From an uncultured SAR86 cluster bacterium (GTDB taxonomy: Bacteria; Pseudomonadota; Gammaproteobacteria; Magnimaribacterales; D2472), in contig CACJKN010000006.1 of the NCBI GenBank assembly GCA_902594005.1, positions 1-59,843 on the forward strand: a DNA stretch of 59,843 bases. Direction: 5' to 3'. The translations under genes and the position numbers were made by a program. This document shows, piece by piece, positions 1 through 59,843 of the stretch; position 1 is the stretch's first letter, and the number at the start of each line of letters is the position of its first letter. The notes under the pieces were generated by a model. That model made no database searches. It was not told where the DNA came from and was given only the letters and a program-made list of their open reading frames with translations.

Positions 1-84
1 AATTATTAGCAGTGAAAGCAGCAAATAAAATATATATTTAAATATACTCTTAATGCCTATCAATTAACTGATCCAATTACTTAT

Positions 85-1239
85 TTAGTCTGAAAAGAAA
101 CCATTAACTCTTTCATAAGACTCAACAAATTCCTCTTTAAACTTTTGAACAGTTTGCCCAGCGCTTAAGGTTTCATTTACCAGTCCAATTCCTTGACCAA
201 CCCAGTAGGTTTCAAGTTGTTTTGCGCCTTCATGACCAATTGCTGCTTGATCAGCAACTTTTTTGAGTGCGGGCTCACTTACCATAGTTTGAAGAGGCAT
301 AGGAAGAGGCTCTGGTGCATCTTTTGATTCCCACGCATCAACCCATGGAGATTTTAACTGTCTAGAATGCTTCCCAGTTCTACTTTTTGATCTAACTGTG
401 TGACTTGATGATGCAGCAATCATTTTTTCTTTAACATTATCAGATGTTTCAGCTTCTGTTGTTGGAAGAAATACAGATGCGCACCACACTCCATCAGCAC
501 CCATTGCCATAACTCCTGCCATTTGTTCTCCAGTGCAGATTCCTCCAGCGGCAAGAATTGGAACATCTCCATAAGGTTTTAGTGCTCTTCTTACTTCAGG
601 AACAAGAACCATTGTTGAAACGCTTCCACAATGACCACCTCCCTCTGTGCCTGATACCACAATAATGTCGACACCGGCCTCAACTTGCTTAACTGCATGT
701 TGTTTTGCACCAATTAGCGCAGCAACAGGAACATTGTGTTCTTTGCCCATATCAAGCATCCATTTTGGTGGGACTCCAAGGGCATTTGCAACAAGGCCTA
801 TAGGGTGTGAAAAAGCAACTTCAAGCACTTCTTTGGCTCCATCTAGACCAGCTCCGAGGACTTGGTTAGAATTTTGCTCAGTTCTTTGAGAGCCTGCATC
901 AGACCTCAAATCATTTGCTTCAATATCATGTTTTTCTAGAACATCAGCTCTAAATTCTCTATGTTCTTGAGGAATCATGGCTCTAAGATCATCTGTACTT
1001 AAGTTTTCACCTTTACCAACGTAAGAATTAGGTACAAGGACATCCACACCGTATGGTTTGCCATCAACATGCTCATCTATCCAATTAAGTTCAATCTCAA
1101 GCTTTTCTGGAGAAAGTCCGACAGCTCCTAAAACTCCCATACCTCCAGCTTTTGAAACAGCAGCAACAACATCTCTACAATGACTAAAAGCAACCATTGG
1201 AAACTCTATATTTAATAATTCGCAAATTTGTGATTTCAT
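85..1239 (-). CDS. Nitronate monooxygenase / 2-nitropropane dioxygenase family protein
   Basis: Full-length ORF; TIM-barrel FMN motifs such as VDIIVVSGTEGGGHCG and PILAAGGICTGEQMAGVMAMGADGVW. Confidence 0.85.
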   Translation of the reverse strand: MKSQICELLNIEFPMVAFSHCRDVVAAVSKAGGMGVLGAVGLSPEKLEIELNWIDEHVDGKPYGVDVLVPNSYVGKGENLSTDDLRAMIPQEHREFRADVLEKHDIEANDLRSDAGSQRTEQNSNQVLGAGLDGAKEVLEVAFSHPIGLVANALGVPPKWMLDMGKEHNVPVAALIGAKQHAVKQVEAGVDIIVVSGTEGGGHCGSVSTMVLVPEVRRALKPYGDVPILAAGGICTGEQMAGVMAMGADGVWCASVFLPTTEAETSDNVKEKMIAASSSHTVRSKSRTGKHSRQLKSPWVDAWESKDAPEPLPMPLQTMVSEPALKKVADQAAIGHEGAKQLETYWVGQGIGLVNETLSAGQTVQKFKEEFVESYERVNGFFSD

Positions 1240-1317
1240 TTTTTTTCCTATTTTTAGAATTTATTTTAACCCAGTTTTTTATTTGCATGGAAAATATAAA
1301 ACAGTAATAATTTAAAA

Positions 1318-1800
1318 ATGTTTTCAACTCCAGATCTTAAAGATAAGTATCAAAAAAAAGTTTTTCAAGGATTTGAATCAATGAAATCTTTTGGAAATAG
1401 AGACTCCTTTTTTGGACAAATTAAAACTGTTACCTGTCACGATGATAATTCTAAAGTGAAGGAAATACTCGGCACTAATGGTAAGGGAAAAGTGCTAGTC
1501 ATTAACTCAAATTTGATAACTCATGCGGCAATGATTGGAGATGAAATTGCTCAAAAAGCTATTGATAATGAATGGAATGGAATTTTTGTTGCTGGGTACG
1601 TGAGAGATGTTGAGCTCCTTAAGCAGATGGATTTAGGCATCTTGGCCCTTGGATCAACGACAACTAAGACAAACAAAAATAATAAAGGCTTTCTTGGAGA
1701 AGATGTTATTTTTGGTGGTGTTATTTTGAGTGAAGATTCTTGGCTATATGCAGATAAGAATGGATGGTTAGTTTCGAAGGAACCCCTAGAAATTAACTGA
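1318..1800 (+). CDS. rraA: RraA family protein (RNase E inhibitor / HMG aldolase-like)
   Basis: ORF with RraA-like GDEIAQKAIDNEWNGIFVAGYVRDVELLKQMDLGILALGS. Confidence 0.8.
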   Translation: MFSTPDLKDKYQKKVFQGFESMKSFGNRDSFFGQIKTVTCHDDNSKVKEILGTNGKGKVLVINSNLITHAAMIGDEIAQKAIDNEWNGIFVAGYVRDVELLKQMDLGILALGSTTTKTNKNNKGFLGEDVIFGGVILSEDSWLYADKNGWLVSKEPLEIN

Positions 1801-2670
1801 ATCTATAAGCTTGTCTTTTTCAACCCAAACATTGTCAAGCCAATCCCGAAACTCAGTTCTATAAGAAGGATCATTGAGATAATCTCTTCTTTTTAAACTT
1901 TCCGGAATCCTTAACTTTTTCACAAAAATCTTTACATCTGATAGATCACCAATACAAAAATCCCAAAATGATCTTTTCTTTGATTTATATACAATTGTGA
2001 AGTCCAAGAGATAATCGATTTTAGGAACAGCAGATAGACCTAATGCAATACCACCTATCTTTGGCGCAAGTAAATTTTTATATGGAGAATTTTGCTCAGC
2101 ATGTTTTTTTGGATTATTTCTGGTGCCCTCAGCAAAGCTAAATATAGTTGTTGGCTGTCTTTCAAATCTTTTGCATGATGCAATAGTATTTTGGTAATCA
2201 AGTTTTCTTAAATTTGGATTTTTTTCTAATTGTTGCTTCGAATGTCTATTCACGAAGGGCATATTAAGAGTAACATTTGCAAGAAATACTGGCGGTAGCC
2301 ACCAAAGATCTTTCTTCATAAATATCTTAAACAAAGGGGCTTTAAAATTTGTTGCTGCTAAAACACAGAAGACATCACCCCATGATGCGTGATTTGAAGT
2401 AGCTAAATACCATTCATCCATTGATACTTCATTTTCAATTATGAACCCCCATCTTTTTTGATGAAGGAATTGAATAGAGATCGCTAAAGATTTAACGGTA
2501 AGATCACCAATTAAATTTGAAAACTTATGAAGAGATCTTTTGAAAGGGCGGTATTTTATAATTATTCTTGGAGAGTTAATTACTGTTAATGTTCCAAAGC
2601 CAATAAATAAGATTATAGCTATATTAATAAATGTAATTATTCCAATTAAAAAAGATTTTATTGTTCTCAC
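1786..2670 (-). CDS. 1-acyl-sn-glycerol-3-phosphate acyltransferase (PlsC-like)
   Basis: NHASWGD (HX4D-like) and FAEGTRN motifs; N-terminal TM segment. Confidence 0.8.
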   Translation of the reverse strand: MRTIKSFLIGIITFINIAIILFIGFGTLTVINSPRIIIKYRPFKRSLHKFSNLIGDLTVKSLAISIQFLHQKRWGFIIENEVSMDEWYLATSNHASWGDVFCVLAATNFKAPLFKIFMKKDLWWLPPVFLANVTLNMPFVNRHSKQQLEKNPNLRKLDYQNTIASCKRFERQPTTIFSFAEGTRNNPKKHAEQNSPYKNLLAPKIGGIALGLSAVPKIDYLLDFTIVYKSKKRSFWDFCIGDLSDVKIFVKKLRIPESLKRRDYLNDPSYRTEFRDWLDNVWVEKDKLIDSVNF

Positions 2671-2688
2671 GGATACCTCCGTTTTCTT

Positions 2689-3828
2689 TTAAAACCCTGT
2701 TAGATTAGCATATCTTTCCTGATGGAAAGTCGAATTCCCCAAAATTGTCTCAGCAACCCTTGCTCTTTTAAGATAAAAACCTATGTCGTACTCATCAGTA
2801 ACACCTATACCACCGTGCATTTGAACCGCTTCATTGCTTACAAGATAAGAAGTTTCACCAACAATTGATTTTGCAAGACTTGAAAGCCTTTGGAGATCAT
2901 TTGAATTTTCCTCTGCTCCTTGCATTGCAGCCATAACAGCTGATTTTGTTAATTCAATTTCGCAGAACATTTCAGCTGCTCTGTGTTGGAGCGCCTGAAA
3001 TGATCCTATTGGAACACCAAATTGTTTTCTCTCTTTGAGGTATTCAATTGTTATTTCAAATGCTTTTTCGCATGAGCCTAACATTTCAGCAGAAAGAGCA
3101 ATCCTTCCAACATCTAAAATCTCATTGATCGGCTCAAGACCCATATCTATTTCACCCAAAATCATAGTTTCATCAACAGATACATTATCAAAAGTAATAT
3201 TTGCATAGTTTCTTGAATCAGCCATATCCAGTTTCACTTTCTTTAAGTTGCTACTATCAGATTCAACTAGGAACATACTCAATCCACCAACATCATCATC
3301 TTCACCAGAAGTTCTTGCCACAACAATGATAATATCTGCACTTGCACCATCTACAACAAATATTTTTTTCCCGTTAAGAACATAGTTAGAGCCATCTTTA
3401 ATTGCTTTTAATTCGCAAATATTTGGATTGTGATGACTATTTTCATCTATTGCCAGAGCAGTTGTTAATTCACCAGATGCAATTTTTGATAAGTACTTTT
3501 GTTTTTGTTCCTCTGATCCAAATTTTGTCAATGCTGTTGCGCCTAAAACTCCAGAAGCAAACAATGGAGAGGGCGTGAGAGTTTTTCCACATTCTTGAAG
3601 AATAACGCTCATGCCAGTCAAACCAAAGTTTGAACCTCCGTATTCTTCGGGAATCAAAATTCCTGACCACCCAAGCTTAACCATCTCAGTCCATATTCCC
3701 TTATCCCAGCAAAGCTGATCATCTGAATCTCTAAGCCCCCTTAAATGGGAAACAGGAGTTTTTTCAGATACAAAACTAAGCGCTGTTTCTTTAAGATAGT
3801 TTTGTTCTTCGTTTAAGATTAACTTCAT
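2689..3828 (-). CDS. Acyl-CoA dehydrogenase
   Basis: ACAD family features: RKQFGVPIGSFQALQH, QMHGGIGVTDEYDIGFYLKRA. Confidence 0.9.
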   Translation of the reverse strand: MKLILNEEQNYLKETALSFVSEKTPVSHLRGLRDSDDQLCWDKGIWTEMVKLGWSGILIPEEYGGSNFGLTGMSVILQECGKTLTPSPLFASGVLGATALTKFGSEEQKQKYLSKIASGELTTALAIDENSHHNPNICELKAIKDGSNYVLNGKKIFVVDGASADIIIVVARTSGEDDDVGGLSMFLVESDSSNLKKVKLDMADSRNYANITFDNVSVDETMILGEIDMGLEPINEILDVGRIALSAEMLGSCEKAFEITIEYLKERKQFGVPIGSFQALQHRAAEMFCEIELTKSAVMAAMQGAEENSNDLQRLSSLAKSIVGETSYLVSNEAVQMHGGIGVTDEYDIGFYLKRARVAETILGNSTFHQERYANLTGF

Positions 3829-5021
3829 TATCCTGATGGGAGCTCAAGCACTCTTTTAGAAATTACATTTAGTTGCACTTCTGAGGTACCACCTTCTATG
3901 GAGTTACCCTTTGTTCTCAGCCAAGCTCTTGTAAGATTCTTTTCACTATCATCAAACTCGTTCCCATCCCATGCAAGTCCATTAACTCCAGAGGCTGCAA
4001 CCATAAGCTCATGCCTTCTTTTGTTATGCTCAGTTCCGTAGTATTTGAACATTGAAGCTACTGCAGAAGCTTTACCTCCCTCATCTGCAGCTCTTTGAAG
4101 GGTCAACCCAAAAGCATGTTCTTTCATTTTATGATCTATAACCTTCGACCTAAATATAGGATTTGATATTTTTCCTTCATCTTCACCAAAATGTTTTTTA
4201 GCTAATGAAACAACATCTTTTTTGCTACCCATTCCAGCAGCAAGACCAAAGTTAGAAATAAATTTTCTTTCATGCTGCAGCAATTTTTTAGCAATTGTCC
4301 AGCCTGCATTAAGTTCACCTACAAGATTTTCTTTTGGAACTTCAACGTTATCAAAAAATGTTTCACAAAACGGTGATTTACCACTTATTAATGTAATAGG
4401 TTTGGTAGAAACTCCTGGATTTTCCATATCAATAAGCAAGAAGCTTATCCCGCTATGTTTTGGTTCTTTTGGTCCAGTTCTAACAAGTGCAAAGATCCAA
4501 TCAGCTTTATCTGCATATGATGTCCAAACTTTCTGCCCATTAACCAAGAAATGTTCGCCCATATCTTCTGCTTTGGTAGCAAGACTTGCTAAATCTGAAC
4601 CTGAACCAGGTTCTGAGTATCCCTGACACCATCTAATTTCACCTTTAATTATTTTAGGAAGATGTTCCCTTTTTTGGGCTTCATTGCCGTACTCAAGTAA
4701 AACAGGGGCAAGCATCCATATACCAAAACTAAGAAGAGGAGCACGAGCCCCAATAGCAAACATCTCTTCGTTTAGTATCTTTACTTCTTCCTTATTCAGA
4801 CCACCACCACCATACTCTTTAGGCACCGTGGGCATAGTCCATCCTTTTTCTCCCATTCTATCTAGCCATAATTTTGAATCAGGGTTCTTATAAACTGCTT
4901 TTCTTCCTCCCCACACTTCATCAATAGGTGTGTCTGCAGGAGCTCCTGCTCTCATAGTTGCGGGACAGTTTTTATCAAGCCAATCTTTGACTTCAACTCT
5001 AAAATTCTCTAAGTCGCTCAT
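3828..5021 (-). CDS. Acyl-CoA dehydrogenase
   Basis: WCQGYSEPGSGSDLASLATKAE, GNSIEGGTSEVQLNVISKRVL. Confidence 0.9.
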   Translation of the reverse strand: MSDLENFRVEVKDWLDKNCPATMRAGAPADTPIDEVWGGRKAVYKNPDSKLWLDRMGEKGWTMPTVPKEYGGGGLNKEEVKILNEEMFAIGARAPLLSFGIWMLAPVLLEYGNEAQKREHLPKIIKGEIRWCQGYSEPGSGSDLASLATKAEDMGEHFLVNGQKVWTSYADKADWIFALVRTGPKEPKHSGISFLLIDMENPGVSTKPITLISGKSPFCETFFDNVEVPKENLVGELNAGWTIAKKLLQHERKFISNFGLAAGMGSKKDVVSLAKKHFGEDEGKISNPIFRSKVIDHKMKEHAFGLTLQRAADEGGKASAVASMFKYYGTEHNKRRHELMVAASGVNGLAWDGNEFDDSEKNLTRAWLRTKGNSIEGGTSEVQLNVISKRVLELPSG

Positions 5022-5123
5022 ATTTTTTAAAATGTAAGTTAGTTGAAGAATTAATTTTTAAATATTTTCCATTGAATATCAAGAAATGATCTCCAGAAAC
5101 GATTAATAAAATCTTTTTTAGAG

Positions 5124-5993
5124 ATGTATAATTCACTTATGTTTAAAAAAATTGGAATAATTTACAAGGAAACTTTATCTTTTGATGCAGATATATCTGC
5201 TTATATAGATACTATTCTTTCTCATTCTAAAGAACTATATTTCCATGAATCAGCTTTAGATGCTCCAAAAAATTTTCCCAAGCTATCTAAAGATGAACTT
5301 GGCAATCAATCTGATTTAATAATTGTATTTGGTGGCGATGGAACAATGCTTTCAACTGCCAGAGACTTTATTGGATATGACATACCGATAATGGGTGTAA
5401 ATTTTGGGCAAGTTGGTTTTCTAACAGATAGCTCTGAAAATAACTTTAAGCAATCAATCGATGATGTTTTCAAAAACAATTTTAAATTAGAAGAGAGATC
5501 TTTTGTTAAAGCAGAGTTTGGTGACAATGAAATTTTTGGCTTAAATGAAATAGTTCTTCACTCAGGATCTTATGCACAAATGATGAGATTCAGCGTTACC
5601 GTCGATGATCAACTCATTTTCGAAGAGAGGGCAGATGGATTAATTATTTCTACTCCGACAGGATCCACCGCGTATTCATTATCTGCTGGAGGGTCAATAA
5701 TATATCCTAATCTTAAAGTTTGGAGCATCATCCCTATGTTGCCACATAATCTTTCCTCAAGACCCTTCATTATTTCTTCTGATCGAAAAGTTGAGATACA
5801 AGTAACTAGTGGTCCAGACAAAAATGCATATATATCTGCAGATGGTCAGACTGAGCTACCAATAAGTTATGGCACCAAAGTAAATATATCTGAAAAAAGT
5901 GATGTCCTTAAATTAGTCCATCCATCAAATTATAATTTCTTTGAAGCATGTCGAGATAAGCTTGGCTGGGCATTGGATGTCACTAAAAGATAA
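5124..5993 (+). CDS. nadK: NAD kinase
   Basis: GGDGTMLSTAR, GVNFGQVGFLTD, TPTGSTAYSLSAGG motifs. Confidence 0.95.
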   Translation: MYNSLMFKKIGIIYKETLSFDADISAYIDTILSHSKELYFHESALDAPKNFPKLSKDELGNQSDLIIVFGGDGTMLSTARDFIGYDIPIMGVNFGQVGFLTDSSENNFKQSIDDVFKNNFKLEERSFVKAEFGDNEIFGLNEIVLHSGSYAQMMRFSVTVDDQLIFEERADGLIISTPTGSTAYSLSAGGSIIYPNLKVWSIIPMLPHNLSSRPFIISSDRKVEIQVTSGPDKNAYISADGQTELPISYGTKVNISEKSDVLKLVHPSNYNFFEACRDKLGWALDVTKR

Positions 5994-5995
5994 TC

Positions 5996-6625
5996 TTGCA
6001 ACTCTCAAATAAAATATTTATCTGGTTAATAGCTTTTGCTTGTTTAGTATCTTTTTCTTCAAGCTTTGGTTCTAAACTAAATCTCATAGAGCCAATATTT
6101 TTTAATAAATTCCTGATAAGTTTCAATCAAATTCAATTTTATGACTTTCAAACAACCTATTTAATAAGTAATGAATGGTGGAGACTCATAACACCAATGC
6201 TTATACACTTTTCTCCCACGCACCTAATATTTAATTGCTTATGGATTTATATTTTGGGTAAGGAAATAGAAAATTTTGATGGTAAATGGCTTTTTTTGAT
6301 CTTAATTTTAATTACTTCAGCTTCTAGTAATTATGCTCAGTATGCCTTTTCTGGTCCGTCAATATTTGGCGGTCTCTCTGGAGTTGTATATGGACTGCTA
6401 GGCTTTTGTTTTGTCCAAGAAACATTTTCAAGAATTAATAAATATTCATTTCCACCTGCAATTTATTTATTTATGTTTATTTGGTTATTTATTGGTTTTA
6501 CAGGATTTTTAGATCTATTAGGTTTTGGAAAGATTGCAAATTTTGCTCATCTAGGAGGGCTAATTTCAGGAATCATGTGTGGTTATTTATTTCAGATGTA
6601 TAATAATCGGAAAAATTATGAGTGA
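5996..6625 (+). CDS. Rhomboid family intramembrane serine protease
   Basis: TTG start; EWWRLITPMLIHFSPTHLIFN, catalytic Ser motif GLSGVVYG, His motif NFAHLGGLISG. Confidence 0.88.
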   Translation: MQLSNKIFIWLIAFACLVSFSSSFGSKLNLIEPIFFNKFLISFNQIQFYDFQTTYLISNEWWRLITPMLIHFSPTHLIFNCLWIYILGKEIENFDGKWLFLILILITSASSNYAQYAFSGPSIFGGLSGVVYGLLGFCFVQETFSRINKYSFPPAIYLFMFIWLFIGFTGFLDLLGFGKIANFAHLGGLISGIMCGYLFQMYNNRKNYE

Positions 6626-7469
6626 AGCTCAACTAAAGCAAGTAGTTTTTCCGGTTGCAGGACTTGGTTCAAGATTTCTTCCAGTAACAAAGTCTATACC
6701 AAAAGAGATGCTCCCAATAATAGATAAACCACTTATACAATTTGCTGTTGAAGAAGCAATTCAGGCAGGAGCAGAGGAAATTATCTTTGTTACAAGCCAC
6801 ACTAAAACAGCAATTGAAGATTACTTCAGCAAAAACTCTGAGCTTGAAACAAGATTAAGAGATTCAAACAAGAGCGAATTAATTCAAACAATTTATCCCG
6901 ATTATTTAAAAAATATTAAATTTTCCTTTGTAAGACAAAATGAACCAAATGGTTTGGGTCATGCCATCTTGCAGGCAAAAAATTTAATTACAGAAGATTT
7001 TTTTGGAATTGTCTTAGCAGATGATCTTATTCTCTCTGATGTAGGTTGTTTAAAACAGCTTAAGGATATTCATAGCAAAACAAATTCATCAGTTCTAGGA
7101 GTTTTTTCTGCATCAGATAGCGAATTAAAGAATTATGGTGTTATTGATGCTACTCAAGAAAATGATATTCTGAAGTTAAATAGTATCATTGAAAAACCAA
7201 GCATTAATGAGGCACCCTCAAACCTTGCTGTATTTGGAAGATACATACTTTCTAAAAGTATTTTTAATATTCTTGAGGAGACTAAGCCAGGACTTAACGG
7301 AGAAATACAGCTTACTGATGCAATTAGATCATCTTTATCTAATGATTCCGTTTTTGCCTTTGAGTTTCAAGGAAGGCGTTTTGACTGCGGCAGTAAGGAA
7401 GGCTATGTCTCCGCAATAGTAGATAGAGCATCTCATCTAGAAAATTTTAGAGAAATTGTAAAAAAATAA
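6618..7469 (+). CDS. galU: UTP--glucose-1-phosphate uridylyltransferase
   Basis: VFPVAGLGSRFLPVTKSIPKEMLPIIDKPLIQ; preferred ATG at 6618 (MSEAQLKQ) rather than ORF start 6579. Confidence 0.93.
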   Translation: MSEAQLKQVVFPVAGLGSRFLPVTKSIPKEMLPIIDKPLIQFAVEEAIQAGAEEIIFVTSHTKTAIEDYFSKNSELETRLRDSNKSELIQTIYPDYLKNIKFSFVRQNEPNGLGHAILQAKNLITEDFFGIVLADDLILSDVGCLKQLKDIHSKTNSSVLGVFSASDSELKNYGVIDATQENDILKLNSIIEKPSINEAPSNLAVFGRYILSKSIFNILEETKPGLNGEIQLTDAIRSSLSNDSVFAFEFQGRRFDCGSKEGYVSAIVDRASHLENFREIVKK

Positions 7470-7470
7470 A

Positions 7471-8454
7471 TTGAAAATACTAACTAAGATCTTTCAATTC
7501 TTCCCTCCAGAGGTTTCCCATTATTTAGCTTTAGAAAGCTTAAAATTACTTAAAAAGCTGGGAATCATGAAAATTCTCTTTCCAATTAAAAATTATTCAG
7601 ATGGGCAAAAAAATTATCTTAATTTACATTTTAGGAACAGATTAGGTGTTGCAGCAGGCCTTGATAAAAATGGTGACTATGTTGATGTTCTGGATTCTCT
7701 TGGATTCGGTTTCATTGAGTTGGGAACAACTACACCTAGGCAACAGTCAGGCAACGAGAAACCAAGAGTTTTTAGATACATCCATCAAGAAGCTGTAGTC
7801 AACAGATTAGGATTTAATAACAAAGGCGTAGATTATTTAGTTTCTAAAATAAAGAATAAAAAATATGATGCAGTAATTGGAGTTAATATTGGAGCTAACA
7901 AAGAAAGCACAAATGATCAAAGGATAGAGGATTATGTCTTCTGCTTTGAAAAAGTTTACAAATATTGTGATTACGTCACAGTAAACATCTCCTCGCCAAA
8001 TACTCCAAAATTAAGGAAACTCCATAATCCAGATGAGCTTGAAAAAATTTTTAAAAGAATTAATGAAATCAAAACTACAAATCAGACTGACATTCCAGTT
8101 TTTCTTAAAATATCACCAGATGAAGGCGAAGAGACAATTCTTAAAATTGTTAACATATATGAAACTTTAAAAATTAATGGATTGATAGTTTCGAATACTT
8201 CAATTGACAAGGACATTCTTGAGGGGTGCTCTCATGAAGGTGGGATTTCTGGCAAACCTTTATTAAAAAAATCTAACCAACTATTAAAAAGGATACATGG
8301 ACTTGATAAAGATATTTTCTTAGTTGGCGTGGGCGGAGTTTCCACAAAAGAAGATTATGAAAATAAGATAACGTTAGGTGCTAGTTTGGTGCAGATTTAT
8401 ACTGGGTTCATTTTTGAAGGGCCTGCAATCGTAAAAAAAATCTTATCTAGATGA
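7471..8454 (+). CDS. pyrD: Dihydroorotate dehydrogenase (quinone), class 2
   Basis: GVAAGLDKNGDYVDVLDSLGFGFIELGTTTPRQQSGNEKPRVFR; TTG start. Confidence 0.95.
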   Translation: MKILTKIFQFFPPEVSHYLALESLKLLKKLGIMKILFPIKNYSDGQKNYLNLHFRNRLGVAAGLDKNGDYVDVLDSLGFGFIELGTTTPRQQSGNEKPRVFRYIHQEAVVNRLGFNNKGVDYLVSKIKNKKYDAVIGVNIGANKESTNDQRIEDYVFCFEKVYKYCDYVTVNISSPNTPKLRKLHNPDELEKIFKRINEIKTTNQTDIPVFLKISPDEGEETILKIVNIYETLKINGLIVSNTSIDKDILEGCSHEGGISGKPLLKKSNQLLKRIHGLDKDIFLVGVGGVSTKEDYENKITLGASLVQIYTGFIFEGPAIVKKILSR

Positions 8455-8891
8455 ATACCTACATCATCATTGGCTTGGTGATACTATTTTTAGTGGGCTC
8501 AGTAAATTTAGTAATTCCTACTAAGCAAACTCGCATGCTTTCAGATTTGAGACTCAAAGCTAGAAAAAAGGGATTTCAAATCTCATCACTAACATCAAAG
8601 CAAAAGTTTGTTACAAAAAATGTTAAGTTTGTTTGTTACTCGCTCAAAAACATAAGTAATTTAAAAAATGCACACTATGTTTTAAAAGAATCTTCCCTTA
8701 CTTTGTACGATCCAGTAAAACTAAAATTCGATGAAAATTTTGAAGAAATAGAAAATAAAATATCGAATCTACCTGGCTCAATACTTGAAATTATTTTTAA
8801 TGATTCATACATATCATTTTTATGGAATGAGAACCTTGGCATTGATGAATTGGAAAAAATTGAGAAACAATTAAAGAATTTTTCTATATAA
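8451..8891 (+). CDS. Conserved hypothetical protein, single N-terminal TM segment
   Basis: ORF overlapping pyrD stop by 4 bp; N-terminal hydrophobic IIIGLVILFLVGSVNLVI. Confidence 0.6.
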   Translation: MNTYIIIGLVILFLVGSVNLVIPTKQTRMLSDLRLKARKKGFQISSLTSKQKFVTKNVKFVCYSLKNISNLKNAHYVLKESSLTLYDPVKLKFDENFEEIENKISNLPGSILEIIFNDSYISFLWNENLGIDELEKIEKQLKNFSI

Positions 8892-8946
8892 TCTCTTGCC
8901 AAAATTATTAGAAACATGTTATTTCTAAAAAGGGAGAGCGAAATTT

Positions 8947-11547
8947 ATGTCAAAATCACTTGTAATTGTAGAGTCCCCTGCAAAGGCAAAGACGATATCA
9001 AAATATCTTGGTAACGAATATATTGTTAAATCAAGTGTAGGTCATATCAGAGATTTACCAAAGGGAAAATCAAAAGCAAAGAGACAAAATTCAATCCCAA
9101 AAGATGCTAGTCCTGAAGAAAAGGCTAGATTAAAAAAAGAGCAAGAAAGAAGAAGGATAATTAGGAGAATGGGTGTAAATCCTGACGATGGATGGTCTGC
9201 CAATTATGAAATTATCCCTGATAAAGAAAAGGTAATAAAAGATTTAAGGAAAGCTTCAAAGGAAGTAGAAAAAGTTTATCTTGCTACTGATCTTGATAGA
9301 GAGGGAGAGGCTATAGCTTGGCACTTGAAAGAAGCTTTAGGAAAAAATAAATTTGAATATCACCGAGTAAGATTTAATGAAATTACAAAAAGTTCAATAT
9401 TAGAATCTTTCTCAGATCCTAAGGAAATAGATCAAGATCTAGTAAATGCCCAACAAGCAAGAAGATTTCTTGATAGGGTGGTAGGCTTTGAACTGTCTCC
9501 ATTATTGTGGAAAAAAATTGCAAGAGGTTTATCTGCAGGAAGAGTTCAATCTGTTGCATTAAGATTGCTTTGCGAAAGAGAAAAATTAATTTCACAATTT
9601 CAACCAGAGGAATTTTGGGAAGTTTCAGCAACTTTAAAAGATTTTAATCATGAAGAAATCTTATTTAAGTTAAATAGAAAAAAAAGCGATCCTCTTCTAA
9701 AAGAGGGTGAAGCGAAGAAAATAGAGGAGCTCGTAGGTAGTTCAAGTTTAGAAATATCTGAAATCACTAAAAAACCTACTACAGTTAAACCAAAAGCACC
9801 CTTTATAACATCAACTCTTCAGCAGGCCGCTAGCTCAAAGTTGGGTTTTGGGGTCTCAAGAACAATGCGAGTTGCCCAAAAGCTTTATGAAGCTGGAAGA
9901 ATCACCTATATGAGAACCGATGCTCCTAGCTTAAGTAATGATTCAATTGAAGATGCAAGATTATTTATTAAAGATACTCTTGCTGAAGAATACCTAACGG
10001 AAAAACCGCGAATATATTCAGGGAAAGAAAATGCTCAAGAGGCGCATGAGGCAATAAGACCAACAAGCGCAAGCTTAACTCCCGAAAAGCTCAGCGGTCA
10101 CTCAGAAGAAGAAGTAAAATTATACGACTTAATTTGGAGACAGTTTATTGCATGCCAAATGCCTGATGCAAAATATTTATCAATTAATGCAAAAGTTGTT
10201 CTTGATGATTATGTTTTCAGTGCAAGAGGAAGAGAGGTAATTTTTGATGGTTATACAAAAATATCTTCACAAAATGCCAAAAAATCAGATGAAGAAAATC
10301 TTCCAAGTTTAGAAGAAGGGCAAGTTTTAAAATTGGTCGAAATAAAGAATGAGAAAAAGTTTACGAAGCCTCCTGCTCGATTCTCCGAGGCAGCACTTGT
10401 AAAGGAGCTTGAAAGCAAAGGAATAGGAAGACCATCAACATATGCAGCAATTATTTCTACAATTCAGGCTAGAGGTTATGTGAAGCTTGAAAATAAAAGA
10501 TTCTTTGTAAATAAAATTGGCTTGATTGTTTCTGACAGGCTTATAGAAAGTTTCAATGAAATTATGGATTATGATTTTACAGCCAATTTAGAAAATGAAC
10601 TTGATGAAATAGCGTCTGGCAATCTTGAGTGGAAATCAGTTTTAAATAAGTTTTATCAAACATTTCAAGATGATCTTAATAGTGCAGGATCGGCTGAGGA
10701 TGGAATGAAACCAAATGATCCAACGAAGACCGATATAGTTTGTCCCTCATGTAACAAAAGTAATATGCTAATAAGAAACTCGGCAAATGGAGTATTTTTG
10801 GGCTGTGAGGGTTATCACAAGTCCGGTGATAAGCAATGTAAGCACACCATGAATCTCATAAGTGGTGATGAGGCAATAAGCGTTGATGACCAAGAGGAAG
10901 CCTCAAATCTTTTTATCAAAAAACGATGTCATATATGTGAAACAAGTATGGATAACTATTTAATAGATGAAAACAGAAAGATTCATGTATGTGCAAATAA
11001 TCCTGAATGTTCAGGATTTCTTTTAGAGGATGGTAAATTTAAGATTAGGGGATATGACGGCCCAACTCTTGAGTGTCATAAGTGCGGAGCAGAAATGCAA
11101 TTACAAACTGGAAGGTTTGGTAAATATTTCCTTTGTCAAAATGATAATTGCGGAGCAACAAGACAGTTAATGAGAAACGGTGAACCCAAACCAATTGTTA
11201 TGGATCCAATAAATACAAACATTGCATGTGAAAAGGTCGAAGATATATTCCTCCTAAGAGATAGCTTAAAAGGACTTTTCTTGGCAGCTAGTCAATTTCC
11301 AAAGAATAGGGAAACAAGAGCAATAAAGTCAGCTGAATTAAAAGTTATTGATGAAGTAAAGGAACTTCTACCTGAAAAGCATCATTACCTTATAGATGGT
11401 CCTGATAATGACCTGGATGGATCACCCTTGGTAATTAGATATAACAAAAATTTAGACATTCATTATCTTTCCGCAGAAAAAGATGGCAAGAGGACTGGAA
11501 ATAACTACTTCTTCGAGGAGGGTAGTTGGCAGAGAAAAGAAAAATAA
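8947..11547 (+). CDS. topA: DNA topoisomerase I
   Basis: SLVIVESPAKAKTISKYLG; TDLDREGEAIAWHL; AGRITYMRTDA; C-terminal Cys4 zinc fingers. Confidence 0.97.
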   Translation: MSKSLVIVESPAKAKTISKYLGNEYIVKSSVGHIRDLPKGKSKAKRQNSIPKDASPEEKARLKKEQERRRIIRRMGVNPDDGWSANYEIIPDKEKVIKDLRKASKEVEKVYLATDLDREGEAIAWHLKEALGKNKFEYHRVRFNEITKSSILESFSDPKEIDQDLVNAQQARRFLDRVVGFELSPLLWKKIARGLSAGRVQSVALRLLCEREKLISQFQPEEFWEVSATLKDFNHEEILFKLNRKKSDPLLKEGEAKKIEELVGSSSLEISEITKKPTTVKPKAPFITSTLQQAASSKLGFGVSRTMRVAQKLYEAGRITYMRTDAPSLSNDSIEDARLFIKDTLAEEYLTEKPRIYSGKENAQEAHEAIRPTSASLTPEKLSGHSEEEVKLYDLIWRQFIACQMPDAKYLSINAKVVLDDYVFSARGREVIFDGYTKISSQNAKKSDEENLPSLEEGQVLKLVEIKNEKKFTKPPARFSEAALVKELESKGIGRPSTYAAIISTIQARGYVKLENKRFFVNKIGLIVSDRLIESFNEIMDYDFTANLENELDEIASGNLEWKSVLNKFYQTFQDDLNSAGSAEDGMKPNDPTKTDIVCPSCNKSNMLIRNSANGVFLGCEGYHKSGDKQCKHTMNLISGDEAISVDDQEEASNLFIKKRCHICETSMDNYLIDENRKIHVCANNPECSGFLLEDGKFKIRGYDGPTLECHKCGAEMQLQTGRFGKYFLCQNDNCGATRQLMRNGEPKPIVMDPINTNIACEKVEDIFLLRDSLKGLFLAASQFPKNRETRAIKSAELKVIDEVKELLPEKHHYLIDGPDNDLDGSPLVIRYNKNLDIHYLSAEKDGKRTGNNYFFEEGSWQRKEK

Positions 11548-11635
11548 CCACTTGAAATCTTATTAAAACTCATTAAATAAGAATAGTAGCTTGCTTTTTA
11601 TGAAGTTGGTGTTACGCTGAACAAAACTAAAAAAA

Positions 11636-11893
11636 ATGAATAATTACCTTGAATTAGCCCAATTATCAGACGGCACAATTGTCCTTAGAAGGTCTGATGA
11701 CAAGGAAAATCCCTTGGTTAAAATTAAGTTTTCGGGTGAGTCAAAGCAGCTACTTCAAGGACAAGAACTTCATATTGCTAAAGAGATGATAAGAGCTGGC
11801 ATTGAATCGATAAGCGGCAATGTTTCCGATTTTGATGAATTTTTTGATTCGCAGTTAGATAATATAAAGAAAAAAGAAGTTACTCTTCACTAA
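11636..11893 (+). CDS. Small conserved hypothetical protein between topA and lexA
   Basis: 85-aa ORF in a topA-(small ORF)-lexA neighbourhood resembling pseudomonads. Confidence 0.6.
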   Translation: MNNYLELAQLSDGTIVLRRSDDKENPLVKIKFSGESKQLLQGQELHIAKEMIRAGIESISGNVSDFDEFFDSQLDNIKKKEVTLH

Positions 11894-12498
11894 TTTTCTC
11901 GAATTAAACCTACGCTTTTTCCCTCTATGAAGAATCCCTCTGTTTCTTTGCTAATGTATATTTCATCGAAATCATCGTTTGCCGGGATAAGTTTTATTTG
12001 ATTACCCGATGACTGGAAGTATTTTAGCGTTACTTCATCATCTATCCTCGCTACAACTATATCCCCATTTCTAACCTCTGACGTCTTCTTAATGGCAACA
12101 AGATCATCTTCCATGATCCCAGCATCTTTCATACTAAGACCCTTTACTCTTAAAAAGTAATCGAAGTCAGATAAGAAAAGTGACTCTTGATATGGTATAT
12201 GCTTTTCAATATTTTCATCTGCAAGAGTTGGTGATCCTGCAGCGACTAAACCAATAACAGGAATTGTTTGAGATTTTTCAGCAGTGTTTTCTGTCAGATT
12301 TATACCCCTAGATGCTCCATTCTCAATCGTTATATAGCCCTTTTTTTCAAGAGCTCTTAGGTGGCTCTCCGCTGCATTAGGGGATTTAAACCCTAGCTCT
12401 CTACAAATATCCGCTCTAGTTGGTGGGAAACCAGTCTTTTTAATATAAAATTTAATACATTGAAGTACTTTCTTTTGCTGAATTGTAAGTTCTTTCAT
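11890..12498 (-). CDS. lexA: LexA repressor (SOS regulator, autoprotease)
   Basis: MKELTIQQKKVLQCIKFYIKKTGFPPTRADICRELGFKSPNAAESHL; Ala-Gly cleavage site VAAGSP; Ser in VKGLSMKDAG and Lys in DDEVTLKYF. ATG at 12498 preferred over the ORF-track start at 12567. Confidence 0.96.
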   Translation of the reverse strand: MKELTIQQKKVLQCIKFYIKKTGFPPTRADICRELGFKSPNAAESHLRALEKKGYITIENGASRGINLTENTAEKSQTIPVIGLVAAGSPTLADENIEKHIPYQESLFLSDFDYFLRVKGLSMKDAGIMEDDLVAIKKTSEVRNGDIVVARIDDEVTLKYFQSSGNQIKLIPANDDFDEIYISKETEGFFIEGKSVGLIREN

Positions 12499-12503
12499 AA
12501 TTT

Positions 12504-12523
12504 TACTGAATATATATACAGTA
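12504..12523. promoter_or_regulatory. LexA (SOS) box TACTGAATATATATACAGTA
   Basis: One mismatch to consensus TACTGTATATATATACAGTA; lies directly upstream of lexA and of the divergent 5'-nucleotidase gene. Confidence 0.93.
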
Positions 12524-12554
12524 TAAATAATATTTACTTTATAATCAACTTGAA

Positions 12555-13454
12555 ATGAAAAAATCAAAATTAGTAATTGGTATCTCTTCTAGAGCATTGT
12601 TTGATCTTGATGAAAGCCATAAAATTTTTGAAAGAGATGGTGTCGATGCATATAGAGAATATCAAATCCTCAATGAAGAAAAGATCTTAAACCCTGGCAA
12701 TGCTTTTGGGCTAGTCAAGAAAATCCTTGAAATAAATAATTTATATAAATCCAAAGATAGAGTAGAAGTCATTTTGTTATCTCGAAACTCAGCAGACACA
12801 GGCTTGAGAGTTTTCAATTCTATTGAAGCTCATAGTCTTGATATTTCAAGAGCCGTTTTTTGTGGTGGAGAAAGCCCTCATAAATATGTGAAAGATTTCA
12901 ACATTGACCTCTTTCTTTCAAGTAGCAATGAAGATGTAAGGATGGCTATCGAAAGCAATGTTGCTTCTGCAACGATAATTTCTGGTAAAAGTAACTTCAA
13001 GCAAGATAGTCATCTATTAAAAATTGCTTTTGATGGAGATGCTGTGATCTTTTCAGATGAATCTGAGAAAATCTATCATGAAAAAGGGATTTCAGCATTT
13101 ATAAAGAATGAAACTAAGGGCGAGAAGATTAGCTTAGAGCCAGGACCAATGAAACCTTTTTTGATGGAATTAAACAGACTTCAAAGAGAGTTTACTCTTG
13201 ATGAGTGCCCAATAAGGACTGCACTGGTAACAGCTAGATCAGCTCCAACTCATAAAAGAGTAATTAAAACTCTTCGTGAATGGGGAGTAAGAATTGACGA
13301 ATCTCTTTTTCTAGGAGGCATGTCAAAAGAAGATTTTTTAAAATCATTTCAAGCCGACATCTTTTTTGATGATCAATTGAAGAATATTCAAGACGCATCG
13401 GGTAAAATTACTTCAGCTCATGTTCCTTATGGTGTAAAAAACGAGGTAAAGTAA
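12555..13454 (+). CDS. Cytosolic 5'-nucleotidase family protein
   Basis: LVIGISSRALFDLDESHKIFERDGVDAYREYQ and ARSAPTHKRVIKTLREWGVRIDESLFLGGMSK resemble the NT5C1-like 5'-nucleotidase family. Confidence 0.8.
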   Translation: MKKSKLVIGISSRALFDLDESHKIFERDGVDAYREYQILNEEKILNPGNAFGLVKKILEINNLYKSKDRVEVILLSRNSADTGLRVFNSIEAHSLDISRAVFCGGESPHKYVKDFNIDLFLSSSNEDVRMAIESNVASATIISGKSNFKQDSHLLKIAFDGDAVIFSDESEKIYHEKGISAFIKNETKGEKISLEPGPMKPFLMELNRLQREFTLDECPIRTALVTARSAPTHKRVIKTLREWGVRIDESLFLGGMSKEDFLKSFQADIFFDDQLKNIQDASGKITSAHVPYGVKNEVK

Positions 13455-14066
13455 TTGGAAATTGTATGTTTGGATATGGAAGGTACGTTGACCGAAGAAA
13501 TTTGGCAACAGGTTGCTGAAGATACAGGAATAGAAGATTTTGCAAAAACTACCAGAGATATTCCCAGCTACTCAGATTTAATGGATGCTCGCCTTGTGGT
13601 TATGGAGCAAGAAGGGATAACTTTAAAAGATATTCAAAGGTCATCTTCAAAAGTAAAACTTCTTGATGGCGCGCGAGATTTTTTAGATAACCTAAGACAA
13701 AATTTTCAGGTAGTAATACTATCTGATACATTTCATGAAATTGCTTCTCCGCTTATGGAGAAGTTAGGCTTTCCTCTATTACTCTGTCATACCCTAAATG
13801 TTAAAGATGGCATGATTTCTTCTTATAAGCTTAGGCAAGAAAAAGCTAAACAAGAAGCCATTAAGTCATTTCAGGGTTTAGGATATAGATGTTTTGCCGC
13901 TGGTGATTCGTTCAATGATATTCAGATGTTTGAAGTTTGTGAAAAAGGTTTTTTTATAAATGCTCCAGAGAAAGTTATATCTAAGCATCCTGAAATAGAG
14001 GTAGTAAAGGACTATAATGACCTAGAAGCCAAACTTTTAGAAAATTCTATTTATCAGTATGAATAA
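13455..14066 (+). CDS. thrH: Phosphoserine phosphatase / homoserine phosphotransferase ThrH (HAD family)
   Basis: [29 protein letters not shown] start; HAD motif GDSFNDIQM. Confidence 0.88.
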
Positions 14067-14718
14067 ACTGTCCTTGAAAGAATACATAAGACCTGATCTT
14101 GAATTAAGTGAAGGAGAAAATAATCTTCTTCTACACAGCTGTTGCGCACCATGTGCAGGTGAAATTATGGAGGCTGTTGCAGCAGCGAACATTAAAACTA
14201 CGGTTTACTTCTATAATCCAAATATCCATCCGTTAGAAGAATATGAAATAAGAAAAGAAGAAAATAAAAGATTCTGCGAAAAACTTGGATTTGATTTTAT
14301 TGATGCAGACTATGATAAGGATAACTGGTTTCAAAGAGTAAAAGGCTTAGAGAATGAACCCGAAAGAGGAAAAAGATGTACAGTTTGCTTTGATATGAGA
14401 TTTGAAAGATCAGCACTTTATGCTCATGAAAATAATTTCAACTATTTCGCGACAACATTGGGTATCTCAAGATGGAAAGATATGAATCAAATAAATGACT
14501 CTGGAAAACGAGCTGCAGAGCGGTATGAAGATGTAAGTTACTGGGATTTCAATTGGAGAAAAGATGGTGGCTCCTCAAGAATGATAGAGATCTCAAAACG
14601 TGAAAATTTTTATCAGCAAGAGTATTGCGGATGTGTCTACAGTCTCAGAGATACAAATAGATGGAGAAGGGAAAATAATAGAGACAGAATTATAAGAGGA
14701 GTAAAGTTCTACTCATAA
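14059..14718 (+). CDS. queH: Epoxyqueuosine reductase QueH
   Basis: [16 protein letters not shown] and [14 protein letters not shown] cysteine motifs. Confidence 0.88.
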
Positions 14719-14720
14719 AA

Positions 14721-15599
14721 ATGTCGGCAGGAAAAAGATTTAGAGAAGCGCTAGAAGAAAACAATCCCTTAAAGATTGTTGGTGCAATAAATGCATATTC
14801 TGCAATTCTTGCAGAGAGATCGGGTCATAAATGTATTTATTTATCTGGAAGCGGAGTAGCTTCTGCATCATATGGTATTCCTGATCTAGGCTTAACATCT
14901 CTTGAAGATGTACTGGTAGATGTTAAAAGGATTTCTAAATCAACTTCATTACCATTATTAGTAGATATAGATACAGGATGGGGTGATGGAACTAATATTT
15001 CAAACAGTATAGAAAAAATGATTGAGGCTGGAGCTGCTGCTGTTCACTTAGAGGATCAAATTGAAGCTAAAAGATGTGGACATAGACCAAATAAAAAGTT
15101 GATTTCATCAAAAGAGATGTGTGAAAGAATTAAAAGCGCAATTGAGGGAAGAACTGATCCAAATTTCTTTATTATTGCAAGGACGGATGCTTTCGCCTCA
15201 GAAGGTATTGAAGGCTGTATCCAAAGATCAAAAGAATATATTAATGCAGGAGCTGATGGAATATTTCTTGAAGCTATAACCTCTCTTCAAGACTACAAAG
15301 AGCTAAAAGAAGCTATTCAAAAACCAATTCTTGCAAATATCACCGAGTTTGGTAAAACTCCTCTTTTCAAAGATCATGAATTAATGGATGCTGGGGTAGA
15401 TATGATGCTATTTCCATTGTCTGCTTTTAGAGCTTCCTCAAAAGCCACTGAAAAAGTATATGAATCAATACTAAAAAATGGGACGCAGGAAAATGTTTTA
15501 GATATAATGCAGACGCGTGATGAACTTTATGACAGACTAGATTACTTGAACTTTGAAAAGAATCTCGACGAGTATATAAAGAATATGGAGGATCATTGA
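14721..15599 (+). CDS. prpB: Methylisocitrate lyase
   Basis: Isocitrate lyase superfamily: AAVHLEDQIEAKRCGHRPNKKL, IIARTDAFASEG. Confidence 0.92.
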   Translation: MSAGKRFREALEENNPLKIVGAINAYSAILAERSGHKCIYLSGSGVASASYGIPDLGLTSLEDVLVDVKRISKSTSLPLLVDIDTGWGDGTNISNSIEKMIEAGAAAVHLEDQIEAKRCGHRPNKKLISSKEMCERIKSAIEGRTDPNFFIIARTDAFASEGIEGCIQRSKEYINAGADGIFLEAITSLQDYKELKEAIQKPILANITEFGKTPLFKDHELMDAGVDMMLFPLSAFRASSKATEKVYESILKNGTQENVLDIMQTRDELYDRLDYLNFEKNLDEYIKNMEDH

Positions 15600-16723
15600 T
15601 GGGAAAGAAGCTTGAAGGAGCCGGATTAAGAGGTCAAGTCGCAGGAGAAACTGCACTTTCAACCGTAGGTAAAGAGGGTAAAGGCCTGACTTACAGAGGT
15701 TATGCAATTGAAGATTTAGCGGAGAAAGCAACTTTTGAAGAAGTTGCCTATATGCTTCTTTATGGAAAATTACCTAATCAAGAAGAATATGACTCTTATA
15801 CCTCTAAGCTCAGGAACTATAGAGATTTACCAAGAGAGTTAAAAAATGTTTTAACAGCAATACCAAAAGAAACTCATCCAATGGATGTACTTCGAACTGG
15901 TACTTCTATGTTAGGAAATCTTGAGCCAGAAGGAGATTTTATTAATCAAAATGATACAGCTGATAGGATTCTTGCTGCCATGCCTTCAATAATGACATAT
16001 TGGTATAGAGCATCTCATTTTGGCGAAGATATAAACACTCTTACAGACCATAAAACTATGGGCGGCCAGTTTTTAAGTTCACTTACAGGAAGTGAGCCAA
16101 GTGATGAACATATTAGAGCACTTGATACTTCTCTTATTTGCTATGCAGAACATGGCTTTAATGCATCGACATTTACAGCTAGAACATGCGCATCAACTCT
16201 GTCTGATATGCACTCTTGTATTACTGCTGCAATAGGAACATTAAGAGGTCCTCTGCATGGCGGTGCTAATGAAGCAGCTATGGAAATGATAGAAAGATTT
16301 TCTTCAAGGGAAGATGCTAATGTTGGTGTGAAGAATATGCTTGCAAACAAGGAAAAGATTATGGGTTTCGGTCATGCAGTTTATTCAGATGAGGATCCCA
16401 GAAACAAGATTGTAAAAGCTTGGGCAAAGAAACTTAGCTCAAATGCATCAAACCCAGTTATTTATGAAGTTTCTGAAGAAATTGAAAAGGTAATGAGCGA
16501 AGAAAAAAATCTCTTTGCAAATACAGATTTTTATATGGCATCTGCATATAATTTTTTAGGCATACCAACACCAATCTTTACTCCACTTTTTGTAATTGGC
16601 AGAACCTCTGGATGGGCTGCTAATGTGATGGAGCAAAGAGCAGATAATAGAATTATAAGACCCAGTGAAGAATATATTGGACCTGAATCTGCGACTTGGA
16701 TTGATCTTAAAGATAGAGATTAA
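15599..16723 (+). CDS. prpC: 2-methylcitrate synthase
   Basis: LRGPLHGGANEAAMEMI, KIMGFGHAVYSDEDPRNKI; adjacent to prpB. ATG at 15599 preferred. Confidence 0.92.
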   Translation: MGKKLEGAGLRGQVAGETALSTVGKEGKGLTYRGYAIEDLAEKATFEEVAYMLLYGKLPNQEEYDSYTSKLRNYRDLPRELKNVLTAIPKETHPMDVLRTGTSMLGNLEPEGDFINQNDTADRILAAMPSIMTYWYRASHFGEDINTLTDHKTMGGQFLSSLTGSEPSDEHIRALDTSLICYAEHGFNASTFTARTCASTLSDMHSCITAAIGTLRGPLHGGANEAAMEMIERFSSREDANVGVKNMLANKEKIMGFGHAVYSDEDPRNKIVKAWAKKLSSNASNPVIYEVSEEIEKVMSEEKNLFANTDFYMASAYNFLGIPTPIFTPLFVIGRTSGWAANVMEQRADNRIIRPSEEYIGPESATWIDLKDRD

Positions 16724-17155
16724 ATGATAAAAATCTTTAGTTTAATTATCTCATTTCTATTTTTTTCTTTAGAAACCACCTCTAATGATCTTGATTCATT
16801 AGAATGTAGAGACGGCAAGCCAGAAGTATTTTTTATTACCCCTAATGAAGATTTAGTAACCTCGACAGGAGTAATTAATTTGGAGTTTGGTATTAAAAAT
16901 TTTAATATTGCACCAGCTGGTCAAATTGCCTGCGATTCAGGACATCATCATCTTTTAATAAATGTTCCACTTCCTGATTTAACTAGGCCAATCCCTTCAG
17001 ATGAAAATCACATACATTACGGCAAAGGACAAACTTCAGACACTATCGAGTTACCAAAAGGAGTTCACAAATTGAGATTAGTTCTTGGAAACTTCGCACA
17101 TATTCCTCATGAAGACCCAATAATCTCAGATGAATTGATTATTGAGGTAAGGTAA
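16724..17155 (+). CDS. DUF4399-like exported protein
   Basis: Signal peptide; [54 protein letters not shown]. Confidence 0.75.
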
Positions 17156-18600
17156 TGTCACAATTTTTTGATATTAACTCAAGACCAGACCCTGATGAAT
17201 TAATAATCCAAATTGCTGATTATGTTATGGATTATGAGATCCAATCAGATGAAGCCTATGAAACTGCAAAAAGTTGCTTAATAGACACTTTAGGATGTGG
17301 CTTGCTAGCATTAAGTTTTCCAGCTTGTACAAAATTACTTGGGCCAGTTGTTGAGGGAACAGAAGTACCATATGGCGTTAGAGTTCCAGGAACCTCTAAT
17401 TTATTAGACCCCGTAAAGGGAGCATTTGATATTGGATGTATCATAAGATGGCTTGATTTTAACGATACTTGGCTTGCAGCTGAGTGGGGACATCCATCAG
17501 ATAACCTTGGTGCAATACTTGCTTGCGCAGATTATGTCTCTCAAAAGAACATTGAAGCTGGTAAAGAACCACTAAAAGTATTGGATATTCTGGAAATGAT
17601 GATTAAAGCTCATGAAATCCAAGGCATTTTAGCTCTCGAAAATAGCTTCAACAGAGTTGGTTTAGATCATGTAGTTCTTGTCAAAGTAGCATCAACTGCA
17701 GTAGCAACAAAAATTTTAGGTGGAAATAAAGAAGATGTTATTAATGCTCTAACTCATGCATGGTTGGATGGACAAAGCTTGAGAACATACAGACATGCTC
17801 CAAATGCAGGGTCACGAAAAAGCTGGGCTGCCGGTGATGCGACAAGCCGCGCAGTAAGACTAGCAATGATTACCTTATCAGGAGAGATGGGGTATCCAAG
17901 TGTTTTAACTGCAAAAACATGGGGGTTTGAAGATGTCCTTTTTAAAGGTGAGTCTTTAAGAATTCCACAAAGCTTTGGTTCATATGTTATGGAAAATGTT
18001 TTATTTAAGATTAGTTTTCCTGCTGAATTCCACGCACAAACAGCAGTTGAGGCAGCAGTGAGCATACATCCTGAAATTATCGATAGGCTTGATGAAATTG
18101 ATAAAATTGAGATAACAACACATGAGTCAGCAATAAGAATCATTTCCAAAGTTGGCGAACTCAATAACCCTGCAGATAGGGATCATTGTCTTCAATACAT
18201 GGTTGCTATTGGCCTTCTAAAAGGTGATTTAGTAGCTGAGGACTATGAAGATGAAGTCGCACAGAACCCAAGAATTGATGAATTAAGATCAAAAATGGTT
18301 GTTACCGAGAATAAAAAATATTCTGAGGATTATCTTGATCCTGAAAAGAGATCAATAGCTAACAAATTGAGAGTACTTTTCAAAGATGGTTCTTCCACTC
18401 AAGAAATTGAGGTTGAGTATCCTATTGGCCATAGAAGAAGAAGAAATGAAGGCATTCCCGTCCTTGAGAAAAAGTTTTTAAGTAATCTAAAAACTGTTTT
18501 TGACGATGAGAAATCAGAGCAGATTTATAAAGAGTTCTTAGATTTCGATAAGCTTACATCTATGAGTGTAGTTGATTTTCAAAAGCTTCTATCTCTCTGA
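17155..18600 (+). CDS. prpD: 2-methylcitrate dehydratase (MmgE/PrpD family)
   Basis: [41 protein letters not shown]; in prp cluster. Confidence 0.92.
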
Positions 18601-18650
18601 AACACTTATAATCCAAGCGTTTTTTAAAAAATAGCATATAATAATCCGCT

Positions 18651-19739
18651 ATGTCAGGTAACACATTTGGAAAAATCTTTTCTGTAACGACTTTTGGTGA
18701 AAGTCATGGCGAAGCTATGGGCTGCATAATTGACGGATGTCCACCTAATTTTGAAATAAAAAATGAAGATATTCAGATGGAGCTTGATAGAAGAAAGCCT
18801 GGCCAGTCAGACGTTACTACCCAGAGGAAAGAAGACGACAAAGTTGAAATTATGTCAGGAGTTTTTGAAGGAAAAACCCTTGGAACTCCCATAGCATTGT
18901 TAATCAAAAATGAAGATCAGATTTCAAAAGATTATTCAAATATTAAAGATACATTTAGGCCAAATCATGCTGACCTCACATATCAAGGAAAGTATGGTAT
19001 TAGAGATTACAGAGGTGGTGGCAGATCAAGTGCAAGAGAGACAGCAATGCGAGTTGCTGCGGGAGCAGTTGCTAAGAAGTATTTAAATACATATGGAATT
19101 ATAACAAAGGGCTTTGTATCACAAATCGGAAGTATTTCTGCTGATACAGTTGATCTTGAATTTGTAAATAAAAATAAATTCTTCTTTCCTGATAGATCAA
19201 AAATTAGCTCACTTGAAGAGTTTTTTGAAGAACTCATCAAAGAAGGCGACTCAATAGGCGCTAAGCTAAATATTAAAGTTCAAAACTGCCCAGTTGGCCT
19301 TGGAGAACCTGTTTTCGATAAATTAAATGCTGATTTGGCAAAAGCCATAATGAGTATCAATGCCGTAAAATCGGTTTCTATTGGCAACTCTGACAAGATT
19401 CCATCTTCTAAAGGATCTGAGCTAAGAGATGAAATTACCAAGACCGGATTTGATTCAAATAATTCTGGTGGAATCCTTGGTGGAATTTCAAATGGTGATG
19501 ATATTGATATAAGTTTTTTAATTAAACCCACATCAAGCATAAGTAAAGCTACCACATCCATAGATAAAGATGGAAATGAGGTTGAGCTTGAAATTAAAGG
19601 AAGGCATGATCCTTGTGTTGGAATTCGAGCAGTACCAATTGCAGAGGCAATGGTGAACCTTGTTTTAATTGACCATCTTCTAAGAAACCAGGCACAGTGC
19701 GGTGATGTTGATCAAAAACTCCCATTTGTAACGGAATAA
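18651..19739 (+). CDS. aroC: Chorismate synthase
   Basis: [59 protein letters not shown]. Confidence 0.97.
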
Positions 19740-21139
19740 TGGGATACACAATATATGACAAGCTCTGGAATGAGCACTTAATAAGATCCTATGATGATGG
19801 AGACTCGCTAATTTATATTGATAGACATTTTCTTCATGAAGTAACATCTCCTCAAGCTTTTGAGGGCCTCAAAAAAAAATCACTCAAACCGTGGAGAATT
19901 AATGCAAACATTGCTACTCCAGATCACAATGTTCCAACTACAAGGGATAACGAATTTAGCATTGAGAACATTGAAGACAATATCTCAAAGTTGCAGGTTG
20001 TAGAGTTAGATAAAAATTGTAACGATTTCGGTATAAAACAATTTAATATCAACTCAAATAATCAAGGCATAGTTCATGTAATTGGGCCAGAATTAGGCTT
20101 AACGCTTCCCGGAATGAGTATTGTTTGTGGCGACTCTCATACGTCAACTCATGGTGCTTTTGGTTGTCTTGCAATGGGAATTGGAACATCTGAAGTGGAG
20201 CATGTTCTTGCAACTCAAAGTTTAAAAGTAAGGAAGCTTAAAAATATGAGAATAAATTTTGAGGGGTCGATACAAGAAGGAGTATCCTCAAAAGATATTA
20301 TTTTATATTTAATTAGAACAATAGGAACTGCAGGTGGAACAGGATATGCAGTTGAATTTGCGGGATCATATATACGAAATATCTCTATGGAAGCAAGAAT
20401 GACAATATGCAATATGTCTATTGAAGCAGGAGCTAAAGTAGGATTAGTGTCCGTTGACGATAAAACTATTGAATACGTTAAAAAACATTCAAACCTTGAA
20501 GCTAATTTAATAAATGATGCTATTAAAAAATGGAAAAATTTAATAACTGATAAAGAAGCAATGTTCGATAAGGAAATTGATATTGATGTATCAAAAATTA
20601 ATCCTCAAGTTTCTTGGGGCACATCACCAGAAATGGTTATTGATTTCAATGAAAAGATTCCACCGAGCTCAATTTTTTCTGCTGAAAAAAGAAAAAGCTT
20701 AGATCTTGCTAAAAATTATATGGGATTGTCAGATAACCAGGAATTGAGCGATTTAGATTTTGATAAAGTATTCATTGGGTCATGTACTAATTCTCGAATT
20801 GAAGATCTAAGAGAAGCCGCAGAAGTTTTAAAAGGTCAAAAGGTTTCTGAAAATATCCAAGAAGCTATTGTTGTTCCAGGGTCTGGAATGGTTAAAGAAC
20901 AAGCTGAGAAGGAGGGAATTCACAAAATATTCATTGATGCTGGATTTCAGTGGAGGGCACCGGGTTGTTCTATGTGCTTAGGCATGAATCCAGACCAATT
21001 AAGTCCCTATGAAAGATGTGCTTCAACTTCAAATAGGAATTTTGAGGGTCGGCAGGGTAACTTAGGTAGAACGCATTTAATGAGCCCAAAGATGGCAGCT
21101 CTAACCGCAATAAACGGAAGGATTGTAAAAGAGATTTAA
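19739..21139 (+). CDS. leuC: 3-isopropylmalate dehydratase large subunit
   Basis: [50 protein letters not shown]. Confidence 0.97.
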
Positions 21140-21140
21140 G

Positions 21141-21770
21141 ATGAAAGATTTTATTGAAGGCATTGTAGCTCCAATTGATAGAGATAATATAGATACTGAT
21201 CAAATTATCCCAACAGAATATTTAAAATCTATTAAAAAATTTGGATACGAGGATTATCTTTTTGATGGCTGGAGATATAAAGATCAGGGTCGTCTTGGAA
21301 TGAAAAAGGTTGAAAGAAAAATCAATCAAGAGTTCATTCTTAACAATTCGCCTTATGATGAATCTAAAGTTTTGCTTACAAGAGATAATTTTGGATGCGG
21401 CTCAAGTAGAGAGCATGCAGTTTGGGCTCTCAGAGACTTTGGTATTGAAGTTGTTATAGCAAGCTCATTTGGCGATATTTTTTATAATAATTGTTTCAAA
21501 AATGGTGTTTTACCATTAAAGCTCAAAAAAACTGAAATTGAAGAACTATTTTCATTGTCTAAAGATAATCCAGTAACTATTTCAGTAAATATAAAAGACA
21601 AAGTTATACTTTTTAAAGATAAGCTCTCTATTTATTTTGATCTTGATGATAATTTAGCTGAAAGAATCATTTATGGTCTTGATGAGATCGATATTACTCT
21701 TAAAGATTCAGCATTAATTAAGGAATTTGAAGAAGATAGAAAAGAAAGTAACCCATGGATTTTTGAATGA
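21141..21770 (+). CDS. leuD: 3-isopropylmalate dehydratase small subunit
   Basis: DNIDTDQIIPTEYLKSIKKFGYEDYLFDGWR; NFGCGSSREHAVWAL. Confidence 0.97.
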   Translation: MKDFIEGIVAPIDRDNIDTDQIIPTEYLKSIKKFGYEDYLFDGWRYKDQGRLGMKKVERKINQEFILNNSPYDESKVLLTRDNFGCGSSREHAVWALRDFGIEVVIASSFGDIFYNNCFKNGVLPLKLKKTEIEELFSLSKDNPVTISVNIKDKVILFKDKLSIYFDLDDNLAERIIYGLDEIDITLKDSALIKEFEEDRKESNPWIFE

Positions 21771-22852
21771 ATAATAAGATTCTTATTTTGCCAGGTGATG
21801 GCATCGGCCCTGAAGTGACAAGTTCTGCAATGGAGATATTAAGATTTGTTAAAGATCTATACTCTCTTGATCTTGATATTGAAATTCATGATGTTGGCGG
21901 AGCAGCCTATGATAAGACTGGTTATCCTCTTCCTGATAAGACTTTAGAGATAGCTAGAAAATCTGATGCTATTCTCTTTGGGGCTGTAGGTGGTCCAGAA
22001 TGGGAGGATTTAGATTGGGATAAAAGACCAGAACAAGCATTGTTAGGATTAAGAAAAGAGCTTGGATTATTTGCTAACTTAAGACCTGCCTTCCTTTTTA
22101 ATGAGCTTTCTTCAGCTTCACCAATAAAAGAGGAAATTATCAATGATTTAGATATTTTAATAGTAAGAGAGTTAACAGGCGGTATTTATTTTGGAGAGCC
22201 AAGAGGAATTGATACTTCTTCAAATCCTCCACATGCTTTTAATACTATGATTTATGACGAAAAAGAGATTGAAAGAATTGGTCGAGTAGCATTTGAATCA
22301 GCTCAAAAAAGAAATAAAAAACTATGTTCAGTGGAAAAAGCAAATGTTCTTGAAGTTTCAAAGTTTTGGAGAGAAATAATTACAAATCTATCAAAAGACT
22401 ATCCTGATGTTGAATTGACACATCAGCTTGCTGACAATACTGCAATGCAACTAGTGCTTGATCCCAATCAGTTTGATGTAATTGTTTCTAGTAATTTATT
22501 TGGTGACATATTATCTGATATTGCTGCAACACTAACTGGCTCTATTGGTATGTTACCTTCCGCATCACTGAACACCTCCTCTCAAGGAATGTATGAACCA
22601 TGTCATGGCAGCGCACCTGATATAGCTGGCAAGAATTTAGCAAATCCTTTAGCAATGATCCTCTCTCTAGCAATGGCTTTTAGGTACTCTCTTGAAAATC
22701 ATCAAGTAGCAAACATAATCGAAGAATCTGTAAAAGAATTTATCTCGAGAGGTTTTAGAACAAAAGATTTAACAGAAGATACATCTTTTTTAGAGACTGG
22801 TGAGGTTGCATCTGAACTAATTCCAATAATCAAGGAAAAATCTGATGTCTAA
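21767..22852 (+). CDS. leuB: 3-isopropylmalate dehydrogenase
   Basis: LPGDGIGPEVTSSAMEILRF; EPCHGSAPDIAGKNLANPLAMILSLAM. Confidence 0.97.
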   Translation: MNNKILILPGDGIGPEVTSSAMEILRFVKDLYSLDLDIEIHDVGGAAYDKTGYPLPDKTLEIARKSDAILFGAVGGPEWEDLDWDKRPEQALLGLRKELGLFANLRPAFLFNELSSASPIKEEIINDLDILIVRELTGGIYFGEPRGIDTSSNPPHAFNTMIYDEKEIERIGRVAFESAQKRNKKLCSVEKANVLEVSKFWREIITNLSKDYPDVELTHQLADNTAMQLVLDPNQFDVIVSSNLFGDILSDIAATLTGSIGMLPSASLNTSSQGMYEPCHGSAPDIAGKNLANPLAMILSLAMAFRYSLENHQVANIIEESVKEFISRGFRTKDLTEDTSFLETGEVASELIPIIKEKSDV

Positions 22853-23843
22853 GTTAGCTATTGTTGGAGCATCAGGATTAGTTGGAAGAAATTTACTAGA
22901 ACAACTACAAAAAAGAGAATTCAAAATAGATGAGATTTTCTTATTAGGCAAAAAATCAGCTGGCTCTTCAATAAATTTTTTAGATAAAGATTGCATTATT
23001 GAGGACATTGATAAATTTGATTTTAATAAGGCTGACTATGCAATATTGTCTGCTGGTTCTGATGTAGCAAGAGATTATGCGAATAAGTTTATTGAAGCCG
23101 ACTGTAAGGTTTTAGATATGTCTTCCTACTTTAGATATGAAGATGATGTACCTCTTATAATTCCAGAAATTAATGGGAATATAATTAGTAAGAAAACCAA
23201 TCTAATTGCAAACCCAAACTGCTCAACAGCTCAACTCTTGATGGTCCTCGACCATATTCATAAAGAGTTTAGTATCGAAAGTGTAATGATAACTACCTTT
23301 CAAGCGGTATCAGGTGCAGGTGAGCAGGGTATAAAAGAGCTTGAAAACCAATCTCAGTCAATCTCTGCTGTTTCTAATATATTTTCTAAAACCATTGCAG
23401 GAAATGTAATACCTCAGTGCGATAAATTTTTAGATAATGGTTTTACAAAAGAAGAAATGAAGCTGAACTGGGAAACAAAAAAAATATTAGATGAAAAAAT
23501 TAATGTAACTTCTACTTGCGTAAGAGTTCCGGTAATAAATGGACACTCTGAATCGGTTTTTATAAAAGTAAGAAATGAAGCCTCAAGACTAAGCATAATA
23601 AAATTACTTGAAGGCAAGGAGGGCATAAAAGTAATTGATGATCCGTCAAAAGAAGCTTTTCCAACTGCTCTTGAAAATGCAAATAAAACAAATGATGTTT
23701 ATGTTGGAAGAATTCGTTCAAGTAAAATTAATAATGAAGATTGGATATCTTGTTGGATTGTTGCTGATAATGTATTTGGGAAAGGTGCTGCTTTAAATGC
23801 TGTCCAAATCTTAGAATTAATGAAAAAAGCTGATGAAAATTAA
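22845..23843 (+). CDS. asd: Aspartate-semialdehyde dehydrogenase
   Basis: KLAIVGASGLVGRNLLEQL; NPNCSTAQLLMVL. Confidence 0.95.
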   Translation: MSKLAIVGASGLVGRNLLEQLQKREFKIDEIFLLGKKSAGSSINFLDKDCIIEDIDKFDFNKADYAILSAGSDVARDYANKFIEADCKVLDMSSYFRYEDDVPLIIPEINGNIISKKTNLIANPNCSTAQLLMVLDHIHKEFSIESVMITTFQAVSGAGEQGIKELENQSQSISAVSNIFSKTIAGNVIPQCDKFLDNGFTKEEMKLNWETKKILDEKINVTSTCVRVPVINGHSESVFIKVRNEASRLSIIKLLEGKEGIKVIDDPSKEAFPTALENANKTNDVYVGRIRSSKINNEDWISCWIVADNVFGKGAALNAVQILELMKKADEN

Positions 23844-25041
23844 AAAGATAAGCACTTTTCTTTTTTTTATAATTTTTTCATCACTTTTATCATCAGAAAT
23901 TACCTACTTATCTTCAAAAACATTTCAAGATGAAAATGCAATACAGATAGTAATATCATTTAATTCCTCAGAGGAGCTTGATAAAAGCGATATCAGTATT
24001 TTTGAGTATCAAACATCATCTTCGATAAAAGATTCACTTTTTAATTTGAGTCTAAGTAGAGAAAATATTAGCGAATACAATTTAAGTTTTGAGAAAATAA
24101 AAGATATTGATAGTCCTTATGCACTATTCACAATTGAGATAAAAGATAACAGAAAAGACTTTTTTATTTTTCTTTCAGACGATTCATATACCTCCATTCT
24201 TCAAAACGAAACCACGGAGATACTTAGTCCTCAAATTATTGAGGAAGAAGGAACTTATAGTGAGCTAGTCATATTAGCTGATGAAATTACCACCGTCTGG
24301 TCTATGGCTGAATCGCTTAATTACGATGATCTAAGTATTTATCAAGTAATGTGGAGTATTTTTGAAAATAATAGGAATGCCTTCATTGACGATAATATTA
24401 ATTTAATTAGAAATGATATGGATATTCTTGTTCCTGAATTACAGTCAATTAGAGAAATTGATAAGTCTTTTGCAAAGTTTAGTATCAGGGAGATGATAGA
24501 TACTAATACTTTTGAGACACAGCAAATGCTCACACTGGTAGCTCCAGAATCAGAAGCAATTGTTGAAGAGGAAGTTGAAGTAATTGAGGAGGAGAAAATA
24601 CAAGATTTTGATATCCAAAATCAAGAACAAACTACTTTAGATCCTCAAGCTATAATTGAGTCTCAAACAAGAATAATTGAAATTGAAAGAAATGAGGAAA
24701 CAGAAATTTTAAATGAAGAAATTAATTCTGGAGTAAATATTTTGCAACTACTGATAGTTAGTTTAGTGAGCCTAGCTGTAGGGTTTCTAATAGCAATTTT
24801 CTTAATAAGAAAGAATTCAGTTATTGCTAAAAGTGAATTCCAAACAGAAGATGCTTTATTATCAATGCCTAAGGGGCTTAGCATCAAAAATGATCCTTTC
24901 ATTCAGCAGTTTGATTTAGCTATAACCCTTTATGAAATGAAGGATTATGAAAAAGCCAAAACTTTATTAGATGAAATTATCGATAAAGCAAAAAATCAAA
25001 AACTTATTCAGCAGGCGGTTGATCTGAGATCAAAAATATAG
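23833..25041 (+). CDS. fimV: FimV-like protein (peptidoglycan-binding/polar hub homologue)
   Basis: Signal peptide, LysM-like ...YQVMWSIFENNRNAFIDDNINLIRNDMDILVP, TM, C-terminal DLAITLYEMKDYEKAKTLLDEII; asd-fimV-truA synteny. Confidence 0.82.
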   Translation: MKIKKISTFLFFIIFSSLLSSEITYLSSKTFQDENAIQIVISFNSSEELDKSDISIFEYQTSSSIKDSLFNLSLSRENISEYNLSFEKIKDIDSPYALFTIEIKDNRKDFFIFLSDDSYTSILQNETTEILSPQIIEEEGTYSELVILADEITTVWSMAESLNYDDLSIYQVMWSIFENNRNAFIDDNINLIRNDMDILVPELQSIREIDKSFAKFSIREMIDTNTFETQQMLTLVAPESEAIVEEEVEVIEEEKIQDFDIQNQEQTTLDPQAIIESQTRIIEIERNEETEILNEEINSGVNILQLLIVSLVSLAVGFLIAIFLIRKNSVIAKSEFQTEDALLSMPKGLSIKNDPFIQQFDLAITLYEMKDYEKAKTLLDEIIDKAKNQKLIQQAVDLRSKI

Positions 25042-25050
25042 GGGTTAAAG

Positions 25051-25821
25051 TTGAAACTAGCCTTCAAGATTCAATATAAAGGGACTAATTATTCCGGTTT
25101 CCAATCTCAAAAAAATGCTAACTCTATTCAAGATGAGCTTATAAAAGCTTTCAAAAGAATTTCTGTTGATAATTTGCAGATGAATTACTCTGGAAGAACT
25201 GATAAAGGCGTTCATGCGCTTGGTCAGGTTTTTGATGTAGTTGTAAGTCAGAATAGATCAGATATGCAATGGATCAATGGCCTAAATTCAAATCTTCCTA
25301 ATGACATATCTGTAGTTGATTTAGAAAGAGTAGAAGACTCATTTCATTCAAGATTTGATGCAATTGATAGAACATACTCTTATCTAATTTTTAATAGCCC
25401 ATCAAGGAATGTTTTGCTTGATGATTTTTATTATTGGGAGCAGCCAGAGCTAGACATTAAGAAAATGGATGAGGAGTCCAAGTGCCTAATTGGAAAACAT
25501 GATTTCACATCATTTAGGAGTCTAAGTTGCGGTTCTAAAAATCCTGAAAGGAATATAAAAAAAATAGAAATTAATAAATTAGGAAATATCATCGAAATAA
25601 AAATAACCGCAAATGCATTTTTGCAAAATATGGTTAGAATAATTGTCGGGACTTTATTAGAAATTGGTAAATACCAAATTAAAATCCCATTAAAAGAAAT
25701 ACTTGAAAGCAAAGATAGGAATAATGCTGGAACAACTGTAAATCCAAGAGGATTAATTTTTCTTGGCCCTAATTATGAAAATATTACAAAGTTTAAACCA
25801 GAAAAGAGCCCTTTAATTTGA
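25051..25821 (+). CDS. truA: tRNA pseudouridine(38-40) synthase
   Basis: YSGRTDKGVHALGQVFDV; SFHSRFDAIDRTYSY; TTG start. Confidence 0.95.
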   Translation: MKLAFKIQYKGTNYSGFQSQKNANSIQDELIKAFKRISVDNLQMNYSGRTDKGVHALGQVFDVVVSQNRSDMQWINGLNSNLPNDISVVDLERVEDSFHSRFDAIDRTYSYLIFNSPSRNVLLDDFYYWEQPELDIKKMDEESKCLIGKHDFTSFRSLSCGSKNPERNIKKIEINKLGNIIEIKITANAFLQNMVRIIVGTLLEIGKYQIKIPLKEILESKDRNNAGTTVNPRGLIFLGPNYENITKFKPEKSPLI

Positions 25822-25823
25822 AT

Positions 25824-26432
25824 ATGAAAATTAAAATTTGTGGAATAACAGAAATAGAAACATTAAATTTTCTTATTGAAAATGGAGTTGATTATGTTGG
25901 TTTTATTTTTCATGAAAATAGTCCTAGAAATGTTACTCATGCATTTATAAATGAGATAAAAAATACAGATTTCCAAAAAACTAGGCCTGTCTGCGTATTT
26001 GCTAATCCTGAAAAATCATTTGTTAGCTCTTCATTAAGTTACTTTGAAAATCCAATCATTCAATTTCATGGTGACGAATCAGAAGATTTTTGTAAATTAT
26101 TTGATTGCGAATTTTGGAAAGCATTAAGAATAAAAGATTCTAAGTCTCTCGAAGACATGAAACACTTCAAAAATGCAGAAGCAATTTTGTGTGACACTTA
26201 TAAAGAAGGTATTTATGGAGGAACTGGAAGCAGCTTTGATTGGGAAATGCTTAATTCAGATTTATTTCTTGATAAAAAGATAATTCTTTCAGGAGGACTG
26301 TCTATTGAAAATCTAGAAAACGCCTTAAAAATAGAACCATGGTGTCTAGATTTTAATTCTGGGGTAGAATCTTCTCCGGGCTTAAAAGACCACTCAAAGA
26401 TTATTGAAATACTAAGCTTGATAAAAAAATGA
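25824..26432 (+). CDS. trpF: Phosphoribosylanthranilate isomerase
   Basis: [30 protein letters not shown] at 25824 preferred. Confidence 0.93.
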
Positions 26433-27625
26433 AAGACAATTTACCTGATAAAGATGGATTCTTCGGTGAATATGGAGGGAAGTTTGTTCCAGAAACTCTC
26501 ATGTATGCCCTTAATGAATTAGAACAGACTTATAAGACTCTAAAGGATAATAATGATTTTAATGCTGAGTTTCACAGAGATCTAGCTGAATTTGTCGGTA
26601 GACCATCTCCTTTATACTTTGCAAAAAGGCTCACTGAGAATTACAACACTGCTTCAATTTGGTTAAAAAGGGAAGATTTAAATCATACCGGCGCTCACAA
26701 AATAAATAATACAGTTGGACAAATCCTTTTAGCTAAATATATGGGAAAAAAAAGGATAATTGCGGAAACTGGCGCAGGCCAACACGGAGTTGCAACTGCT
26801 ACAGTTGCGGCGAGGCTTGGGTTAGATTGTCATATATATATGGGATCTGAGGATGTAAGGAGACAATCACTTAACGTTTACAGAATGAAGCTTTTAGGAG
26901 CTGAAGTCCATGAAGTAAATTCTGGTTCAGCAACTCTTAAGGATGCTCTCAATGAGGCTTTAAGAGACTGGGTTACTAATATTGAAGATACATACTACAT
27001 CATAGGCAGCGTTACAGGACCTCATCCTTATCCGATGATTGTAAGAGATTTCAATGCAGTCGTAGGATATGAGTTAATTGACCAATCACAGGAATCATTT
27101 GGAAGAATGCCAGATTCAATAATTGCCTGTGTTGGAGGCGGATCAAATGCTATGGGTATTTTTTATCCTTTTATTAAAATGGATAATGTAGAGCTCATTG
27201 GTGTCGAGGCAGCAGGTAAAGGTATAGAAACAGGTGAACATGCAGCCCCATTAAATGATGGAACCCCTGGAGTGCTTCATGGTGCAAAAAGTTATTTGAT
27301 GCAAGATGAAAGTGGACAAGTAAAAGGAACGGCTTCTATTTCAGCAGGCTTAGATTATCCAGGTGTAGGGCCTGAACATTCATGGCTAAAAGATATTAAA
27401 AGAGCTAAGTATGTTGCAGTTTCAGATGATGAGGTTATGAAAGCTTTTCACATGGTAAATAAAATGGAAGGAATATTGCCTGCACTAGAAACAGCTCATG
27501 CATTTGCTTACCTAGATGAGTTAATGCCAAATATGAATAAAGATCAGCACATCGTTATCAACGTCTCAGGAAGAGGCGACAAAGATTTAAATAGTGTGGT
27601 TGAAATAGAGGATATCAAGCTTTGA
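26429..27625 (+). CDS. trpB: Tryptophan synthase beta chain
   Basis: [38 protein letters not shown]. Confidence 0.98.
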
Positions 27626-28407
27626 AAAGAATCGAAAAGAAGTTAAAAGAGCTTTCCCAAGACAACCAAAAAGCTTTTGTTGGCTATATAGTCGCAGGAG
27701 ACCCTGATTTAGAAACTTCTCTTCAATTGATGCATTTAAGCGTTGATTCAGGGGTAGATATCTTAGAAATTGGTGTTCCCTTTACTGATCCAATAGCTGA
27801 AGGTCCAACAATACAACAAGCTCATGACAGAAGCTTAGAAAATGAAACTAATCTGCAAAAAATTATTGATCTTATATGCAAATTCAGAGAAAAAGATACA
27901 AATACGCCAATTATTTTAATGGGATATATCAACAATTTCTTAATGTATAAAGATTTGATTAATAGGTCTCATGAACTTGGTGTTGATGGAGTTTTAGTGG
28001 TTGATATCCCTGGTGAGCTATCTCTTGAAGATTATGGAATAGATAATCAAGACTTAGATATTATCTCGCTTGTATCACCAACCACCTCAAAAGAAAGAGT
28101 AAAGGAAATTGTAAAAAATAGTACAGGCTTTATTTATTATGTAACTTTAAGAGGAGTTACAGGATCATCCAATCTTGATGGAAATGAAATTGAACAAAAT
28201 ATTAAATATATAAAATCTATTTCTTCTATTCCGGTGATGGCAGGTTTTGGAATCAAGAACAGCGATGACGCTAAGCTTCTCTCATCCTTTTCTGATGGGA
28301 TTGTGATCGGGTCTTCAATAGTTGAGCTTATTTATAAAAATTCAGAAAATAAAGACTTTCATGAAGTAAGTGATTATATTAGTAATATGAAAGATGCAAT
28401 TAGATAA
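27622..28407 (+). CDS. trpA: Tryptophan synthase alpha chain
   Basis: [29 protein letters not shown]. Confidence 0.96.
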
Positions 28408-29255
28408 TGAATTGGCTTACAAGATTAATTCCTTCAATAGGAAAAAGCTCTTCAAAATCAAAAAGTAAGATTCCTGATGGTGTTTGGACGTCCTGTCCTT
28501 CATGTGAATCAGCACTTTACCAGCCAGAGTTACAAAAAACCTTATACGTATGTCCAAAATGTGATCATCACTTAAGGATTGGCGCTAGAACTAGATTCAA
28601 TATTTTCTTTGATAATGGAAATTTCACTGAAATCGCATCAAATGTCGAAACGGGAGATCCTCTTGGCTTTAAAGACGTCAAAGCATATCCTGCAAGAATT
28701 AAAGAAGCTAAGAAAAATACAGGAGAGAGTGAGGCTCTATTGGTTGGATTTGGTAAGCTTGATGGAAGACTAGTTACTGCTGCAGCATTTGAATTCAAGT
28801 TTATGGGTGGCTCGATGGGAAGTGTAGTTGGCGAGAAATTTGTTCAAGGTATTGAGCAAGCAATTGAAAGTAAGACACCATTTATTTGTTTTTCAACAAG
28901 CGGCGGTGCAAGAATGCAGGAATCAATGGTTTCTCTGATGCAAATGGCAAAAACTTCTGCTGCAATTCAGAAATTAAAATCAAATAAACTGCCTTATATA
29001 TCTGTAATGGTTGATCCAATATTTGGAGGAGTATCAGCAAGCTTAGCAATGTTAGGCGATATAAACATAGCAGAGCCAAAGGCTTTTGTTGGTTTTGCAG
29101 GCCGAAGGGTTATTGAACAAACTGTAAGAGTTGAGCTACCCGAAGACTTTCAAAAGTCTGAATTTCTTCTAGAGCACGGTGCCATAGATATGATTGTTCA
29201 TAGATCAGAAATAAGAAGCAAAATAATCGGGATTTTAGATAAAATATCAAAATGA
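28407..29255 (+). CDS. accD: Acetyl-CoA carboxylase carboxyltransferase subunit beta
   Basis: Cys4 zinc ribbon CPSC...CPKC; GGSMGSVVGEKFVQGIEQAIE; STSGGARMQESMVSLMQMAKT. Confidence 0.96.
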   Translation: MNWLTRLIPSIGKSSSKSKSKIPDGVWTSCPSCESALYQPELQKTLYVCPKCDHHLRIGARTRFNIFFDNGNFTEIASNVETGDPLGFKDVKAYPARIKEAKKNTGESEALLVGFGKLDGRLVTAAAFEFKFMGGSMGSVVGEKFVQGIEQAIESKTPFICFSTSGGARMQESMVSLMQMAKTSAAIQKLKSNKLPYISVMVDPIFGGVSASLAMLGDINIAEPKAFVGFAGRRVIEQTVRVELPEDFQKSEFLLEHGAIDMIVHRSEIRSKIIGILDKISK

Positions 29256-29635
29256 ATTTAGAAAAACTCGTTGGCTTAATCTTTATAATCCTTATGGGAT
29301 TAATAATCTTTATCTTTGTGTTATCTCCTCAACCAAAATATCAGGATTCAATTAGTTATCAGTTGGCACCAAATGCTAGAGGATTGAGCAAAGATGATTT
29401 TGAAATGTATGTGGTTAGAGTTAATGTTTTTGAAAATGAAGAAAATGCAAAAGCTCTCAAAAAAAATATCAACAATTATTTTCCAGCATATACTGAAGCC
29501 TTACCAAACAATGATGTTTTAACTGCAGTTTATGTTGGCCCTTTTAGAACGAAAGAAGATATAGAAAAAAATATTGAATTTATTTACGAGATTTCAGAAA
29601 CAGATTCTGGTGAGGTTGTATTATGGAAACCCTAG
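29252..29635 (+). CDS. SPOR-domain-like membrane protein (DedD-like)
   Basis: N-terminal TM, C-terminal SPOR-like VRVNVFENEENAKALKKNI...VYVGPFRTKEDIEKN; between accD and cvpA. Confidence 0.72.
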   Translation: MNLEKLVGLIFIILMGLIIFIFVLSPQPKYQDSISYQLAPNARGLSKDDFEMYVVRVNVFENEENAKALKKNINNYFPAYTEALPNNDVLTAVYVGPFRTKEDIEKNIEFIYEISETDSGEVVLWKP

Positions 29636-30144
29636 GTCTTAATGTTACAGATCTAGTTATATTATTTGTTATAGGTTCCTCCGGAATAATTTCACTTTTT
29701 AGGGGCTTTACTAAAGAATTTTTATCACTTTTACTATGGATATTTGCCTTCTTCGCTGCAGTTGGCTTTGAGGGATATGTAACACCAAAAATTCTAGAAA
29801 TTGTTGGCAATCCAGAGGCCTCAAAAATTATTGCATCTGTCCTTATTTTTTTAGTTTCCATTGTAATTGGTGGTTTTTTGATTAATTTAATTTCAAGAAT
29901 AATTAAATGGTCTGGAATGTCTGGCTTTGATAAATTTATGGGTGTATTATTTGGAGTAAGTAGAGGATTAATTGTAATTTTGGCTGTTTACTTTCTATTA
30001 CCCTCGAATTTAAAAGAGGCTGAAATCTTTACTGAATCAAAGATATCACCATTTTTTGAGGATTTTTTGCCAGTTTTGGAAAGTTACATCAAAGATTTGT
30101 TAAAAGAATCAGACATAGAGGATTTAATTAAAAACGGGGAATAA
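29623..30144 (+). CDS. cvpA: CvpA family membrane protein
   Basis: Multi-TM; NVTDLVILFVIGSSGIISLFRGFTKEFLSLLLW; directly upstream of purF. Confidence 0.88.
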   Translation: METLGLNVTDLVILFVIGSSGIISLFRGFTKEFLSLLLWIFAFFAAVGFEGYVTPKILEIVGNPEASKIIASVLIFLVSIVIGGFLINLISRIIKWSGMSGFDKFMGVLFGVSRGLIVILAVYFLLPSNLKEAEIFTESKISPFFEDFLPVLESYIKDLLKESDIEDLIKNGE

Positions 30145-30146
30145 AA

Positions 30147-31625
30147 ATGTGCGGAATAATAGGGATTTCTGCAGAAAATAATGTAGCTGAGGAGATTTAC
30201 GAGTCTCTACTTATGCTGCAACACAGAGGGCAAGATGCTGCTGGTATGGTTGTCTGCGAACCAAGCGGTAAACTCAATAGCCGGAAGTCAAAAGGCTATG
30301 TCAGAGATGTATTTCAGCAGAATCACATGAGCAATCTTCAAGGAAATTTTGGAATAGGGCACGTAAGATATCCAACTGCTGGAGGAATAGGCAAGGAGTT
30401 TGCTCAGCCAATGTATGTTAATACTCCCTACGGCATAAGCTTAGCCCATAACGGAAACTTAACAAATTCCAAGAAACTAGCCGCAGAGCTTTTCCACGCA
30501 GAAAGACGCCACATAAACACAGATTCTGATTCAGAAGTATTGTTGAATATTTTTGCACTTGAGCTTTCTAAGCAAGAAGCAGTTTTTCCTAAACCAAAAG
30601 ACTTTTTTGCAGCTGTTGAAAAAACACATTTACGTATAAATGGTGCATATGCTGTCGTAGCATTAATAACTGGATATGGAATCGTTGCTTTTAGAGATCC
30701 TCTAGGGATAAGACCTTTAACTATTGGAGTTAGAAAGGGTAAAAACAGAAATGAATATGTAGTTTCTTCTGAAACAGCATTATTTTCAGCTACAGGTTTC
30801 AAAGTACTTAGAGATGTTGAGCCAGGCGAGGCTGTTTTTATAGATAACTCAGGCAAGATATTTACTCAACAATGTTTTCAAGGTAGTGAAAAAAAACCTT
30901 GTATATTTGAGTATGTATATCTAGCTCGACCAGATTCAACTATCGATGAAATTTCAGTTTATAGATCTAGAATGAGAATGGGGTTGAAGTTAGCTAATAG
31001 AATAAGAAAACTTAATTTAGTTGACGAAATAGACGTCGTTATTCCAATACCTGATAGCTCAACAACTGCTGCACTTCAACTTGCTGCAGATTTAAAAAAG
31101 CCTTACCGTCAGGGCTTTGTTAAGAATAGATATATTGGAAGGACTTTCATAATGCCTCTTCAAGAGGAAAGAAAGAAATCTGTCAGAAGAAAGTTGAATA
31201 TTCTTGACCTAGAATTTAAGGATAAGAATGTCTTGCTGGTTGATGACTCAATTGTTAGGGGAACAACCAGCAGACAGATAATAGAAATGGTAAGGGAGGC
31301 TGGCGCAAAAAAAGTTTTATTTGCATCCGCATCTCCTCCAGTTAAATATCAAAACCTCTATGGTATCGATATGGCAGCAACTAAAGAATTAATAGCTCAT
31401 GATAAAACAGAAAATGAAATTGCAGATGCAATAGGAGCAGACGAGTTGATATATCAAACCCTTGAAGATCTAATTAGCTCCGTTCAAGAAGGAAATCCTG
31501 AAATAAAAGACTTTGAAACATCAATCTTCACAGGAAAATACCCAACAGATATTGATGATGGATACCTTGAGAATCTCGAAGAGGAAAGAAGTGACATCAT
31601 TAAAATGTCAAAAAAAGAAAGCTAA
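30147..31625 (+). CDS. purF: Amidophosphoribosyltransferase
   Basis: MCGIIGISAE; LMLQHRGQDAAGM; VLLVDDSIVRGTTSRQIIEM. Confidence 0.97.
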   Translation: MCGIIGISAENNVAEEIYESLLMLQHRGQDAAGMVVCEPSGKLNSRKSKGYVRDVFQQNHMSNLQGNFGIGHVRYPTAGGIGKEFAQPMYVNTPYGISLAHNGNLTNSKKLAAELFHAERRHINTDSDSEVLLNIFALELSKQEAVFPKPKDFFAAVEKTHLRINGAYAVVALITGYGIVAFRDPLGIRPLTIGVRKGKNRNEYVVSSETALFSATGFKVLRDVEPGEAVFIDNSGKIFTQQCFQGSEKKPCIFEYVYLARPDSTIDEISVYRSRMRMGLKLANRIRKLNLVDEIDVVIPIPDSSTTAALQLAADLKKPYRQGFVKNRYIGRTFIMPLQEERKKSVRRKLNILDLEFKDKNVLLVDDSIVRGTTSRQIIEMVREAGAKKVLFASASPPVKYQNLYGIDMAATKELIAHDKTENEIADAIGADELIYQTLEDLISSVQEGNPEIKDFETSIFTGKYPTDIDDGYLENLEEERSDIIKMSKKES

Positions 31626-31628
31626 GGC

Positions 31629-34205
31629 CTAAGAAACTATATTAACTGCTGAAATTTCAGCTTTTTTAGCATCACTTAAATATTCAGGTAGCTGATCAAA
31701 GTTTAAGTATCTATATATTTCTTCCGATAAAGGATTGATCTCATTCATGAACTCAAGATACTCTTCAGTAGTAGGTAATCTTCCAAGAACTGCTGCAACA
31801 GATGAAAGTTCCGCAGAAGCAAGAAAAACATCTGCTCCATCGCCAAGTCTGTTTGGATAATTTCTTGTTGAGGTAGACACTACAGTAGAGTTTGCTAAAA
31901 CCCTTGCTTGGTTACCCATGCACAGGGAGCAACCAGGCATCTCTGTTCTCGCACCCGAAACGCCAAATATGTTGTAAATGCCTTCCTCCATCAACTGCTG
32001 TTCATCCATTTTTGTTGGTGGCACAACCCAAAATCTTGCTTTAGTACCATTATGTTTTTTAAGCAGATGTCCTGCAGCTCTAAAGTGTCCAATATTTGTC
32101 ATACAAGATCCAAGAAAGACCTCATCAATTTTAGTATTTTGAACTTCTGATAGAGGTTTAATGTCATCTGGATCATTTGGACAAGCTAGAAGAGGCTCTT
32201 TGATTTCATTTAAATCAATTTCAATTATTGCTGCATATTCAGCATCCTTATCTGGCTCTAGCAATTTAGGATCCTTAATCCAATCTTCCATAGCACTTGC
32301 TCTTCTTTCTAATGTCTTAGGGTCGCCATATCCATTGGTAATCATCCATCTCAACATAACTATATTTGAGTTTAAGTACTCAATAATTGGTTCTTTGTCC
32401 AATCTAATTGTGCATCCTGATGCAGACCTCTCTGCTGAAGCATCAGAGATTTCAAAAGCTTGTTCCACTTTTAAATGAGGAAGCCCCTCAACCTCTAGGC
32501 ATCTTCCTGAAAAGATATTCTTTTTGCCTTCTTTAGCAACAGTGAGATGGCCTTGCTGTATTGCAGCATAAGGTATTGCATTAACTAAGTCTCTGAGAGT
32601 GATACCAGGTTGCATATCACCTTTGAATCTAACTAGAACTGATTCAGGCATATCTAAAGGCATAACACCAAGGGTCGCTGCAAAAGCAACTAATCCAGAG
32701 CCTGCTGGAAAACTTATACCAATTGGGAATCTTGTATGACTATCTCCACCTGTTCCTACGGTATCAGGAATTAGCATTCTGTTAAGCCAAGAGTGGATAA
32801 TTCCATCTCCAGGCTTAAGTGACACTCCACCCCTTGTTTTAATAAATTCTGGAAGAGAATGCTGAGTATCAATGTCAACTGGTTTTGGATAAGCTGCAGT
32901 ATGACAAAAAGACTGCATTACTAAATCTGCTGAGAACCCAAGACAAGCAAGTTCTTTCAATTCATCTCTGGTCATTGGTCCTGTAGTATCTTGAGATCCA
33001 ACCGTACTCATTCTTGGTTCGCAGTAGTCACCAGGTCTTACTCCCTCAACTCCGCATGCTTTTCCAACCATCTTTTGTGCCAAGGTATATCCTTTGCTAG
33101 AGGTGTCATTTTGATTTGGTCTTCTAAAGATATCAGTAGGTTCTAATCCTAGAACTTCTCTTGTTTTATCTGTTAACTGTCTTCCAATAATAAGAGGGAT
33201 TCTGCCATTAGCTCTAACCTCATCAAGCAGTACCTCCGTTTTTAATTTAAACTCACTTAGTAACTCATTAGTTTTAGCATCGCTAATTCTTCCTTTGAAT
33301 GGCTCAAAAATTATCTCTTGACCCATTTCTAATTTTGAAACATCACATTCAACAGGAAAAGCTCCAGAATCCTCGAGAGTATTGTAGAAAATAGGTGCAA
33401 TCTTTCCTCCAAAACAAAAACCACCTTCTTTTTTATTTGGAATTGCTGGAATCTCATCTCCCATATGCCATAAGACTGAATTAGTAGCGGATTTTCTAGA
33501 TGAGCCTGTTCCAACAACATCTCCCACAAAGACAACAGGATTTCCTTTCTGCTTTAATTCTTCTATGGTTTCTAAAGGGTTTTCTATTCCCTCTCTTGGC
33601 ATTTTTAACATTGCGAGGGCATGAAGAGGAATATCTGGTCTTGACCACGCATCTGGAGCAGGAGATAAATCATCAGTATTGATTTCACCTGGTACTTTAA
33701 AAACAGTTAGCTTTATACTTTCAGATATTTCTTCTTTACTGGTGAACCATTCTGCATTTGCCCACGAATCAATTACTGTTCTTGCATGTTCATTAGTCTT
33801 CGAAAGTTCGTAGATATCGTTAAAGGCATCAAAAATTAGGAGTGTATTACTTAGTGCAGTTGCAGCATCATCTGCCAATCCCTCTATTTCAAGGCAGTCA
33901 ATAAGAGGTTGAATATTGTAGCCACCAAGCATTGTTCCTAATATAGCAACAGCATCCTCTTTAGAAATATATGGACTTTCCGTTTCTCCCTTTGTTAAAT
34001 CAGATAAGAATCCTGCCTTAACATATGCTGCATCATCTACTCCTGCAGGCACTCTTTCTTTTAATAAATGTAATAAAAGTTCGCTATCTTGATGCTCTTT
34101 TTTAAGAAGATTTACAACATCTGCTGTTTGTTCAGCACTCAGCGGAAGAGGCGGTATGCCCATCTCCTCTCTTTCTTTACAATGCTTCTTATAGTCCTCT
34201 AACAC
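31629..34205 (-). CDS. acnB: Aconitate hydratase B
   Basis: [55 protein letters not shown]. Confidence 0.97.
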
Positions 34206-34281
34206 GCGCCTATTTTACTTCTCTTAAGATAAACTTTCCAACCAAATTACAAAAATTAAATAATATTGTATTATTTGATCC

Positions 34282-34731
34282 ATGCAAAAAAATCGTTCAT
34301 CAACACCTTGTATTGGTATCTGCTCTACAACTTTTGGAGATGATGTTTGTAAGGGATGTAAAAGGTTTTCACATGAAATTACTAATTGGGGTAAGTTCTC
34401 GACTGACGAGAGGGCGATTGTTAATTCTAGGCTTGAGCACTTTAAGATAACTATTCTTGAAGAAAAGTTTACTATTTCTGATAGCGAGCTCTTCGAAAGC
34501 AAGATGAATGAATTTTCTATTAACTTCAATAGCTCTCTTGAGCCTATTACTTGGATTTTTGACTTACTTCGAGCTTCAAGCAATAAAGACTTAAATGTAA
34601 ATGATTTTGGGGTTGAAATATTGCCAGCATTTTCTAATCTTTCACTTATAGAGCTTCGGGATTTAATTAATCAAGAAATGCTTCAACTATCAGAAGCTCA
34701 TTATTATAAATTCTTTAAACGGGCTACTTAA
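34282..34731 (+). CDS. DUF1289-like (Fe-S type Cys motif) protein
   Basis: [30 protein letters not shown]. Confidence 0.75.
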
Positions 34732-35983
34732 CCGTAGGTAGGTCACCCCATCTAGTAGTGTATCTTGGAGATATCATATTCCTCTGTATGGGCTTAAATC
34801 TTCCTATGTTTTGTGAAGCAATATAGATCTGCTTTTGATTTAGATTTAACTCATCAATCACTTGCATCAACTTTGAGTCCATCTTGTAAGTATGATTTTC
34901 ATTAAATAAAGAGTTCTGCACATATCCAATATCTGAAAATGAACTTAGCATAATCCCAGCTTTTGAATATCTATAATTAGGTCTATAGATTTTGGGCAGA
35001 ATCTTTCTTACGGCATACAAAAAGTCTCTTGAATCATCTGTTGGATAAGTAAATGAATAGCTCTTTATAGCCCTGTAACTTTCGTTAGTATCAAAAGGAC
35101 TAGTTCTGATAAATACTGATATTCTTGAACTTTTTTGTTTTTCAGATCTTAATTTTTCAGCTGCTCTAACAACATAATCATTAACAACAGTATTTAGGAC
35201 TTCTAAATTAGTAATTTTTTTTGCAAAACTTCTGCTGACTACAATTTGTTTTTTAGTCGGAGAAACATCTTCAATATCTAAACATTTCTCACCATTAAGC
35301 TCTCTAACTGTGCGTTCTAAAACAATACTAAATCTTTTTCTTATATCCTGAGGCGGGGCATATGATAGTTGCAGAGCATTTCTAATACCTGCCATTGATA
35401 GTTTTCTATTTAATCTTCTGCCAACTCCCCATATCTCACCAACTGGAGTGCTTTTAAGGGCTTCACTTATATCTCTCTGGCTATCCAGCACTAAAACTCT
35501 TGATTGAATATCTCTTTTCTTTATTTGGTAGCTAGCAATCTTAGCTAGAGTCTTAGTAGGCCCTATACCTATTCGTACAGGTATTCCTGTCCATCTTCCT
35601 ACGGTATTTTTTAGATGTAAGCCAAAGTCGAAACAGCCTATATTTTTTTCGGTACCTGAGAAATCTAAGAATGCTTCATCAATGCTATAGACTTCTGTTT
35701 TTGGAGAAATGGAATTTAGAATATTCATAACTCTCCTAGACATATCTCCATAGAAAGCAAAATTAGATGAGAAAACAATACCGCCTTTTCTGATATACCT
35801 ATCTTTGATCTTAAACCAAGGAACTCCCATCTTTACACCCATCGCTTTTGCCTCTGAACTCCTTGCAATTACGCAACCATCATTATTAGAGAGGACAACG
35901 ATAGGTCTATTCTTAAGATCAGGACGAAACACTCTTTCACATGAAGCATAAAAGCTATCACAATCTACTAGGGCTATGCTCAT
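34724..35983 (-). CDS. umuC: DNA polymerase V catalytic subunit UmuC (Y-family)
   Basis: [30 protein letters not shown]; clamp-like QNSLF. Confidence 0.95.
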
Positions 35984-36411
35984 GTAAATTGATTAATGAC
36001 CGAAGTTACTAGCCCAGTTACTTCAAAGTCTATTTGGCTATTTATATAGATTGGTTTATAGCCTTTATTTTCAGCGACTAGGCATAATTTAGGCTTAGTT
36101 TTAAATCTTCTACAAACAAATTCACCATCAACTGCTGCAACTATGATGCTGTTATGAGAGGGCTTAATACTTCTGTCTATTATGAGAGTTGCACCATCAT
36201 TAATGCCTGCACCTATCATAGATTTTCCACTTACTCTCACAAGAAAGGTAGCAGCATTATTTTTTATTAAATATTCATTTAGATCTATAGGCGATTCTAT
36301 GAAATCACTTGCAGGACTGGGGAATCCGGCATGCACCATGTCTTGGAAATATGGCAGCATTAGTTCAGATAAATTATCTGCAATCACCGTACCGATGTAA
36401 TTAATTTTCAT
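35980..36411 (-). CDS. umuD: UmuD-like SOS mutagenesis protein
   Basis: [11 protein letters not shown] cleavage-site-like segment, SGKSM Ser; directly upstream of umuC with a LexA box. Confidence 0.92.
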
Positions 36412-36430
36412 AATATAGGAGTGCTAAGAA

Positions 36431-36450
36431 TACTGTATAAATATACAGTA
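36431..36450. promoter_or_regulatory. LexA (SOS) box TACTGTATAAATATACAGTA
   Basis: Palindromic CTGT-N8-ACAG, 19 bp upstream of umuD start. Confidence 0.95.
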
Positions 36451-36472
36451 CTTTTAAAGAGGTTTCAACGCT

Positions 36473-37201
36473 TTATTCAATCTTGAATTTAAATAAATCA
36501 GGGCCATTGGCATCAAGTTTTAAGCACCATCCAAAAGTATCCCAATCTCCCAAAACAATTCGCTGGGTTGAATAATCTCCATACTCTAAGTCATGAAGAT
36601 CAGGTCGATGAGTATGGCCATGAATGAAAAGATTTGGCCTTTCTTTTTGAAGAAACGAATCTACATCATTTAAATTTACGTCAGTTATTTCAGAGGATTT
36701 ATTTTTGCTAGCAGATTTACTGGCATCCCTCATATCGTCTGCAATTTTTTTTCTCTCCTCTAGGGGTTTGCTAAGAAAGTCATCCTTCCAAGCCTGAGAT
36801 CGGACTTGTTTTCTAAAGTCCATATATTCTGAGTCATGAGTGCACAAAAAATCACCATGACTGATGATAATTTCCATTTCGTTAAAGGTTATTGTGTAGG
36901 GGTCCTCAAGGATTTCAATATCTGCTGAAGCTGCAAAGCTTTTATCAAGCAGAAAATCTCTATTGCCAGCAATAAAAAATAGCTTATTCCCTTTGCTCGC
37001 AAAATCACTCAGCTTAGACTGAATAACTTCTGCAAGCTCACTATCATCATCATCTCCAATCCAAACCTCAAATAAATCACCTAATATATAAAGACTGGTA
37101 GGAGTAGATATTTTGTTATCTAAAAAATCAAAGAATGATTTAGTGGTAGGTGACTCAACTGAACTTAGATGTAGGTCTGAAATGAAGTATATTGGATTCA
37201 T
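36473..37201 (-). CDS. lpxH: UDP-2,3-diacylglucosamine diphosphatase
   Basis: [36 protein letters not shown]. Confidence 0.94.
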
Positions 37202-37719
37202 TCCATAACAGATATCGATTGAATCATAATTGGCTCAACTGGAACATCTGCATACTGTTGAAAGTTACCGGTATCAACCACAGCAATTGCATCAACAACA
37301 TCCATTCCATCTGTTACCTTACCAAATACTGCATATCCCCAGCCACGCATAGTTTCTGATGAATGATTTAAGAAGCTATTGTCTTTATGGTTAATGAAAA
37401 ATTGACTTGTAGCTGAATGAGGGTCACCAGTTCTTGCCATAGCAATAGTTCCTCTATCATTTGGTAAGCCATTATTAGCTTCATTTTGAATTGGTTGAGT
37501 ACCAGAAGGCTTGGTTCTCATATCAGCTGTTAAGCCTCCTCCCTGAACCATAAAACCATCAATCACTCTATGAAAGATAGTCTCATCGTAGTATCCAGAT
37601 TCAACAAGATTAATAAAATTTTCAACTGTACCCGGAGCCTTTTCATTATCAAGCTCAAGACTAATATCACCAAGAGATGTTGAAATAACTACTGCAATAA
37701 CTGTTTTTGTCATACTCAT
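37198..37719 (-). CDS. ppiB: Peptidyl-prolyl cis-trans isomerase (cyclophilin)
   Basis: [43 protein letters not shown]. Confidence 0.93.
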
Positions 37720-37747
37720 ACCTTTTAAATTTAAATATTTATTAATA

Positions 37748-38851
37748 CTAGTTTATTTGCCATTTAGAGGCAATGCGATCTTCTATAATTTCCTCAGTCA
37801 AACCATAATCTTTAAGCTCATAGCGGTGCTTTCCATGTTTATGTTTCTTATGATTCTTTATATAAAATTCCATTTTGATTTTTATGCTTTCCTCAAAGGG
37901 CTTATCAATAAAATCATAAATATTCTCCATTGTCTCAATTGGATCTTTAATGAAATCAGCATAATCGATATCAAGGTTTGTTGTTGAATCAAGCAAAGTC
38001 CTTCCTTCTTTATTCTTTAATATTGCATTTTCCCAAAACTCAATCGTTTGTTTCCCTATAAGTTCTCTATCAATTTGGTTACACAGCCCATTCCAAAGTT
38101 TTTCAGTAAGGCTGCAAGTTGAGGTAATTGATTTTATAGGATCTCTATATATGTGAATGAATCTTGCCTTTGGATAAATCTTTAGAATTTCAGGAATGTG
38201 TTCAATATGTGATGGATCTTTGAATAGCCAGTTTTTAGGTCTACCTGAGAGTTCTAAGATTTGGAAAAACTTTTTATGCCATTCAAATACATTTGTAAAA
38301 TCAGTTTCCATTAGAAACTCTTTATAGTTTGGAAGATGAGACATATAAATATAGACGACACTCTTAGCAGTTACCGTATTAAATTGCTCACATTCCTCTG
38401 GAGATAGAGCTCGCAACTTGTGCATCGCATCTAGCATTGGCACTACAAGCCTGGCAAAACGAAGCTCGACATCAGTTGCAAAAATCCTTAGCGACTCTCG
38501 CCAACTTCCTTTTTCTAGCCATGGAAGGGGTCTTGTTATTTCCCAGTAAAGCGGACTTCTATGATCTTCATCATTACAGAGAATATCAAAGAGAAAAGTA
38601 GTTCCTGATCGAGGAAGGCCTGTTACGATAATAGGTGCTGCTGGATCAGGCATATCTTTATTTGCTGCAAACTTACAAATCTTCTCTCTAACATTCATCC
38701 GATTATGTAATTGATGCATAAAAGCAATAATGCCAAACATATTTATTTCTTTATTTGCATTAATGTCATCTACTAAAAGTTCCAATGCCTCAATAAATTC
38801 AGGTTCATGAGAGGTAGTTTTATTTAGCAGCTTTTCTTTTGATATTTTCAT
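37748..38851 (-). CDS. Sulfotransferase family protein
   Basis: [19 protein letters not shown] (PAPS 5' loop) and [16 protein letters not shown]. Confidence 0.85.
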
Positions 38852-38937
38852 TTCTACTCATTAATGGTAACAAAATATTTTTTCAATTTCTTTGAGTCTA
38901 GTGGTATTGTAGTTACTTAGAAATTTAGGAGGAAATT

Positions 38938-39369
38938 ATGAAAAAAATTCTATTTTTGTCACTACTTGTACCTTTCTTTAGCCTTGCTGAAATCTGGGTA
39001 GATTATGAGCCTGCTGAGCAAGTTACAGAAATGACTGTAGTTAAAGTAAAACCAAACATGCTTGATGATTACCTAATGGGGATAAAAAGTACTTGGGTAG
39101 ATTCTTGTGAAATACAAAAAGAGCTTGGACATATTGTGAGTTGTGCCGTTTATACAGCAAGCACTGCGGGCACAGATCCAAATGTATTTTTAACAATAAC
39201 CTATGAAAACCTAGCTGCAATGGGTCCTGATAAAGAAAAATATGAGGAGTTTGTTGAAGCATGGAGAAAAAAGATTTCTGAAGAAGAGCAAAGTGAAATA
39301 GCTGGCGGCTATGGAGATATGCGAGAAATCGTAGACCTTGTTGTCTTAAGAAAAGTAAACTTTAAATAA
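38938..39369 (+). CDS. Exported hypothetical protein
   Basis: RBS (ggagg) and signal peptide MKKILFLSLLVPFFSLAEI; no family recognised. Confidence 0.65.
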   Translation: MKKILFLSLLVPFFSLAEIWVDYEPAEQVTEMTVVKVKPNMLDDYLMGIKSTWVDSCEIQKELGHIVSCAVYTASTAGTDPNVFLTITYENLAAMGPDKEKYEEFVEAWRKKISEEEQSEIAGGYGDMREIVDLVVLRKVNFK

Positions 39370-39375
39370 CTCTCA

Positions 39376-39398
39376 TTGGGCAGGTTAATCCTGCCCAA
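39376..39398. terminator. Stem-loop (9-bp stem TTGGGCAGG-TTAAT-CCTGCCCAA), possible terminator
   Basis: Perfect inverted repeat just after the 38938 gene; no strong U-tract. Confidence 0.55.
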
Positions 39399-39406
39399 AT
39401 TTAACT

Positions 39407-39823
39407 ATGAATATCTTATTTCTTTGTGTTGGAAACTCAGCTCGAAGCCAGATAGCTGAAGGTCTTGCAAAGTCTATGATGGGTTCTGAATACAACATAC
39501 AAAGTGCAGGGTCTCAACCAAGTGGATCAGTGCATAAAAATGCAATTAGTACCATGAAAGAAATAGGAATTGATATTTCAAATCACGAATCTAAGAGTTT
39601 AGAAGATCTTGATAAGGAGTTTATGAATGATGTTGATTTCATAATTACCTTGTGTGCTGAGGAATTCTGTCCAATTCTAAATAACAAAGCAAAAAAAATT
39701 CATTGGGCAAATGAGGATCCAGATAACGATAGTTATTCAGATCAACAGCTAGAAAAAGAATTCCGAAGAACAAGAGAAAATATATTTAAGCTTTTAAAAA
39801 AATTTTTTGTTGAAAACTCTTAA
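39407..39823 (+). CDS. Arsenate reductase / low-MW protein tyrosine phosphatase family (ArsC-like)
   Basis: CVGNSARSQIAEG P-loop; TLCAEEFCPIL cysteine pair; IHWANEDPDND. Confidence 0.85.
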   Translation: MNILFLCVGNSARSQIAEGLAKSMMGSEYNIQSAGSQPSGSVHKNAISTMKEIGIDISNHESKSLEDLDKEFMNDVDFIITLCAEEFCPILNNKAKKIHWANEDPDNDSYSDQQLEKEFRRTRENIFKLLKKFFVENS

Positions 39824-39827
39824 GACT

Positions 39828-40334
39828 TTAATAGAAAGAGATCTCTTTAACTTTTAAATCGACATCGAAGTCTCTACCATACCCAGCAAAACTAATATCT
39901 CTAATATTGCTGGGATTTAGCCTTGGCGACATACCAGATTTTTTTTCAAAGTCTGAGAAATTAATTTCAAACATTTGCCATTCTGAAGTAACATCAAATG
40001 TTGAGCTGTGATATGCCCATGGCGGCATTCTTAAGCCTTGCATAGTTACATGAACCTCATAGGTTTCATTATTACCTTTTGCCATAAAGCGAATACCCTT
40101 AACCTCTTTATTAACGCTATCTGGTCTGTGGGCTAACCTAACGAAACCACCATTATTAACAGTAGTTACATATCCTTTTAGACTGAAAACACCATCATCA
40201 AAACCGGCTTCTAATTCTGACTTACCGCCCATAACTTGATCGGTAACAATGTACCAATTGGAAGGATTATTTGAAATATCGGAAAAAGAACTCATAGATA
40301 TAAATAGAAGTAAAAGTGAGAAAATTTTTTTCAT
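39828..40334 (-). CDS. Exported CIA30-like domain protein
   Basis: Signal peptide; NWYIVTDQVMGGKSELEAGFDDGVFSLKGYVTTVNNGGFVRL. Confidence 0.78.
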   Translation of the reverse strand: MKKIFSLLLLFISMSSFSDISNNPSNWYIVTDQVMGGKSELEAGFDDGVFSLKGYVTTVNNGGFVRLAHRPDSVNKEVKGIRFMAKGNNETYEVHVTMQGLRMPPWAYHSSTFDVTSEWQMFEINFSDFEKKSGMSPRLNPSNIRDISFAGYGRDFDVDLKVKEISFY

Positions 40335-40355
40335 GGTAGCAGTATAAATTAACTA

Positions 40356-40430
40356 TGGCTCCCCCGGTGTGGATCGAACACACGACCAATTGATTAACAG
40401 TCAACTGCTCTACCGCTGAGCTACAGGGGA
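40356..40430 (-). tRNA. tRNA-Asn (GTT), encoded CCA
   Basis: Minus strand TCCCCTG-TA-GCTC...ctGTTaa...GTGTGTTCGATCCACAC-CGGGGGA-G-CCA; acceptor, D, anticodon and T stems pair. Confidence 0.95.
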
Positions 40431-40477
40431 GCGTGAAAAGCATTATAATTAATTTTTATTTAATTAGTAAGAAATAA

Positions 40478-42487
40478 ATGACGAAAAAACTTGAAGTAGT
40501 AAGTAATTTTGATCCAGCTGGAACCCAACCTGAGGCAATTAAAAGCTTAGTATCAGGTATTGATAATGGCTTGCTACACCAAGTTCTTTTGGGTGTAACC
40601 GGTTCCGGTAAAACATACACTATGGCAAAAGTTATTGAGGAGACTCAGCGTCCAGCAATAATAATGGCTCATAACAAAACTCTTGCGGCTCAACTCTATG
40701 GTGAATTTAGAGATTTTTTTCCAAATAATTCTGTTGAGTATTTTGTTTCTTACTATGACTATTATCAGCCTGAGGCCTATGTCCCGGCCTCGGATACTTA
40801 TATAGCAAAAGATGCATCGATTAATGAGCATATTGAGCAGATGCGATTATCTGCAACAAAAGCGCTAATAGAAAGAAAAGATGCAATTGTTGTTGCAACA
40901 GTTTCATCAATTTATGGATTAGGAGCGCCAGAATCTTATTTAGAGATGGTCATGCATTTGGATAGAGGAGATGAAGTTGATCAGAGGCAGCTTTTAAAAA
41001 AGCTATCTGTTATGCAATACACCAGAAATGATCTTGATTTTAGAAGATCAACTTTTAGAGTCAGAGGGGACACTATAGATGTATATCCAGCTGACTCAGA
41101 GAGAGAAGCATTACGCATTCAGATGTTTGGAGATGAAATTGAAAGTCTCCTATGGATCGACTCATTAACAGGCGAGATTATTTCAGAAACACCTCGAGCT
41201 ACAATCTTTCCAAAAACTCACTATGTAACTCCTAGAGAAAAAATCAATGCATGCATTCCCGAAATTGAAGAGGAACTTAAAGATAGGCTTGCCTTTTTAA
41301 AGGAAAATAATAAATTAGTTGAGGCTCAAAGACTTCAAGAGAGAACGCAATATGATTTAGAAATGATGCGAGAGCTTGGCTATTGTCAGGGAATCGAGAA
41401 TTACTCTCGATATCTTTCAGGCAGAGAGTCAGGAGAACCGCCGCCTTGCTTATTCGATTATGTTCCAAAAAATGCTTTAGTTTTTATCGATGAGTCTCAC
41501 GTAACAGTTCCGCAAATAGGTGCCATGTATAAAGGTGATAGATCAAGAAAAGAAACCTTAGTTGAGTACGGTTTCAGGCTTCCATCTGCTGTAGATAATA
41601 GGCCTTTAAGATTTGAAGAGTGGGAGTTACTTGCATCACAAAGAATTTATGTCTCTGCTACACCAAATAAGTATGAGTCAGAAAGGAATGATAATTTAGT
41701 TGAGCTTCTTGTTAGACCAACTGGTTTAACGGACCCAGAAGTTGAAATCAGACCAGCTACATCTCAGGTTGATGATGTGATTGGAGAATGTAATGAGAGA
41801 GCAATGCTAAAGGAAAGGGTGCTCATAACAACTTTGACTAAAAGAATGGCAGAGGATTTGACTGATTATCTTAATGAGAATGATATTAAAACAAGATACA
41901 TGCATTCAGATATTGATACTGTTGAAAGGGTAGAAATTATTCGAGACCTTAGACTTGGTAAGTTCGATGTTTTAGTGGGTATTAATTTATTGAGAGAAGG
42001 GCTCGATATTCCTGAGGTAAGCCTTGTAGCAATTCTTGATGCAGATAAAGAAGGTTTTTTAAGGTCCGAAACAACCCTTATTCAAACGATAGGAAGAGCA
42101 GCCAGAAACTTAAGAGGAAAAGCAATCCTATATGCAGATAAAAAAACTGGATCAATGGAGCGAGCCTTAGCTGAAACTTCAAGAAGGCGAGATATCCAGC
42201 TAGAGTTCAATGAAAAAAATAATATTAAACCTCAGTCGATTAAGAAAGAAGTAAAAGATATTATGGAAGGCGCAAGAGTAAATAAGAGAGCCTCTAAGAA
42301 CAGACCGCAAGATTATTCAAAAGACTTGAAATTTAGAATCAAAGAGTCAAATCCTGATGAAATCTCAAAATCAATTAATAAGCTTGAAGAGCAGATGTAT
42401 AAGTATGCAAATCAAACTGAGTTTGAAAAAGCTGCTTATTGCAGAGATAAAATTAAAGAACTTAAAAGAAAGTTAATAGAAGTCTAG
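40478..42487 (+). CDS. uvrB: UvrABC system protein B
   Basis: [61 protein letters not shown]. Confidence 0.98.
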
Positions 42488-42551
42488 ATTGCTACTGTTT
42501 GAGCAAAGTTTTTATCCTATAATTGTCTTAAGGTTTTTAAATCTTTAATAA

Positions 42552-45500
42552 GTGCCAAATTTAAAAATTAATATCTTCTCAGGGGGAAATGTCTTTTCTT
42601 CGGCAACTGCCGCCAAGCTTACTGACGAATTCAATTTTTCAAATAACTCTGAAGCGACTATTGAATGTATAGAGGTTTTCTTAGTTAGTGCAGAGGACTC
42701 TTGTAATGAGCTTGATAGATGTAAAAGAATTCTTGGCTGCGAGGAGCTAGCAGAAGAATTTGACTTTTTTGTAGGACCTAGAAGATCAACCATTAGTCCC
42801 TGGTCTTCAAAAACTGAAGATATTTTTAAAAATGTTGGGATTGTTGGAATATCCAGAATTGAGAGGTTTTATGGCTTTAAGATTTCTAACTTAGAACCTA
42901 ATTCAAACCTTGACCTTTCCTCGGTCTTTGATCGCATGACTCAATCCATTTACTCAACAACTGAAGAGCTAGCAGAATTTTTCTTTGAGCTAGATAAAAG
43001 AGGTCTTGGTGAGATTGATATTATTTCTGGTGGGAAAAAAGCTCTTGAGGATGCAAACACAAAATATGGTTTTGCAATTTCAAATGATGAAATAGATTAT
43101 CTCTTAGATTTTTATAATTCGATTAATAGAAATCCTACTGATGCTGAACTCATGATGTTCTCACAAGCAAACTCAGAACATTGCAGGCATAAGATTTTTA
43201 ATACCGACTGGCAAGTGGATGGGGAAGAAAAAGAAGATTCTTTATTTCAGCTTATTAAAAAGACCAGTAAAGAGTCGCCAAAAAATATTATTTCTGCCTA
43301 TAAAGATAATGCCGCCATTGTTGAAGGTGTTAATACTAAAAGGCTTTCAGTGAATGATGATCAAGCTTATGAGTTCATTCAAGAAAAGATTAATTCAACC
43401 ATAAAGGTAGAAACTCATAATCACCCAACCGCAATTTCACCATTTCCAGGAGCGTCTACAGGATCAGGTGGAGAAATAAGAGATGAGGGAGCAACTGGAA
43501 TGGGAGCAAAGCCAAAGGTTGGCTTAGTTGGGTTTAATGTTTCTAACTTGAGACTCCCTGATTTTATTCGCTCTTGGGAAGATGATGAAAATAAACCAGA
43601 AAGGATCGCTTCGCCGCTTGAAATAATGATTGATGCACCTCTTGGAGGTGCCGCATTTAATAATGAATTTGGTCGTCCATCAATCTTAGGTTACTTCAGA
43701 AGTTTTGAAACTTCTTTCAAAGATTCCACAGCATATGGTTATCACAAACCAATTATGTTGGCTGGTGGAATCGGAGAGATTATTGATAGGAATAATTTTA
43801 AAAAACAAATTAGTGAGGACTATTTAGTAATTGTTTTAGGCGGTCCATCAATGCTCATTGGTCTTGGGGGCGGTGCTGCATCATCAATGTCATCAGGACA
43901 AAGTGATGAGGATTTAGATTTTGCTTCAGTACAAAGAGATAACGCAGAAATGGAAAGACGATGCCAAGAAGTAATTAATACTTGTAATAATAAAAATCCC
44001 AGCATCATAGAGTTTATTCATGATGTTGGTGCAGGCGGCCTTTCAAATGCAATACCAGAACTAGCTAAAGATAGTGAATTGGGAGTATATATAAATCTTA
44101 AAGACATTCCATGCGCAGATCACTCAATGTCACCGATGGAAATCTGGTCAAACGAATCTCAGGAAAGATATGTTTTAAGCATTCATTCTAATAATGAAGA
44201 ACTATTTACAGAAATTTGTGAGAGAGAACGTTGTCCTTTTGCAGTTGTAGGAAAAACAACAACTGAAAAATATGTAAAACTTTTTGATGAAAGTGCTAAC
44301 AACTATCCAGTGGATGTCCCCTTATCTATGCTGTTTGGTGAACTGCCACTAGAAAAGAAAGTCGTTCAAGAAGAAAAAAATGTTTTTAATGTTGAGCAAA
44401 AGATAGCAATAGATGCAGATAATGATTTAGATATTTCAGAGCTTGATCCAAAAGCAAAAGAGTCTGTTAAAAAACATATTGAGAAAAGTGCTGAAAATGT
44501 TCTTAGTCATCCCACGGTTGGCTCAAAATCATTTTTAATTACCATCGGTGATAGATCAGTAGGAGGAATGGTTGCAAGAGATCAATTTGTTGGAAAGTGG
44601 CAAGTGCCTACATCAAACTATGCGATGTCCTTGAGATCTTTTGATGATGTTTGCGGAGAAGTCATAAGTATTGGAGAGAGACCAGCTTTATCTATTCATA
44701 ATGCAGCTGCTTCAATGCGAATGGCAGTAGCCGAAGCAGTAACCAATATGATATCAGTTCCAATTGAATCTATTTCTTCTATCAGAGCATCAGCTAACTG
44801 GATGGCGGCATGTGGAGAAAATATTGAAGATTTAAATCTTAGAAAAGGAGTGGAAGCATTATCAAACTTTTGTATTGATCTTGGGATAGCAATTCCTGTT
44901 GGTAAAGATTCTTTGTCGATGAGAACAACTTGGGAAAAAGACCAATCAAACTTCACCGTTAAAAGCCCAATGACAGGAATCATTTCAGCTATGGCACCTG
45001 TCAAAGACGTAAGAACATCAATAACTACAGAGTATAAAAACTTAGAAGATCCATGCTTGGTTTTAGTAAAACCAAATAATTTTTTTAGATTGAATGGATC
45101 AATTTATCAAGATATTTTTGAAACATCATTTACTGATACACCAGATATTTCATCCGAAGAGCTGCTAAATTTATTTAATTTTATTCAGGAAGGAGTAAAT
45201 AAAAAAAATATTCATGCGCTTCATGATATTTCTGATGGAGGAATCCTTGCCACCTTATCTGAACTTTGCTTTACAAATAAAATAGGATGCTCAATTTCCC
45301 TGGATAATAATTTTCAGGTTTCACCAGAGCAATTCTTATTTTCTGAAGAGATCGGAGTAGTTATTCAAATTAATAAATCTAAATTAAAAGAATTAAAGCA
45401 ATCAGCTCATTCTCAAAACCTCATATTCCAGTATTTAGGAAAAATCGGCGGAAGTAACTTTGATATTCTTGATAAAAATAAGGATAAATTGTTCTCACGA

Positions 45501-46460
45501 GACATTGCAGAGCTTGAGCAGGCTTGGTCTCAGGTCTCATATCGCATTAAATCTATAAGAGACAACAAAGATGACGCAAAGGCGGAGTTTGATCTTATTT
45601 CAAAGACCTCAAATACTGGATTATTTGCAAATGAATCCTTTAAGCAACCTAAAAAAGGTCTAAAAATACTAAATTTACTCAAAAATAAGCCAAAAGTTGC
45701 AATTTTAAGAGAGCAGGGTGTAAACGGACAAAATGAAATGGCAGCTGCATTTATTAAAGCAGGTTTTGAAGCACATGATATTCATATGCAGGATCTGTTA
45801 GAGCAGAAAAAAGATTTAAATCAATTTAATGGTCTCGCTGTTTGTGGTGGATTTTCATATGGAGATGTTTTAGGAGCAGGAAAGGGTTGGTCTAGCACAA
45901 TTAATTTTAGTGAAAGTATTCAAGAACAGTTTTTAAAATTTTTTGAGGATGAGCAAAAATTTACACTTGGTGTTTGTAATGGATGCCAAATGCTTTCCTC
46001 CATAAAAGAAATAATTCCTGGAACAGATTCTTGGCCAAGTTTCCAAAAAAATCATTCTGATCAATTTGAAGCAAGACTGAGTCAGGTAAAGATTCTAAAA
46101 TCAAAATCTGTGTTGTTAAATGATATGGAAGACTGGTCGCTACCAATTATTGTTTCGCATGGAGAGGGTAGAGCATGTTTTGAAAATGAAGACGAAATAA
46201 ATAAACTTTTTGATTCAGAAAAGATCTGTATGACTTTCGTTGATTCGTCAGGATATCAAACAGAACAATATCCGTTGAACCCAAATAAATCACCTTCAGG
46301 AATTACAGGAATTACAAATGATAATGGAAACATAACAATCATGATGCCTCACCCCGAAAGAGTTTTTCGCTCCCATCAATTTTCATGGAAACCATTATCT
46401 TGGGGAGAATTTTCTCCTTGGATGCAGATCTTTATTAATGCTAAAAAGTTTGTAAGTTAG
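42552..46460 (+). CDS. purL: Phosphoribosylformylglycinamidine synthase
   Basis: 1302 aa; MFSQANSEHCRHKIFN; KVETHNHPTAISPFPGASTGSGGEIRDEGATG; C-terminal glutaminase FTLGVCNGCQML; GTG start. Confidence 0.97.
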   Translation: MPNLKINIFSGGNVFSSATAAKLTDEFNFSNNSEATIECIEVFLVSAEDSCNELDRCKRILGCEELAEEFDFFVGPRRSTISPWSSKTEDIFKNVGIVGISRIERFYGFKISNLEPNSNLDLSSVFDRMTQSIYSTTEELAEFFFELDKRGLGEIDIISGGKKALEDANTKYGFAISNDEIDYLLDFYNSINRNPTDAELMMFSQANSEHCRHKIFNTDWQVDGEEKEDSLFQLIKKTSKESPKNIISAYKDNAAIVEGVNTKRLSVNDDQAYEFIQEKINSTIKVETHNHPTAISPFPGASTGSGGEIRDEGATGMGAKPKVGLVGFNVSNLRLPDFIRSWEDDENKPERIASPLEIMIDAPLGGAAFNNEFGRPSILGYFRSFETSFKDSTAYGYHKPIMLAGGIGEIIDRNNFKKQISEDYLVIVLGGPSMLIGLGGGAASSMSSGQSDEDLDFASVQRDNAEMERRCQEVINTCNNKNPSIIEFIHDVGAGGLSNAIPELAKDSELGVYINLKDIPCADHSMSPMEIWSNESQERYVLSIHSNNEELFTEICERERCPFAVVGKTTTEKYVKLFDESANNYPVDVPLSMLFGELPLEKKVVQEEKNVFNVEQKIAIDADNDLDISELDPKAKESVKKHIEKSAENVLSHPTVGSKSFLITIGDRSVGGMVARDQFVGKWQVPTSNYAMSLRSFDDVCGEVISIGERPALSIHNAAASMRMAVAEAVTNMISVPIESISSIRASANWMAACGENIEDLNLRKGVEALSNFCIDLGIAIPVGKDSLSMRTTWEKDQSNFTVKSPMTGIISAMAPVKDVRTSITTEYKNLEDPCLVLVKPNNFFRLNGSIYQDIFETSFTDTPDISSEELLNLFNFIQEGVNKKNIHALHDISDGGILATLSELCFTNKIGCSISLDNNFQVSPEQFLFSEEIGVVIQINKSKLKELKQSAHSQNLIFQYLGKIGGSNFDILDKNKDKLFSRDIAELEQAWSQVSYRIKSIRDNKDDAKAEFDLISKTSNTGLFANESFKQPKKGLKILNLLKNKPKVAILREQGVNGQNEMAAAFIKAGFEAHDIHMQDLLEQKKDLNQFNGLAVCGGFSYGDVLGAGKGWSSTINFSESIQEQFLKFFEDEQKFTLGVCNGCQMLSSIKEIIPGTDSWPSFQKNHSDQFEARLSQVKILKSKSVLLNDMEDWSLPIIVSHGEGRACFENEDEINKLFDSEKICMTFVDSSGYQTEQYPLNPNKSPSGITGITNDNGNITIMMPHPERVFRSHQFSWKPLSWGEFSPWMQIFINAKKFVS

Positions 46461-46993
46461 CTCAGTAAAATTTCTTCTTCACGAAATTCAAAATTGTCTT
46501 TTTTTGAATCCTCAACAAAATATTTTAGAGTCATTGAAACTGTTGGGAAAGCTAATTCATCCCATGGAATTTCTGATATTTCAACCAGCTTTACTTCACT
46601 ACTTTCATTAGTAGGTCCAAAAGAATCTGAAAGAAGTTTAGCTAGATAAAAAACGTGTATCTGACTGATATGCGGTAGACTTATAACAGTATATGGCTTA
46701 ATTATTTCAGCTTTAGCTTGAGTTTCTTCTAATGTTTCTCTTAATGCACCAGCTTGCATCGTTTCTGCATTTTCAAGAAAACCTGCTGGTAAGGTCCACT
46801 TATCTTTACGCGGATGAATACTTCTTTTAGCAATTAATATTTTATTATCAAATGTTGATAGTGTGCCCACTACTAGATTTGGGTTTGTATAAAAAATTGT
46901 TTCGCAGTCATTACAACAATATCGCTTGCGATTATCATCTTCAGGTATTTTAAATTCTAAATTTGAGCTTCCACAATTTGAACAATACTTCAC
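46457..46993 (-). CDS. Nudix hydrolase with N-terminal zinc ribbon
   Basis: CSNCGS...CCNDC ribbon; Nudix box GFLENAETMQAGALRETLEET. Confidence 0.85.
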   Translation of the reverse strand: MKYCSNCGSSNLEFKIPEDDNRKRYCCNDCETIFYTNPNLVVGTLSTFDNKILIAKRSIHPRKDKWTLPAGFLENAETMQAGALRETLEETQAKAEIIKPYTVISLPHISQIHVFYLAKLLSDSFGPTNESSEVKLVEISEIPWDELAFPTVSMTLKYFVEDSKKDNFEFREEEILLS

Positions 46994-47036
46994 AACTTAA
47001 CCAATATTTTTTCTAAAAAAAGTTAAACTATCTTAA

Positions 47037-47612
47037 ATGATTTCTTCTATAAAAGATAAATTAAATAATATTAATTACGATGCGACTACTGGAAACAGAA
47101 AAGCTGGCGTTATGATTTTATTATCAAAAATTAGTGATAAAAATTTTTCTATAAAATTTACGTTGAGATCATCGAAAATGAAAACTCATGCAGGTGAAGT
47201 TAGTTTTCCCGGTGGAATGATGGAAGAGGTTGATCAAGATATTTTTCAGACTGCTCTTAGAGAATGTGAAGAAGAAATTAATCTCCGATTTACAAATTTA
47301 GAGATTCTCGGAAAAATGGATTATTTTATTTCGAGACATAAAGTAGAAGTTCATCCAGTTGTTGGATTTTTAAAAACTAATCAAGCATTTAAATCTAATT
47401 ATGAAATAGATGAAATATTTGATGTCCCTATTTCATATTTACTTAATGAGGAAAATATTATTTGGCAAGAATTAGAAAGAGACGGAATTAAGTTCAAATC
47501 ACCATCATGGAGTTATAATGGATTTAAAATTTGGGGACTTACTGCAATGATCACAGCAATTTTTGTTAATGATTATTTTGATGCAGGAATAAAATTGGAC
47601 TGGAAGCGATGA
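47037..47612 (+). CDS. Nudix hydrolase, CoA pyrophosphatase-like
   Basis: [34 protein letters not shown]. Confidence 0.83.
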
Positions 47613-48124
47613 TTTACGAATTAGATGGCAAAAAACCTAAAATGCGGGACGAAAATTACTGGATTGCCAATAATGCTACCGTCATTGGCGATGTTTTCTT
47701 AGATACAGACGCAAGTATTTGGTTCAATTGCGTAGTTAGAGGAGACAATGAGCCTATTTCCATAGGTAAAGGGTCAAATATTCAAGAAGGTTCTATTATT
47801 CATACAGATCCTGGTTTCAAATGCATTATTGGTGATAATGTTACCGTAGGGCATATGGCTATGCTTCATGGATGTGAAATTGGCGATGGCTCGCTAATTG
47901 GAATCAATTCAGTCATTCTAAATGGTGCAAAAATAGGTAAAAACTGCATAATTGGAGCCAAAGCTTTAATTACTGAGAATGCTGTAATCCCTGATGGTTC
48001 AATGGTTATGGGTATTCCAGCCAAGGTAAAAAGAGAGTTATCGGAGGAAGAGCAACAACTACCAACCTTAAACTCAAAATTTTATGTTGAAAATTATAAA
48101 AGATATAAAAAAGGAGATTTTTAA
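47609..48124 (+). CDS. Gamma-carbonic anhydrase-like hexapeptide-repeat protein
   Basis: [52 protein letters not shown]. Confidence 0.88.
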
Positions 48125-48916
48125 ATGTCATATGCAATAGTTACAGGCGCTTCAGCGGGAATTGGAAAAGAAATAGCAATACAGCTTGCTGAAAGAGGTC
48201 ACAATATTATTTTGACTGCTAGAAGAGAAAATAGATTACAAGAATTAGCATCAGAAATTAGAAGCAGGTATCAAGTAAATGTTGATTACATCACAGCTGA
48301 TTTAGCTGAAGTTGATGCACCAGATCAAATTCATGAATTTTGTAAGAATAATAATTATGACGTAGAAATTCTTATCAATAATGCAGGTTATGGATTGCCA
48401 AAACCGTTTCATGAAGTTCCTATGGAAGATGAAGAAAAAAGCCTCAGAGTGCTAGCAATATCAGTAATAGCTCTAACTAAAAAATTTGTGCCTGATCTTC
48501 TAGCAAGGGGCGGCGGAAAAGTTATGATTGTCTCTTCTGTAGCATCTTTTGCTCCACCATCCGCAATCCAGACACTTTATGGACCAATTAAAACATTTAT
48601 GAATAGATTTAGTGATTCTATAAATATAAATTACAAACGTAAGGGCATTTCTTCAACTTCAGTTTGCCCAGGTTATACAGTTACTGAATTCCATTCTGCA
48701 TCAGGCACTCAAGAGCAAATGGACAAAGTTCCAGCATTTATGAAATTAACTGCTGAGAGAGTAGCTAGAGAAGGCCTTGATGCAATGTTTGCTGGTAAGC
48801 GTCTTTCTATCCCAAGTAAAAGATACAAGGTATTAGTCTTTCTTATGACATATTTTTCATTTTTAATTAATATTTTTAGTAATGCACTTACAGGTGGCAG
48901 ATACGAAAAAAAATGA
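48125..48916 (+). CDS. Short-chain dehydrogenase/reductase
   Basis: VTGASAGIGKEIAIQLAERGH; NNAGYG; SDR family. The usual catalytic YxxxK appears as YGPIK. Confidence 0.86.
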   Translation: MSYAIVTGASAGIGKEIAIQLAERGHNIILTARRENRLQELASEIRSRYQVNVDYITADLAEVDAPDQIHEFCKNNNYDVEILINNAGYGLPKPFHEVPMEDEEKSLRVLAISVIALTKKFVPDLLARGGGKVMIVSSVASFAPPSAIQTLYGPIKTFMNRFSDSININYKRKGISSTSVCPGYTVTEFHSASGTQEQMDKVPAFMKLTAERVAREGLDAMFAGKRLSIPSKRYKVLVFLMTYFSFLINIFSNALTGGRYEKK

Positions 48917-51483
48917 ATACCAATGAGATAAGAGAAGCATTTCTAGAATTCTTTAAAAGTAAGGATCATAATATTGTTTCTTCAAGTTCTCTCGTACCCA
49001 ACAATGATGACACTTTGCTTTTCACTAATGCAGGCATGGTTCAGTTTAAAGATGTCTTTTTAGGCCAAGAAAAACTTAAATATTCCAGAGCCACCACTTC
49101 CCAAAAATGTATTCGTGCTGGGGGCAAGCATAATGATCTTGAAAATGTAGGCTATACGCTTCGCCACCATACTTTTTTTGAAATGCTTGGGAACTTTAGC
49201 TTTGGTGATTATTTTAAAGAGGAGGCTATAGTTTTTGCATGGGAGTTTTTAACTGATGTTCTCAAACTAGATAAAGATAGGTTATGGATTACAGTTTATA
49301 AAGATGATGACGAGGCAAAAGAAATTTGGATCAACAAGATTGGCATTGATCCAGATAGAATTGCGAAGCTTGGAGATAAAGATAATTTTTGGTCGATGGC
49401 TGATACTGGACCTTGCGGTCCTTGCTCAGAAATCTTTTTTGATCACGGAGATAAATATGAAGGAACACCGCCAGGTGAAGATGGAGATGAGGGCGATAGA
49501 TTTGTAGAGATATGGAACTTAGTCTTTATGCAATTCAACCGAGATACAGGTGGCGTTCTGCATGATTTACCAAAACCATCAGTTGATACTGGAATGGGAC
49601 TAGAGAGAATTGCTGCAGTAATGCAGGGAGTAGGATCAAACTATGAAACTGATATCTTTTCAAATCTAATTGAAGAATCTGAGAAAGTGCTTGGAAATAC
49701 TGGAGATGTTTCCCACAAAGTAATTGCAGATCATCTTAGATCTACATGCTTCTTAATTTCAGATGATGTTTTTCCATCCAACGAAGGAAGAGGCTATGTT
49801 CTTAGAAGAATCTTAAGGAGAGCTATCAGACATGGCTACAAGATCGGAGCTGATAAACCTTTTATGCATCAGTTAGTTAAAACTTTTGTTGAGGCAATGG
49901 GCAATGCGTATCCGCAATTAAAAAATGATGAAGGAAGAATTGAAAAACTTATCAAAAATGAAGAGACTCAGTTTTTACAAACTCTTGATAAAGGTATTCA
50001 AATTTTGGACTCTACTCTTGCAGAAGGGAATGAAGAAATTATTTCAGGAGACTTAGCCTTTAAGCTTCATGATACTTATGGTTTTCCGTTTGATCTGACG
50101 GCTGATATTGCAAGAGAAAAGGGTATTGGTATTGATGAAAAAGGATTCAAGAAGAATATGGAGTCTCAACAACAAATGTCAAAGGCATCAAGTTCGTTTG
50201 TATCAAAGATTCCCACTGCAGAAGATATAAAGGAAACAAATTTCATAGGTTATGAACATCTATCTTCAGACTCAAATGTAATAGCAATATGGAATAAAAA
50301 TGAAAAAGTTGAGCTTGCTAATGAGCCACAAGAGTACTTTATAGCACTTAACCAGACTTCAATTTATGCAGAGTCAGGCGGGCAAGTTGGCGATAGAGGT
50401 ATTTTTAAATCTAAAAATGCCGAGGGCAGTATTTTAGACTGCAAAAAATCTGGAAAAGTTTTTATGCACCTTATAAAGTTAGACAAAGGAAGCTTAAAAA
50501 TTGATGATAAAATTGCAGTTAACGTGAATAAAGAAAAAAGAGAGAAAACTGAAGCTCATCATTCTGCCACCCATTTAGTCCATGCTGCACTAAAAAGGGT
50601 GCTTGGAGACCATGTTAAGCAAAAGGGTTCACTTGTTGATGAGCATAAACTTAGATTTGATTTCTCTCACGATGAATCTTTATCTGACGAAGAGATATCC
50701 AAGATTGAAGATTTAGTAAATCAAGAAATACTAAAGAACTTAGCTGTAAGCACTAAAATAATGGATTTGGAAGATGCCAAGAATTCAGGTGCAGAATCTT
50801 TATTTGGTGAAAAGTATGAAGATCAGGTAAGAGTCCTATCAATTGGTGAAGATGACTTTTCTCTTGAGCTTTGCGGTGGAACACATATTTCAAGAACTGG
50901 AGATCTTGGTATCTTCATAATAACTAGTCAAAGTAGTGTAGCCTCTGGTATCAGAAGAATTGAGGCATTGTCTGGTCCTAGAGCTCAGGAGTATTTATCA
51001 AATCTTAAGAATCAAACTATTCAACTCCAAAAACTATTAAATACTCCAGCTGAAGAAATTGAAGATAAAGTTAGTAAGCTTTTAAAGGAAAATAAAAGTT
51101 TAAAGAAAGGCGGTAAGACTGCCAAAGCAGCTTCAATAAAATCCTCTAATACTCATAATATTGATAACTTTAAACTAATAATCGAAGAAACAGAATCAGA
51201 AGACATAAAAGAATTAAGACCAATGCTTGATGAAAAAACAAAAAATGCAAATAACTCTATCTTTATTCTTTTAAGTTCTAAAAACGATACATTAACTATT
51301 CTCTGTTCCGTATCAAAAGATTTGCAATCAAGGATTTCAGCAAAAGATCTTATTACTGCTCTAACGACACCTATTGAAGGCAAAGGTGGTGGAAGAGTAG
51401 AATTTGCTCAAGGAGCAGGCAAGCCTTCCAATAAAGAAAAATTTGTTTCTGATATCCCTAATATCGTACAATCGCTCGCATAA
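48913..51483 (+). CDS. alaS: Alanyl-tRNA synthetase
   Basis: REAFLEFFKSKDHNIVSSSSLVPNNDDTLLFTNAGMVQFKDVFLG; HHSATHLVHAAL. Confidence 0.97.
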   Translation: MNTNEIREAFLEFFKSKDHNIVSSSSLVPNNDDTLLFTNAGMVQFKDVFLGQEKLKYSRATTSQKCIRAGGKHNDLENVGYTLRHHTFFEMLGNFSFGDYFKEEAIVFAWEFLTDVLKLDKDRLWITVYKDDDEAKEIWINKIGIDPDRIAKLGDKDNFWSMADTGPCGPCSEIFFDHGDKYEGTPPGEDGDEGDRFVEIWNLVFMQFNRDTGGVLHDLPKPSVDTGMGLERIAAVMQGVGSNYETDIFSNLIEESEKVLGNTGDVSHKVIADHLRSTCFLISDDVFPSNEGRGYVLRRILRRAIRHGYKIGADKPFMHQLVKTFVEAMGNAYPQLKNDEGRIEKLIKNEETQFLQTLDKGIQILDSTLAEGNEEIISGDLAFKLHDTYGFPFDLTADIAREKGIGIDEKGFKKNMESQQQMSKASSSFVSKIPTAEDIKETNFIGYEHLSSDSNVIAIWNKNEKVELANEPQEYFIALNQTSIYAESGGQVGDRGIFKSKNAEGSILDCKKSGKVFMHLIKLDKGSLKIDDKIAVNVNKEKREKTEAHHSATHLVHAALKRVLGDHVKQKGSLVDEHKLRFDFSHDESLSDEEISKIEDLVNQEILKNLAVSTKIMDLEDAKNSGAESLFGEKYEDQVRVLSIGEDDFSLELCGGTHISRTGDLGIFIITSQSSVASGIRRIEALSGPRAQEYLSNLKNQTIQLQKLLNTPAEEIEDKVSKLLKENKSLKKGGKTAKAASIKSSNTHNIDNFKLIIEETESEDIKELRPMLDEKTKNANNSIFILLSSKNDTLTILCSVSKDLQSRISAKDLITALTTPIEGKGGGRVEFAQGAGKPSNKEKFVSDIPNIVQSLA

Positions 51484-51492
51484 ATTTTTCTT

Positions 51493-52708
51493 ATGCAGCA
51501 AGTTATAGTTCAAAAATTTGGAGGCACATCTGTTGGTTCGGGAGAGCGAATAGCTGCTGTCGCTGAAATAATTAAAAAAGAGGCTGAGATGAACAGAGTT
51601 GTTGTTGTTGTTTCAGCAATGGCAGGAGAGACTGATAGACTTATAGAACTCTCAAAATTATTTGGAGATAATCCGAATAAAAGAGAATTCGATGCCTTGA
51701 TATCAACTGGCGAGAAAGTAAGCGCATCTCTTTTAGCAATGGCCCTCAACTCTCTTGGTTTGAAAGCTAAATCTTACTCAGCTGCTCAAGTTTCACTTAA
51801 AACTACATCCAACTTTTCAAAGGCAAAGATTTTAGATATAGATAAAACAAAAATGGAAGAGATTCTTGCAGATGGCTCAATTCCAATTATTACAGGTTTC
51901 CAGGGAATAACTGAAACTGGAGAAGTTACCACTTTGGGTAGGGGTGGATCTGACACTACTGCTGTTGCAATTGCTGCATCTCTTGATGCAGATCGTTGCG
52001 ATATCTATACGGATGTTGATGGTATATATACCACAGACCCAAGAATTGTTCCCAATGCTAAAAAAACTAGATACAATTTCTATGGAAGGTATGCTTGAGC
52101 TTGCAGGTCAAGGAGCTAAAGTCATTCAAATAAGAGCCGTTGAATTTGCAAATAAATTTAAGGTTCCTGTGAGAGTCCTATCGAGCTTTTCATCAGGTGC
52201 TGGTACCATGATAACTTTGGAGAATGAAACTATGGAAAACGCAGAAATTTCAGGAATTGCCTTTCAAAAAGACCAAACAAAAGTAACTTTTACTGCTGTG
52301 GAAGATACTCCAGGCATTGCATCAAAAATACTTGGCCCGCTTAGCGAAACAGATATAAAAGTTGATGTTATTGTTCAGAATGTTGGAATTGAAGGTAAGA
52401 CGGATTTTACTTTTACCATTGCTAGTGAGGAAAAAAGTTTATTGGATGAAGCAATTAATAAGATTCAAAAATCTATAAACTATAAAGAGGTAATAATTGA
52501 TGATGAAATTGCTAAAGTTTCCATTGTTGGTGTTGGAATTAGATCTCATGCTGGAGTTGCAGCTAAAGCTTTCCAAGCGTTATCTGAAAATGAAATAAAT
52601 ATTGGCATGATTAGCACTTCCGAAATTAAGTTGACATTGGTTATCGAAAAAGATGATCTTGAAAAAGCCGTAAAAGTCTTACATGATGTATTTGAGCTAG
52701 ATAAATAA
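51493..52708 (+). CDS. lysC: Aspartate kinase, interrupted by an apparent frameshift at the A7 run 52060-52066
   Basis: ORF 51493-52098 ([15 protein letters not shown]...[13 protein letters not shown]) continues in another frame as [28 protein letters not shown]... with ACT domains to 52708. Confidence 0.9.
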
Positions 52709-54042
52709 TGTATGACTTAGTCCTTAAAAACTGCAATGTTATCAATGAAAATGTTGAATCACAGGTAGATATTGGAATTAAAAATCAAAGAATTGAAAAA
52801 ATAGCTGCTTCGATTGATTCAGAATCTTCTAAAGAGCTAGATTTATCAGGAAAGCTTGTGATTCCTGGCCTTATTGATGATCAAGTTCATTTTAGAGAAC
52901 CAGGCCTTACCCACAAGGGTGAGATTGCAACTGAATCAAAGGCCGCTCTTGCTGGGGGTGTAACAAGTTATTTTGAGATGCCTAATGTAAATCCTAATAC
53001 CTCTACTATTGAGAATTTAGAGAAAAAGTTTGAAATGGCTTCAACTAAATCTGTTGGCAATTACTCATTTTATCTAGGTGCAACAAATGACAACATTGAA
53101 GAGATAAAAAAACATGATCCAAAAACCTCATGTGGCCTCAAAGTATTTATGGGAGCATCCACTGGCGATTTACTGGTTGATAAATATGAATCGCTTGAGA
53201 AGATTTTTGAACATTGTCCTACAAATATTGTTACTCATTGTGAAGACCCTAAAAGATTAGTGGAAAATGAGAAACTATATAAAGAAAAGTATGGTGATAA
53301 GCTTGAAGCTGCTCATCATGCAGTCATAAGAGACGAAGAATGTTGCTATTTATCAAGCTCATTAGCAGTTGGCTTGGCAAAAAGGTTTGGCTCTAATTTA
53401 CATGTTCTTCATCTTTCCACAGCAAGGGAAATGGAATTATTTACAACTGATCCAATTGAAAATAAACATATTACTGCTGAGGGTTGTGTTCATCATCTAA
53501 CTTTTAGCGATAAAGATTATGAAGAGCTTGGTAATTTTATTGTTTGTAATCCTTCAATTAAAACAGAGGTAGACAGACTTGGGATTATTGAAGCTGTAAA
53601 AGCAAATAAAATTGATATTTTCGCAACCGACCATGCTCCTCATACTTTTGAAGAGAAAAGCCAAAAATATCCAAATATTCCCGCAGGTATTCCTTTAGTC
53701 CAGCACTCTCTTCAGATGCTACTCGAGTTTTATTTTGATGATATCTTTTCTTTAGAAATGATTGTTGAAAAGTCTAGTCACAATGTCGCAAAGAGATTCA
53801 ATATTAAAGACAGAGGATTCCTCAGGGAAGGGTACTTTGCAGATATAACATGTGTGGATATGGATAAAACATATACTGTAAATAAAGAAAATATCTTACA
53901 TAAATGCGGGTGGTCTCCTTTGGAAAATAGAACAATGCGTGCATCAATTCATGCAACTATCCTCAACGGAAATATTGCTTTTAAAGAAGGGCAATTTTCT
54001 GAGTCTTTGAATTTTGGTCATAGACTAGAATTCGATAATTAG
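52708..54042 (+). CDS. pyrC: Dihydroorotase
   Basis: PGLIDDQVHFREPGLTHKGEIATES; ATDHAPHTFEEK. Confidence 0.94.
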   Translation: MYDLVLKNCNVINENVESQVDIGIKNQRIEKIAASIDSESSKELDLSGKLVIPGLIDDQVHFREPGLTHKGEIATESKAALAGGVTSYFEMPNVNPNTSTIENLEKKFEMASTKSVGNYSFYLGATNDNIEEIKKHDPKTSCGLKVFMGASTGDLLVDKYESLEKIFEHCPTNIVTHCEDPKRLVENEKLYKEKYGDKLEAAHHAVIRDEECCYLSSSLAVGLAKRFGSNLHVLHLSTAREMELFTTDPIENKHITAEGCVHHLTFSDKDYEELGNFIVCNPSIKTEVDRLGIIEAVKANKIDIFATDHAPHTFEEKSQKYPNIPAGIPLVQHSLQMLLEFYFDDIFSLEMIVEKSSHNVAKRFNIKDRGFLREGYFADITCVDMDKTYTVNKENILHKCGWSPLENRTMRASIHATILNGNIAFKEGQFSESLNFGHRLEFDN

Positions 54043-54069
54043 AATCGTTAAGCATTATAAAATTGTCTG

Positions 54070-54075
54070 TATAAT
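54070..54075 (+). promoter_or_regulatory. Putative -10 element (TATAAT) of the original tRNA-Ser promoter
   Basis: Perfect TATAAT nine bases upstream of the tRNA-Ser 5' remnant. Confidence 0.55.
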
Positions 54076-54084
54076 AAAAAACTC

Positions 54085-54123
54085 GGAGAGTTGGCTAAGT
54101 GGTCGAAAGCACCTCCCTGCTAA
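54085..54123 (+). pseudogene. Truncated 5' half of tRNA-Ser(GCT), ends at anticodon loop
   Basis: GGAGAGTTGGCTAAGTGGTCGAAAGCACCTCCCTGCTAA matches intact tRNA-Ser at 58395 with 2 mismatches, then diverges. Confidence 0.92.
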
Positions 54124-54140
54124 ATCCATCAAAGTATATA

Positions 54141-54152
54141 CCGAATAACTAA
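54141..54152 (+). repeat. 12-bp direct repeat, left copy (CCGAATAACTAA)
   Basis: Identical to 58234-58245. Confidence 0.7.
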
Positions 54153-54309
54153 CCATCCTACAAAACCTACTACTACAACATTTACAACTTACTCAAACTT
54201 ATACTTATGTACATGATGCAACATATAAACAAGCAATCATGACACAATTTGAGACCCAATAATGAAGAGTGCTAACATGTATGTACGTAATAAAATTAAA
54301 CATATATTT

Positions 54310-57300
54310 ATGAAGAACTTTCACATTTACCTAATAGTTTCAACCTTCATCCTTGCAAGTTGTGGTGGAGGTGGTGGTGGAGGCGGTGGAAGCACTCCAG
54401 CAACCCCAACAACTCCACCTTCAAGCGTAAATTTATCGGCCGACCCTACCTCAGTTCTTTTAGAAAGCACTTCAACACTTACTTGGTCATCAACCAATGC
54501 CACTTCTTGTTCCGCATCTTGGACTAGTCAAACAGGTACCTCTGGTTCAGAATCAGTAACCATTACTACAGTAGGCAACAATAGCTTTTCAATTTCTTGT
54601 AGTGGCGATGGTGGATCAGGATCTGCTTCAGTAACCGTTGAAGGTTACAGAAATACTGATGGGGTAGTTGTAGATGGTTATATTTCTGGTGCTGAAGTCT
54701 GTATCGATGAAAATGATAACTGGATTTGTGACTCTACTGAATCTTCAACCACCTCAGATAATGACGGTAAATTCACTATTAAATACGCCAACGGCAATTT
54801 AGTATCCATAGGTGGTACCGATTTAGATTCCCAAACCCTTTTAGATAATCTTTTAATTACGCATAAACTTACCGGTCACTCGGACTTTAAAGCGGTTACA
54901 CCAGTCACCTCAGTTGCTGCTTTTATGGAGGATGTTTCACTAGTCAATGCAGCATTGGGTATAGATGCATCAATTGATATCTTTACCTTTGATCCGGTTG
55001 CTAACAAAGGCGATGGTGGTATTAATGATTATTTGTATGAGAAGGGTAATCAGCTAACCGTTCTTGCTTTTGCGTTGCAGAATATAACCAATAATCTCAA
55101 TACAGCAATGGACACCACCCAGGATTACTTTAAAGCAATTACTGAGGAGATAGAAAAAGAATATGCCGAAACTGAAACTAAAGTAGATATTGAAACCGAG
55201 GCTTTTGTCACTAAAGTTCTTGATAATGTTATTGCAGCAAAATCAGTTACTATTGATGAGGCGGCTAAATCGAACACGGTAAAAGCACTTGCAGGAGTCA
55301 TGCCAGTTATTGAAGTTAAAGCCGAGGATGACTTGACCACAGCTGTCATACGTTTTGCTATCTCAACATTACAAAGCGATATCCAAGCTATAGCTAACGG
55401 GACTGCAACTGCTGAGATAGTAACTAGTTATACCAGCGATATTTTGACCTATATAGCAGAAGATCAAAATATAGATGCTGATAAAATAACACCTAATATT
55501 AGTGCTATAGCTGATAGCGCAACCACCTCCGAAGATACCTCTGTAACTATAAATGTTGTTGCAAACGACTCTTATGTAACAACAGCTCCTGTAACAGTAA
55601 CAACAAGTAATGGAACCAATGGAACAGCTACAATTGCTGAGTCATCTCCAGAACAGATTACTTATAACCCTGATCCAGATTACAACGGTACTGATACCTT
55701 TAGTTATACCATCACCCAAGGAGACAAAACCTCTAGCGCTGATGTCACAATAACCGTTGAAGCAGTTAACGATGAACCATCCATTGATGTAGCATCTACC
55801 ATTCAAGTCGATGAAAATCAAACAGCGGTTACCACTGTTTCAGTTTCAGATGTAGACGGAGATGAATTAACGCTAACATTAGGTGGTTCAGATGCCGATA
55901 GTTTTAATTTATCTGATGAGAATGTCTTAACTTTTAAAGAAGCACCGGATTATGAAACCAAGACTTCTTATTCAATTTCTTTGAATTTAACTGATGGTGA
56001 ATTTGCAGAAAATAAAACTATAGATATTCTTGTGAACGATGTACAAGAAGTTTTCATATTAAATGATAATTTTACAAATGATGAGGATTCTATTTCTTTA
56101 ATAGATGTTCTAGCTAATGATTCATATGTAGGATCAACATTCAACCTTAGTGTTGAAGACGCTATTAATGGTGAATTAACTGTTGTTTCGTCAGAAGGTA
56201 AAACAAAACTTAATTTTGTACCAAATTTGAATTGGTATGGTTCTGAGGAGCTAACTTATAATTTGACTGCAGGCAATGAAACTAGATCTGGTAAAGTTCA
56301 ACTTGAATATCTTCCAGTAAATGATCCACCTGTTTTTAGCTCTATCAATAGAACAATTGAAGTTTCAGTTGTAGTAAACGATGATGGTTCAGGCAATGTT
56401 TATGTTATAGAAGATGTTCAGAAAAAAAGTTTAACACTGGAACCTGGATCAACTTATACATTTAATCATCCTTCTGAACATCCCTTAAGATTTTCTACAA
56501 CTCCTGATGGCACCCATGGTGGAGGTAATTCATATGACAATGATGTTGATACTTCAACCGATGGAGTAACGATTATAAAAGTTACAGATAATACTCCTGT
56601 AAACCTATACTACTATTGCTCAATTCATGAGGGTATGGGAAGTGATTCCTCTAAGACAAATGAAACATCTGCAAAATTTATCTTTGAAGAAAATGCATTG
56701 TCTGATATCTCCTTAATTGAAGCTACAGATGTAGATAATGAAACATTAACTTATTATTTAAGCGGTGATGATAAAAATTTATTTACTGTTTCAACATCGG
56801 GATTATTAAAATTTGTATCATCGCCTGATTATGAAAATCCCTTGGATGCAGATAAAGATAGTATTTATAATTTTTCTTTAAACGTTTCAGATGGTGAGTT
56901 ATCAATTTCAAAAGAAATAAATGTTCCAATAAAAGATATTAATATTGCTGCTAATCAAGTGGGTCAGACAATCACAGGAAATGTTAATAGCAATAATAAT
57001 AAATGTATTCAATGCTTCACAACTAATATAGATATTGATGAAGATGGAGATACTTTTGTAATTGGCGCCTATAGAACATTTCCAAATTTAGGTTCCGGTT
57101 CAGGAAAGGTGTATAAAAAAATTAATAATTCGTGGTCAGAGATGTCTTCTGCTACAAATCAATTTAATGGAGCAGCGCAAGGAAATGGTTTTGGTAGCAG
57201 AGGTATGAAAATCTCTCACGACGGACTTACAATCATTGGTGGCGGCCAGCAAAACTCAATAGGATATGTCTTTCCATTTGAATATTACGACAAAGGTTTG

Positions 57301-58149
57301 GGTGCGGGTTTAGAGTGGAGAAGAAGAGGAGACTATGTTGATTATGGGTACATCTATAAATCTTCGATAGGAAAAACCTTAACAGATATTTCAATTAGTG
57401 GTGACGGAGATGTAATGGGATATGTATATGGAGGCAAAGCAATATTACATGACAATAATAATGTTATAGGTTCTACATATAATTCAAATCCTATTTTTGA
57501 ATCCTTCAATACAAACGGATTAGATACATCTGCTATCTCTATAAATTTTGATGGTTCATATGTAGCCTTATCTCAACAATATGAGGATGTGAGAATTTAT
57601 AAGTTTAATAGTGGCGAATATTTACAAATAGGAAATAATTTAACAGCATGCTCTGGTATTACTGGAGACAGCTACTTTGGAAGTAAAATTGCAATTTCAA
57701 ATAATGGCAAAACAATTGTTGTATCTGATATATGGGGCGATAGCCCTGAATCAAGTAGCATTGATAATGAAGGTGCCATTTGTGTTTTTGAATATATCAA
57801 CAATAGTTGGGTTCAAAAGGGTTCTACAATTTATGGAGATAATTTAAATGATAATATGGGTAATAGTCTTGATATTAGCGGGGATGGAAAAAGAATTGCA
57901 TTGGCATCATTCAGAGCAGAAGAATCTAAAGGTGAAGTAAAAGTATTTGAATGGAGTAACTTAGATAATGATTGGAAGCAAACAGGTTTTGATATCATTG
58001 GTGAAGAGTTAGAGCAAGACATGGGATATATTTCCCTCAGTGGAGATGGTAAAACTATTGTTATTACTGGGGCTGGTGAGAAACAACCAACAACAGGTGC
58101 CCCTAAAGATGGCGGAAAAATAAGAATTTATAATTTACCAATTAACTAG
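54310..58149 (+). CDS. Large multidomain surface lipoprotein: polyGly linker, Ig-like domain, cadherin/tandem-type repeats, cupredoxin-like segment, 7-repeat propeller-like C-terminus
   Basis: Lipobox ILASC followed by nine Gly; VNLSADPTSVLLESTSTLTWSSTNATSC; NVVANDSY/YNPDPDYNGTDTFSY repeats; YYYCSIHEGMG; seven xIxxDGxxI repeats. ORF start is 54262; the ATG at 54310 fits the signal peptide better. Confidence 0.85.
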   Translation: MKNFHIYLIVSTFILASCGGGGGGGGGSTPATPTTPPSSVNLSADPTSVLLESTSTLTWSSTNATSCSASWTSQTGTSGSESVTITTVGNNSFSISCSGDGGSGSASVTVEGYRNTDGVVVDGYISGAEVCIDENDNWICDSTESSTTSDNDGKFTIKYANGNLVSIGGTDLDSQTLLDNLLITHKLTGHSDFKAVTPVTSVAAFMEDVSLVNAALGIDASIDIFTFDPVANKGDGGINDYLYEKGNQLTVLAFALQNITNNLNTAMDTTQDYFKAITEEIEKEYAETETKVDIETEAFVTKVLDNVIAAKSVTIDEAAKSNTVKALAGVMPVIEVKAEDDLTTAVIRFAISTLQSDIQAIANGTATAEIVTSYTSDILTYIAEDQNIDADKITPNISAIADSATTSEDTSVTINVVANDSYVTTAPVTVTTSNGTNGTATIAESSPEQITYNPDPDYNGTDTFSYTITQGDKTSSADVTITVEAVNDEPSIDVASTIQVDENQTAVTTVSVSDVDGDELTLTLGGSDADSFNLSDENVLTFKEAPDYETKTSYSISLNLTDGEFAENKTIDILVNDVQEVFILNDNFTNDEDSISLIDVLANDSYVGSTFNLSVEDAINGELTVVSSEGKTKLNFVPNLNWYGSEELTYNLTAGNETRSGKVQLEYLPVNDPPVFSSINRTIEVSVVVNDDGSGNVYVIEDVQKKSLTLEPGSTYTFNHPSEHPLRFSTTPDGTHGGGNSYDNDVDTSTDGVTIIKVTDNTPVNLYYYCSIHEGMGSDSSKTNETSAKFIFEENALSDISLIEATDVDNETLTYYLSGDDKNLFTVSTSGLLKFVSSPDYENPLDADKDSIYNFSLNVSDGELSISKEINVPIKDINIAANQVGQTITGNVNSNNNKCIQCFTTNIDIDEDGDTFVIGAYRTFPNLGSGSGKVYKKINNSWSEMSSATNQFNGAAQGNGFGSRGMKISHDGLTIIGGGQQNSIGYVFPFEYYDKGLGAGLEWRRRGDYVDYGYIYKSSIGKTLTDISISGDGDVMGYVYGGKAILHDNNNVIGSTYNSNPIFESFNTNGLDTSAISINFDGSYVALSQQYEDVRIYKFNSGEYLQIGNNLTACSGITGDSYFGSKIAISNNGKTIVVSDIWGDSPESSSIDNEGAICVFEYINNSWVQKGSTIYGDNLNDNMGNSLDISGDGKRIALASFRAEESKGEVKVFEWSNLDNDWKQTGFDIIGEELEQDMGYISLSGDGKTIVITGAGEKQPTTGAPKDGGKIRIYNLPIN

Positions 58150-58233
58150 ATCAAATAAAGTTTTATAAGATTAATGCTCTTATAAAGCTTAATAATGGTG
58201 GGAGCTGGGTTTGAACTCAGAGCCTAAAAATGT

Positions 58234-58245
58234 CCGAATAACTAA
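58234..58245 (+). repeat. 12-bp direct repeat, right copy (CCGAATAACTAA)
   Basis: Identical to 54141-54152. Confidence 0.7.
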
Positions 58246-58394
58246 AAGATAAAACACGAACTATAACGGATATAGAGCGAACATAAGACTTTTAACTGGT
58301 TGTGACATAACTTCATGACATAAATGCGAAAAATTGCTAATATTTAGGAAGCAAAATCCTGGAACTGTTGCTACAATGCCACTTCTAACGATTC

Positions 58395-58484
58395 GGAGAG
58401 TTGGCTGAGTGGTCGAAAGCGCCTCCCTGCTAAGGAGGTATACGGGTAACTGTATCGAGGGTTCGAATCCCTCACTCTCCGCCA
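58395..58484 (+). tRNA. tRNA-Ser (GCT), encoded CCA
   Basis: GGAGAGT...CCTCC-CTGCTAA-GGAGG...long variable arm...GAGGGTTCGAATCCCTC-ACTCTCC-G-CCA. Confidence 0.97.
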
Positions 58485-58500
58485 TTTTTTGGAGAAAAAT

Positions 58501-58866
58501 ATGAATGATAATGAAATGATAAGGGATTGTATTCAGTTATATTTTGATGGATGTTATGAGTCAGATCCTGAAAAAATTAAAGCTTCTTTTAATCCAAATG
58601 CTTCCATAACAGGGTATCTCCCAGATGGTTTTCATGAAATGAGTGTTGATGATTTTGCAGGTTTTGTAGCATCACAACAACCATCACCGATGGAAAATGG
58701 TGATGAAAAGATGTTAGAAATTCTTTCATGTGAAGTTTATGGAAATACTGCAGCTGTTAAAGTTAGAGAAGCATACCTAGGAATGATTTTTGTAGACTGC
58801 TTATCCTTTTTAAAAAAAGATGATGAATGGAAAATTTATACAAAGCTTTTCCATGTTGAATCTTAA
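58501..58866 (+). CDS. SnoaL/NTF2-like (putative lumazine-binding-like) protein
   Basis: IRDCIQLYFDGCYESDPEKIKASFNPNASITGY...VKVREAYLGMIFVDCLSFLKKDDEWKIYTKLFH; GGAG RBS before ATG 58501. Confidence 0.75.
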   Translation: MNDNEMIRDCIQLYFDGCYESDPEKIKASFNPNASITGYLPDGFHEMSVDDFAGFVASQQPSPMENGDEKMLEILSCEVYGNTAAVKVREAYLGMIFVDCLSFLKKDDEWKIYTKLFHVES

Positions 58867-58909
58867 TAGCACTTTAAAAATCAGTTAATATAATCTTTTG
58901 GAGAGTATT

Positions 58910-59755
58910 ATGAAAAAATTATTATTATTATCTTTCGTTTCGTTTCTTTTTGTAGGTTGCTCAACTGAACAAGCCTCAAATAAATTAGAAACATTTAACG
59001 GAGAATCAATTTTTGTTGAATTTATGCCATGTCAAGCTGGTCCAGACTACTCGGTTGAGAATATGCAAAAAATGATAAGTGAATGGCAAAGTTTACTAAC
59101 TGCAGATGATTTAAAAGGTGCATGGGGTTATGCTCCAGCTTCAGAATCAAATGCATTTGGAAATACCGGTTGGTGGGAGCTTAATTGGTCCTCACAAGAA
59201 GCCGCAAATGCAGCATGGTCTCAATGGGTTTCCAATGCGGAAGCATTAGCATGGACTGAGAAATATGAAAGTGTTTTATCTTGCGATGCCGAAAGTAGAA
59301 ATGCCTTGGATGCAATTTTTCCAGTTGAAGCAGATCATTTTGGAGCTCTTCCAGAGAGTGGATATTTTTACAGTGAGTTTTATCATTGTTTTTACAACGA
59401 AGGTTCCTCTAAAGCGGATGCAGTAGCATTCTTGCCTAAGTATACTGCGGGAGTATATGAAAATACTGATGGCTTTGATGGGACATCTTTTCATTATGGC
59501 AACTACTATGCTCAACTAAATGAAGATGGCTCTCATACAGAAGAAGGAATAGATTTTCTATGGGCAAGCTTTACAAATAGCGAAGCATCGATGGTTAAGG
59601 TAAACGAAGTATTTGAAGCTAATATGAGATCAATTCTTTTTCCTCAGTTTAGTGAATTTGCTAGCTGCAGAGATGATGTTGTAGATATTTATCATGGCTG
59701 GACTTTCTACAATAGTGAGCAAAAAGATTTCGTACCAGATTTCTCAAGCTATTAA
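58910..59755 (+). CDS. Putative lipoprotein of unknown function
   Basis: MKKLLLLSFVSFLFVGCS lipobox; GGAG RBS; ATG at 58910. Confidence 0.72.
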   Translation: MKKLLLLSFVSFLFVGCSTEQASNKLETFNGESIFVEFMPCQAGPDYSVENMQKMISEWQSLLTADDLKGAWGYAPASESNAFGNTGWWELNWSSQEAANAAWSQWVSNAEALAWTEKYESVLSCDAESRNALDAIFPVEADHFGALPESGYFYSEFYHCFYNEGSSKADAVAFLPKYTAGVYENTDGFDGTSFHYGNYYAQLNEDGSHTEEGIDFLWASFTNSEASMVKVNEVFEANMRSILFPQFSEFASCRDDVVDIYHGWTFYNSEQKDFVPDFSSY

Positions 59756-59775
59756 AAAATCCTACTTTTATCTTA

Positions 59776-59801
59776 AAAAGCCACCTTTGGGTGGCTTTTT
59801 T
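59776..59801 (+). terminator. Rho-independent terminator
   Basis: AAAAAGCCACC-TTTG-GGTGGCTTTTTT hairpin with T-run after the 58910 gene. Confidence 0.9.
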
Positions 59802-59843
59802 ATTGAATTTATTAATTAAATCATTAGGTAGTAGATCATGGCA

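Follow-up and report, generated by a model that had tools for sequence, protein, structure and literature searches.

A lipoprotein gene inserted at tRNA-Ser(GCT) in an uncultured SAR86 bacterium, with displacement of the native 5′ half of the tRNA gene

We analyzed a 59,843-nucleotide stretch of DNA from an uncultured SAR86 cluster bacterium (contig CACJKN010000006.1; hereafter, the window), in which an intact 90-nt tRNA-Ser(GCT) gene (58395-58484, + strand) is preceded on the same strand by a partial copy of itself. A 41-nt direct repeat, with 39 of 41 positions identical (95%), joins the two sites (54083-54123 and 58393-58433; 4,310 bp from start to start). Within it, 54085-54123 aligns to nt 1-39 of the tRNA at 95% identity with an E value of 1.3e-11, ruling out a chance origin of the half copy. 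It differs from the tRNA by G13A and G27A, and two such G-to-A changes match what would be expected of a broken half without selection. The last base of the anticodon loop is also the last of the copy, which reads CCTCC-CTGCTAA-ATCC where the intact gene has CCTCC-CTGCTAA-GGAGG, and ARAGORN called a tRNA gene on the right copy alone. A preliminary description of this DNA had claimed a copy of nt 1-39 with two changes, ending with the anticodon loop, and had identified the duplicated part as the 5′ half of the tRNA; the repeat search and the alignment agree with it on both counts. The left neighbor is a pyrC-like amidohydrolase gene (52708-54042, +), and the right neighbor, previously named SnoaL, is a Lumazine_bd_2 gene according to Pfam (NTF2-like, PF12893; 58504-58866, +). 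Farther left, a frameshift or a sequence error divides the aspartate kinase frame (51493-52708) between two ORFs that overlap (51493-52098 and 51944-52708).

The roughly 4.3 kb between the copies is, as had been described, almost entirely one lipoprotein coding sequence. Its single long ORF runs from 54262 to 58149 (+), with an internal ATG at 54310 as the likely start, yielding a normal lipoprotein signal, MKNFHIYLIVSTFILASC. The product encoded by 54310-58149 is a large mosaic lipoprotein that has a lipobox, Big_9 and cadherin-like domains, and a weak FG-GAP match. This is the sole ORF of the insert, so the insert has no recombinase gene, and we saw no traces of other genes in it. The C-terminal 405 aa of the protein had relatives in 2 other genomes of the 204 compared and in a second gene of the same genome (G000); the AlphaFold model of this part, with a pLDDT of 38, was set aside. 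A search of IMG/VR for the lipoprotein found none. Approximately 120 residues at aa ~670-800 resemble tail-fiber and virion proteins of Pelagibacter phages and cyanophages, and a motif in the same domain, HPLRFS...YYCSIHEGMG, is reminiscent of copper-binding cupredoxin ligands.

The gene is flanked by two noncoding ends, of which the left one (54124-54309, +) had no match among the fetched loci and the right one (58150-58394, +), which leads into the intact tRNA, gave only short, weak BLASTN matches to 108 genomes of the family. Both contain the 12-bp direct repeat CCGAATAACTAA (54141-54152 and 58234-58245), a length reached in 1 of 300 shuffles, and TGACATAA is present twice in the right end (58303 and 58316), 13 bp apart. 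One might speculate that these repeats are arm sites. The GC content of the insert equals that of the window. In the right end, 47 bp past the lipoprotein stop, 58196-58222 on the minus strand (TCTGAGTTCAAACCCAGCTCCCACCA) resembles a worn tRNA 3′ end. We rejected it as the 3′ end of a tmRNA, because the tmRNA of the genus ends differently; for a tRNA 3′ fragment, its spacing lacks 3 nt, and it matched none of the tRNAs in the fetched loci.

Seven genomes of the same genus have an empty site, in which pyrC, one tRNA-Ser, and the NTF2-like gene follow one another with nothing between (L002, L003, L004, L005, L007, L008, and L010). In G005 and G006, pyrC also lies directly before the tRNA, but the right neighbor is different. 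When the flanks of the window were joined (54001-54123 plus 58434-58520) and aligned with the seven empty sites, 197 to 205 of 210 to 213 columns matched. The locus thus received an insertion at tRNA-Ser in this lineage, as the preliminary description had proposed. The same description had suggested looking for such empty sites and had named a half-tRNA and gene shared by all relatives as the observation that would speak against it; the seven relatives do not share them. An ancient, fixed tRNA duplication with an immobile gene between the copies is therefore refuted by the empty sites, and in a search of 204 genomes of the order no genome but the window's had the half-tRNA; tandem duplication is excluded along with the ancient fixed state, and we assign the latter practically no weight.

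The sequences upstream of the two copies tell which half is native. The 84 nt located 5′ of the relatives' tRNA-Ser, which cover the end of pyrC and the presumed native tRNA promoter, are 90-99% identical to the sequence before the left half of the window (54001-54084, +), whereas they are only 51-54% identical to the sequence before the intact tRNA on the right. This pattern indicates that the insert supplied a new 5′ half (58395-58433, +) together with a new upstream region, and that the broken half at the insert's left boundary (54085-54123, +) is the native one, now a decaying remnant. Judged by these identities, the native upstream region stayed with the broken half, and the upstream region of the intact tRNA is foreign. 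The 3′ half (58434-58484, +) continues into native downstream sequence in six of the seven right-flank comparisons, and with the imported 5′ half it makes up a restored tRNA sequence. Since the tRNA needs to be expressed, the foreign region presumably contains a working promoter; a sigma-70 consensus scan was uninformative, detecting neither of the presumed tRNA promoters, native or foreign.

An assembly chimera might produce a similar arrangement, given that the genome (G000; 0.99 Mb) is in 30 contigs and 79% complete and that the repeat is short enough to mislead a k-mer assembler. However, the left half has two private changes and runs into non-tRNA sequence, so an identical repeat is not what joins the sequences there; the two junctions are internal to the 59.8-kb contig, and the GC content of the insert fits the window. 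We consider a chimera very improbable.

The first ~580 to 600 aa of the lipoprotein form a module that is conserved in many genomes of the family and reaches up to 79% identity in other genera. PyrC identity between genera is typically 58-65%, below this maximum, which suggests from sequence comparison that the module has been exchanged horizontally. We defined the lipoprotein family by an N-module of ~580 aa with a lipobox, Big_9/cadherin parts, and a variable C terminus, and the protein of the window has all of these. Loci of 40 family members were fetched and scanned for tRNAs. A tRNA lay within 200 bp of 8 of the 40 family ORFs (10 under another start rule), compared with 12 of the 204 other ORFs in the same loci (Fisher p = 0.007, as a guide only because the scanned loci include orthologues). 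Members were found beside tRNA-Ala(GGC), either directly (L076, L114, and L118) or 0.8-1.8 kb away (L111, L119, and L123); beside tRNA-Leu(CAA), directly (L110, L116, and L117) or 0.5 kb away (L126); and beside tRNA-Leu(TAG), on its 3′ side (L122) or 51-85 bp away on its 5′ side (L090, L102, and L103). Including the tRNA-Ser of the window, the family adjoins four different tRNAs. The repeated uptake of one lipoprotein family by SAR86 tRNA genes was absent from the literature we searched. The L119 member has a weak metallopeptidase match, and the large lipoproteins 5′ of tRNA-Leu(TAG) in the genus g8 looked subtilase-like by eye. At the same tRNA, the DNA on the 3′ side (L173-L189) differs in nearly every genome while the 5′ gene is mostly conserved, a pattern resembling an integration hotspot.

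Within the genus of the window, a second single-gene insert was found in G001 (L110:7196-11284, G001:C5). There, tRNA-Leu(CAA) is followed, exactly from its 3′ end, by 4.0 kb with one family member, 49% identical to the lipoprotein of the window over its whole length, and then by a methyltransferase gene; six other genomes of the genus have this tRNA directly before the methyltransferase gene, i.e., the empty site. No second tRNA copy was found at this insert. The T loop of tRNA-Leu(CAA) in G001 reads GTTCAAC instead of GTTCGAC, a private G-to-A change. A further family member, in the genome of the window itself, lies beside the corresponding methyltransferase gene (L121:1-4716, G000:C11), on a contig that breaks off inside it, before the tRNA.

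A complete island carrying a recombinase was found at tRNA-Ala(GGC) in L119 (G014:C2, 311-10634), with the tRNA at 311-386 and, at 10590-10634, a 45-nt repeat of nt 32-76 of that tRNA with one mismatch. The island encodes a large serine recombinase of 519 aa (domains Resolvase, Recombinase, and Zn_ribbon_recom) with a reading frame that extends into the tRNA, together with the lipoprotein, a Kdo/WaaP kinase, and two glycosyltransferases. Between tRNA and lipoprotein, recombinase remnants of 242 and 54 aa are left in L111 and L114, respectively, and in L076 and L118 this gap is too small for a recombinase. The lipoprotein is thus found beside intact, truncated, and absent recombinases, which indicates that it can outlast the recombinase. 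A second recombinase of the L119 type, 53% identical, was found in G020 (L154:7648-9224, G020:C1), where its 3′ end overlaps tRNA-Ala(TGC) on the opposite strand. Three fetched loci (L119:6271-6768, L124, and L154), of which two also contain the serine recombinase or its island, encode a 165-aa protein with no Pfam or PHROG match, and this protein may be a marker of serine-recombinase elements. The search for tyrosine recombinases mostly returned two genes per genome, presumably XerC and XerD.

Taken together, we consider it fairly probable that the locus arose when an element carrying a 5′ half of tRNA-Ser crossed over site-specifically at the anticodon loop. The element, probably circular, would have contained one large surface-lipoprotein gene and nt 1-39 of the tRNA with its own upstream region, and its partner would have been the chromosomal tRNA-Ser(GCT). 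Recombination would have displaced the native 5′ half leftward along with its upstream region, the half to decay, and would have joined the imported 5′ half and upstream region to the native 3′ half, keeping the tRNA working. The recombinase may have been lost after integration or supplied in trans. This explanation is based on the empty sites, the match of the joined flanks, the native upstream region on the left and the foreign one on the right, and the repeat ending with the anticodon loop; it also draws on the presence of the family at four tRNAs, the recombinase of the L119 island with the truncated ones of L111 and L114, the G001 insert, and the 12-bp repeat in both ends. Both the action of a recombinase and the position of the crossover are inferred from these features. 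Some observations count against it: the insert has no recombinase gene and no second example with the 5′ half of this tRNA appeared in the genomes and databases searched, those islands that have a recombinase or a clear repeat involve the 3′ half of a tRNA and not the 5′ half, and the G001 insert lacks a second tRNA copy. Hence, of the attachment site with a 5′ half proposed in the preliminary description, the arrival of the 5′ half with the insert, next to its foreign upstream sequence, has held up, and the action of an integrase is at most probable; we regard that interpretation as partly supported.

The preliminary description had also offered a decayed larger island, in which a longer element would have integrated in the same way and then lost everything but the lipoprotein gene and the two ends. 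Such an island modifies the crossover explanation and does not contradict it, and both can hold together. We rate the larger island a little short of an even chance. The graded loss at tRNA-Ala(GGC), from the intact recombinase of L119 through the two truncated ones to the two loci with no room for it, makes such an island plausible, although unproven; on the other side stand the same bare layout in two separate single-gene inserts of one genus, in the window and in G001, and an insert with no vestige of further genes.

A linear fragment from a related bacterium, with a lipoprotein gene followed by tRNA-Ser, might instead have been captured through homology within the tRNA on the right and an illegitimate join inside the tRNA on the left, with no integrase involved and the coincidence of the left end with the loop end fortuitous. 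Such donors are conceivable, as large lipoproteins are located 5′ of tRNA-Ser in two other genera (L031 and L032; on the pyrC side, L052-L054), with no half-tRNA; the GC content shared by insert and window means that the donor may be a relative, and the insert has no recombinase. But the left end coincides exactly with the last position of the anticodon loop, and the right noncoding end has no good match 5′ of tRNA-Ser in the 108 family genomes. We regard such a one-sided capture, the chief competitor of the crossover, as unlikely, though worth keeping in mind.

The insertion of DNA at the 5′ half of a tRNA gene is a known but uncommon kind of event, the mirror image of the ordinary tRNA island. 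Islander recorded a 5′ tDNA fragment in 159 of 3,919 islands and a 3′ fragment in 3,760 (PMC4383910), and a review of archaeal tyrosine recombinases states that use of the 5′ half is seldom met in bacteria (PMC8371274). Crossovers in tRNA genes are known to occur at the end of the anticodon loop, among other sites (PMC4383910 and PMC8371274). In both the 108 family genomes and the 204 order genomes, the window's copy was the only 5′ half not followed by G, and neither the GTDB contigs nor IMG/VR contained a 5′ half of this tRNA-Ser when searched with an exact degenerate pattern, which mutated fragments would escape. The locus offers a clean bacterial case of this rare insertion, in which one can see that the native upstream region was displaced and that a foreign one replaced it. 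Beyond this, it hints at a wider pattern: in SAR86, a group of abundant ocean bacteria, members of a single family of large surface lipoproteins have been acquired repeatedly at tRNA genes. To us, the most interesting by-product is this tRNA-bound family with its serine-recombinase island: Islander noted in 2015 that no serine recombinases with tRNA-gene targets were known (PMC4383910); the island of L119 combines a large serine recombinase with a repeat of the tRNA 3′ half.

Compared with the 5′-fragment islands of Islander (PMC4383910), the insert is similarly bracketed by an intact tRNA gene and a 5′ fragment, which lies upstream on the same strand, in the right order and orientation, and ends at the anticodon loop; the interval of 4,310 bp exceeds the required 2 kb and is absent from the seven relatives with empty sites. 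Islander, however, requires an integrase gene inside the interval, and here a single-gene cargo, the lipoprotein ORF, is all that it contains. The insert thus works like a tRNA island but falls outside the strict Islander definition. The integrases of pTN3-like elements also use the 5′ half, after which expression of the restored tRNA comes from the element side (PMC8371274), as it would for the tRNA of the window if that is read from element-supplied sequence; those elements, however, are archaeal and have a tyrosine integrase gene aboard, to which nothing in the insert is comparable. Tycheposons of Prochlorococcus and other pelagic bacteria are described in PMC10872708 as cargo units of 4-200 kb bound to tRNA genes in ocean bacteria with streamlined genomes. 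The insert resembles them as a tRNA-bordered cargo in a streamlined marine genome, but tycheposons are described there with a tyrosine recombinase (xerD-like) in the element, unlike the insert. The L119 island shares with the window the lipoprotein family (68% identity over the N-module) and a tRNA half repeat bounded at the anticodon loop, but it repeats the 3′ half (nt 32-76) and has its own serine recombinase and more cargo, including the Kdo kinase and the glycosyltransferases.
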